Of a stretch of DNA of 32,391 nt, positions 1-32,391 are shown one piece after another. The DNA comes from Clostridiaceae bacterium. Its GTDB lineage: Bacteria > Bacillota > Clostridia > Oscillospirales > Acutalibacteraceae. Every line of letters starts with the position of its first letter. The stretch's first letter is position 1. The position numbers and the translations under genes were made by a program. Where the stretch lies: contig JAEEYU010000043.1 in NCBI GenBank assembly GCA_016288315.1, positions 1 through 32,391 on the forward strand, read 5' to 3'. The notes below the pieces were generated by a model, which had not been told where the DNA came from, did not search any database, and saw nothing but the letters and a program-made list of their open reading frames with translations.

Positions 1-496
1 GCGGCAGATTGTCGATGATTACATTGAGAAACGGATGCGCGGCGTAAATCAGGATATATGCGGTGAGATACCAGTTGTTTGCCCACGTTGTAGGGAACAG
101 ACATTGAGCGATAATTCTTATTCCGATTATTTCGGGACGAACAAAATACGCAGTAATAAGAATTATCACCGAAACAAGCCAAACGTCAAGAACAAGAAAG
201 GTGATTTTGTTCTTTTTTGAACGCTTGCTGTCAGAGAGAAACCAGGCGGAGCAAAGGAAGAAAAGCCAGTTGCCGAACTGCCCCGAAAAAGAGAGAAAAT
301 GCAGCACAAGAACCCTTGCGCTCTGCGTTGCGACGGCCGTCTCAATCACATAATCGGAATAAGGCACATCCCCGCTTTTCATGCGCAGGGTCTGAACAAC
401 ATGGCTGAGTATTATCAGCAGTATTCCCGCAATTTTCAGCAGCTCCATGCCGGAATCGCGTTTTGCTCTCTGTGTTGCCGGATTGTTTGATTCCAT
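1..496 (-). CDS. Acyltransferase 3 (OafA/YrhL-like) membrane protein, 3' part cut off by the window edge
   Basis: Reading the minus strand from the ATG at 494-496 gives 165 codons with no stop before the window edge, so the gene continues to the left. The N-terminus (MESNNPATQRAKRDSGMELL) leads into a first membrane helix ending ILLIILSHVVQ. A His at the end of helix 1 is the usual acyltransferase-3 signature, where an integral-membrane enzyme moves an acyl group onto a sugar or cell-envelope polymer. Further hydrophobic segments (LVLHFLSFSGQFGNWLFFLC, then ITFLVLDVWLVSVIILITAY) and a WYLTAYILIYAAHPFLN segment fit this family, which often sits in polysaccharide gene clusters. A weak GAGTGAG ribosome site lies upstream. 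It is downstream of the tRNA-Gly and its terminator. The substrate cannot be told. Confidence 0.72.
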   Translation of the reverse strand, partial: MESNNPATQRAKRDSGMELLKIAGILLIILSHVVQTLRMKSGDVPYSDYVIETAVATQSARVLVLHFLSFSGQFGNWLFFLCSAWFLSDSKRSKKNKITFLVLDVWLVSVIILITAYFVRPEIIGIRIIAQCLFPTTWANNWYLTAYILIYAAHPFLNVIIDNLP

Positions 497-531
497 TTTA
501 CCGCTCACTCTCATAAGTGTTGTATAAAAAG

Positions 532-557
532 CAAAAAGACCTGCGAAGAGCAAGCCT
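532..557 (-). terminator. Intrinsic terminator after tRNA-Gly
   Basis: On the minus strand an eight-pair stem with two wobble pairs (AGGCTTGC / GCAGGTCT, loop TCTTC) at 537-557 is followed directly by TTTTT and a second T run at 525-530. It begins six bases past the CCA end of the tRNA, so it ends the tRNA transcript before the acyltransferase gene. Confidence 0.75.
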
Positions 558-562
558 TTTTC

Positions 563-638
563 TGGAGCGGATGACGAGGCTCGAACTCGCTACCTCCACC
601 TTGGCAAGGTGGCGCTCTACCAGATGAGCTACATCCGC
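563..638 (-). tRNA. tRNA-Gly (anticodon GCC)
   Basis: The minus strand folds as a complete cloverleaf of 76 bases including an encoded CCA end. The acceptor arm pairs GCGGATG (632-638) with CATCCGC (567-573), followed by discriminator T and CCA. The D arm carries GCTC...GAGC, the anticodon stem pairs CCACCTT with AAGGTGG around GCC (603-605), and the T arm has GTTCGAGCC. The anticodon reads GGC and GGU glycine codons. It is a single tRNA with its own promoter and terminator. Confidence 0.97.
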
Positions 639-656
639 ACTTCATTTGCGAAAGGA

Positions 657-685
657 ATTATATCAAAACTGCAGGCGCTTGTCAA
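657..685 (-). promoter_or_regulatory. Sigma-A promoter of tRNA-Gly
   Basis: On the minus strand TTGACA (680-685) and TATAAT (657-662) match consensus exactly and are separated by 17 bases. The -10 box ends 18 bases before the mature tRNA 5' end at 638. This is the expected strong promoter of a stable-RNA gene. Confidence 0.9.
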
Positions 686-747
686 GAAAAAAATAATATT
701 AATTTTCTGCGGTTGACAATCTGCCTTAAAAGAGTTCAGGCAGGGGG

Positions 748-1467
748 TCAGTCGTTGAATAGGGAGGTGAGTTCGGAGGGGGTGAGTTCGCGGCATTCGC
801 CGGGGGCGAGGGTTTCGTCGAGGGCGAGGGCCCCGATTCTGACTCTTCGCAGCTCTTCGACGTGCGAGCCGCAGGCGGCTGTCATACGCTTTACCTGGTG
901 GTATTTGCCCTCCCTTATTTCTATTTCCGCAAAATAAGCGCCGTTTTCCTCATAAGCTTTTACCCTTGCGGGAAGGCACTTTGTGCCGTCTTCGAGTTCG
1001 ATTCCCGCTTCAAGGCGGCGGACGCTCTCCCCGCTCAGGGGGGCGTCGAGCTTTGCGATATACTTTTTATAAACATGGTGCGAGGGCGAGAGCAGGCGGT
1101 GTGTGAAATCGCCGTCATCCGTTATGATAATAAGCCCGGTTGTGTCGCGGTCGAGACGACCTGCGGGGAAGAGTGAGCGCCTTTTAAGCTCCGGCGCAAC
1201 GAGATCGACGACGGTGGTTTTGTTTTTATCCTCCGAGGCGCTGATTACGCCTGCGGGCTTGTTCATCATAATATAGAGGTGCTCTTTTATTGCGTATTGC
1301 CTGCCGTCAACGGCGATTGTATCCGTCTGCGTGTCAATCTCCGTTTCGGCGCGAAGAGCAACCTGCCCGTTGACGCTGACCCTGCCTTCTTTGATGAGCT
1401 TTCGCGCATCGCGGCGGGAGACCGAGCAGTTGAGAGCGGTTATTTTGTCAAGCCGTTCCTTTGGCAT
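748..1467 (-). CDS. rsuA: 16S rRNA pseudouridine synthase, RsuA family
   Basis: A 239-residue protein with the RsuA/RluB layout: an N-terminal S4 RNA-binding domain (residues about 1-50, RLDKITALNCSVSRRDARKL and GRVSVNG) followed by the synthase domain. The catalytic Asp is D106 in GRLDRDTTGLIIITDDG, and the C-terminal KYHQVKRMTAACG segment is typical of RsuA. Family members isomerise one uridine of rRNA; RsuA acts on position 516 (E. coli numbering) of 16S rRNA. A related large-subunit enzyme (RluB/RluF) is the main alternative. An AAAGGATG ribosome site precedes the ATG. It starts 13 bases after walJ and is probably cotranscribed with it. A small CTGCCT/AGGCAG hairpin (721-743) follows, with no clear T run. 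Confidence 0.9.
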   Translation of the reverse strand: MPKERLDKITALNCSVSRRDARKLIKEGRVSVNGQVALRAETEIDTQTDTIAVDGRQYAIKEHLYIMMNKPAGVISASEDKNKTTVVDLVAPELKRRSLFPAGRLDRDTTGLIIITDDGDFTHRLLSPSHHVYKKYIAKLDAPLSGESVRRLEAGIELEDGTKCLPARVKAYEENGAYFAEIEIREGKYHQVKRMTAACGSHVEELRRVRIGALALDETLAPGECRELTPSELTSLFND

Positions 1468-1480
1468 AGCGTTTCATCCT

Positions 1481-2266
1481 TTAAAATGCAATAATGTGTC
1501 TGTCTGTGCCTGCGACCTCGAGAAGATAGTCGGAGTTTTCACTCATTCCGGCTTCGCTCAGGGCGCTTTTTGAGGTTTCGGCGGCGAGACCGGGGAGGTT
1601 GTTCTCGTGGCTGAGGTGCCCGAGGACGAGGCGGGTTGTGCCGCCGTTTATCAGTTCGACAGCCGTGCGGGCGCAAACATCGTTTGAGAGGTGGCCGAGC
1701 TCGGAGAGGATTCTGCGTTTGAGCTGATAGGGGTAGCTGCCGTTCAGGAGCATATTGACATCGTGGTTTGATTCGAGCAGCACAAGGTCGCTGCCGTAAA
1801 TGGCGTTCATTACGGAGTCGGTCATAACGCCGAGGTCGGTGCAGACCGCCAGCCGTTTTGAGTCGGAGGTGAGAATTGTGTAGCCGCAGCTCTGCGCAGC
1901 ATCGTGCGAGGTGGCGAAGGGCTTTACGAAAAATCCGCCCGCCTCAACGCCTGCGGGGGAGATTGAGTCATACACGTTCTTTTCGCCCAGGGCGCCGCTT
2001 TTCTCCATGGCGGCTATGGTGCCGGGGGTTGCATAGACCTTTATGTTGTGCTTTGCCGCAAAAACGCGCACGCCGCTTATGTGGTCGGTGTGCTCGTGGG
2101 TTATGAAAATTGCGTCGATGCTGTCGGGGTCAACGCCGATACCGGTGAGCGCCTCATCCGTGCGCTTTGCGCTCACGCCGACATCCACGAGGATGTTGGC
2201 AGTTGAGGTGCCGATATAGGTGCAGTTGCCGCTGCTCGATGAAAAAAGTGAACAGAATCTTGCCAT
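1481..2266 (-). CDS. walJ: Metallo-beta-lactamase-fold hydrolase, WalJ/YycJ family
   Basis: A 261-residue single-domain MBL-fold protein. The opening MARFCSLFSSSSGNCTYIGT is the hallmark start of the WalJ/YycJ group. The metal-binding motif is HEHTDH at residues 57-62, with later ligands in the SHDA and GHLSHEN segments. Family members are cytoplasmic, dinuclear-metal phosphodiesterases or nucleases; WalJ is usually linked to the WalRK cell-wall regulon and has been proposed to coordinate replication with division. No walRK genes are nearby here. The start is supported by GAAAGG seven bases upstream. It lies between murA, from which it is separated by a terminator hairpin, and rsuA. A CCGGTTTT/AAAACCGG inverted repeat (2280-2305) sits in its leader. 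Confidence 0.88.
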   Translation of the reverse strand: MARFCSLFSSSSGNCTYIGTSTANILVDVGVSAKRTDEALTGIGVDPDSIDAIFITHEHTDHISGVRVFAAKHNIKVYATPGTIAAMEKSGALGEKNVYDSISPAGVEAGGFFVKPFATSHDAAQSCGYTILTSDSKRLAVCTDLGVMTDSVMNAIYGSDLVLLESNHDVNMLLNGSYPYQLKRRILSELGHLSNDVCARTAVELINGGTTRLVLGHLSHENNLPGLAAETSKSALSEAGMSENSDYLLEVAGTDRHIIAF

Positions 2267-2311
2267 TTTTTGCCTTTCGCCGGTTTTAATCTCTGAAAAA
2301 ACCGGATTGTC

Positions 2312-2342
2312 ATAAAATTAAAGGGCTTACAGCAGTAAGCCC
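2312..2342 (-). terminator. Terminator after murA
   Basis: A perfect eight-pair stem GGGCTTAC/GTAAGCCC with loop AGCA occupies 2323-2342. On the minus strand it is followed by TTTAATTTTA, so it should stop murA transcription 20 bases after its stop codon. On the plus strand it is followed by GTTTTTT and could work in that direction too. Confidence 0.82.
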
Positions 2343-2362
2343 GTTTTTTCTGATTTTTGCGC

Positions 2363-3655
2363 TCAGCCGGCGCTTCTGATTCCCGTGGGTTCGGGAACGT
2401 CGATTCTTTTTATATCTGCTCCGAGACCGGTGAGCTTTTCGACAACATATTCGTAGCCGCGGTCGATGTGGAGGATGTCTTCAATCTCGGTGGTGCCGTG
2501 AGCCATAAGACCCGCGATAATCATAGCCGCGCCTGCGCGAAGGTCGTCTGCCCTGACGGGTGCGCCTTTGAGATAATCCACGCCTTCGATGACTGCCAGT
2601 TTGCCGTCAACCTTGATGGAGGCGCCCATACGCAGGAGCTGTTCGACGTAGCGGTAGCGGTTCTCCCAGATGCCTTCGGAGATTATGCTTGTGCCCTTCG
2701 CAACGGAGAGCAAAACAGCCATCTGCGGCTGCATATCGGTCGGGAAGCCGGGATGAGGCATGGTTTTGATGTTGCAGCGCATGATTCTGTCGTTGCCGCA
2801 GACACGGATGCATTCGTCATATTCCTCAACCTTCACGCCGCATTCGAGGAGCTTGGTTGAGATTGATTCAAGGTGCTTGGGGATGACGTTGTTTATGATA
2901 ACGTCGCCGTTTGTTGCCGCTGCGGCGAGCATATATGTGCCGGCTTCAATCTGGTCGGGGATTATGGAATACTGGCAGCCGTGCAGACTCTCAACGCCTC
3001 TGATTTTGATGGTGTCGGTGCCGGCTCCGCGGATGTCTGCGCCCATTGTGTTGAGGAAGTTTGCGAGGTCAACTATGTGGGGCTCCTTTGCGGCGTTTTC
3101 AATAACGGTCAGGCCCTTTGCCCTGACGGCGGCGAGCATGATGTTGATTGTGGCGCCTACGGAGACAACGTCGAGATAGACGGGACCGCCTCTGAGCTCG
3201 GGCGCCTTTGCCTCGACAATGGCGTTCTCTTCAATGCGGACGTCTGCGCCGAGAGCTTCAAAGCCCTTGATGTGCTGGTCGATGGGGCGGACGCCCAGGT
3301 CGCAGCCGCCGGGCATTGCAACCCTTGCGTGCGAATATCTGCCGAGCAGGGCGCCGAGAAGATAGTAGGAGGCGCGCAGGTGCTTTGTGTATTCGTAGCT
3401 GACGCAGTCGGAGTTTATTGTTCTTGAGTCGATTTCGATTGTGCTTTTGTTTCTGAGGCAGACCTTTGCGCCGATTGACTCGAGCATGCGCATCATCATG
3501 ACAACGTCGCTTATGGAGGACGGGATGTTTTCGATGACGCAAATGTCGTTGCAGAGGATTGCCGCGGGGATGATTGCCACTGCGGCGTTTTTTGCCCCGC
3601 TGATGTTTACGGTGCCGTGAAGTTCTTTTCCGCCGTTGATAACGAATTTTTCCAT
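2363..3655 (-). CDS. murA: UDP-N-acetylglucosamine 1-carboxyvinyltransferase (MurA)
   Basis: A 430-residue EPSP-synthase-fold enzyme catalysing the first committed step of peptidoglycan synthesis: transfer of enolpyruvate from PEP to UDP-GlcNAc in the cytoplasm. The opening MEKFVINGGKELHGTVNISG and the K22-N23 pair match MurA. The fosfomycin-reactive catalytic Cys is present as C118 in MPGGCDLGVRPIDQHIKGFE, so the enzyme should be fosfomycin-sensitive. PGFPTDMQPQ and the C-terminal DDLRAGAA segment are also family signatures. The open frame reaches back to 3745, but the family start with GGGAG eight bases upstream puts initiation at the ATG at 3653-3655. Firmicutes often carry two MurA copies; this window cannot tell whether it is MurA1 or MurA2. 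Confidence 0.96.
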   Translation of the reverse strand: MEKFVINGGKELHGTVNISGAKNAAVAIIPAAILCNDICVIENIPSSISDVVMMMRMLESIGAKVCLRNKSTIEIDSRTINSDCVSYEYTKHLRASYYLLGALLGRYSHARVAMPGGCDLGVRPIDQHIKGFEALGADVRIEENAIVEAKAPELRGGPVYLDVVSVGATINIMLAAVRAKGLTVIENAAKEPHIVDLANFLNTMGADIRGAGTDTIKIRGVESLHGCQYSIIPDQIEAGTYMLAAAATNGDVIINNVIPKHLESISTKLLECGVKVEEYDECIRVCGNDRIMRCNIKTMPHPGFPTDMQPQMAVLLSVAKGTSIISEGIWENRYRYVEQLLRMGASIKVDGKLAVIEGVDYLKGAPVRADDLRAGAAMIIAGLMAHGTTEIEDILHIDRGYEYVVEKLTGLGADIKRIDVPEPTGIRSAG

Positions 3656-3730
3656 ACAGACACTCCCGATTGTATTTATTCCACTCAATTCTGAGAAATG
3701 TTTTAATGTCAATATATCAATATCCTTCGT

Positions 3731-3736
3731 ATTATA
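3731..3736 (-). promoter_or_regulatory. Candidate -10 box of murA
   Basis: TATAAT on the minus strand lies 75 bases before the murA ATG. The matching -35 (around TTTTCA, 17 bases upstream) is poor, so this is only a plausible promoter within the AT-rich divergent region 3656-3931. Confidence 0.35.
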
Positions 3737-3834
3737 ACACAACATATTGCGTTTGAAAAGGGCTTTTTAAAATAAATTTAACAAGTTATTTGAAAATATT
3801 TGTAAAAAGTTTACAAAAAGATAAAAAATAACTA

Positions 3835-3863
3835 TTGCAAAAACTGCCGACATTGTGTAAAAT
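3835..3863 (+). promoter_or_regulatory. Promoter of the CdaR-like regulator gene
   Basis: TTGCAA (3835-3840) and TAAAAT (3858-3863) are spaced by 17 bases on the plus strand, 68 bases ahead of the ATG at 3932. The region around it is strongly AT-rich, and it is divergent from murA. Confidence 0.6.
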
Positions 3864-3931
3864 GTATATAACTATTATCTGCAAATTGTATAAAATGGCA
3901 ATTCAAAATTTACAGAGGGGCAGGAAATTAA

Positions 3932-5014
3932 ATGTCAAACAGACTTTTTCAGGGCATTATTCACCAGATGAAAGAAGCGGCAGGCAGACAGCTCGGCGTT
4001 GTTGACGAGACGGGCACTGTCATTTCATGCAGCGAACTTGTCCGTGTAGGCGAAACAATACCCAACGCAACCTCGGTTTTTGCCGACAACGAAATACACA
4101 TTATCGACGGCTGCACCTTCCTCTGCCTTAAATCGCACGTGCAGACCACCTATGCGGTTTTTGTTGAGGGCACGGACGAGGAGGCGACAAAATTTGCAAA
4201 CCTCTGCTGCGTTTCGCTCGAAACAATCAAGCAGTTCTATGATGAAAAATTCGACAGAAGCAACTTCATCAAGAACGTTATTCTCGACAACATTCTTCCC
4301 GGAGACATCTATGTTCAGGCAAGGGAGCTTCATTTCAGCAGCGATGCGTCAAGAGTGGTTCTGCTCGTGCGCACCGAAGGCAGGAACGACGCCTCCGTTT
4401 ACACGGTGATTCAGAACCTCTTCCCCGACAAGGCGAAGGATTTTGTTATCAGCATAAACGAGAACGACGTGGCGATTGTCAAGGAAGTAAAGCGCGGCAC
4501 CGACCCGCGCGACCTCGAAAAGCTTGCACGCTCCATTTCGGACGCTCTGAGCAACGAGCTCTATGTTCACGCCCTTGTGGGTATAGGCACGGCGGCGGAG
4601 ACAATCCGCGACCTCGCCCGCTCCTTCAAGGAGGCGCAGATAGCGCTTGAGGTAGGCAAGGTGTTTGACACCGAAAAGACAATAATCGGCTACGACAACC
4701 TCGGCATAGCAAGACTTATCTACCAGCTGCCGACAACGCTGTGCGAGATGTTCCTGCGCGAGGTGTTCCGCCGCGGCTCGATTGAAAGTCTTGACCCCGA
4801 AACGCTTTTCACAATACAGAAGTTCTTTGAGAACAACCTGAACGTTTCGGAGACGTCGCGCAAGCTCTTTGTTCACCGCAACACCCTTGTTTACCGTCTT
4901 GAAAAAATCAAGAAAATAACCGGTCTTGACCTGCGCTCGTTTGACGACGCAATAGTTTTCAAGGTGGCGCTTATGGTCAAGAAATATCTTGACTCGACCC
5001 CGACTAAATTTTAA
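3932..5014 (+). CDS. CdaR/PucR-family transcriptional regulator
   Basis: A 360-residue protein whose C-terminus (residues about 298-334, NNLNVSETSRKLFVHRNTLV followed by YRLEKIKKITGLDL) is the helix-turn-helix of the PucR/CdaR family. The middle (about 130-290) resembles the GGDEF-like domain of CdaR proteins, and the N-terminus (about 1-100) looks like a small sensor domain (QLGVVDETGTVISCSELVRV). Family members usually activate catabolic genes in response to a small molecule, but this one stands just upstream of ftsE, codirectional, with a 111-base gap. That gap holds a GTCCC/GGGAC inverted repeat (about 5068-5090). The effector and targets are unknown. The start is supported by a purine-rich GAGGGGCAGG site. 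Confidence 0.8.
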   Translation: MSNRLFQGIIHQMKEAAGRQLGVVDETGTVISCSELVRVGETIPNATSVFADNEIHIIDGCTFLCLKSHVQTTYAVFVEGTDEEATKFANLCCVSLETIKQFYDEKFDRSNFIKNVILDNILPGDIYVQARELHFSSDASRVVLLVRTEGRNDASVYTVIQNLFPDKAKDFVISINENDVAIVKEVKRGTDPRDLEKLARSISDALSNELYVHALVGIGTAAETIRDLARSFKEAQIALEVGKVFDTEKTIIGYDNLGIARLIYQLPTTLCEMFLREVFRRGSIESLDPETLFTIQKFFENNLNVSETSRKLFVHRNTLVYRLEKIKKITGLDLRSFDDAIVFKVALMVKKYLDSTPTKF

Positions 5015-5125
5015 AATAAAAACATTATAATAAAGAAATGCATAATCGTATTTCCGGGTGCATTGTCCCGATGAGTGGATGGGACGGCACGTTTTAAGGA
5101 ACAAAGAAAGAAAGGTAATTTGCAA

Positions 5126-5932
5126 ATGATTGAATTTAAAGATGTTACCAAGAAATACGATAACGGCACAACCGCGCTCAAAGACGTGAACATCAGCATT
5201 GAAGAAGGCGAATTCGTGTTTGTGGTCGGCTCCTCCGGAGCGGGCAAAAGCACGTTCTTAAAGCTTATGATGCGCGAAGAGGTTCCTTCAAAGGGCACAA
5301 TTACGGTTGACGGCGTTGTCCTCAACAAGCTGAGAAAAAGAAAAATCCCCTATTTCAGGCGCAGACTGGGCGTTGTTTTTCAGGATTTCCGCCTTATTCC
5401 CACAATGACGGTGTTTGATAACGTCGCATTTGCAATGCGTGTTATCGGCACAAAGGAGAAGGTAATACGCAAGCGTGTGCCCTACGTTCTCAGTCTTATG
5501 GGTCTTTCGCACAAGGCGAGATCCATGCCAAACGAGCTGTCGGGCGGCGAGCAGCAGAGAGTATCGCTTGCAAGGGCGCTTGCAAACAATGCAAAAATCA
5601 TCATCGCCGACGAGCCGACGGGCAACGTTGACCCGCAGATGAGTTTTGAAATTGTTGACCTGCTTATGAAGCTCAACGAAAACGGCGCTACGGTAATTAT
5701 GGTAACGCACGAGCACGAGCTTGTGCGGCAGTTTGACCGCAGAGTCATTATTCTTGACAGAGGCGAGGTTGTCTCGGACGGCGGACCTCTTGTAAGCGAC
5801 ATAGTAACCGCAAACATAAACGAGGCGGCTGAAGAGACGGCTGAGGAGATTTCAGAGGTTGTTGACTTCAGCGCGGACGAAATTGAAGCGGTTCCGTTTG
5901 AATTTGACGCAAACGGAGGTGACCTGCAGTGA
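5126..5932 (+). CDS. ftsE: Cell-division ABC ATPase FtsE
   Basis: A 268-residue cytoplasmic ATPase of the FtsEX complex, which activates peptidoglycan hydrolases outside the membrane at division. Walker A is GSSGAGKS (35-42), Q-loop Q86, signature LSGGEQQR (138-145), Walker B IIIADEP (158-164) and H-loop His 195. The core matches the usual length of about 228 residues; the last 40 or so form an extra acidic tail rich in Glu and Asp. The frame opens upstream at 5075, but MIEFKDVTKKYDNG is the family start and has AAAGAAAGG nine bases before it. Its stop overlaps the GTG of ftsX by four bases. Confidence 0.96.
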   Translation: MIEFKDVTKKYDNGTTALKDVNISIEEGEFVFVVGSSGAGKSTFLKLMMREEVPSKGTITVDGVVLNKLRKRKIPYFRRRLGVVFQDFRLIPTMTVFDNVAFAMRVIGTKEKVIRKRVPYVLSLMGLSHKARSMPNELSGGEQQRVSLARALANNAKIIIADEPTGNVDPQMSFEIVDLLMKLNENGATVIMVTHEHELVRQFDRRVIILDRGEVVSDGGPLVSDIVTANINEAAEETAEEISEVVDFSADEIEAVPFEFDANGGDLQ

Positions 5933-6867
5933 AAAACGGCAACAAAAACAAATCATCGGGCGGCTCAATCGGCTACCTCACCAAAGAGGGCTTCCGCAAC
6001 CTGCGGGTAAACAAGCTTATGACGATTGCCTCGGTTACGGTGCTTTTCAGCAGTATGTTCCTTATGGGCATAGCGTTTATGCTCTACCGCAACATTGAGG
6101 CGATAGTAACCGACATTGAGCAGGAAAACGTAATTCTTGTATATATAGACGACAATTCCTCGAGCGTTGAGACGGTCAACCTCAAATCCGACATAATGGC
6201 AATAGAGAATGTCGCGACCTGCGACTTCATACCCAAGGATGAAGCGTATGAGAGCATTCTGAGGGACATGGGCGAGGTTTCGGACTACCTGAGGGACCTC
6301 GGCGAAAACCCGCTGCCGGACGCCTACAGGGTAACCGTGCGGGACATGAGCCGCTTCACGCAGACGGTTGAGCAGATAAAAGGGCTCAACAACGTTATGA
6401 GAACGAGAGAGAACAGCGACCTTGCGGGCAAGCTCGCAAGCGCAAAGCAGGCGGTTACCTATGTGAGTCTTGTAATAATTGCGTTGCTGTTTATTGTTTC
6501 GCTGTTCATTATTTCAAACACGGTCAAAATCACGATGTTCAGCCGCCGGCTTGAAATCAGCATTATGAAGAGCGTCGGCGCGACAAACAGATTCATACGC
6601 TGGCCTTTCATTGTTGAGGGTGTGCTGATAGGCATAATCTCCGGAGTTCTCTCGACCCTTGCAATCTGGGGCGTGTATGTGCTCGGAATCAGATACCTCA
6701 CCGCAGCAGTCGGCATAGCCGGCAAGGGCGTTGACATAAAAGAATACCTGCCCTTACTGCTCGGCGCCTTCCTTATTCTCGGTATTTTCACCGGTATATT
6801 CGGTTCTGCGTCATCAATACGCAAATATCTTAAGGAAAGGAAGTTTGTTGAACTTGAAGATCTTTAA
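5929..6867 (+). CDS. ftsX: Cell-division permease FtsX
   Basis: A 312-residue membrane partner of FtsE. It starts with GTG inside the end of ftsE (overlap GTGA), with GGAGGTGA just upstream. Helix 1 lies at about 31-53, followed by an extracellular loop (about 54-165), the part that contacts the hydrolase in known systems, then three helices in the C-terminal half (about 173-196, 220-245, 275-298). The SRRLEISIMKSVGATNRFIR segment is the FtsX signature that docks to the ATPase. The order ftsE-ftsX-coiled-coil hydrolase indicates one complex, comparable to FtsEX-PcsB of streptococci or FtsEX-CwlO of Bacillus. Confidence 0.95.
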   Translation: MKNGNKNKSSGGSIGYLTKEGFRNLRVNKLMTIASVTVLFSSMFLMGIAFMLYRNIEAIVTDIEQENVILVYIDDNSSSVETVNLKSDIMAIENVATCDFIPKDEAYESILRDMGEVSDYLRDLGENPLPDAYRVTVRDMSRFTQTVEQIKGLNNVMRTRENSDLAGKLASAKQAVTYVSLVIIALLFIVSLFIISNTVKITMFSRRLEISIMKSVGATNRFIRWPFIVEGVLIGIISGVLSTLAIWGVYVLGIRYLTAAVGIAGKGVDIKEYLPLLLGAFLILGIFTGIFGSASSIRKYLKERKFVELEDL

Positions 6868-8230
6868 TAAAAAAGGTATTGTCAGGGTAATAAGCGCCGC
6901 CGTCAGCATAACACTTGTGTTACTTACGGTTTTTGCGGCAATACCCGTATCTTCGGCTCAGGAATCTCTTGACGACCTTAAGAAGCAATACAGCGACCTC
7001 GAAAAGGACGTTGCGGCAAACGAGAAAAAGCTGAAGCAGGTCCAGTCGCAGATTACATCCAACGAAGAAAAGCTCAAAACAATCACAAAAGATATAGACA
7101 CAATAAAAAGTCAGATAAAGATTCTCGACCAGAGAATAGTAGTTCTTGACGGCAGCATTACCGAGCTGCGCCCGCAGATTTCAACGCTCAACACGCAGAT
7201 AGGCGAGGTTGAGGAAAGCATTGACAAGCTCACGGGCGAAATCGAAGAGGCGCAGACTCTCGCCTCCGACACGCAGGATAAGCTCCTTGAAAGAATCCGC
7301 GAGGACTATATGGCGGGCGGCAACGCCACCATGATTGAGCTTCTGCTTTCATCGGAGGACCTTTCCACCTTCCTTGCGAGGATGGAGCTTATGGACAGAG
7401 TCAGCGAAAACGACGAGCAGCTCATAAAAGACATGGAGAAAAGAGCGGAGGAGCTCAACAAGCTCAAGGAGGAAGCGGACGTTCAGAAGGCCGACCTTCA
7501 GATTAAAAAGGGACTGCTCGACTCCAAGATGAACCAGCTCAAATCCAACCAGTATGACCTCGAGAGCAGCCGTTCCGCCGCCTCAAGCAAGCAGGCGACG
7601 CTTGACAGCAGATACGCTCAGGTAAACGAGGTTCTCAGCGAGCTTGACGAAGACAGCGAGGCATACCAGAAACAGATTGCCCGTCAGCGCGCGGAGATGG
7701 AAGTGCTTTCAAGAGAAATCGACAACTACATCGCCCAGAACGGTTCTTCAAAGGGCGAGGAGGTTCCCGAAGAGTATCTTGTAAACCGTAAGAGCGCAGG
7801 TCTTATCTGGCCCGTTCCCTACAGCAACACCGCCATTACCTGCCATTTCGGCTACTACTCGAACGGTCAGCCGCACTACGGCACCGACATAGTAGTCCGC
7901 GACGCAAACGGCAACAACATATCAAACGGCAAAAACATTGTTGCGGCGCAGAGCGGCAAGGTTATACGCGCGATAAACAACGGCGGCTACAACTCGGGCT
8001 ACGGCAACTACTGCATTATCGACCACGGCAACGGTATGCTCACGCTCTACGCTCACTGCAGAACGCTCACCGTTTACGAGGGGCAGATTGTCGGTCAGGG
8101 TCAGAAGATTGCGGAAATCGGTCTTACCGGCAACACGACCGGCTACCACCTTCATTTTGAAGTCAGAATCAAAAACGCAGACGGCTCCGTTTCAAGAGTC
8201 AACCCCGAGGGCTACGTTTCTCCGGGCTGA
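6848..8230 (+). CDS. Secreted coiled-coil M23 peptidase, FtsEX-linked (PcsB/EnvC/CwlO-like architecture)
   Basis: About 460 residues. A signal peptide (hydrophobic stretch ISAAVSITLVLLTVFAAIPV, likely cut after VSSA) is followed by a long coiled coil (about 38-300, heptad-rich in Lys, Glu and Leu) and a C-terminal LytM/M23 domain (about 320-460). Zinc ligands look intact: H and D in HYGTDIV, and HLHFE with YAHC, so it should be an active endopeptidase, unlike EnvC, which has lost its ligands. There is no ATG; TTG codons at 6845 and 6848 are candidate starts, and AAGGAAAGG seven bases upstream favours 6848. The gene overlaps ftsX by 20 bases. Coupling and architecture make it the probable hydrolase controlled by FtsEX at the septum (inference). 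Confidence 0.9.
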   Translation: MNLKIFNKKGIVRVISAAVSITLVLLTVFAAIPVSSAQESLDDLKKQYSDLEKDVAANEKKLKQVQSQITSNEEKLKTITKDIDTIKSQIKILDQRIVVLDGSITELRPQISTLNTQIGEVEESIDKLTGEIEEAQTLASDTQDKLLERIREDYMAGGNATMIELLLSSEDLSTFLARMELMDRVSENDEQLIKDMEKRAEELNKLKEEADVQKADLQIKKGLLDSKMNQLKSNQYDLESSRSAASSKQATLDSRYAQVNEVLSELDEDSEAYQKQIARQRAEMEVLSREIDNYIAQNGSSKGEEVPEEYLVNRKSAGLIWPVPYSNTAITCHFGYYSNGQPHYGTDIVVRDANGNNISNGKNIVAAQSGKVIRAINNGGYNSGYGNYCIIDHGNGMLTLYAHCRTLTVYEGQIVGQGQKIAEIGLTGNTTGYHLHFEVRIKNADGSVSRVNPEGYVSPG

Positions 8231-8264
8231 TAACCGACAGAGCGCCGGCAATAAATAAATCCGC

Positions 8265-8296
8265 AAAAGGCATATCTCAACGGGATATGCCTTTTT
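8265..8296 (+). terminator. Intrinsic terminator after the M23 gene
   Basis: A twelve-pair stem AAAAGGCATATC/GATATGCCTTTT (8265-8276 with 8284-8295), loop TCAACGG, with its 3' arm ending in TTTTT. It separates the ftsEX-M23 operon from the S41-like gene, which may be read through at low level. Confidence 0.88.
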
Positions 8297-8328
8297 GAGA
8301 ATAATCAAACCAAAAGACAGGTAAGCAG

Positions 8329-9534
8329 ATGAATAAAAAAATATCCGCAGGTTTCGCACTGGCGATTACAATAGTGGCAATAGCCGTCACCTTCACGGTA
8401 ACAATGGCGATGTCGCGCACGCTCTACAATTCAATAATCACAAACCTGTCGCTGCGCACCTCCGTTTCGGCGGCGATTGAGGAGATAAACGGAATAGTTT
8501 CAAACTATTTTTACGGCAGCGTTGACGACCGCACGCAGGCGATAACATCCACCCTTGTTGAGGGCTATGTAAACGGTCTGGGCGACAGCAACAACGGCTA
8601 CCTCTCCTCGGAGGAATACGCCGAATACACGGAGCGGCTCAACGGCAATTTAACGGGCATAGGAATTGAGACCTACTACAACCCCGTTACGGGAGAATAC
8701 TCCGTTGTTTATGTGTATGAGGGCTCACCTGCCGAAAAGGCGGGGCTCAGAAAGGGCGACGTCATAACCGCCATAGAGGGCGAAAAGGTTACGGGAGTAA
8801 ATTACAGGGAGCTTGAAAAACAGCTTTACGGCGGAAAGCTGAGCAGCGTTGAAATTGAATATTCAAGAGACGGCAAACAGGCGACGGTGGAGCCGATGCT
8901 GGGCTTTGAAATTCCAACGGTTGTTTCGCAGATGCTCAGCGGCAACATAGCGAAGGTGCGAATTACCGCCTTTTACAAGGACACGCCCGCAGAATTCGCC
9001 GCAGTAATGAAGAGCCTGCAGGAGAAGGGCGCAGTGGGGTTCATTATCGACCTGAGAGGGACGAGCGAGGGCACCGTTGAATATGCGGCGCGCACGCTTG
9101 ACGTTATTGTTCCCGCCCCGTCGGGCAACCAGACGCTTGCGGTAACCTACGACAAAAACGGCAGCAAGATTGACGCCTACGCGGCGGAGAGCGGCTCGAT
9201 TAACTCGACGTTTGCAGTGCTTGTAAACAACGGCACGGCGGGACCCGCAGAGCTTTTTGCCGCCGACCTCAAGGATATTAGCTCCGCCGTAACAGTCGGT
9301 TCGCAGACGAAGGGAATACAGACGGTGCAGAGAGCGTTCCCGCTCGACAGCGGAGACGCGGTTATTCTCACCGTTGCACGCCTGGAGACCTACGACCCCG
9401 GAAGGAACTATGACGGCGAGGGCATAACCCCCGACATAACGAGGGAACTCGACCAGGGCGACAGCGTGAGCTTATGGGCAATTTCCGTCTCCGATGACGC
9501 ACAGGTCAGAGAGGCGCTCAAGCTGTTTTCGTGA
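8329..9534 (+). CDS. S41 C-terminal-processing-peptidase homologue with catalytic residues replaced (predicted pseudoprotease)
   Basis: A 401-residue protein with an N-terminal membrane anchor (about 6-28), a CtpA-type helical region, a PDZ domain (about 105-190, including SPAEKAGLRKGDVITAIEG) and an S41 core (about 195-375). In active CtpA/Prc enzymes the Ser lies in SASASE and the Lys in TFGKG. Here the aligned segments are GTAGPAE (302-308) and TKGIQ (327-331): the Ser position is G305 and the Lys position is I330. The flanking VG and TVQ anchor the alignment without a gap. A Lys is present two positions earlier (K328) but there is no Ser partner. It follows the ftsEX-M23 operon and could be a PDZ scaffold for cell-wall hydrolases (inference). 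CAGGTAAG lies upstream of the ATG. Confidence 0.85.
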   Translation: MNKKISAGFALAITIVAIAVTFTVTMAMSRTLYNSIITNLSLRTSVSAAIEEINGIVSNYFYGSVDDRTQAITSTLVEGYVNGLGDSNNGYLSSEEYAEYTERLNGNLTGIGIETYYNPVTGEYSVVYVYEGSPAEKAGLRKGDVITAIEGEKVTGVNYRELEKQLYGGKLSSVEIEYSRDGKQATVEPMLGFEIPTVVSQMLSGNIAKVRITAFYKDTPAEFAAVMKSLQEKGAVGFIIDLRGTSEGTVEYAARTLDVIVPAPSGNQTLAVTYDKNGSKIDAYAAESGSINSTFAVLVNNGTAGPAELFAADLKDISSAVTVGSQTKGIQTVQRAFPLDSGDAVILTVARLETYDPGRNYDGEGITPDITRELDQGDSVSLWAISVSDDAQVREALKLFS

Positions 9535-9579
9535 TATAATCTGCTTTTATATTTGTGTTCACAAGAAAGGACATTTTCT

Positions 9580-10596
9580 ATGGTTTATAAATCCATCGAA
9601 CTGTTTGCAGGAGCTGGAGGATTGGCTCTCGGTTTAGAAAAAGCCGGGTTTAATCACATCGGTCTAATTGAATATGATAAAGATGCGGCTGCAACTCTCT
9701 CAAAAAACAGGGAAAAATGGAATGTTCTTTGTGAAGATATTGCTGTAGTTGCTCAAAGAGATCTTGAAAAAGAATTTCAGATTAAGAAAGGGTGCCTTGA
9801 TTTATTAAGCGGCGGAGCTCCGTGTCAGTCGTTCAGCTATGCAGGTAAGCGACTCGGTCTTGACGATGTCAGAGGAACAATGTTTTACCATTATGCAACT
9901 TTTTTGAGTAAACTTCAGCCAAAAATGTTTCTGTTTGAAAATGTGCGTGGATTGTTAACGCACGACAAAGGCAGAACTTATGAAACTGTTTTGAATATTT
10001 TTGAAGATACTGGTTATACAACTTCTCACGCTGTGTTAAACGCTTGGGACTACAGTGTTCCACAAAAGAGAGAACGATTAATAACAATCGGCATCCGTAA
10101 TGACCTAACGAGTAAATGCACATTTTCTTTCCCCGAAAAACATAGTTATAAACCTTTAATCAGAGATATTAAACTTGATGTTAATCCAGACAAAAACCAT
10201 TGTGCAAGATATTCGAAGAATAAAGAAGCTGTTTTTTCCTTGGTTCCTCCCGGTGGTTATTGGCGGGATATCGACCCTGATGTTGCCAAAGAATATATGA
10301 AAACTTGTTGGGATATGGAAGGCGGCAGAACCGGCATTTTAAGACGTATCGGACTTGATGAACCATCGTTAGCAGTTTTAACTAATCCCGGAATGAAACA
10401 GACCGACAGATGTCATCCTTTAGAGGTTCGACCTTTCTCGGTCAGAGAAAATGCAAGAATCCAGACTTTCCCCGATGATTGGGCATTTTGTGGTAAATTA
10501 TCAAGTCAGTATAAACAAGTAGGAAACGCAGTTCCGGTCAATCTTGCCAAAGAAATAGGAAAAGAAATAAAAAAGACATTGGAGATGTTAAAATGA
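9580..10596 (+). CDS. Type II DNA (cytosine-5) methyltransferase
   Basis: A 338-residue m5C methyltransferase with motifs in canonical order: I, ELFAGAGGLALGL (7-19); IV, GGAPCQSF with catalytic C82; VI, ENV (120-122); VIII, QKRER (162-166); X, QVGNAVP near the end. The variable target-recognition region lies before motif IX. It transfers a methyl group from S-adenosylmethionine to cytosine and so protects DNA from the partner endonuclease. The frame extends to 9553, but the ATG at 9580 has AGAAAGGA eight bases upstream. Its stop overlaps the next gene by four bases (ATGA). Codons are much richer in A and T than in neighbouring genes, which points to horizontal transfer. Confidence 0.95.
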   Translation: MVYKSIELFAGAGGLALGLEKAGFNHIGLIEYDKDAAATLSKNREKWNVLCEDIAVVAQRDLEKEFQIKKGCLDLLSGGAPCQSFSYAGKRLGLDDVRGTMFYHYATFLSKLQPKMFLFENVRGLLTHDKGRTYETVLNIFEDTGYTTSHAVLNAWDYSVPQKRERLITIGIRNDLTSKCTFSFPEKHSYKPLIRDIKLDVNPDKNHCARYSKNKEAVFSLVPPGGYWRDIDPDVAKEYMKTCWDMEGGRTGILRRIGLDEPSLAVLTNPGMKQTDRCHPLEVRPFSVRENARIQTFPDDWAFCGKLSSQYKQVGNAVPVNLAKEIGKEIKKTLEMLK

Positions 10597-11396
10597 ATTG
10601 GAACATTTCTTTTATATCCAAAAGTGATTTTCAAAATCATGTTGAAAACACTATTAACAAGTATGGTGATAAACTCAAATCATTTGATCTTGCCCGTTTT
10701 AACAAAAACATTGTTGACCCAATTAAACTGATATTTGATAATACAGTTTACAGAAACTCATGGGAAGAAACTATTAAAAATGAAATATTCCGTCAGCGTG
10801 ATAAATCAAATAACAATGACATAGGATATTTTCATCAATATATCTTTAAATATATCAATAATTGTATTGTTCCTGATAACGGAACTCTTGGTGGATGGGA
10901 TGTTATATATAAAAATGAAAATGGTATAAAAATGCCCGACGGCAGTATTGTCCACACTATATATGTTGAGATGAAAAATAAGCACAACACAATGAATTCA
11001 TCTTCATCGGCAAAAACTTATATCAAAATGCAAAACCAGTTATTATCAGATGACGATTGTGCCTGTTTTCTTGTTGAAGCAATAGCAAAAGAATCTCAAA
11101 ATATTAAGTGGGAAACAACAGTTGACGGCAAAAAAGTGTCTCATCGATTTATACGACGAGTGAGTATTGACAAGTTTTATGAAATTGTAACCGGTGAAGA
11201 AAATGCATTTTATAATATTTGTCAAGTCCTTCCTTATACAATAAAGGATATTGTTAACTCTTCAAAGAATATTGAAGTTCCCAATGATACTGTTTATAAA
11301 GAATTGCTTAATTCTGTTCATAATGACAGCGACGCTGTTGCTATGGCAATTTATATGCTTGGATTCTCCAGTTATAATGGCTTCTCAAAAGAATAA
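10593..11396 (+). CDS. Type II restriction endonuclease, Eco47II-like
   Basis: A 267-residue protein translationally coupled to the methyltransferase. GGWDVIYKN followed by VEMKNKHNTMNSSSS gives a PD-(D/E)XK nuclease centre: D103 with E126-x-K128. The segment with MKNKHNTMNSSS recalls the Eco47II family (recognition GGNCC), the basis for the specificity suggestion; that part is from memory and less certain than the restriction role. The role is cleavage of unmethylated invading DNA in the cytoplasm. There is no controller protein gene in the pair. Very AT-rich codons match the methyltransferase and differ from the surroundings. The gene ends 12 bases before a terminator hairpin. Confidence 0.82.
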   Translation: MNWNISFISKSDFQNHVENTINKYGDKLKSFDLARFNKNIVDPIKLIFDNTVYRNSWEETIKNEIFRQRDKSNNNDIGYFHQYIFKYINNCIVPDNGTLGGWDVIYKNENGIKMPDGSIVHTIYVEMKNKHNTMNSSSSAKTYIKMQNQLLSDDDCACFLVEAIAKESQNIKWETTVDGKKVSHRFIRRVSIDKFYEIVTGEENAFYNICQVLPYTIKDIVNSSKNIEVPNDTVYKELLNSVHNDSDAVAMAIYMLGFSSYNGFSKE

Positions 11397-11408
11397 ATAA
11401 AAAATAAT

Positions 11409-11440
11409 AAACGGAGTCAGTGACGGCTCCGTTTGATTTT
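11409..11440 (+). terminator. Terminator after the restriction-modification pair
   Basis: Eight-pair stem AAACGGAG/CTCCGTTT (11409-11416 with 11427-11434), loop of ten bases, then GATTTT. It lies just ahead of the AAGGAG site of mtnN, so mtnN needs its own promoter or readthrough. It may be the original terminator of the upstream operon, with the RM pair inserted before it. Confidence 0.7.
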
Positions 11441-11454
11441 AAGGAGATAATAAG

Positions 11455-12165
11455 ATGGAAAAGGAAAAGTATAAAATGATAGGCATAATCGGCGCCATGG
11501 AAATTGAAATCAAAACAATCCGCTCGAAAATGGAAGGCAAACAGAGCAGCACTGCGGGCGGTATGGAATTTGTAAGCGGAACGCTCAACGGCACGCCCGT
11601 TGTTACAGCCGTTTGCGGAATAGGCAAGGTCTGCGCCGCCATGTGCACGCAGGCGATGGTTATAAACTACAAGCCCTCGCTCATTATCAACACGGGCGTG
11701 GGCGGCACGCTGACGGACGAGCTTTCGGTGTGCGACATCTGCGTTGCCGACAATGTATGCCAGCACGATTTTGACCTGACATCAATCGGCTCACCCGCAG
11801 GCGAAATTCCCGCAATCAATGCGGTTAAAATACCCTGCGACGCAAGGGCTGTGGAGATTCTTACCGAATGCGCAAAGCAGTTTGACGGAATAAAGGTGAA
11901 AACAGGCACGGTTGCCTCGGGCGACCAGTTCATAGCGGGCGACGCACAGAGACAGCGCATAATCGACCTCTTCGGCGCCTCCGCCTGCGAAATGGAGGGC
12001 GGTTCAATCGGTCAGGTCTGCCGCCTCAACGGCATCCCCTTTGCGGTTGTCAGGGCGATTTCTGACTCCGCCGACGGCTCTGCGGAGATGAGCTACAACG
12101 AGTTCCTTCCCCTTGCGGCTGACAATGCCGCAAAGATGATTGAGGACATTGTTGCGAAATACTGA
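11455..12165 (+). CDS. mtnN: 5'-methylthioadenosine/S-adenosylhomocysteine nucleosidase
   Basis: A 236-residue cytoplasmic enzyme (MTAN/Pfs) that cleaves adenine from methylthioadenosine, S-adenosylhomocysteine and 5'-deoxyadenosine, feeding methionine salvage and the LuxS route. MIGIIGAMEIEI matches the family start, with the catalytic Glu as E18. NTGVGG, the CEMEGGSIGQ nucleoside-binding motif and the RAISDSAD catalytic Asp are conserved. The chosen ATG adds seven residues before the usual start but has AAGGAG eight bases upstream. It is followed after 38 bases by the FAD reductase. Confidence 0.95.
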   Translation: MEKEKYKMIGIIGAMEIEIKTIRSKMEGKQSSTAGGMEFVSGTLNGTPVVTAVCGIGKVCAAMCTQAMVINYKPSLIINTGVGGTLTDELSVCDICVADNVCQHDFDLTSIGSPAGEIPAINAVKIPCDARAVEILTECAKQFDGIKVKTGTVASGDQFIAGDAQRQRIIDLFGASACEMEGGSIGQVCRLNGIPFAVVRAISDSADGSAEMSYNEFLPLAADNAAKMIEDIVAKY

Positions 12166-12203
12166 ACGGAGCGGATAAACAGAAATAAACAAGCGGTGAT
12201 GAA

Positions 12204-13541
12204 ATGCAGGATTACGACGTTCTCATAATCGGCGGCGCCACATCGGGCGCATATTTTGCAAAAAAAACGGCGAAACTCGGGCACAGCGTAAAAATCATTG
12301 AAAAGCTCAGCCCGGAAAAGCTCGGCACAAAAATGGATATAGTCCACCTGACAAAGACCGACCTTAAAACCTTTGACATACCGACGGTGCGCGAGGGCGA
12401 CCCCGGATGGGCGTTTGAGTTCAGCGACAACGGTTTCGGCTCGCCGTCGAACAGATACCGCACGCCCGTGCCTGCCGAAACGGTGGGGCTACACCTGCAC
12501 GAATACACTGCCCTTATGGTTAAAGAGGCGGCTGACGCCGGAGCGGAGATTGAATACAACGCAGCGTTCAAGGAGTTCCTGTTCACCGACGGTCACATAA
12601 GCGGAGCGCGTTATGACACGCCCGAAGGCGAAAAAGAGATAAACGCCAAGGTTGTTGTTGACTGCTCGGGCGCAGACGCCCTGCCGAGAAGAAGTCTGCC
12701 AAACGGCTACGGCATTGAGCGCTTCAAGCTCGCCGACGATGATATGTTCTATGTTATTCTTCGCTATGCAAAATTTGATGAGCCGCAGGAGAACACCTTC
12801 TGGCTCAACACGAAATCGTGGTTTGCCCCCTTCTCGATGAACAGCTGTGAAAAAATCATCGGAACGGGAGCGACAGGCGGCTTTGAAAACGCCGAAAGAG
12901 AGGCGGCAAAGCTCGACAGCGTGACATCGCACGGCAATTTTGAGCTGATTAAAACGGAAAAGGGAGTAACGCCCTTTTGCAGACCGCCCTACTCGCTTGT
13001 TGCCGACAGCTTTATTGTTGCGGGCGACTCCGCCTGCCTGACAAAGCCCGACTGCGGCGAGGGCATAACCTCGAGCATGGTTATGATTGACACGGCAGTT
13101 GAAGTTCTTGACAAAGCGCTTAAAAACGGCGACGTGACAAAAGAGGCGCTCTGGGAGATAAACCGCGCATATAACCGCATTCAGGGAGCGTCGTTTTCGC
13201 TTGTGCGCGCTTTTCTGACAAAGCTTGTGGGAGCGGTTACCGACGATGAAATTGAATATCTTTTCTCGCAGGGGCTTGTTTTTAACAGCAAATTCCTCGG
13301 CGATGAAAAACCGACAGCGCAGGACCTCATAAAAACGGTGACGGGAATATTGAGCGCAATACCCAAAAAATACATCAGCGCAAAAACAACAGCCGCCGCT
13401 CTCTCCGGCATGCGGCTGGGCGCTGAGCTTTACGCACTCTACATGAACTTCCCGAAATCGCCCGGATATCTTCCGCTGTGGAGCGCAAGGGTGCAGAAGC
13501 TGTGGGACCGGGTCGGAAAGGTAGCGGGCAGTCACTCGTAA
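12204..13541 (+). CDS. FAD-dependent oxidoreductase, geranylgeranyl reductase/FixC-like
   Basis: A 445-residue flavoprotein. The N-terminal dinucleotide fold is DVLIIGGATSGAYFAKKTAK (G10, G11 and G15 of the Gly-rich loop). An internal VVVDCSGAD segment and IVAGDSACLTKPDCGEGI form the second FAD-binding signature of the GGR/FixC group. Relatives reduce isoprenoid chains or pass electrons in flavin-based pathways; the substrate here is unknown. There are no obvious membrane helices. The start has only a weak GGTGATG site. The last codons (GSHS and stop) lie inside the left 18-bp arm of the inverted-repeat element at 13525-13805, so the C-terminus may have been remodelled by that element. Confidence 0.82.
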   Translation: MQDYDVLIIGGATSGAYFAKKTAKLGHSVKIIEKLSPEKLGTKMDIVHLTKTDLKTFDIPTVREGDPGWAFEFSDNGFGSPSNRYRTPVPAETVGLHLHEYTALMVKEAADAGAEIEYNAAFKEFLFTDGHISGARYDTPEGEKEINAKVVVDCSGADALPRRSLPNGYGIERFKLADDDMFYVILRYAKFDEPQENTFWLNTKSWFAPFSMNSCEKIIGTGATGGFENAEREAAKLDSVTSHGNFELIKTEKGVTPFCRPPYSLVADSFIVAGDSACLTKPDCGEGITSSMVMIDTAVEVLDKALKNGDVTKEALWEINRAYNRIQGASFSLVRAFLTKLVGAVTDDEIEYLFSQGLVFNSKFLGDEKPTAQDLIKTVTGILSAIPKKYISAKTTAAALSGMRLGAELYALYMNFPKSPGYLPLWSARVQKLWDRVGKVAGSHS

Positions 13542-13805
13542 AACAGTCCTGCCTCAAAGAGCGACCTTCGCACATCTTTGCAGATATTCCTCTTCGGAAT
13601 ACATCAAGTATTCCTCATCGTCATTACCCGCAAATATGCACAAATTTCATCTCTTTGAGGTGCAAAGCAGTTTTCACGCAAAAAAAGAGCCGCAGAACAG
13701 GGAAGATTGAGAGAGCGGACTTTATGTCCTGTAAACAAATCTGACGATGTTATGCGGCTTTTGGTTTGAGGTGAAAACCAAGACCGGTTTACGAGTGACT
13801 GCCCG
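13525..13805. repeat. 281-bp segment bounded by 18-bp perfect inverted repeats (MITE-like or large structured RNA)
   Basis: The arm at 13525-13542 (CGGGCAGTCACTCGTAAA) is an exact reverse complement of 13788-13805. Inside lie a second perfect pair, CCTCAAAGAG (13552-13561) with CTCTTTGAGG (13651-13660); a hairpin GGAATAC/GTATTCC (13596-13614) that competes with TATTCC/GGAATA just upstream; and AGCCGCA/TGCGGCT (13688-13694 with 13753-13759) followed by TTTT. No convincing gene is present. No clear target-site duplication is seen next to the arms. It could be a non-autonomous mobile element or a long terminator-like structure after the reductase. Confidence 0.6.
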
Positions 13806-13881
13806 AACAGGGTATTTCGGCAACAATCTCCGTTTTTTTCGGAAAAAAAGCACAAATTTTTTAAAAAATCTAAAAATCCCC

Positions 13882-13916
13882 CTGCGTAAGGTATTGCTTG
13901 TGACGCAGCGTAATAT
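13882..13916 (+). promoter_or_regulatory. Candidate MerR operator and -10 region
   Basis: CTGCGT (13882-13887) and ACGCAG (13903-13908) form an inverted repeat with a 15-base spacer, followed by TATA-like TAATAT (13911-13916). It lies 31 bases ahead of the MerR-type gene start. MerR proteins bind inverted repeats in their own promoters; the -35 box is not clear, so this is a prediction. The rest of 13806-13946 is AT-rich. Confidence 0.45.
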
Positions 13917-13946
13917 TGTAAACTGTCATCAAAGGAGGTGAAAACC

Positions 13947-14699
13947 GTGCCGAAATACACAACAGGCGAAATCGCAAAGCTTTGCTCGGTGACCGTGCGG
14001 ACGGTTCAATACTATGACACAAGAGGCATCCTCACACCGTCGGAGCTCTCCGAGGGCGGCAGGCGGCTGTATTCCGACGCAGACCTTGAAAGGATGAAAA
14101 CAATCTGCTTTTTAAGGGAGCTCGGCATTCCGATTGACACAATAAAGGACCTTCTGGAGCAGGAGAACAACAAAAAGGTTGTTTCGCTGATTCTCTCACG
14201 TCAGGAGGAGGAGCTCAGCGCGGAAATCGGCGAACGCCGTGAAAAGCTCAGAAAAATTGAGGAAATAAAAAAGGCGCTCGGCAGAGCGGACGATTTCACG
14301 TTCAATTCAATAGGCGGCATGGTTGACGCTGTGACAGACAGAAAAAAACTCAGAAATTTCAGAATCCTGCTGGTTCTGACAGGCATTCCCGTTTCGGCAC
14401 TGCAATGGGTTGCGATTATTCTCGGAATAACAAAAGGGATGTGGTGGCTCCTGTTTGTATGGGCTGCCGTCGCTGTTCCGTATGCGGTTATCACGAGCAT
14501 CTTTTATTATAGAAGAGTTGCCTACATCTGCCCCGAATGTCAGACGGTATTCCGCCCGACGTTCAAAGAGATGTTCTTTGCCGGGCACACGCCGACGACG
14601 CGCAAGCTTACCTGCACCGCCTGCGGTCACAGGGGCTACTGCGTTGAGACGTCTGCGGAGAATCTGACGGACAGGGTGGAGGCGGAAAATGATGAATAA
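13947..14699 (+). CDS. MerR-family regulator anchored in the membrane, with C-terminal zinc-ribbon-like tail
   Basis: A 250-residue protein. Residues 4-70 are a MerR winged helix (TGEIAKLCSVTVRTVQYYDT, then EGGRRLYSDADLERM). Residues about 85-112 form the dimerising coiled coil. Two hydrophobic helices follow (about 138-160 and 166-187), then a cytosolic tail with CPEC (195-198) and CTAC (223-226), able to bind zinc. A soluble MerR protein would end before the helices, so DNA binding seems tied to a membrane event. The frame opens with GTG at 13938, but that codon overlaps AGGAGG (13933-13938); the GTG at 13947 is eight bases from it and is the better start. It overlaps the CPBP protease gene by 11 bases. 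Confidence 0.85.
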   Translation: MPKYTTGEIAKLCSVTVRTVQYYDTRGILTPSELSEGGRRLYSDADLERMKTICFLRELGIPIDTIKDLLEQENNKKVVSLILSRQEEELSAEIGERREKLRKIEEIKKALGRADDFTFNSIGGMVDAVTDRKKLRNFRILLVLTGIPVSALQWVAIILGITKGMWWLLFVWAAVAVPYAVITSIFYYRRVAYICPECQTVFRPTFKEMFFAGHTPTTRKLTCTACGHRGYCVETSAENLTDRVEAENDE

Positions 14700-15450
14700 A
14701 ATCAGGAAGCCGCTCGTTTTTACCCTTGTTCTTCTGCCCGCAATTATTGCGGCGGCGTTTTTTGCGGTGCTGATGACCCTGCCGACCGCCGACCCCGCCG
14801 CTGTTGACGAGGCGGTAAAAAAGCTCGGCAGCAGGGAGGCGTTCATCGCCGTTAGCACGGTTCAACCGGTATTTACGGCGGTTTTGTGCGCATTTTTCGG
14901 CTGTATTCTCTCGGTAAAAACGGGGCTTATGCGCCCGTTCAGACCCGAAAAGAAAAAGCTCGCCGTGACGCTGATTGCCTCGCTCATATCGGGAGCGGTG
15001 CTCAGTCTTGACGCATGGACTTTTGCAAAAATCATACCTCAGGTTGCAGACAGCTACAAAGCGGCAGCGTCGTTTGACGCCGTCACCTGGGCGGGCTCAA
15101 TCCTCTATGGCGGAATTGTCGAGGAGCTTATGATGCGGCTCTTCCTTATGAGTCTGCTTGCATTTGTTTTTCACAAGCTGTTTTTTAAAAAGAGCGAAAC
15201 GGTGCCGGAAGGCGCTCTTGTTGCGGCAAATATTATTTCGGCGCTCGCTTTTGCGGCGGGGCACCTGCCCTCGACGGCGGCTCTTTTCGGCACGCTTACG
15301 CCGATGATAATTGTGCGCTGCTTCCTCCTGAACGGCGCATTCGGAGCGGTTTTCGGAAGATTATACCGCAAAAACGGCATTCAATATGCAATGCTCGCCC
15401 ACGCCCTGTGCCACGTTGTGAGCAGGACAATCTGGCTGATTTGTCTTTAA
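14689..15450 (+). CDS. CPBP-family intramembrane metalloprotease
   Basis: A 253-residue polytopic membrane protein of the CPBP (Abi, CAAX-protease-like) family. The conserved motifs are EELMMR (E145, E146 and R150), H192 in AGHLPS, and HALCH (H238 and H242). Members cleave inside membranes, and some process regulators, prenylated proteins or bacteriocin-related peptides. It is translationally coupled to the membrane-anchored MerR regulator, which makes that regulator a reasonable candidate substrate or a controller of it (inference). Two adjacent ATGs (14689 and 14692) are both possible starts. It is followed by a strong terminator. Confidence 0.87.
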   Translation: MMNKIRKPLVFTLVLLPAIIAAAFFAVLMTLPTADPAAVDEAVKKLGSREAFIAVSTVQPVFTAVLCAFFGCILSVKTGLMRPFRPEKKKLAVTLIASLISGAVLSLDAWTFAKIIPQVADSYKAAASFDAVTWAGSILYGGIVEELMMRLFLMSLLAFVFHKLFFKKSETVPEGALVAANIISALAFAAGHLPSTAALFGTLTPMIIVRCFLLNGAFGAVFGRLYRKNGIQYAMLAHALCHVVSRTIWLICL

Positions 15451-15484
15451 GGGCTTCGTTGACCAAGCAGGTTGGTTTTATATG

Positions 15485-15513
15485 AAAAAGGCGGTTGGAG
15501 ACCGCCTTTTTTT
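15485..15513 (+). terminator. Intrinsic terminator after the MerR-CPBP pair
   Basis: Stem AAAAAGGCGGT/ACCGCCTTTTT (15485-15495 with 15501-15511), loop TGGAG, ending in a run of seven T. Strong Rho-independent terminator. Confidence 0.92.
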
Positions 15514-15591
15514 GTTGGGGAGGGGTTTTTGTTTGGGGCGGGGCGGGGTTGACCTGCGGGGGGAAAGATATTATAATTATATAGTTAAATG

Positions 15592-15753
15592 AAAACTGTA
15601 TATAAAAACTGTATTATATAAATCAGAACGGTATTAACCGTATTATCAGTTTTCGACGTGTCGGTATATATGCGGTATTATGCTGTGTGTATGATATTAC
15701 GCAATATTTACGGTATTACGGCATTATATCTGTTTTGTTTCAGAGGTAAAAAG
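15592..15753 (+). promoter_or_regulatory. AT-rich leader of the secreted protease gene with repeated CGGTATTA
   Basis: The stretch between the terminator and the protease ATG has no gene. CGGTATTA occurs three times in direct orientation (15629-15636, 15673-15680, 15711-15718), with 44- and 38-base periods. The first copy is part of an ACGGT-ATTA-ACCGT inverted repeat (15628-15641). Just before them AAAACTGTAT is repeated (15592 and 15604). These could be regulator sites; no promoter can be fixed with confidence. The G-rich part 15516-15570 shows nothing. Confidence 0.4.
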
Positions 15754-17799
15754 ATGAAAAAGGTCGGTTTCGGAAAAGTGACATTGAAAATACTTTGTGC
15801 CGTGCTGTGCGGGGCTTTGCTCTGCGGCGCGGTTATGCCCGCGTTTGCGCTGGGCGGTGATTTGCCCGCGCTTGCCGCAGGCGCGGATTCGCCTGCGTCA
15901 GAGTGGAATTTCGGCAGGCTGATATATGACGGCGCAGGTGTGAGGCACAGCGTTGTGCCTTATTACGCAGGCGGGGTTTCTCCCGACACGTCGGGCTACG
16001 GCGACGGCCACGTATTCCCAGAAAAATACTGCGCTGCCGACGACGGTCTTCTCAACCCGCCCGAGGCGCAGGCCTACGGCGACTGCTGGGCTTACTCCGT
16101 AATAACGACGCTGGAGGCGAACGCCGCAAAGCAGGGCTTCGGCAAAAAGGAGTTTTCAAAATCGCACCTGACTTACTTTACTCTCACGCCGGAAAAAGAG
16201 GGTCTTGCACCCGACAACGTGTGGGAGAGCGGGGCAAACTCCGTTTACGCTTCGTTTGCGCTGTCAAACCTTGAGGGCATAGCGAACAAGGCGGATTTCC
16301 CGAACAAGACTGCGGACAATGAAATACCCTTCACCGAGGCGGACCGCTTCAACAGGGGGAGCGGTTACATAATCGACACCGCCGCCGTGATGTATGACGC
16401 GGACGAGGTCAAGCAATGGCTGCTTGACAACGGGGCGGCTGTTATGAGCTACTGCGAGGAAGGCACCTACGCAAAAAACGAGGAGCTGGGCTCATACATG
16501 ATATACAACGGGCGGCTCGACAACTTCATTTTCACGGCGAACCACGCAATAACCGTCATCGGCTGGGATGACACGATTCCCGCAAGCGCATTTGAGGTTT
16601 GCGGTAACGGAAAGCCGAACAAAGACGGGGCGTGGATTGTGCAGAACTCCTGGTTCGGCAACGAGGACGACATAATGTATATGTCATACGGTCAGCCGGT
16701 AAGCGACTTCGGCGGGCTGACGGTGCGCGGGGATGACGCTTACGCCAACTACACGCACTCCGAGAGGGGAACGTCGGGCTATCTGTTCGGCAAATATGTG
16801 GAGCAGGGCGATGTTTTCACGGCGAGGGGCGACGAGAGAATCAGCCGTGTTATGTTTATGGCGGACAGTTTCGGTCAGGCGGAGAAGATAAACGTAAACA
16901 TTAAGATTTACAAAAATCTGCCCGACAAATACACTTCCCCCGACGACGGCACGCTTGCGGGGTCATACAAAACGGTATGCACGCACGACGGGCTGTTCTC
17001 ATACGAAATAAAAGATTTTATAGGCATCACGAAGGGCGAGAAATACGCCGTTACAATAAGCTGTGAAGAGAGCGGCGGGCACAGTATAGCCCTGCAGCTC
17101 GAGCAGGATTTTGAAGATGTGAAATATGTTTCCGCCGCAAGAGAGAGCTATGTGCGCACGTCAAAGGATTCCGCTTTTATTGATGCTGACAGGGAGCTTT
17201 CAAAGGTCAGCGGCGAAAAAGGGCTTCACAACACCTATGTTCAGGTTTACACGAAGTGCAACCACACGGTAAAGGTTGAGGACGGCAGAAGAATCTGCAC
17301 TGCATGCCGTGAGGATTTAAGCGAAGTCTGCGCAAAACACCCGGGCGGATACTGGCGCACAACAAGAAAACCGACGGTAACGCAGGACGGAGAAAAGACA
17401 TATCTCTGCACCGAATGCGCTTCGGTTATAAAGACGGAGAAAATTCCCGCGCTCAACACGGCAAAGGTGACAATAGCAAAGAACATGGGCACATACAAGG
17501 CGGATTACTCGGATTATCTCAAACTCAGGGCGCAGGTCAAAGAGGTTCCCGACGGCTACCACATTGAGTGGTTCAAAGACGGCAAGCCCGCCGGACCGGG
17601 CACGGAGCTGACCGTTTTGTGCGAAAATGACATGCAGATTGACGTGCGCTTTGCCGACGCAAAGGGAAATATTCTCAAGGACGCATCGGGCAAAGAAATC
17701 GGCGACAGCGAAGCAGTAAAGGTCAACAGAGGTCTTTTCAAGCTGATTGTGGGCTTCTTCCGCAACCTTTTCAGGACGAACAAGGTAAAAACGCAGTAA
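15754..17799 (+). CDS. Secreted papain-like (C1) cysteine protease with lectin-like domain
   Basis: A 681-residue exported protein. A signal peptide (about 1-33, cut near AFA) precedes a papain-type domain (about 85-315) with all active-site residues: Q106, C111 in YGDCWAYS, H264 in NHAITVIGWDD and N298 in QNSWFG. Residues about 335-480 resemble the lectin-like domain that follows C1 peptidases in many Clostridia. A Cys-pair module follows (CNHTVKVEDGRRICTAC and ChxxG-type repeats to about 570), then a beta-rich domain and a basic amphipathic tail (LFKLIVGFFRNLF). It is likely extracellular or surface-bound, digesting protein or modifying the envelope. The frame opens at 15658, but the ATG at 15754 has AGAGG and a proper signal peptide. 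It is probably first in an operon with the next two genes. Confidence 0.88.
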   Translation: MKKVGFGKVTLKILCAVLCGALLCGAVMPAFALGGDLPALAAGADSPASEWNFGRLIYDGAGVRHSVVPYYAGGVSPDTSGYGDGHVFPEKYCAADDGLLNPPEAQAYGDCWAYSVITTLEANAAKQGFGKKEFSKSHLTYFTLTPEKEGLAPDNVWESGANSVYASFALSNLEGIANKADFPNKTADNEIPFTEADRFNRGSGYIIDTAAVMYDADEVKQWLLDNGAAVMSYCEEGTYAKNEELGSYMIYNGRLDNFIFTANHAITVIGWDDTIPASAFEVCGNGKPNKDGAWIVQNSWFGNEDDIMYMSYGQPVSDFGGLTVRGDDAYANYTHSERGTSGYLFGKYVEQGDVFTARGDERISRVMFMADSFGQAEKINVNIKIYKNLPDKYTSPDDGTLAGSYKTVCTHDGLFSYEIKDFIGITKGEKYAVTISCEESGGHSIALQLEQDFEDVKYVSAARESYVRTSKDSAFIDADRELSKVSGEKGLHNTYVQVYTKCNHTVKVEDGRRICTACREDLSEVCAKHPGGYWRTTRKPTVTQDGEKTYLCTECASVIKTEKIPALNTAKVTIAKNMGTYKADYSDYLKLRAQVKEVPDGYHIEWFKDGKPAGPGTELTVLCENDMQIDVRFADAKGNILKDASGKEIGDSEAVKVNRGLFKLIVGFFRNLFRTNKVKTQ

Positions 17800-17850
17800 G
17801 CGGAAAGACATAATACAAAGATAAAAATATAATAAAAGGAGAGCGGCGGC

Positions 17851-18798
17851 ATGAATATGAAAAACGACAAAGCCATAGCGATAATTTATTTTATCGCGGG
17901 CGGGATGTGCGTGCTTGCCGCCCTCAGCTATTTCAGGAACACAAACCGCAGGGTCGCTCTCGGCTCGCTTATGCTGTGCGCGGCGGCGGCTCTGGTTATT
18001 GCGGGAATTGTGTGGCTTAAAAAGAACGCCGCGGCTGCCGCGGCGGCAAGGTTCAGGACGGGCGGCGGCAACGTGCAGGCGGATGAAAACGAGAAATATC
18101 TGTTAAGCTCGCCTCTGCTCGACTACAACAGCGAGGAGATAAAGGCGCTTGTTGCAATGAAGGGCTGGAAGGACGCCGACGAAGAGGCGAGAATCAGGCG
18201 GATTTTCGGCTTTGTGCGCGACAATATAAAATTCGGCTTCAATTTAAACGACTATATGCCGGCTTCAAAGATTCTGCACGACGGGCTCGGCACCTGCAAC
18301 AACAAGGCGGTTGTGCTGTGCGCCCTTCTGCGCGCGTGCTCTGTGCCGTGCAGGGTTCACGCCTATACGGCGCAGAAGTTCCTCCTTGACGGGCTTATGC
18401 CGGGATTCATATTTGACAGGGCTCCGCAGAATCTGCTTTTGTTTGACGTTGAGATTTTAAGCGGCGGGCGGTGGATTGAGACGGACGCCTTCACGGTTGA
18501 CACGGCTTATCTTGACGGTCTGCGGGAAGAAAACGAAGACATAAGCGGCGCATTTTACGGCTGCGGAACAGCGGTCGGTGATTTTAAAAACATATCCGCC
18601 GAGTGGACGGGCGAGAAAGTCTGCCTTGCGGAAAAGGCGATATGGGAGGACCTCGGCGTTTTTGACTCCCCCGACGCCCTGCTTGACAGGCACACGCAGC
18701 CGACGGGCGCTTTCAGGGCGGTGCTTTACAGCTTTGCGGTGCGCCACATAATGAATAAAAGAATCAAAAAAATACGGGAGAGCGCTCCCGGAGAATAA
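17851..18798 (+). CDS. Transglutaminase-like domain protein with two N-terminal membrane helices
   Basis: A 315-residue protein. Two helices (about 8-28 and 36-56) anchor it, followed by an Ala-rich linker and a transglutaminase-like core. The nucleophile Cys is C149 in GLGTCNNKAVVLCALLRACS, and the Asp of the triad is D212 in RWIETDAF. In active members a His stands four residues before the Glu of HxxxE; here that Glu is E201 and the position is L197, so the catalytic His appears lost unless the alignment shifts (H170 is 21 residues from the Cys). It may be a protease-like or binding variant. AAGGAG lies before the ATG; a second ATG two codons on is possible. It lies 51 bases after the papain-like gene and 19 before GH3. 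Confidence 0.75.
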   Translation: MNMKNDKAIAIIYFIAGGMCVLAALSYFRNTNRRVALGSLMLCAAAALVIAGIVWLKKNAAAAAAARFRTGGGNVQADENEKYLLSSPLLDYNSEEIKALVAMKGWKDADEEARIRRIFGFVRDNIKFGFNLNDYMPASKILHDGLGTCNNKAVVLCALLRACSVPCRVHAYTAQKFLLDGLMPGFIFDRAPQNLLLFDVEILSGGRWIETDAFTVDTAYLDGLREENEDISGAFYGCGTAVGDFKNISAEWTGEKVCLAEKAIWEDLGVFDSPDALLDRHTQPTGAFRAVLYSFAVRHIMNKRIKKIRESAPGE

Positions 18799-18817
18799 AC
18801 AGAGCGAGGAATAATTT

Positions 18818-20908
18818 ATGGACTACGCAAGGGCAAGAAAAAAGGCGGAGGAAATCGTTGAGCAGATGACGGCTCAGGAGAAGATGAGCCAGCTTTTATA
18901 CAATGCGCCCGCCATTGAGAGGTTGGGAATAAACGAATACAACTGGTGGAACGAGGCGCTGCACGGCGTTGCCAGGGCGGGCACCGCAACGGTGTTCCCC
19001 CAGGCGATTATGCTTGCCGCGACGTTTAACCCGGAGCTTGTTGAGAAATGCGCCGACGTTATTTCTACCGAGGGCAGAGCGAAATACAACAAGAGCGTTG
19101 AATACGGCGACAGAGACATTTACAAGGGGCTTACCTACTGGTCACCGAACATCAATATATTCCGCGACCCGCGCTGGGGCAGAGGGCACGAGACCTACGG
19201 CGAGGACCCGTTCCTTACCTCCGTTATGGGAAGAAGCTTTATTAAAGGCATTCAGGGCGAGGGCGAATACTTAAAGGCATCCGCCACATCCAAGCATTTT
19301 TACGCCCACTCGGGACCCGAGCTTGACAGGCACGGCTTTGACGCGGTCATCTCGAAAAAGGATGAAGAGGAGACGTATATCCCTGCGTTCTACAAGACCG
19401 TAAAGGCGGGCGTTTCGGGCGTTATGGGCGCCTACAACAGGGTAAACGGCGTGCCGGCGAACTGCATGAGCGTGATTGAGAACATCCTGCGTAAGGAGTG
19501 GGGCTTTGAGGGCTACTTTGTTTCTGACTGCGGAGCTCTCAACGACATATACGAGCACCATCACTACACCGACACTGCCGAGGAGGCCGCCGCCGCATCG
19601 CTCAAGGCGGGCTGCGACCTGAACTGCGGCAGCTGTTACGAGCATCTCACAGAGGCGTATGATGCCGACCTTATAACCGACGAAGACCTGACGAGGGCGG
19701 CTGTCCACCTGTTTACAATACGCGCGCTTCTCGGCGAATTTGAGGAGAAACGCCCGTATAGCGACATTCCCTTCACCGTTGTGGACTGCAGGGCGCACAG
19801 GGAGCTCAACATAAAAGCCGCCATGCAGGGCGCAGTGCTTCTCAAAAACGAGAACGGCTTTTTGCCCGTTGACAAAAACAGGGCGCTCAACATAGGCGTT
19901 GTGGGACCGAACTCCGTTTCGGTAACGGCTCTTGAGGGCAACTACGAGGGCAAGGCGAGCGAATACGTCACCTTTGCGGACGGAATCCGCCGTGTGTTTG
20001 AAAACAGCGAAATCCGTATGGCGCAGGGCTGCGGATATATGACCGAGGAGCTTTGCAGCTGGGACGGTCACCGCAATCTTTACTCCGACGGAGCGGCCGT
20101 TGCATCGGTAAGCGACATCACCTTCCTCTGCCTGGGGCTTGACAGCAGCCTCGAGGGCGAGGGCGAGGGCGCAGACGGAAGCGGAGCCGACAGAAAATCC
20201 GTAACACTGCCCGCCGTCCAGAAAAAGCTGGCGAAGGCGGTTCTTGAAAACTGCGAAAACGTTGTGGTTGTTGTTATGTGCGGCTCGTCAATGGATATAG
20301 GCGAAGAACTGCTCGCAAAGGCAAAGGCGGTCATTTACGGCTGGTATCCGGGCGCACAGGGCGGTCTTGCCCTGGCGAAGCTCATTGCGGGCGAACAGAG
20401 CCCCTGCGGCAAGCTGCCGGTTACAATCTACAGTGAGAAAAATACAATTCCTGACATGAAGGACTACTCGATGAAAGGCAGAACATACAGATTCATCGAG
20501 GAGGAGCCGCTCTTCCCCTTCGGTTTCGGGCTTAACTATGCGGACATCTCGTTTGAGAACGCCGGGATAACAGCGGAGTCGGCGGATGAAATCCGCGTTG
20601 CCGTCACCGTCAGGAATGCGGGCGGCTGCGATGTTGACGAGAAGGTGCAGGTCTATGCGAAATACACCGACTCAAAAACACAGACGCCGAACTTCCAGCT
20701 CTGCGCGGTCGCGCCCGTCAGCGTCAAGGCGGGTGAAGCAACAAGGGCGGAGCTTGCGATTGACCGCTACTGGATTAAGGCGGTCGGCGAAGACGGAGTG
20801 CGCAGGGAGCCCGACGGAGAGATTTTGCTTTATATCGGCGCATCGCAGCCCGATGCACTCAGCAGAAAGCTCGGAGCACCGGAGCCGGTTGAGATAAGGG
20901 TGAAATAA
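18818..20908 (+). CDS. Glycoside hydrolase family 3, beta-xylosidase/beta-glucosidase type
   Basis: A 696-residue cytoplasmic enzyme without signal peptide. The GH3 N-terminal barrel carries YNWWNEALHGVAR, NINIFRDPRWGRGHETYGED, the K159-H160 pair and the nucleophile D237 in GYFVSDCGAL. The C-terminal alpha/beta sandwich has LDSSLEGEGEGADGS with the probable acid/base Glu, then a GKLPVTIY segment and a fibronectin-III-like domain (about 575-690). Such enzymes release xylose or glucose from the non-reducing end of plant oligosaccharides imported by the cell; the WWNEALHGVAR form is most like beta-xylosidases. The exact sugar is uncertain. It converges on the minus-strand sugar cluster through a shared terminator. 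Confidence 0.92.
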   Translation: MDYARARKKAEEIVEQMTAQEKMSQLLYNAPAIERLGINEYNWWNEALHGVARAGTATVFPQAIMLAATFNPELVEKCADVISTEGRAKYNKSVEYGDRDIYKGLTYWSPNINIFRDPRWGRGHETYGEDPFLTSVMGRSFIKGIQGEGEYLKASATSKHFYAHSGPELDRHGFDAVISKKDEEETYIPAFYKTVKAGVSGVMGAYNRVNGVPANCMSVIENILRKEWGFEGYFVSDCGALNDIYEHHHYTDTAEEAAAASLKAGCDLNCGSCYEHLTEAYDADLITDEDLTRAAVHLFTIRALLGEFEEKRPYSDIPFTVVDCRAHRELNIKAAMQGAVLLKNENGFLPVDKNRALNIGVVGPNSVSVTALEGNYEGKASEYVTFADGIRRVFENSEIRMAQGCGYMTEELCSWDGHRNLYSDGAAVASVSDITFLCLGLDSSLEGEGEGADGSGADRKSVTLPAVQKKLAKAVLENCENVVVVVMCGSSMDIGEELLAKAKAVIYGWYPGAQGGLALAKLIAGEQSPCGKLPVTIYSEKNTIPDMKDYSMKGRTYRFIEEEPLFPFGFGLNYADISFENAGITAESADEIRVAVTVRNAGGCDVDEKVQVYAKYTDSKTQTPNFQLCAVAPVSVKAGEATRAELAIDRYWIKAVGEDGVRREPDGEILLYIGASQPDALSRKLGAPEPVEIRVK

Positions 20909-20909
20909 T

Positions 20910-20947
20910 TTGGAAAAAGAGACAGCCGCGCTGAAAAGCGCGGCTGT
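20910..20947. terminator. Bidirectional terminator between GH3 and the sulfosugar-type cluster
   Basis: Ten-pair stem ACAGCCGCGC/GCGCGGCTGT (20922-20931 with 20938-20947), loop TGAAAA. On the minus strand it is followed by TCTTTTTCC, a good T run; on the plus strand by T-rich TGCTGTTGTT. It ends both converging transcripts. Confidence 0.8.
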
Positions 20948-20971
20948 TGCTGTTGTTGGAAGTGGGGGGGA

Positions 20972-21934
20972 TTAAAGGGATGTTTTTGAGGTGCGGAGTT
21001 TTGCGGCTTTTTTGCTGTTGGGGCAGCCGTAGTAGGTGACGAAGTTATCTCTGCCGGGGGCTGCCGTGTCGGTTATTGCTCCGTCATAGATATGGGTGAA
21101 GTTGAACAGGAAGAGCAGGATGTAGGCGGCGACCATGGGGATATTCTCGATTATGGCGCTCTTGCCTACAGTGATAAGCAGGACGAGCATAACGACGAGG
21201 AGACCTGCAAACGCAACGGCGGTGAAGGCGAATCTGCCCTTGAATCTTTTTGCCGTGCTGAAAAGGAATATTACAACGGGGGCCGCGCAGCCGACGGCGA
21301 AGATGAGGGCGCCCGCCCAGTGCCCGAGCATTCTCGGTCTGGGGAAATAGGGAGCGGGGTCGGAGCCGACGGAGGGGCAGTTGATTGTGATGAAGATGGC
21401 GAATGCGCCTATGGAGCCGGCGATTAAGCCCGCCTTGCTGTTGTAACCGAATTTGCGGTAGCAGAACAGCGTGTTTATAAAGACGCTTGCCGAGCCGAGA
21501 ACGCCCCAGACGCGGAAGAGCCAGGGAAATTCGAGACCTATCATACTTGCCGTAACGTATTTTACCTTATTTATAAAGGGCTCTTCGCCTAAAAAGCCGT
21601 AAACGACGACGAAGACGCAGCCGGCAACGAGGAGGACGGCGGAGAAGACGGTCATCGCCTTTGACTGCTCGTCACAGTAGAGGAATTTTTTGAAATAGAA
21701 GATGAAGAGCAGGAGGGCGGCTACGGAGAGCACCACCCAGACGGGGTAGAGCCAGTGCGCGCCGACCATACCGCTCAGGTTGGGATAAACCTTGCCGTCA
21801 ACGAGCATTTCGGCGGGGAGATTCTCATAATTGTCGAGGACGTATTTCGGCATAAAGACTGCCATCCACACGCCGTAGGCGGCGGCAAAGACAGCCCACA
21901 GAACCGCATAGCCCTTTGGCATTTTTCTTTCCAT
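20972..21934 (-). CDS. Unknown integral membrane protein, about eight helices
   Basis: A 320-residue very hydrophobic protein that I do not recognise. Helices appear at about 8-27, 58-78, 88-110, 130-155 (FPWLFRVWGVLGSASVFIN), 165-182, 200-220, 232-255 and 262-282. The N-terminal loop contains MLVDGKVYPNLSGMVGAHWLYP and the C-terminus is soluble, ending in basic residues and TYYGCPNSKKAAKLRTSKTSL-like sequence. It lies 77 bases after the MFS gene in the same direction, so it is probably part of the sugar cluster, for example as an accessory transport or exporter component. The frame starts at 21994, but the ATG at 21934 has AAAGGAG five bases upstream. Its function cannot be stated. Confidence 0.72.
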   Translation of the reverse strand: MERKMPKGYAVLWAVFAAAYGVWMAVFMPKYVLDNYENLPAEMLVDGKVYPNLSGMVGAHWLYPVWVVLSVAALLLFIFYFKKFLYCDEQSKAMTVFSAVLLVAGCVFVVVYGFLGEEPFINKVKYVTASMIGLEFPWLFRVWGVLGSASVFINTLFCYRKFGYNSKAGLIAGSIGAFAIFITINCPSVGSDPAPYFPRPRMLGHWAGALIFAVGCAAPVVIFLFSTAKRFKGRFAFTAVAFAGLLVVMLVLLITVGKSAIIENIPMVAAYILLFLFNFTHIYDGAITDTAAPGRDNFVTYYGCPNSKKAAKLRTSKTSL

Positions 21935-22011
21935 AAGTTCTCCTTTCAAATCACAGCCGCGGCGGCGCTGCCTGAATTGAGGCGGCTCCGTCACGGCCTG
22001 TTTTTTAATAA

Positions 22012-23400
22012 TCAGTCTTCGTTTTCGTCTCTGATTTCGGCTATCATTTCATCGCTTATTGTCTGAGTTTCGCCGTGTTTTACCTGGCTCATGCAGATAA
22101 GGGCGAGAGCGAAGCAGATGGGGGCATAGACGAACAGCGACCAGTAGTTGGGCTGATCGGATGCGGACATCGCTTTTGTGAGGTCGAACATACCGCCGAC
22201 GAGGACGGGACCGACGATTGAAGCCGAGAAGGTTGCGGTGTAATAGTAGCCGGTGAAGGTGCCGACTCTTTCAACGCCGCCGATTTCAAGCACAAGGGGA
22301 AGGGTATTGATTGTAACGAAGGCGATGAGGATGCCGCCGCAGACGATGGCGACATAGAGAAGGGGCATAAACTTTGTGGCAAAGTAGGCGAAGAAGAGCG
22401 CGAGGGCGCCTATCCAGCCCGACATAATAGTCTTTTTTCTGCCGAACTTCTGACCGAGTTTGCCTGCAGGGATTGCGCCGATGACGGTTGAAGCCGCAAA
22501 GAGCGTAATGACGAGGGAGGCGTTTGCCTCGGTGAAGCCGAGCTCATATTTTGCAAAGGTTGTGAAATAGGTCTGGATGGAGTCGGTGGCGTTTGAGTTG
22601 AAGAACAGGGCGACGAGCATAAAGATAAGACTCTTGATTTCGCCCTTTGTGAGCTTCATCTGTTTAAGACCGGTTTTGCCTTCCGCCTTTGCCTTGCCCT
22701 GCTCATAGTCGGCGGCGAGCTGAGCCGCCTCCGCCTTGGTGATTCTGTTGTCGGGCTCGCGAACGAGGAAGACGACGACGAGAAGGCAGACTACCATAAT
22801 GCAGGAGCCGAAGAGGAAGACGTTGTTGCGTATGGCGGCTTCGGGAGTGCCGTCGGGCATAATGAAGGTGATGATTTTGCCCGAGACGGTGCCGAGAACG
22901 ACGCCGATGCCGCCCATGATATTGATGACGGCGTTGCCCTCGCCTCTTATGGCGGAGGGGGTGAAGTCGGGCATAAGCGCGACGACGGGGGAGCGCCAGG
23001 TTGACATAATGAAGTTGAAGACGATTATGTCAAGCATAAGGATGCCGAGAAGCTGGATTCTCGGGATGAATATGAACAGCAGTGCGCAAAGCGGAATGCC
23101 ATACATAAGGAAAGGCGTTCTTTTGCCGAAGCGGGTGTGGGTTCTGTCGGATATTCTGCCGAAGAGGGGCTGGAAAACGACACCGAAGATGTTGTCGATA
23201 ACCATAATGATACCGACTGCGGTGCCCGCCCAGGCGAGACTTTCGATTGCCCTGTTCTCTTTGAGAATGAGCGGAACGTAGGCGTTGTAGATAATCCAGG
23301 CAATCTGAACCGCCATAAAGCCGAAGCCGGTGAGAGCGGTGTGCCCGTAGTGAAGCTTGCCGTTTGGTTTTTCACAGTAGAGGCGTTTTGTCTCTTCCAT
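22012..23400 (-). CDS. MFS sugar transporter, GPH (glycoside-pentoside-hexuronide) type
   Basis: A 462-residue, 12-helix permease. SDRTHTRFGKRTPFLMYG between helices 2 and 3 is the GPH/SLC45-type signature, and FGRKKTIMSGW is its counterpart in the second half. A cytoplasmic loop of about 40 charged residues (about 215-255) separates the two halves. Members take up sugars or glycosides with a cation; E. coli YihO and YihP, the sulfoquinovose-related importers, belong to this broad group. The frame has a GTG three codons earlier, but the ATG at 23398-23400 has GGAG eight bases upstream. It has its own strong promoter and lies downstream of the transaldolase and GH31 genes. Confidence 0.87.
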   Translation of the reverse strand: MEETKRLYCEKPNGKLHYGHTALTGFGFMAVQIAWIIYNAYVPLILKENRAIESLAWAGTAVGIIMVIDNIFGVVFQPLFGRISDRTHTRFGKRTPFLMYGIPLCALLFIFIPRIQLLGILMLDIIVFNFIMSTWRSPVVALMPDFTPSAIRGEGNAVINIMGGIGVVLGTVSGKIITFIMPDGTPEAAIRNNVFLFGSCIMVVCLLVVVFLVREPDNRITKAEAAQLAADYEQGKAKAEGKTGLKQMKLTKGEIKSLIFMLVALFFNSNATDSIQTYFTTFAKYELGFTEANASLVITLFAASTVIGAIPAGKLGQKFGRKKTIMSGWIGALALFFAYFATKFMPLLYVAIVCGGILIAFVTINTLPLVLEIGGVERVGTFTGYYYTATFSASIVGPVLVGGMFDLTKAMSASDQPNYWSLFVYAPICFALALICMSQVKHGETQTISDEMIAEIRDENED

Positions 23401-23442
23401 AAATAACACTCCTTAAATTAACGTTGGGGTCTTATTGTTTTG

Positions 23443-23470
23443 ATTTTAACACAAAAGGTGTAATTGTCAA
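23443..23470 (-). promoter_or_regulatory. Promoter of the MFS transporter gene
   Basis: On the minus strand TTGACA (23465-23470) and TAAAAT (23443-23448) are spaced by 16 bases, 42 bases before the ATG. An ACAC-CTTTT-GTGT inverted repeat sits in the spacer and could be an operator. The transporter can thus be transcribed independently of the transaldolase. Confidence 0.75.
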
Positions 23471-23483
23471 ATGCGAAATATGA

Positions 23484-24173
23484 TTACTCCTCGGTGATGG
23501 TTTTATCCCAAGCCGCCTGGAAACGTTTGAGACCGAGGTCGGTGAAGGGGTGATACATACTGTCTTTATAGACCTGGAGACCGGCGGTGACGATATCCGC
23601 GCCTGCGACGGCGCAGTCAACCATCTGTTTGCCAGTGCGCACGGCGGCGCAGATAATTTCGGTTTTGCCGTAGAAGCCGTAGTTTTTGTAGATGTCAACG
23701 ATGTCGGCTATGTAAGCGGCGCAGTCTTCACCGCTCTGCTCCTTCCAGCCGATGAAGGGGGAGACGAAGAGGGAGCCGTTCTTTGCGGCGATGAGCGCCT
23801 GTGAGGCGGAGAAAACGAGGGTGAGATTTGTGCGGATGCCCTCTTTTTCGAGCTTGCGGGCTGCCGCTATGCCTGACTCGGTGCAGGGGATTTTGATGAC
23901 GAAGTTTTTGCACATACCGCTGATTTTGCGAGCCATTGCGAGCATTTCGTCAACGTCGTCGAGGTGGGGGTTGATTTCGACCGAAACGGGGAATTTCTCA
24001 TAGCCCTCAAGGCCGTTTTCTTTGACGAAGGCGGCGAGCTCGGCTATTACGGTGTAAAAGGGCTTGCCCGAGTTCATAATATGATTGGGGTTTGTTGTTA
24101 CGCCGTCGATGCCGAAGGTGGAATACGCCTCTCTGATTTCATCGATTTTTGCGCTGTCAAGAAAATACTTCAT
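23484..24173 (-). CDS. FSA/TalC-type transaldolase, candidate 6-deoxy-6-sulfofructose transaldolase (SftT-like)
   Basis: A 229-residue class I aldolase of the short transaldolase family. MKYFLDSAKIDEIREAYST and GIDGVTTNPN form the usual first strands. The Schiff-base Lys is K94 in FVIKIPCT. In E. coli FSA the phosphate of the substrate is held by R134 and S166; by alignment these are W143 (SPFIGWKEQ) and A177 (ICAAVRTGKQ) here. A substrate with a non-phosphate C6 group, such as a sulfonate, fits this loss. It stands four bases after the GH31 gene, so the two are coupled. The likely reaction is cleavage of a 6-substituted fructose with transfer of dihydroxyacetone to an acceptor. Plain fructose-6-phosphate aldolase is the alternative but is less likely with these residues. 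Confidence 0.82.
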   Translation of the reverse strand: MKYFLDSAKIDEIREAYSTFGIDGVTTNPNHIMNSGKPFYTVIAELAAFVKENGLEGYEKFPVSVEINPHLDDVDEMLAMARKISGMCKNFVIKIPCTESGIAAARKLEKEGIRTNLTLVFSASQALIAAKNGSLFVSPFIGWKEQSGEDCAAYIADIVDIYKNYGFYGKTEIICAAVRTGKQMVDCAVAGADIVTAGLQVYKDSMYHPFTDLGLKRFQAAWDKTITEE

Positions 24174-24177
24174 TTTA

Positions 24178-26181
24178 TTATCCTCCGAAGTTTATATTGT
24201 TTAATATTCCGAGCAGAGCGGGGTCTGCTTTTTTGCGGACGAATACGGGCGGCTGGCCGACGGGGGCGTCAACTCTGACTGTGCCGCCGAAATAAACCTT
24301 GCCCGAGGGGACGTGAATCCACTCGTCTTTCGGGAGCCATACCTCGCGCTCCGACGTTCTGGGGCGGATGACGGGGGCTACTAAAATATCTCTGCCGAGC
24401 AGATATTCATACGCCTCGGTGTAAGCTCTCTCCTCATCATAGTAGAAGAACAGGGGGCGCACGACGCCGACGCCCTTCTGAGCGTTGAGCGAGACCGCCT
24501 CTTTGAGGTAGGGCTTGAGCGCTGCGTGAATCTGAGTCATCTTCGCGGAGTGGTTGAGAACCTCTTCGCTTGCGTCGAACTGGGCGTTCAGGTCGGGATT
24601 GAGACCCTCGTGCCCTCTCATAAGCAGTGAAAAGGCGTTCATCTCAGCCCAGCGCATATAGAGCTCTTCGCTGCGGCGAAGTATGCCGAAGGTGGTGTAG
24701 CCGGCGATATCCGAGTGGCTCAGACCGAAGCCGCAGCAGGTAAGCGAGAGCATTGCGGGTATGACCGAGGGCATACCGTAATCTATTGAGAAATCGACAT
24801 GATTGTCGCCGTTCCACATCATTGTTGAGAAGCGGGGTGTGTCGGAGTAGCCGGCGCGGGTGAAGAAGAAAATCTCGCCGAGCTTGCCGCTCTCCTCGAC
24901 TGCCTCGCGGTTGAGACGTGCCCAGAGCGCGGGCCAGGTGTTGTGGATGAGTTCGGCGTCGGCTCCGTTATAGAGCACGCAGTCCGTAGGCAGATATTCG
25001 CCGAAATCCGCCATCCAGCCGGAGAGACCGAAATCAATCATATTCTTTTTGATGATGCCCTTCATCCAGTTCCACGCATCGGGGTTGGTAAGGTCAATCA
25101 TCGCGGCGGGGAAGGTGGTGATTTTGACGAGGTAGTCGGCTCCGTTTTTATCCTTGACGCAGTAGCCGTTTGCGCTCGCCTCTTTATAGAGCGGTTTTTC
25201 GATGGCAAGGAAGGGGTTGCAGTAGCCGAGAACTCTGATGCCCTGAGCGTTGAGCTCTTTGATTTTTTCATCGAGGGCGGGGTAAAGCTCACTGTCCCAC
25301 TCCCAGTTCCACATAAGCTGTTTGCCTGCGGCTGTGACGCGGCGGCCTTCCCAGTCCTGAATCCAGACACCGTTGACCTTCATGCCGTGGTCGAGAGTGT
25401 TTTGAACCTTGCTCATCATAATATCGGTGCCGCCCTGGATGCCGAGAATTTCGCCGTCATAGACCCAGTCGGGCAGTTCGGGCTGCCTGCCGACGACCTT
25501 TGTGAGGTCGGAGACGACATCCTCGAAGGTGTCGCCCCAGCCCATACAGAAGCCGCAGACGCTGTCGGTTTTGACGGAGACGTGCTTTTTTGCGGAGAAA
25601 TCGAACTGGGTGCGGGCGTTGTTGAACGAGTGGAAATAGTATTTGTCGGAGCTTAAATAGGTCGGCTGGGCGTAGTAGGTCTCATAATGCGAGAAATCCT
25701 CCTTGCGGGTGGAGTCGCGCATGCCTATTGAGATTTTGGCGAGCTTTTTGATGATTGATTTTGCGTTGATGTGCTCGCTTACCCAGACATCCGACTTTTT
25801 GCCGCGCAGGTCGAACTCGCTGAAGATTTCGCCTGTGCCGTAGAAGTGCTCATTCTCCGCCGCAGGGAGATTGAACCACATTCTGTTGCAACCGTCGAAG
25901 CCGTCGAAGGAGACCTCGAGGCGGTCGCCGCTGACCTGAACCTGCGCCGAGCCCTCGGTTAAGATGAGGACGGCGGTGTCGCCGCTGACAACCGCGCTTT
26001 TGAGCACGATGCCGCGTTTGCGTGTGATTTTTTCGCTGACAGAGAAGCTGCCGCGGTTCATGGTGTAGGTGCTTTTGCCGGAGCCGACTTTGAAAAGCTC
26101 GACGCCGGGCGCCGCCGTGAAGAGGCGCCTGCCGTTGCGGCTGAGTTCAAAGCCGGTCCCCATTTTTGAAAGTTTTATCAT
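24178..26181 (-). CDS. GH31 alpha-glycosidase of the YihQ (sulfoquinovosidase) type, with altered sulfonate-binding residue
   Basis: A 667-residue enzyme. Its catalytic domain aligns gap-free with E. coli YihQ as remembered: WVYDGEILGIQGGT, WIQDWEGRRVTAAGKQLMWN, GWMADFGEYLPTD, MMWNGDNHVDFS and LSHSDIAGYTT. The offset of 13 residues is constant, giving nucleophile D392 (E. coli D405) and acid/base D459 (D472). Of the sulfoquinovose-binding set Q262, Q288, R301, W304 and Y508, four are kept (Q249, Q275, W291, Y495), but R301 is Q288. YihQ releases sulfoquinovose from plant sulfolipid glycosides. Changed specificity is possible. No signal peptide, so it acts on imported glycoside. It starts with AGGAG upstream and is first in the cluster. 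Confidence 0.88.
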   Translation of the reverse strand: MIKLSKMGTGFELSRNGRRLFTAAPGVELFKVGSGKSTYTMNRGSFSVSEKITRKRGIVLKSAVVSGDTAVLILTEGSAQVQVSGDRLEVSFDGFDGCNRMWFNLPAAENEHFYGTGEIFSEFDLRGKKSDVWVSEHINAKSIIKKLAKISIGMRDSTRKEDFSHYETYYAQPTYLSSDKYYFHSFNNARTQFDFSAKKHVSVKTDSVCGFCMGWGDTFEDVVSDLTKVVGRQPELPDWVYDGEILGIQGGTDIMMSKVQNTLDHGMKVNGVWIQDWEGRRVTAAGKQLMWNWEWDSELYPALDEKIKELNAQGIRVLGYCNPFLAIEKPLYKEASANGYCVKDKNGADYLVKITTFPAAMIDLTNPDAWNWMKGIIKKNMIDFGLSGWMADFGEYLPTDCVLYNGADAELIHNTWPALWARLNREAVEESGKLGEIFFFTRAGYSDTPRFSTMMWNGDNHVDFSIDYGMPSVIPAMLSLTCCGFGLSHSDIAGYTTFGILRRSEELYMRWAEMNAFSLLMRGHEGLNPDLNAQFDASEEVLNHSAKMTQIHAALKPYLKEAVSLNAQKGVGVVRPLFFYYDEERAYTEAYEYLLGRDILVAPVIRPRTSEREVWLPKDEWIHVPSGKVYFGGTVRVDAPVGQPPVFVRKKADPALLGILNNINFGG

Positions 26182-26232
26182 AAATACCCTCTCCTGATAT
26201 TGTTTTTTTTGTTGCGGGGGGCGGTTCTTGGC

Positions 26233-26464
26233 GGAACGCCGGACGGCGTTCCCTGCGGGTTGCGGGGGGATTGAGGTTTATGAGATTCTTCGCTGACGAT
26301 AAGAGATACTTCGCCTTTACCCCTCAGGAACATAGTCGTTCTGCTCACTGCCGTTCGTATTACTCCTTGTTTCTTCACCTCAGCGCCTCGCTTCATCGTC
26401 CACTGGACGCGCTTCGGCGCTTCGCCCCAGGATGACATATCAGGGGTCAGATTTTAGGGGTCAG
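26233..26464. repeat. Intergenic palindromic and repeated sequences before the GH31 gene
   Basis: The gap 26182-26484 holds no gene. It contains a perfect hairpin GGAACGCC/GGCGTTCC (26233-26252), a palindrome CGTCCACTGGACG (26397-26409), GCGCTTCGGCGC, and two direct copies of GGGGTCAG (26443-26450 and 26457-26464). On the minus strand a TGTCATCCTG segment (near 26427-26438) and AGCGAAGAATCTC (near 26283-26297) resemble the two halves of a dispersed bacterial intergenic repeat, separated by extra sequence. No T run follows, so it is not a clear terminator. Confidence 0.5.
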
Positions 26465-26484
26465 GTTGCGGAAGGTTGGCGGGG

Positions 26485-27114
26485 TTATTCGGCTTTGGGG
26501 AGGTTCCAGCGGTTGAAGGCGGCGAGGACCCGCAGAAGGACGACGAGGGCGAGGCCTGCTGCCATTGCGATATATCTGCCTGCCGGTTCCCACAGCAGAA
26601 TACAGACCGCCGCGCCGAGTATTGAGGCGGTGGCGTAGATGTGCTCGACGAAAATCGAAGGTTTTTCGCCGGCGAAGATGTCGCGCAAAACTCCGCCGCC
26701 CACGCCCGTCACGACGCCGACGAAGAGGTAGAGATAAACCCCGTGGGCGTTTGTTTCGGAGTGAGTCGCCTGTATGCCTATTACGGTGAAGACGCCGAGA
26801 CCGACGGCATCGACGACGGTCAGGACGTTATTGAAAGCGGGGGCGTGCCTGTTGATTGATTTGCGCACGGGCGGAAGAAAGATTATGAGTGAGGTCAGCA
26901 GCGCCACGAGCGAATAAATCGGATTGCGGAAAGCGGCGGGGGGAGTGTAGCCGAGCACGAGGTCGCGGATTATTCCGCCGCCGGTTGCCGTTGTGAGCCC
27001 CAGAATCATTACGCCCAGGACATCCATTTTTTTGTTGACAGCCGTCAGCGCGCCGGAGACGGCGAAGGCGGCTGTGCCGAGGAGTTCGAGGGCGAGAGCG
27101 TAAATCTCATCCAT
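26485..27114 (-). CDS. Trimeric intracellular cation (TRIC) channel family protein, YicG/UPF0126
   Basis: A 209-residue membrane protein of about seven helices in two similar halves. Each half has the family signature: TATGGGIIRDLVLG (about 43-56) and GVGGGVLRDIFAG (about 137-149). Bacterial TRIC relatives form trimeric K+-permeable channels. Its ATG overlaps the stop of the M18 aminopeptidase by one base (TAATG), so it is the last gene of the operon. No terminator is evident directly after it. Confidence 0.92.
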   Translation of the reverse strand: MDEIYALALELLGTAAFAVSGALTAVNKKMDVLGVMILGLTTATGGGIIRDLVLGYTPPAAFRNPIYSLVALLTSLIIFLPPVRKSINRHAPAFNNVLTVVDAVGLGVFTVIGIQATHSETNAHGVYLYLFVGVVTGVGGGVLRDIFAGEKPSIFVEHIYATASILGAAVCILLWEPAGRYIAMAAGLALVVLLRVLAAFNRWNLPKAE

Positions 27115-28517
27115 TATTTTTGTTCAAAGAAGGCGCGGAAGCCCTTGTAGGCGCTGTATATATCAATTTTAGCGGCCACCTCGAAGGGGGCGTGCATACA
27201 GAGCATGGGGACGCCGACATCGACAACCTCGATGCCTTCGTTTGCGAGGTATTTTGCGACCGTTCCGCCGCCGCCCTCGTCAACCTTGCCGAGCTCGCCC
27301 GTCTGCCAGAGGACGCAGGAATCATTGAATATTTTTGCGACCTTGCCTAAAAATTCGGCGTTTGCGTCGGAGGTGCCGCCCTTGCCGCGCGCACCCGTAT
27401 ATTTTGTGAGAACAATGCCCTTATTGAGATAAGCTGCGTTGAGTTTGTCGTGAACCGAGGGGAAGACGGGGTCAAAGCCCGCATTGACATCGGCGGAGAG
27501 GCACTCGCACGCGCGGATGACGTCTCTGCCGGAGAAGCCCTGATTTTCGGCTATATCATATATGAACTGGGTGAGGTAGGCGGAGTTGAGACCCGTTACG
27601 CCGTCGCTGCCCGTTTCTTCTTTATCGGTGAGAACGGCTATGCCCGTGTATTCGGGTGAGCAGGCGTCGAAGTGGGAGGTGAAGGCGGGGTAGGCGCAGA
27701 CCCTGTCATCGTGGCCGTAGGCGCCGATGAGACTGCGGTCAAAGCCGAGGTCGCAGGCGGGGTATGAGGGAACGGCTTCAAGCTCGGCGGTCATAAAATC
27801 CTCTTCGACGATGCCGTATTTTTCGTTTAATATTTTCATTATTGCGAGCTTGACGAGGTCGGCTCCTTCGCCGCCCTTTAAGGGCAGGGAGCCGATGAGG
27901 ATGTTGAGCTCTTCGCCCTTTATGCCGTCGGCGAGGGTTCTTTTCTCCTGCTCGTCGGCGAGGTGGGGAAGAAGGTCGGTGATTATAAAGCGGGGCTCGC
28001 CGTCGGAATCGCCGATGCGCACGGTCACCTTTTCGCCGTTCTTTTTAACGACGACGCCGTGAAGGGAGAGGGGCATAACCGTCCACTGATATTTTTTGAT
28101 TCCGCCGTAGTAGTGGGTTTTGAAGTAGGCGAGCTCCGAATCCTCATAAAGCGGATTGGGCTTTAAGTCGAGGCGGGGGGAGTCGATGTGGGAGGCGACG
28201 ATTTTTGCGCCCTCGCAAAGGGGCTTTTTGCCGAAGGTGCAAAGCACGACGCTCTTGCCTCTGTTGTTGAAATAAACCCTGTCGCCCGCCTGATATTTTT
28301 TTGATTTGTCAAAGGGAGTGAAGCCGCGTTTTTCGGCTTCGGCGACAATGAAGGCGGCGCACTCGCGCTCGGTGCGGCAGGCGTTCATAAAATCCGTATA
28401 GCCGCCGCAGTAGTCAAACGCCTTTTCAAGTTCGTCGCCGATTTTTACCGCGCCGCTGCGGCGGTCGGCGAAAAGCTGTTCTTTAAGAATTTCGGTTGCG
28501 TTTTTTTCGTTGCTCAT
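27114..28517 (-). CDS. M18-family aminopeptidase
   Basis: A 467-residue cytoplasmic zinc exopeptidase that removes N-terminal residues from peptides. Metal and catalytic motifs are in order: SHIDSPRLDLKP (His ligand), YGHDDRVCAY (bridging Asp), DKEETGSDGVTG (catalytic and ligand Glu), RGKGGTSDANAEFLG and CMHAPFEVAAKIDI (His ligand). A GTG precedes the ATG by one codon; the ATG at 28515-28517 is chosen, with AAGGAG ten bases upstream, though the GTG is seven bases away and also possible. It lies between the lytic transglycosylase and the TRIC gene in a close-packed operon. Confidence 0.93.
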   Translation of the reverse strand: MSNEKNATEILKEQLFADRRSGAVKIGDELEKAFDYCGGYTDFMNACRTERECAAFIVAEAEKRGFTPFDKSKKYQAGDRVYFNNRGKSVVLCTFGKKPLCEGAKIVASHIDSPRLDLKPNPLYEDSELAYFKTHYYGGIKKYQWTVMPLSLHGVVVKKNGEKVTVRIGDSDGEPRFIITDLLPHLADEQEKRTLADGIKGEELNILIGSLPLKGGEGADLVKLAIMKILNEKYGIVEEDFMTAELEAVPSYPACDLGFDRSLIGAYGHDDRVCAYPAFTSHFDACSPEYTGIAVLTDKEETGSDGVTGLNSAYLTQFIYDIAENQGFSGRDVIRACECLSADVNAGFDPVFPSVHDKLNAAYLNKGIVLTKYTGARGKGGTSDANAEFLGKVAKIFNDSCVLWQTGELGKVDEGGGGTVAKYLANEGIEVVDVGVPMLCMHAPFEVAAKIDIYSAYKGFRAFFEQK

Positions 28518-28532
28518 CACTCGGTATCTCCT

Positions 28533-29078
28533 TTATTCATAAAGTGAATTGTATTTTTCATAAGCTCTTGTGATTTTGGCGACGTAATGCGCCGTATCCT
28601 TTGAAGGAATCACGCTGAGCGTTTTGCCGTCCGGGGAATAATCGCCGTTTTCAAGCCAGGAATGAACCTTTGCCCTGCCCGCGTGGTAGGCGGCGGCAGC
28701 GGTGCGGTAATCGCCGAAATCATCAAGCAGGAAGCCCATGAGATAAGTGCCGTATTTAACCGATGTTTCGGGCGTGAAGAGGTCGGCGAAGGCGCTGTTT
28801 TCGTGAAGCTTCCATTTTATCCAGTCGAAGGTTTCCTCCGTAATCTGCGTAAGGCCTGCTGCGCCCGCATCCGAGACGGCATCGGGTCTGAAGGAGCTCT
28901 CCGTTCTGACGACGGCGAACATAAGATTGGTATCGACACCGTATTCGGCGCTGTATTTTTCGATTAAACCGGCGTATTTTTTCGGATAGAGAACCGCCTT
29001 CTGATAAGGCTTTGCGCCGAGAGTGAGGGCGCAGAGCAATACGGCGGCGCAGAGCAGGATTGCGGCTGCTTTTTTCAT
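28533..29078 (-). CDS. Small lytic transglycosylase, Slt70 C-domain type
   Basis: A 181-residue exported protein with one N-terminal helix (AAAILLCAAVLLCALTLGA), which is a signal peptide or anchor. The SLT domain has catalytic E62 in VVRTESSFRPDA, AAGLTQITEETFDW and AAAYHAGRAKVHSWL. It cuts glycan strands of peptidoglycan with formation of 1,6-anhydro ends. GGGAG lies before the ATG, 13 bases after the Sua5-CoaE gene. A coaE-transglycosylase neighbourhood is common in Clostridia (from memory). Confidence 0.92.
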   Translation of the reverse strand: MKKAAAILLCAAVLLCALTLGAKPYQKAVLYPKKYAGLIEKYSAEYGVDTNLMFAVVRTESSFRPDAVSDAGAAGLTQITEETFDWIKWKLHENSAFADLFTPETSVKYGTYLMGFLLDDFGDYRTAAAAYHAGRAKVHSWLENGDYSPDGKTLSVIPSKDTAHYVAKITRAYEKYNSLYE

Positions 29079-29091
29079 CTGATTCTCCCGT

Positions 29092-30717
29092 TTATTTAAG
29101 CGCGGCGGCTATGATTTCATCCGCCTTTGCGTGAAAATCCTCGCCGGCGGCGTTGCTTATTGTGTATTGGGTGTTTTCGATATAATAGCTTTCGGGCTTC
29201 TGCGCATTGATTCTTGTGAGCGCCTGTTCGACCGTTATGCCGTCGCGTTCGACTATTCTTCTGACGCGTTCGTCACGGGGGGCGACGACGCACACGAGCA
29301 TATCGCACATATTGATTATAGGGCTTTGCAGGAGGGCGGCGGCGTCGATGATTACGCCTTTGGAGTCGCTTCTGTCTGCCCGGGTGATTTCAATATAAGT
29401 CAGAGCCGTAATTGTCGGGTGGGTGATGGCGTTGAGCGCCTTTGTTTTTTCGGGAGTTGCGAACGCTCTGTCGGCGGTGAGACGGCGGTTGAGCGAGCCG
29501 TCTTCGTTGATGATGTCGGCGCCGAACTCCTTTGCGAGATTGGCGAGAACCTCTTTGTTTCTGACCGCTTCGCGCGCGAGGACATCGCCGTCAATGAGAT
29601 AGAAGCCGTTTTTGACAAAATACTGCGCTACGGTTGATTTGCCTGCGCCCGTGGGACCTGTGAGACCGATGACGGGGAGGCGTTTGTCAACATCGACGAC
29701 GTGAAAAGCCGCCGAGCGCAGAAGACGGTTGTAAACCGCGAGACCGAGACCGACGGGTTTGGGGCAGCGCACGAAGGCGCGGGAGAAGCCGAGGTCATCG
29801 ACCTTGCGCAGAACATAGAAAAGGTTGGAGGCGAGACTGAGCCCGTCATCCTCAAGACCGTATTCAACGGCGGGGACGTCGAACATATTTTTTTCGCCGG
29901 TGAAGCAGACGGCGACGCTCTCCGCATTGCCGTATTTATTGACGTATCTTATTGTGTTTTCAAGACTGCCGCGAAGCAGGACGACCTCCGCTTCGGGCGA
30001 GTAGTGTTTGTATTTCATGCCCGGGGACTGCGCTTTCTCTGTGCCTGAAAGCTCGGAGAAAACGGCGCTGTCAACTATGAGATCGGGCAGGAACTCCTGC
30101 AGCTCTTCGGGGGTGATTTTGCCCGGGCGCAGGAGGCGGGGCGGCTCCGTGGCGAGGGTTATGACCGTTGACTCGACGCCGATTTCGCACTTGCCGCCGT
30201 CAACTATGAGATCGATTTTGCCGGACATATCGTCGCAGACGTGCTGAGCCGTTGTGGGGCTCGGTTTGCCCGAGGTGTTGGCACTGGGTGCGGCAACGGG
30301 CACGCCCGCCGCTCTGATTATGGCATTGGCAACGGGGTGTGATGGGCAGCGGACGGCGACGGTGTCAAGCCCGCCGCTTGTGATATCCGGCACGAGGGAG
30401 GACTTCTTCATAACGACGGTCAGCGGACCCGGCCAGAATTTTTCCGCCAGGGCGTAAAATCTTTTATCGACCTCTTTGACGAGGGGGGCGACTCCGTTTA
30501 AATCCGCGACGTGAACGATGAGCGGATTGTCGGACGGTCTGCCCTTTGCCTCGAATATCTTTCTGACGGCGTCGGGGTCGAGGGCGTTTGCCGCAAGACC
30601 GTAAACCGTCTCCGTAGGAACGGCGGCAATACCGCCTTCGCGCAGGACAGCGCCCGCCTTTTCAATGAGGGCGGAATCCTTTGCGACATCTTCTATTCTG
30701 ATAATTTCTGTTTTCAT
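29092..30717 (-). CDS. Fusion: threonylcarbamoyl-AMP synthase (Sua5) with dephospho-CoA kinase (CoaE)
   Basis: A 541-residue protein in one uninterrupted frame. Residues about 8-205 are the YrdC domain (AAVPTETVYGLAANA, KGRPSDNPLIVHV, AAPSANTSGKPSPT), which makes threonylcarbamoyl-AMP for the t6A37 tRNA modification. Residues about 230-340 are the Sua5 domain (SPGMKYKHYSPEAEVVLLRG). From about 347 a complete CoaE follows: P-loop GLTGPTGAGKST (351-362), YLIDGDVLAREAV, and a C-terminal NAAGEDFHAKADEI. CoaE phosphorylates dephospho-CoA in the last step of CoA synthesis. The usual PLLFE motif is replaced by AALLQSPI. It starts one base after the prfA stop, so it is coupled. Confidence 0.93.
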   Translation of the reverse strand: MKTEIIRIEDVAKDSALIEKAGAVLREGGIAAVPTETVYGLAANALDPDAVRKIFEAKGRPSDNPLIVHVADLNGVAPLVKEVDKRFYALAEKFWPGPLTVVMKKSSLVPDITSGGLDTVAVRCPSHPVANAIIRAAGVPVAAPSANTSGKPSPTTAQHVCDDMSGKIDLIVDGGKCEIGVESTVITLATEPPRLLRPGKITPEELQEFLPDLIVDSAVFSELSGTEKAQSPGMKYKHYSPEAEVVLLRGSLENTIRYVNKYGNAESVAVCFTGEKNMFDVPAVEYGLEDDGLSLASNLFYVLRKVDDLGFSRAFVRCPKPVGLGLAVYNRLLRSAAFHVVDVDKRLPVIGLTGPTGAGKSTVAQYFVKNGFYLIDGDVLAREAVRNKEVLANLAKEFGADIINEDGSLNRRLTADRAFATPEKTKALNAITHPTITALTYIEITRADRSDSKGVIIDAAALLQSPIINMCDMLVCVVAPRDERVRRIVERDGITVEQALTRINAQKPESYYIENTQYTISNAAGEDFHAKADEIIAAALK

Positions 30718-30718
30718 A

Positions 30719-31792
30719 TCATTCTTCTTCGGCCTTTAATTTTTCCGCCGTGTCGGCGGTTATGAGTGCATCGACAATCTCATCGAGATCGCCGTTGAGA
30801 ATTGCATCAATCTTGTAGAGCGTGAGCCCTATGCGGTGGTCGGTGACCCTGCCTTCGTGGAAGTTGTAGGTGCGTATGCGCTCGCTTCTGTCACCGGAGC
30901 CGACCTGCCTTGCGCGCTCGCCGGCGATGGCGTCGCTGTTCTTTTTGCGCTCCTCCTCGAGAATGCGGGAGCGCAGAATGCTCATGGCGCGGTCTTTGTT
31001 TTTATATTGGCTGCGCTCGTCCTGACACTCGACGACGGTGCCCGTGGGGATGTGGATGAGGCGCACGGCGGACGAGGTTTTGTTGACCTTCTGCCCCCCT
31101 GCACCGCTTGCGCGGAAATAATCTATGTGAAGGTCGGCGGGGTTGATTTCGATATCTACCTCCTCCGCTTCGGGAAGAACTGCGACGGTGACGGCGGAGG
31201 TCTGGATTCTGCCCTGGCTCTCGGTTTCGGGCACCCTCTGCACGCGGTGGACGCCCGCCTCGAATTTGAAGCGGGAGTAGGCGCCGTCGCCCTCGATTGT
31301 GAACGTTATTTCTTTGAAGCCGCCGAGCTCCGTCTCGTTGGCGTTGACTATCTCGGCGCTCCAGCCCTTTGCCTCGGCATACATTGAATACATACGGAAG
31401 AGGTCGCCTGCGAAAAGCGCCGCCTCCTCGCCGCCCGTGCCTGCGCGGATTTCGACGATGACGCTTTTTTCATCGTTCGGGTCTTTGGGAAGCAGTAGGA
31501 GCTTTAACTCCTCGTTGATTCTTTTTATATCTTCGCCTGCCGACGCAAATTCGTCCTCGACGAGCTCGCGGAAATCTTTGTCAAGCCCGCCTTCATCGAG
31601 GAGCGCCCTGCTCTCGTCGAGAGCCGCTTTTGCTTTTTTATATTCGCGGAATTTTTCGACGACGGGGGTTATGCGTTTTTGCTCCTTGAGGAGTTTGCGG
31701 TATTGTTCGATATCCGAGACAACGGCGGGGTCGAAGAGCTTTGTCTCGATTTCTTCGAATTTTTCTTCTATATTTTTAAGTTTGTCGAGCAT
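30719..31792 (-). CDS. prfA: Peptide chain release factor 1
   Basis: A 357-residue cytoplasmic release factor for UAA and UAG codons. The PxT specificity motif is PET (188-190, in [12 protein letters not shown]), which marks RF1 rather than RF2. The hydrolysis motif GGQ is at 232-234 in [16 protein letters not shown]. Full length for the family. It starts two bases after DUF951 and has GGAG ten bases upstream, inside the DUF951 coding region. prmC, often adjacent, is absent; the Sua5-CoaE gene takes its place. Confidence 0.97.
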
Positions 31793-31794
31793 AA

Positions 31795-31992
31795 TCAGAC
31801 AGCTCCGTTTTCTTCATCCCGAAGGATTCTGCGAATATTTTTCTCCACCTTTACGCGGGTGTTCATAATCTCGTGCCCGCAGCCCTCGCAGCGGATTTTG
31901 AAATCCGCGCCGATGCGCAGCACAAGAAAGGTATCCGAGCCGCAGGGGTGTTTTTTCTTCATAACAAGGCGGTCGCCCGTTCTGACATCCAT
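31795..31992 (-). CDS. DUF951 small protein (YyzM-like)
   Basis: A 65-residue protein: [20 protein letters not shown] followed by [20 protein letters not shown]. The HPCGS and RCEGCGHEI segments with Cys pairs match DUF951, a small protein of unknown function common in Firmicutes. The four Cys/His positions suggest zinc binding or nucleic-acid contact (inference). It is the first gene of the minus-strand operon, with a consensus promoter 55 bases upstream. In many Firmicutes relatives stand near ychF or rpsF; here it precedes prfA. Confidence 0.88.
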
Positions 31993-32011
31993 ATTGACTC
32001 TCCGTTCCGTC

Positions 32012-32029
32012 AGCCGGAATACGCCGGCT
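32012..32029 (-). other. Hairpin in the DUF951-operon leader
   Basis: AGCCGG/CCGGCT (32012-32017 with 32024-32029) with a six-base loop lies between the promoter and the DUF951 start. It has no T run and may stabilise the mRNA or regulate translation. Confidence 0.5.
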
Positions 32030-32046
32030 TATCAGTCTGAAATAAA

Positions 32047-32075
32047 AGTATATCATAAAGGGAGTAATAATTCAA
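32047..32075 (-). promoter_or_regulatory. Promoter of the DUF951-prfA-sua5/coaE operon
   Basis: On the minus strand TTGAAT (32070-32075) and TATACT (32047-32052) are spaced by exactly 17 bases, 54 bases ahead of the DUF951 ATG. A 16-bp perfect palindrome, TAAATAAATTTATTTA, at 32090-32105 is upstream and may act as an UP element. Confidence 0.8.
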
Positions 32076-32105
32076 TAAATTATAATTTTTAAATAAATTT
32101 ATTTA

Positions 32106-32300
32106 ATACAATATATATAATGACACGGATAACGGCGGACGCAAAGAAAAAACGAAAATTTTATTACCGGCGGGCGCAGGAGAGAAAAACACATTATATA
32201 TTAATATGTATTGACAGGAGGGCACAACATCTTGTTGAAACGGCGAAAAAGAAACACCCGGGAGCGTTGAGAGAAGGGTAAAAAAAGGAAAAAATAAATG
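32106..32300. other. AT-rich divergent intergenic region
   Basis: No gene is seen between the divergent promoters. It holds a second TTGACA at 32211-32216 on the plus strand with no good -10 at 16-18 bases, and an A-rich stretch just before the plus-strand promoter, which may be an UP element. Confidence 0.4.
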
Positions 32301-32329
32301 TTGACAGAGGGGGAGGTATGTGATATATT
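32301..32329 (+). promoter_or_regulatory. Strong promoter, probably of an rRNA operon
   Basis: TTGACA (32301-32306) and TATATT (32324-32329) are spaced by exactly 17 bases, preceded by an A-rich tract. Strength and position before an rRNA-like leader fit a stable-RNA promoter. Confidence 0.85.
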
Positions 32330-32330
32330 A

Positions 32331-32391
32331 ATCGAGCGCCCGTGAAGAAGGGGAGCTTCTGAGCGGGTAAATAGCACCTTGAAAATTAAAC
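32331..32391 (+). other. Probable rRNA operon leader, continuing past the window
   Basis: After the promoter a GC-rich stem can form (CCCG with CGGG around GAAG/CTTC, 32339-32375), then AGCACCTTGAAAATTAAAC at the window end. A CCTTGAAAANTRAA-type sequence is typical of the leader just before 16S rRNA in Firmicutes, where it helps antitermination and processing. The rRNA gene itself is not in view. Confidence 0.6.

Follow-up and report, generated by a model that had tools for sequence, protein, structure and literature searches.

Within the window, that is, the whole stretch of 32,391 nucleotides that was analysed, a GH31 gene of the sulfoquinovosidase (SQase) family is followed on the same strand by three further genes and a terminator-like element, as listed in Table 1. 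The original prediction had located the GH31 reading frame without naming its strand; the place is right and the strand is minus, a plus-strand reading of the same positions being broken by many stops. Residues of the GH31 protein are given below in its own numbering unless the numbering of E. coli YihQ is stated.

Table 1. Features of the GH31 locus, with positions in the window.
Feature	Position	Strand	Basis
GH31 sulfoquinovosidase-family gene, Gln288 type; 667 aa, ATG to stop	24178..26181	minus	
Rebuilt loop HINAKSIIKKLAKI (residues 137-150) with 4-aa insertion; all clade rows examined have His137 and Lys146	25732..25773	minus	alignment
Codon of Gln249 (YihQ Q262), kept	25435..25437	minus	alignment; place computed from start codon
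Codon of Gln275 (YihQ Q288), kept	25357..25359	minus	alignment; place computed from start codon
Codon of Gln288 (YihQ Arg301)	25318..25320	minus	alignment; 25309-25320 reads QLMW
Codon of Trp291 (YihQ W304), kept	25309..25311	minus	alignment and codon reading
Loop KITTFPAAM (residues 353-361) for YihQ EFGEFYGGV (366-374); Thr356 = YihQ E369	25099..25125	minus	alignment
Codon of Asp392 (YihQ D405)	25006..25008	minus	alignment; place computed from start codon
Codon of Asp459 (YihQ D472)	24805..24807	minus	alignment; place computed from start codon
Codon of Tyr495 (YihQ Y508), kept	24697..24699	minus	alignment
Transaldolase of the sulfofructose type (229 aa), next gene downstream of GH31; W-A-R triad and catalytic residues retained	23484..24173	minus	profile, alignment
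MFS-type transporter, presumed uptake of glycoside or sugar	22012..23409	minus	profile
Uncharacterised membrane protein of the same operon; related genes at four of the 78 loci (L004-L007)	20972..21994	minus	
Terminator-like stem-loop after the four-gene run	20922..20947	minus	consensus match only (9 in the stretch against 6.6 in shuffles)

The family assignment of the GH31 protein was analysed through both profile and fold. Against NCBIfam NF007746 the protein scored 759 bits, above the curated cut-off of 553, and K-12 YihQ itself scored 1247 bits. YihQ is the best solved relative (5aed/5aeg/5oht; E 1.9e-194), with 44.7% identity, and the closest solved structures comprise YihQ, the B. megaterium SQase, E. 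rectale SftG and the A. tumefaciens enzyme. An AlphaFold2 model built from 35 clade members displayed a mean pLDDT of 87.0 and a pTM of 0.89, with the lowest pLDDT in the pocket loops (mean 70 for residues 281-290, 71 for 351-360, 52 for 461-470 and 56-72 for 131-170). When this model was compared by Foldseek, 23 SQase chains were found with TM-scores of 0.88-0.92 among the best 50 matches listed, in which other GH31 chains reached at most 0.73, implying that the fold lies nearer to the SQases. Assignment as an ordinary alpha-glucosidase or xylosidase was rejected, as NF007940 and NF040948 scored far under their cut-offs and the fold scores were lower.

The signature of the SQases is taken here to consist of Gln/Gln (or Lys/Glu), Arg, Trp and Tyr, and in the Arg-type enzymes the sulfonate is presumably held by Arg301 (YihQ numbering) together with Trp304 and a water bound to Tyr508. 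In the alignment with K-12 YihQ, it can be observed that Gln288 of the GH31 protein stands in the place of Arg301, while YihQ Q262, Q288, W304 and Y508 are kept as Q249, Q275, W291 and Y495. The catalytic pair D405 and D472, which we take to be the nucleophile and the acid/base, is kept as D392 and D459. The exchange of Arg for Gln had been claimed by the original prediction, and was borne out by a gapless alignment and a codon check; the retention of the four other signature residues, claimed at the same time, was likewise recovered in the alignment with K-12 YihQ. The alignment with characterised SQases that had been proposed as a check was carried out and left the Gln opposite R301. Misalignment at this position is ruled out, since YihQ 285 to 312 is aligned without a gap. 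A constant offset of 13 residues from YihQ had also been put forward, which holds at all seven signature and catalytic sites and fails outside the barrel, where the offset is 9 at residue 54 and 16, then 12, around the four-residue insertion near residues 137-146. Because the Arg is replaced by Gln288, the placement in the family is made via profile, fold and gene context, as a variant rather than a typical member. It is a genuine variant of a known family, conserved throughout its clade, and, to judge from sequence, most likely still an alpha-sulfoquinovoside hydrolase.

The distribution of the Gln was analysed in 78 related loci, obtained from bacterial genomes by a scan with six patterns. 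The site is covered in 75 of these, with Gln in 74 and His in one (L063), the remaining three loci falling short of it. It should be noted that one of the patterns (QLMWNWEW) contains the Gln, and the scan is therefore biased toward it. Independent profile searches, with seven of 391 genomes of the class and six of 398 genomes of the phylum over the cut-off (the window genome being in both), brought both Arg-types and further Gln-types. Furthermore, 200 genomes of the family were searched, and six plasmid-borne proteobacterial genes were included. According to the record titles, many of the 78 loci belong to Clostridia of the rumen or other herbivore guts. Nine partial rows (L040, L046, L063, L067, L071, L073, L075, L076 and L079) were left out of later alignments, as were L001 and L002. 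L153 (345 aa) was left out of the Arg/Gln comparison set, and L154, a divergent sequence with E at the 508 position, out of the second tree. The 69 remaining clade loci were thinned to 18 for the trees, and five of 40 rows were left out of one clade alignment.

In the tree of 50 rows, the main Gln group comprises 30 rows with a support of 100/100, and the Gln state corresponds to three changes, all forced by well-supported branches. In a second tree, constructed without the trait's own columns, three changes were again obtained, two of them forced. Outside the main clade, Gln is present in L150 and in the tandem pair of L117. Gln appears, from this distribution, to have arisen in two or three lineages. 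No description of a Gln variant among GH31 SQases was found in the part of the sulfoquinovosidase literature that was covered, and no paper with the strings QQRWY or QQQWY was found.

Moreover, the residue at position 301 changes together with the loop 366-374 (YihQ numbers in this paragraph, except where stated). For 102 sequences the pairs at 301/369 are Q/T in 83, Q/A in one, R/E in 15, R/D in one, R/A in one (L120) and R/S in one (L154), nine partial loci having been dropped, including L063 with H/T. Position 369 is thus acidic in 16 of the 18 Arg-type sequences, L120 with its Ala369 being an exception to the pairing of Arg with an acid. Thr369 is present in all 77 covering loci; a frame shift splits L076 into two pieces, and an out-of-frame Asp is read at this position in one of them. 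The columns that track R/Q best after 301 in the 50 tree rows are 297, 373, 474, 369, 366, 367, 368, 371 and 374, seven of the nine falling within the loop, a ranking that is descriptive as the letters of each column were assigned to the R or Q side on the same rows. The loop form ITTFPAAM/ITAFPAAI is also present in the outsiders L117 and L150. A test of the 301/369 pairing on the tree gave a p of 0.5 and was without power, since only two to three independent pairs exist and significance is unreachable with them. The residues, the clade and the loop switch, as well as the gene neighbourhoods described below, are seen directly in the sequences. The pocket had been described earlier as otherwise near-identical to that of YihQ, a description that has to be abandoned: differences from the Arg-types are seen in the loop 366-374, at position 297, at position 474, which lies two residues past the acid/base, and in the 137-150 loop (numbering of the GH31 protein).

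The change in the 137-150 loop is relevant to one alternative, namely that Arg301 is replaced by another cation, e.g. Lys146, His137, Lys329 or His461, and that the pocket is still positive. Among the columns with a basic residue in 90% or more of the clade but no more than 20% of the Arg-types are His at 137 (75/75), Lys at 146 (75/75), Lys at 329 (74/75), Arg at 425 (75/75), His at 461 (75/75) and His at 552 (74/75), and these columns, together with the insertion of four residues in the 137-150 loop, speak for such a replacement. In the outsiders L117 and L150, however, the insertion is absent and the equivalents of His137 and Lys146 are Q and N, indicating that the 137-150 loop is not the common solution. 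Replacement by another cation is regarded as unlikely.

Analysis of the neighbouring genes links the GH31 gene to sulfosugar metabolism. The transaldolase encoded directly downstream is 63% identical to BmSF-TAL of B. megaterium and carries a W-A-R triad where the canonical transaldolases 1vpx and 6ys0 have R-S-R. The triad is kept in all 69 rows examined (the window gene counted twice). In the accessible part of PMC11659671, a WAR motif of BmSF-TAL is postulated to orient the sulfonate; by our own reading of the alignment, this motif would correspond to W138/A170/R172. A fructose-6-phosphate aldolase or canonical transaldolase was also considered for the downstream gene and rejected, as the score was under the TIGR00875 cut-off and W-A-R takes the place of the R-S-R triad.

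Across the 78 loci, profiles detected the transaldolase in 66, a SqvD-like isomerase in 64, a protein like sulfolactaldehyde (SLA) reductase in 60, DUF4867 in 49, TauE in 48, a GPH transporter in 45 and a ROK regulator in 26. Of the 78 loci, 75 carry one or more of the genes for transaldolase, isomerase, reductase and DUF4867, and in the remaining three the contigs stop no more than 139 bases past the GH31 frame. Where at least 6 kb is available downstream (56 loci), transaldolase, isomerase and reductase occur together in 46; the other ten consist of the window's four closest relatives, with the transaldolase only, and six loci with isomerase and DUF4867. The reductase has Lys or Arg at the position of YihU R123, which we take to be a functionally relevant site of sulfolactaldehyde reductase, in all 53 rows with a residue there. 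The L118 reductase scored 200 bits against 2-hydroxy-3-oxopropionate reductase and 157 against sulfolactaldehyde reductase, both under cut-off. A degenerate or weak SQase, in which the Gln lowers affinity under relaxed selection, was considered as well. The disappearance of a supposedly essential residue would be in keeping with it, but the nearly uniform Gln, the invariance of the other four signature residues, the Thr369 found in every covering locus and the gene order kept over a long range make degeneration highly improbable.

In the window itself, the transaldolase is the only known sulfoglycolysis gene linked to the GH31 gene. An isomerase, a TauE-type gene and a GPH transporter of the same genome (G000, 77.7% complete) are located on contig C48. 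This isomerase scored 820 bits against the clade profile and is assigned to the SqvD/SftI type, its single NCBIfam match being SftI with 392 bits, under the cut-off of 700. A reductase homologue on contig C21 is 65% identical to the L024 reductase, with an unspecific family match as judged on the L118 protein. The congener G405 contains the GH31 protein, the isomerase and the reductase on separate contigs, and all three were absent from the congener G529 in the search. For DUF4867 (SqvB/SftX), the search gave no match in any of the three genomes G000, G405 and G529 and was positive in four of six other genomes; according to the accessible part of PMC11968277, it is not essential. The absence of pathway genes was rejected as an argument against sulfoglycolysis, since relatives of the isomerase, TauE and the reductase sit on other contigs.

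Gln-types and Arg-types were further compared with regard to the clusters in which they lie. Of the loci with a transaldolase-type cluster, L118 has Gln and L119 has Arg. The transketolase-like cluster (isomerase, DUF4867, RpiB, TauE) is found with Gln in L158 and with Arg in L120; of these two loci, only L120 has a confirmed transketolase half, and only L158 has an iron alcohol dehydrogenase by Pfam. A cluster with class-II aldolase and ABC transporter has Gln in L150, which also contains the isomerase, and Arg in L148, which also contains phosphofructokinase. The presence of both types in the same kinds of cluster speaks for a common substrate.

A different picture is displayed by the outside lineage G110, which hints at a changed substrate. 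Here, an Arg-type SQase with Glu369 lies beside transaldolase and isomerase (L173). At another place, a sugar ABC transporter has a Gln301/Phe508 paralogue on either side, the two sharing 85% identity; none of seven sulfoglycolysis profiles matched in the paralogue stretch. This arrangement suggests that Gln may mark another substrate there. For the clade, the corresponding alternative is that the glycoside of another sugar is cleaved, be it another sulfosugar or an uncharged glucoside modified at C6. The loss of the Arg and the position of the G110 paralogues apart from the Arg-type cluster of that genome can be cited for it, as can, provided that its long rumen branch corresponds to this clade, the accessible part of PMC13219744, in which few rumen yihQ OTUs rose with SQ, that long branch holds most of the rumen yihQ variants, and Ca. 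Limivicinus is credited with most of the richness. The invariant W-A-R of the transaldolase, the Lys or Arg kept in the reductase and the TauE-type genes in 48 of the 78 loci stand against another sugar, which is considered quite improbable. Another sulfosugar or another aglycone is nonetheless conceivable.

Two readings of the Gln had been offered at the outset, a clade with a different anion contact or the hydrolysis of a different C6-modified alpha-glucoside. The former fits the results, namely the clade with its support of 100/100, the W-A-R transaldolase downstream, the sulfoglycolysis context in 75 of 78 loci and the loop switch, and is the better supported of the two. The latter is disfavoured for this clade by the same context.

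As the Arg is lost and yet the GH31 gene lies beside sulfosugar genes, there may be a second mode of sulfonate recognition. The protein is rather probably a retaining GH31 alpha-sulfoquinovosidase that feeds transaldolase-type sulfoglycolysis, with a rebuilt sulfonate pocket, a reading derived from sequence like the contacts, the substrate and the flux set out in the following. Positions 301 and 369 would touch, and the charged Arg/Glu module would have given way as a whole to a neutral Gln/Thr module, the swap of both members keeping the net charge the same. Hydrogen bonds to the sulfonate would be provided by Gln288, Trp291 and perhaps Thr355/Thr356 or a main-chain NH, with no formal charge. 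A precedent for oxyanion binding by neutral hydrogen bond donors is offered by canonical proteins, not hydrolases, that bind phosphate or sulfate without charged contacts, such as the sulfate-binding protein. In the main clade, the 137-150 loop with its Lys and His might contribute an outer cation. Subsequently, released sulfoquinovose would be converted to sulfofructose by the SftI/SqvD-like isomerase encoded on the other contig, and sulfofructose to sulfolactaldehyde and fructose-6-phosphate by the window transaldolase. The sulfolactaldehyde would then be reduced by the reductase of the 3-hydroxyacid-dehydrogenase family, and the C3-sulfonate exported via the TauE-type protein. The wider proposal, that the Gln-types are full SQases without a formal positive charge, in which the Arg/acid module was swapped for Gln/Thr in two or three lineages, and that they are widespread in Clostridia of herbivore guts, is advanced tentatively, as a possibility somewhat short of even.

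Comparison with known systems places this variant more clearly. E. coli YihQ (5aed, 5aee, 5oht) agrees with the GH31 protein in fold (TM about 0.90), in the catalytic Asp pair and in Q262, Q288, W304 and Y508. YihQ has Arg301, EFGEFYGGV and, next to the acid/base, Q473 and N474, whereas the GH31 protein has Gln, KITTFPAAM, Asn and His, and additionally the insertion of four residues. The A. tumefaciens SQase (5ohs, 5ohy, 7ofx), of the same fold (TM 0.89-0.91), represents another departure from Q-Q-R-W-Y with its K-E-R-W-Y: there, as in the proteobacterial rows of the comparison set, the two Gln are replaced by Lys and Glu and the Arg is retained, whereas here the Gln are retained and the Arg is lost. 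E. rectale SftG (6pnr) and the B. megaterium SQase (8r56) are likewise SQases of Bacillota (TM 0.92), but both retain the Arg. In the accessible part of PMC11968277, SftG is a member of a transaldolase-type sulfoglycolysis cluster, and known SQases display kcat/KM values on 4-nitrophenyl-alpha-sulfoquinovoside in the 1e5 M-1 s-1 range. Natural variants at the sulfonate contact, located in sulfosugar clusters, also occur in the NAD-dependent SQase family according to the sources available in part; these enzymes differ in fold and mechanism, the contact is formed by the main chain, and the pocket is said there to be intact.

Sulfoquinovose production amounts to 10 billion tons per year according to the accessible part of PMC10755693, and SQases, which cut this plant sulfosugar off its carrier, give access to it. 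What appears to be new here is the occurrence of Gln in two or three lineages and the switching of the loop 366-374 with residue 301. If a screening motif demands Arg, the Gln clade, which is common in the Clostridia examined, would escape detection, and the pathway would be taken for less widespread than it is. Furthermore, the joint switch of residue 301 and the loop 366-374 provides a two-site hypothesis for how sulfonate specificity may be achieved without a charged contact.

Departures from the sulfoquinovosidase (SQase) signature were also observed outside the Gln-type clade. At locus L117, tandem SQase-family GH31 paralogues that carry Gln301 and Phe508 (YihQ numbering) flank a sugar ABC transporter, and the same genome additionally encodes an Arg-type SQase within a sulfosugar cluster (L173). 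These paralogues are candidates for an altered substrate. A further deviation from the signature set is displayed by the protein of locus L152, in which Arg301 is kept, with Tyr at the W304 position and Phe at the Y508 position. Regarding the pathway genes, the isomerase and DUF4867 are present in six clade members (L053, L055, L056, L058, L060, and L081), and neither transaldolase nor reductase was found there, with at least 6 kb covered downstream. In these loci the pathway may be split differently, or a different pathway may be encoded. In the profile search of the class genomes, the match of the E. coli control genome to the YihQ-family model NF007746 fell below the cut-off, compared with 1247 bits for YihQ of K-12, and the control may be a strain lacking yihQ.

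Locations of the genes considered here
Feature	Location	Strand
GH31 paralogue, first	L117:5121-7169	
GH31 paralogue, second	L117:11524-13554	
SQase-family protein	L152:2788-4797	
Cytosine-5 DNA methylase and adjoining Eco47II-type restriction endonuclease	window 9553-11396	plus
Membrane protein (~320-340 aa), fourth gene of the GH31 run	window 20972-21994	minus
Glycine-transporter-family protein	window 26485-27114	
M18 aminopeptidase, upstream of the preceding gene	window 27114-28520	minus
Threonylcarbamoyl-AMP synthase (Sua5 with C-terminal domain), then dephospho-CoA kinase, single frame	window 29092-30717	minus

The aminopeptidase and glycine-transporter-family genes, which overlap by one base, immediately precede the GH31 run on its upstream side. 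Elsewhere in the window, the methylase and endonuclease constitute an ordinary type II restriction-modification pair, and the synthase-kinase frame is a fusion of two housekeeping enzymes. The membrane protein that occupies the fourth position of the run had no match in Pfam, NCBIfam or PHROGs (E 0.001), and its relatives occur only in the four nearest of the 78 related loci (L004-L007). Possible roles for this protein are transport or sensing linked to the split pathway of the window's genus.
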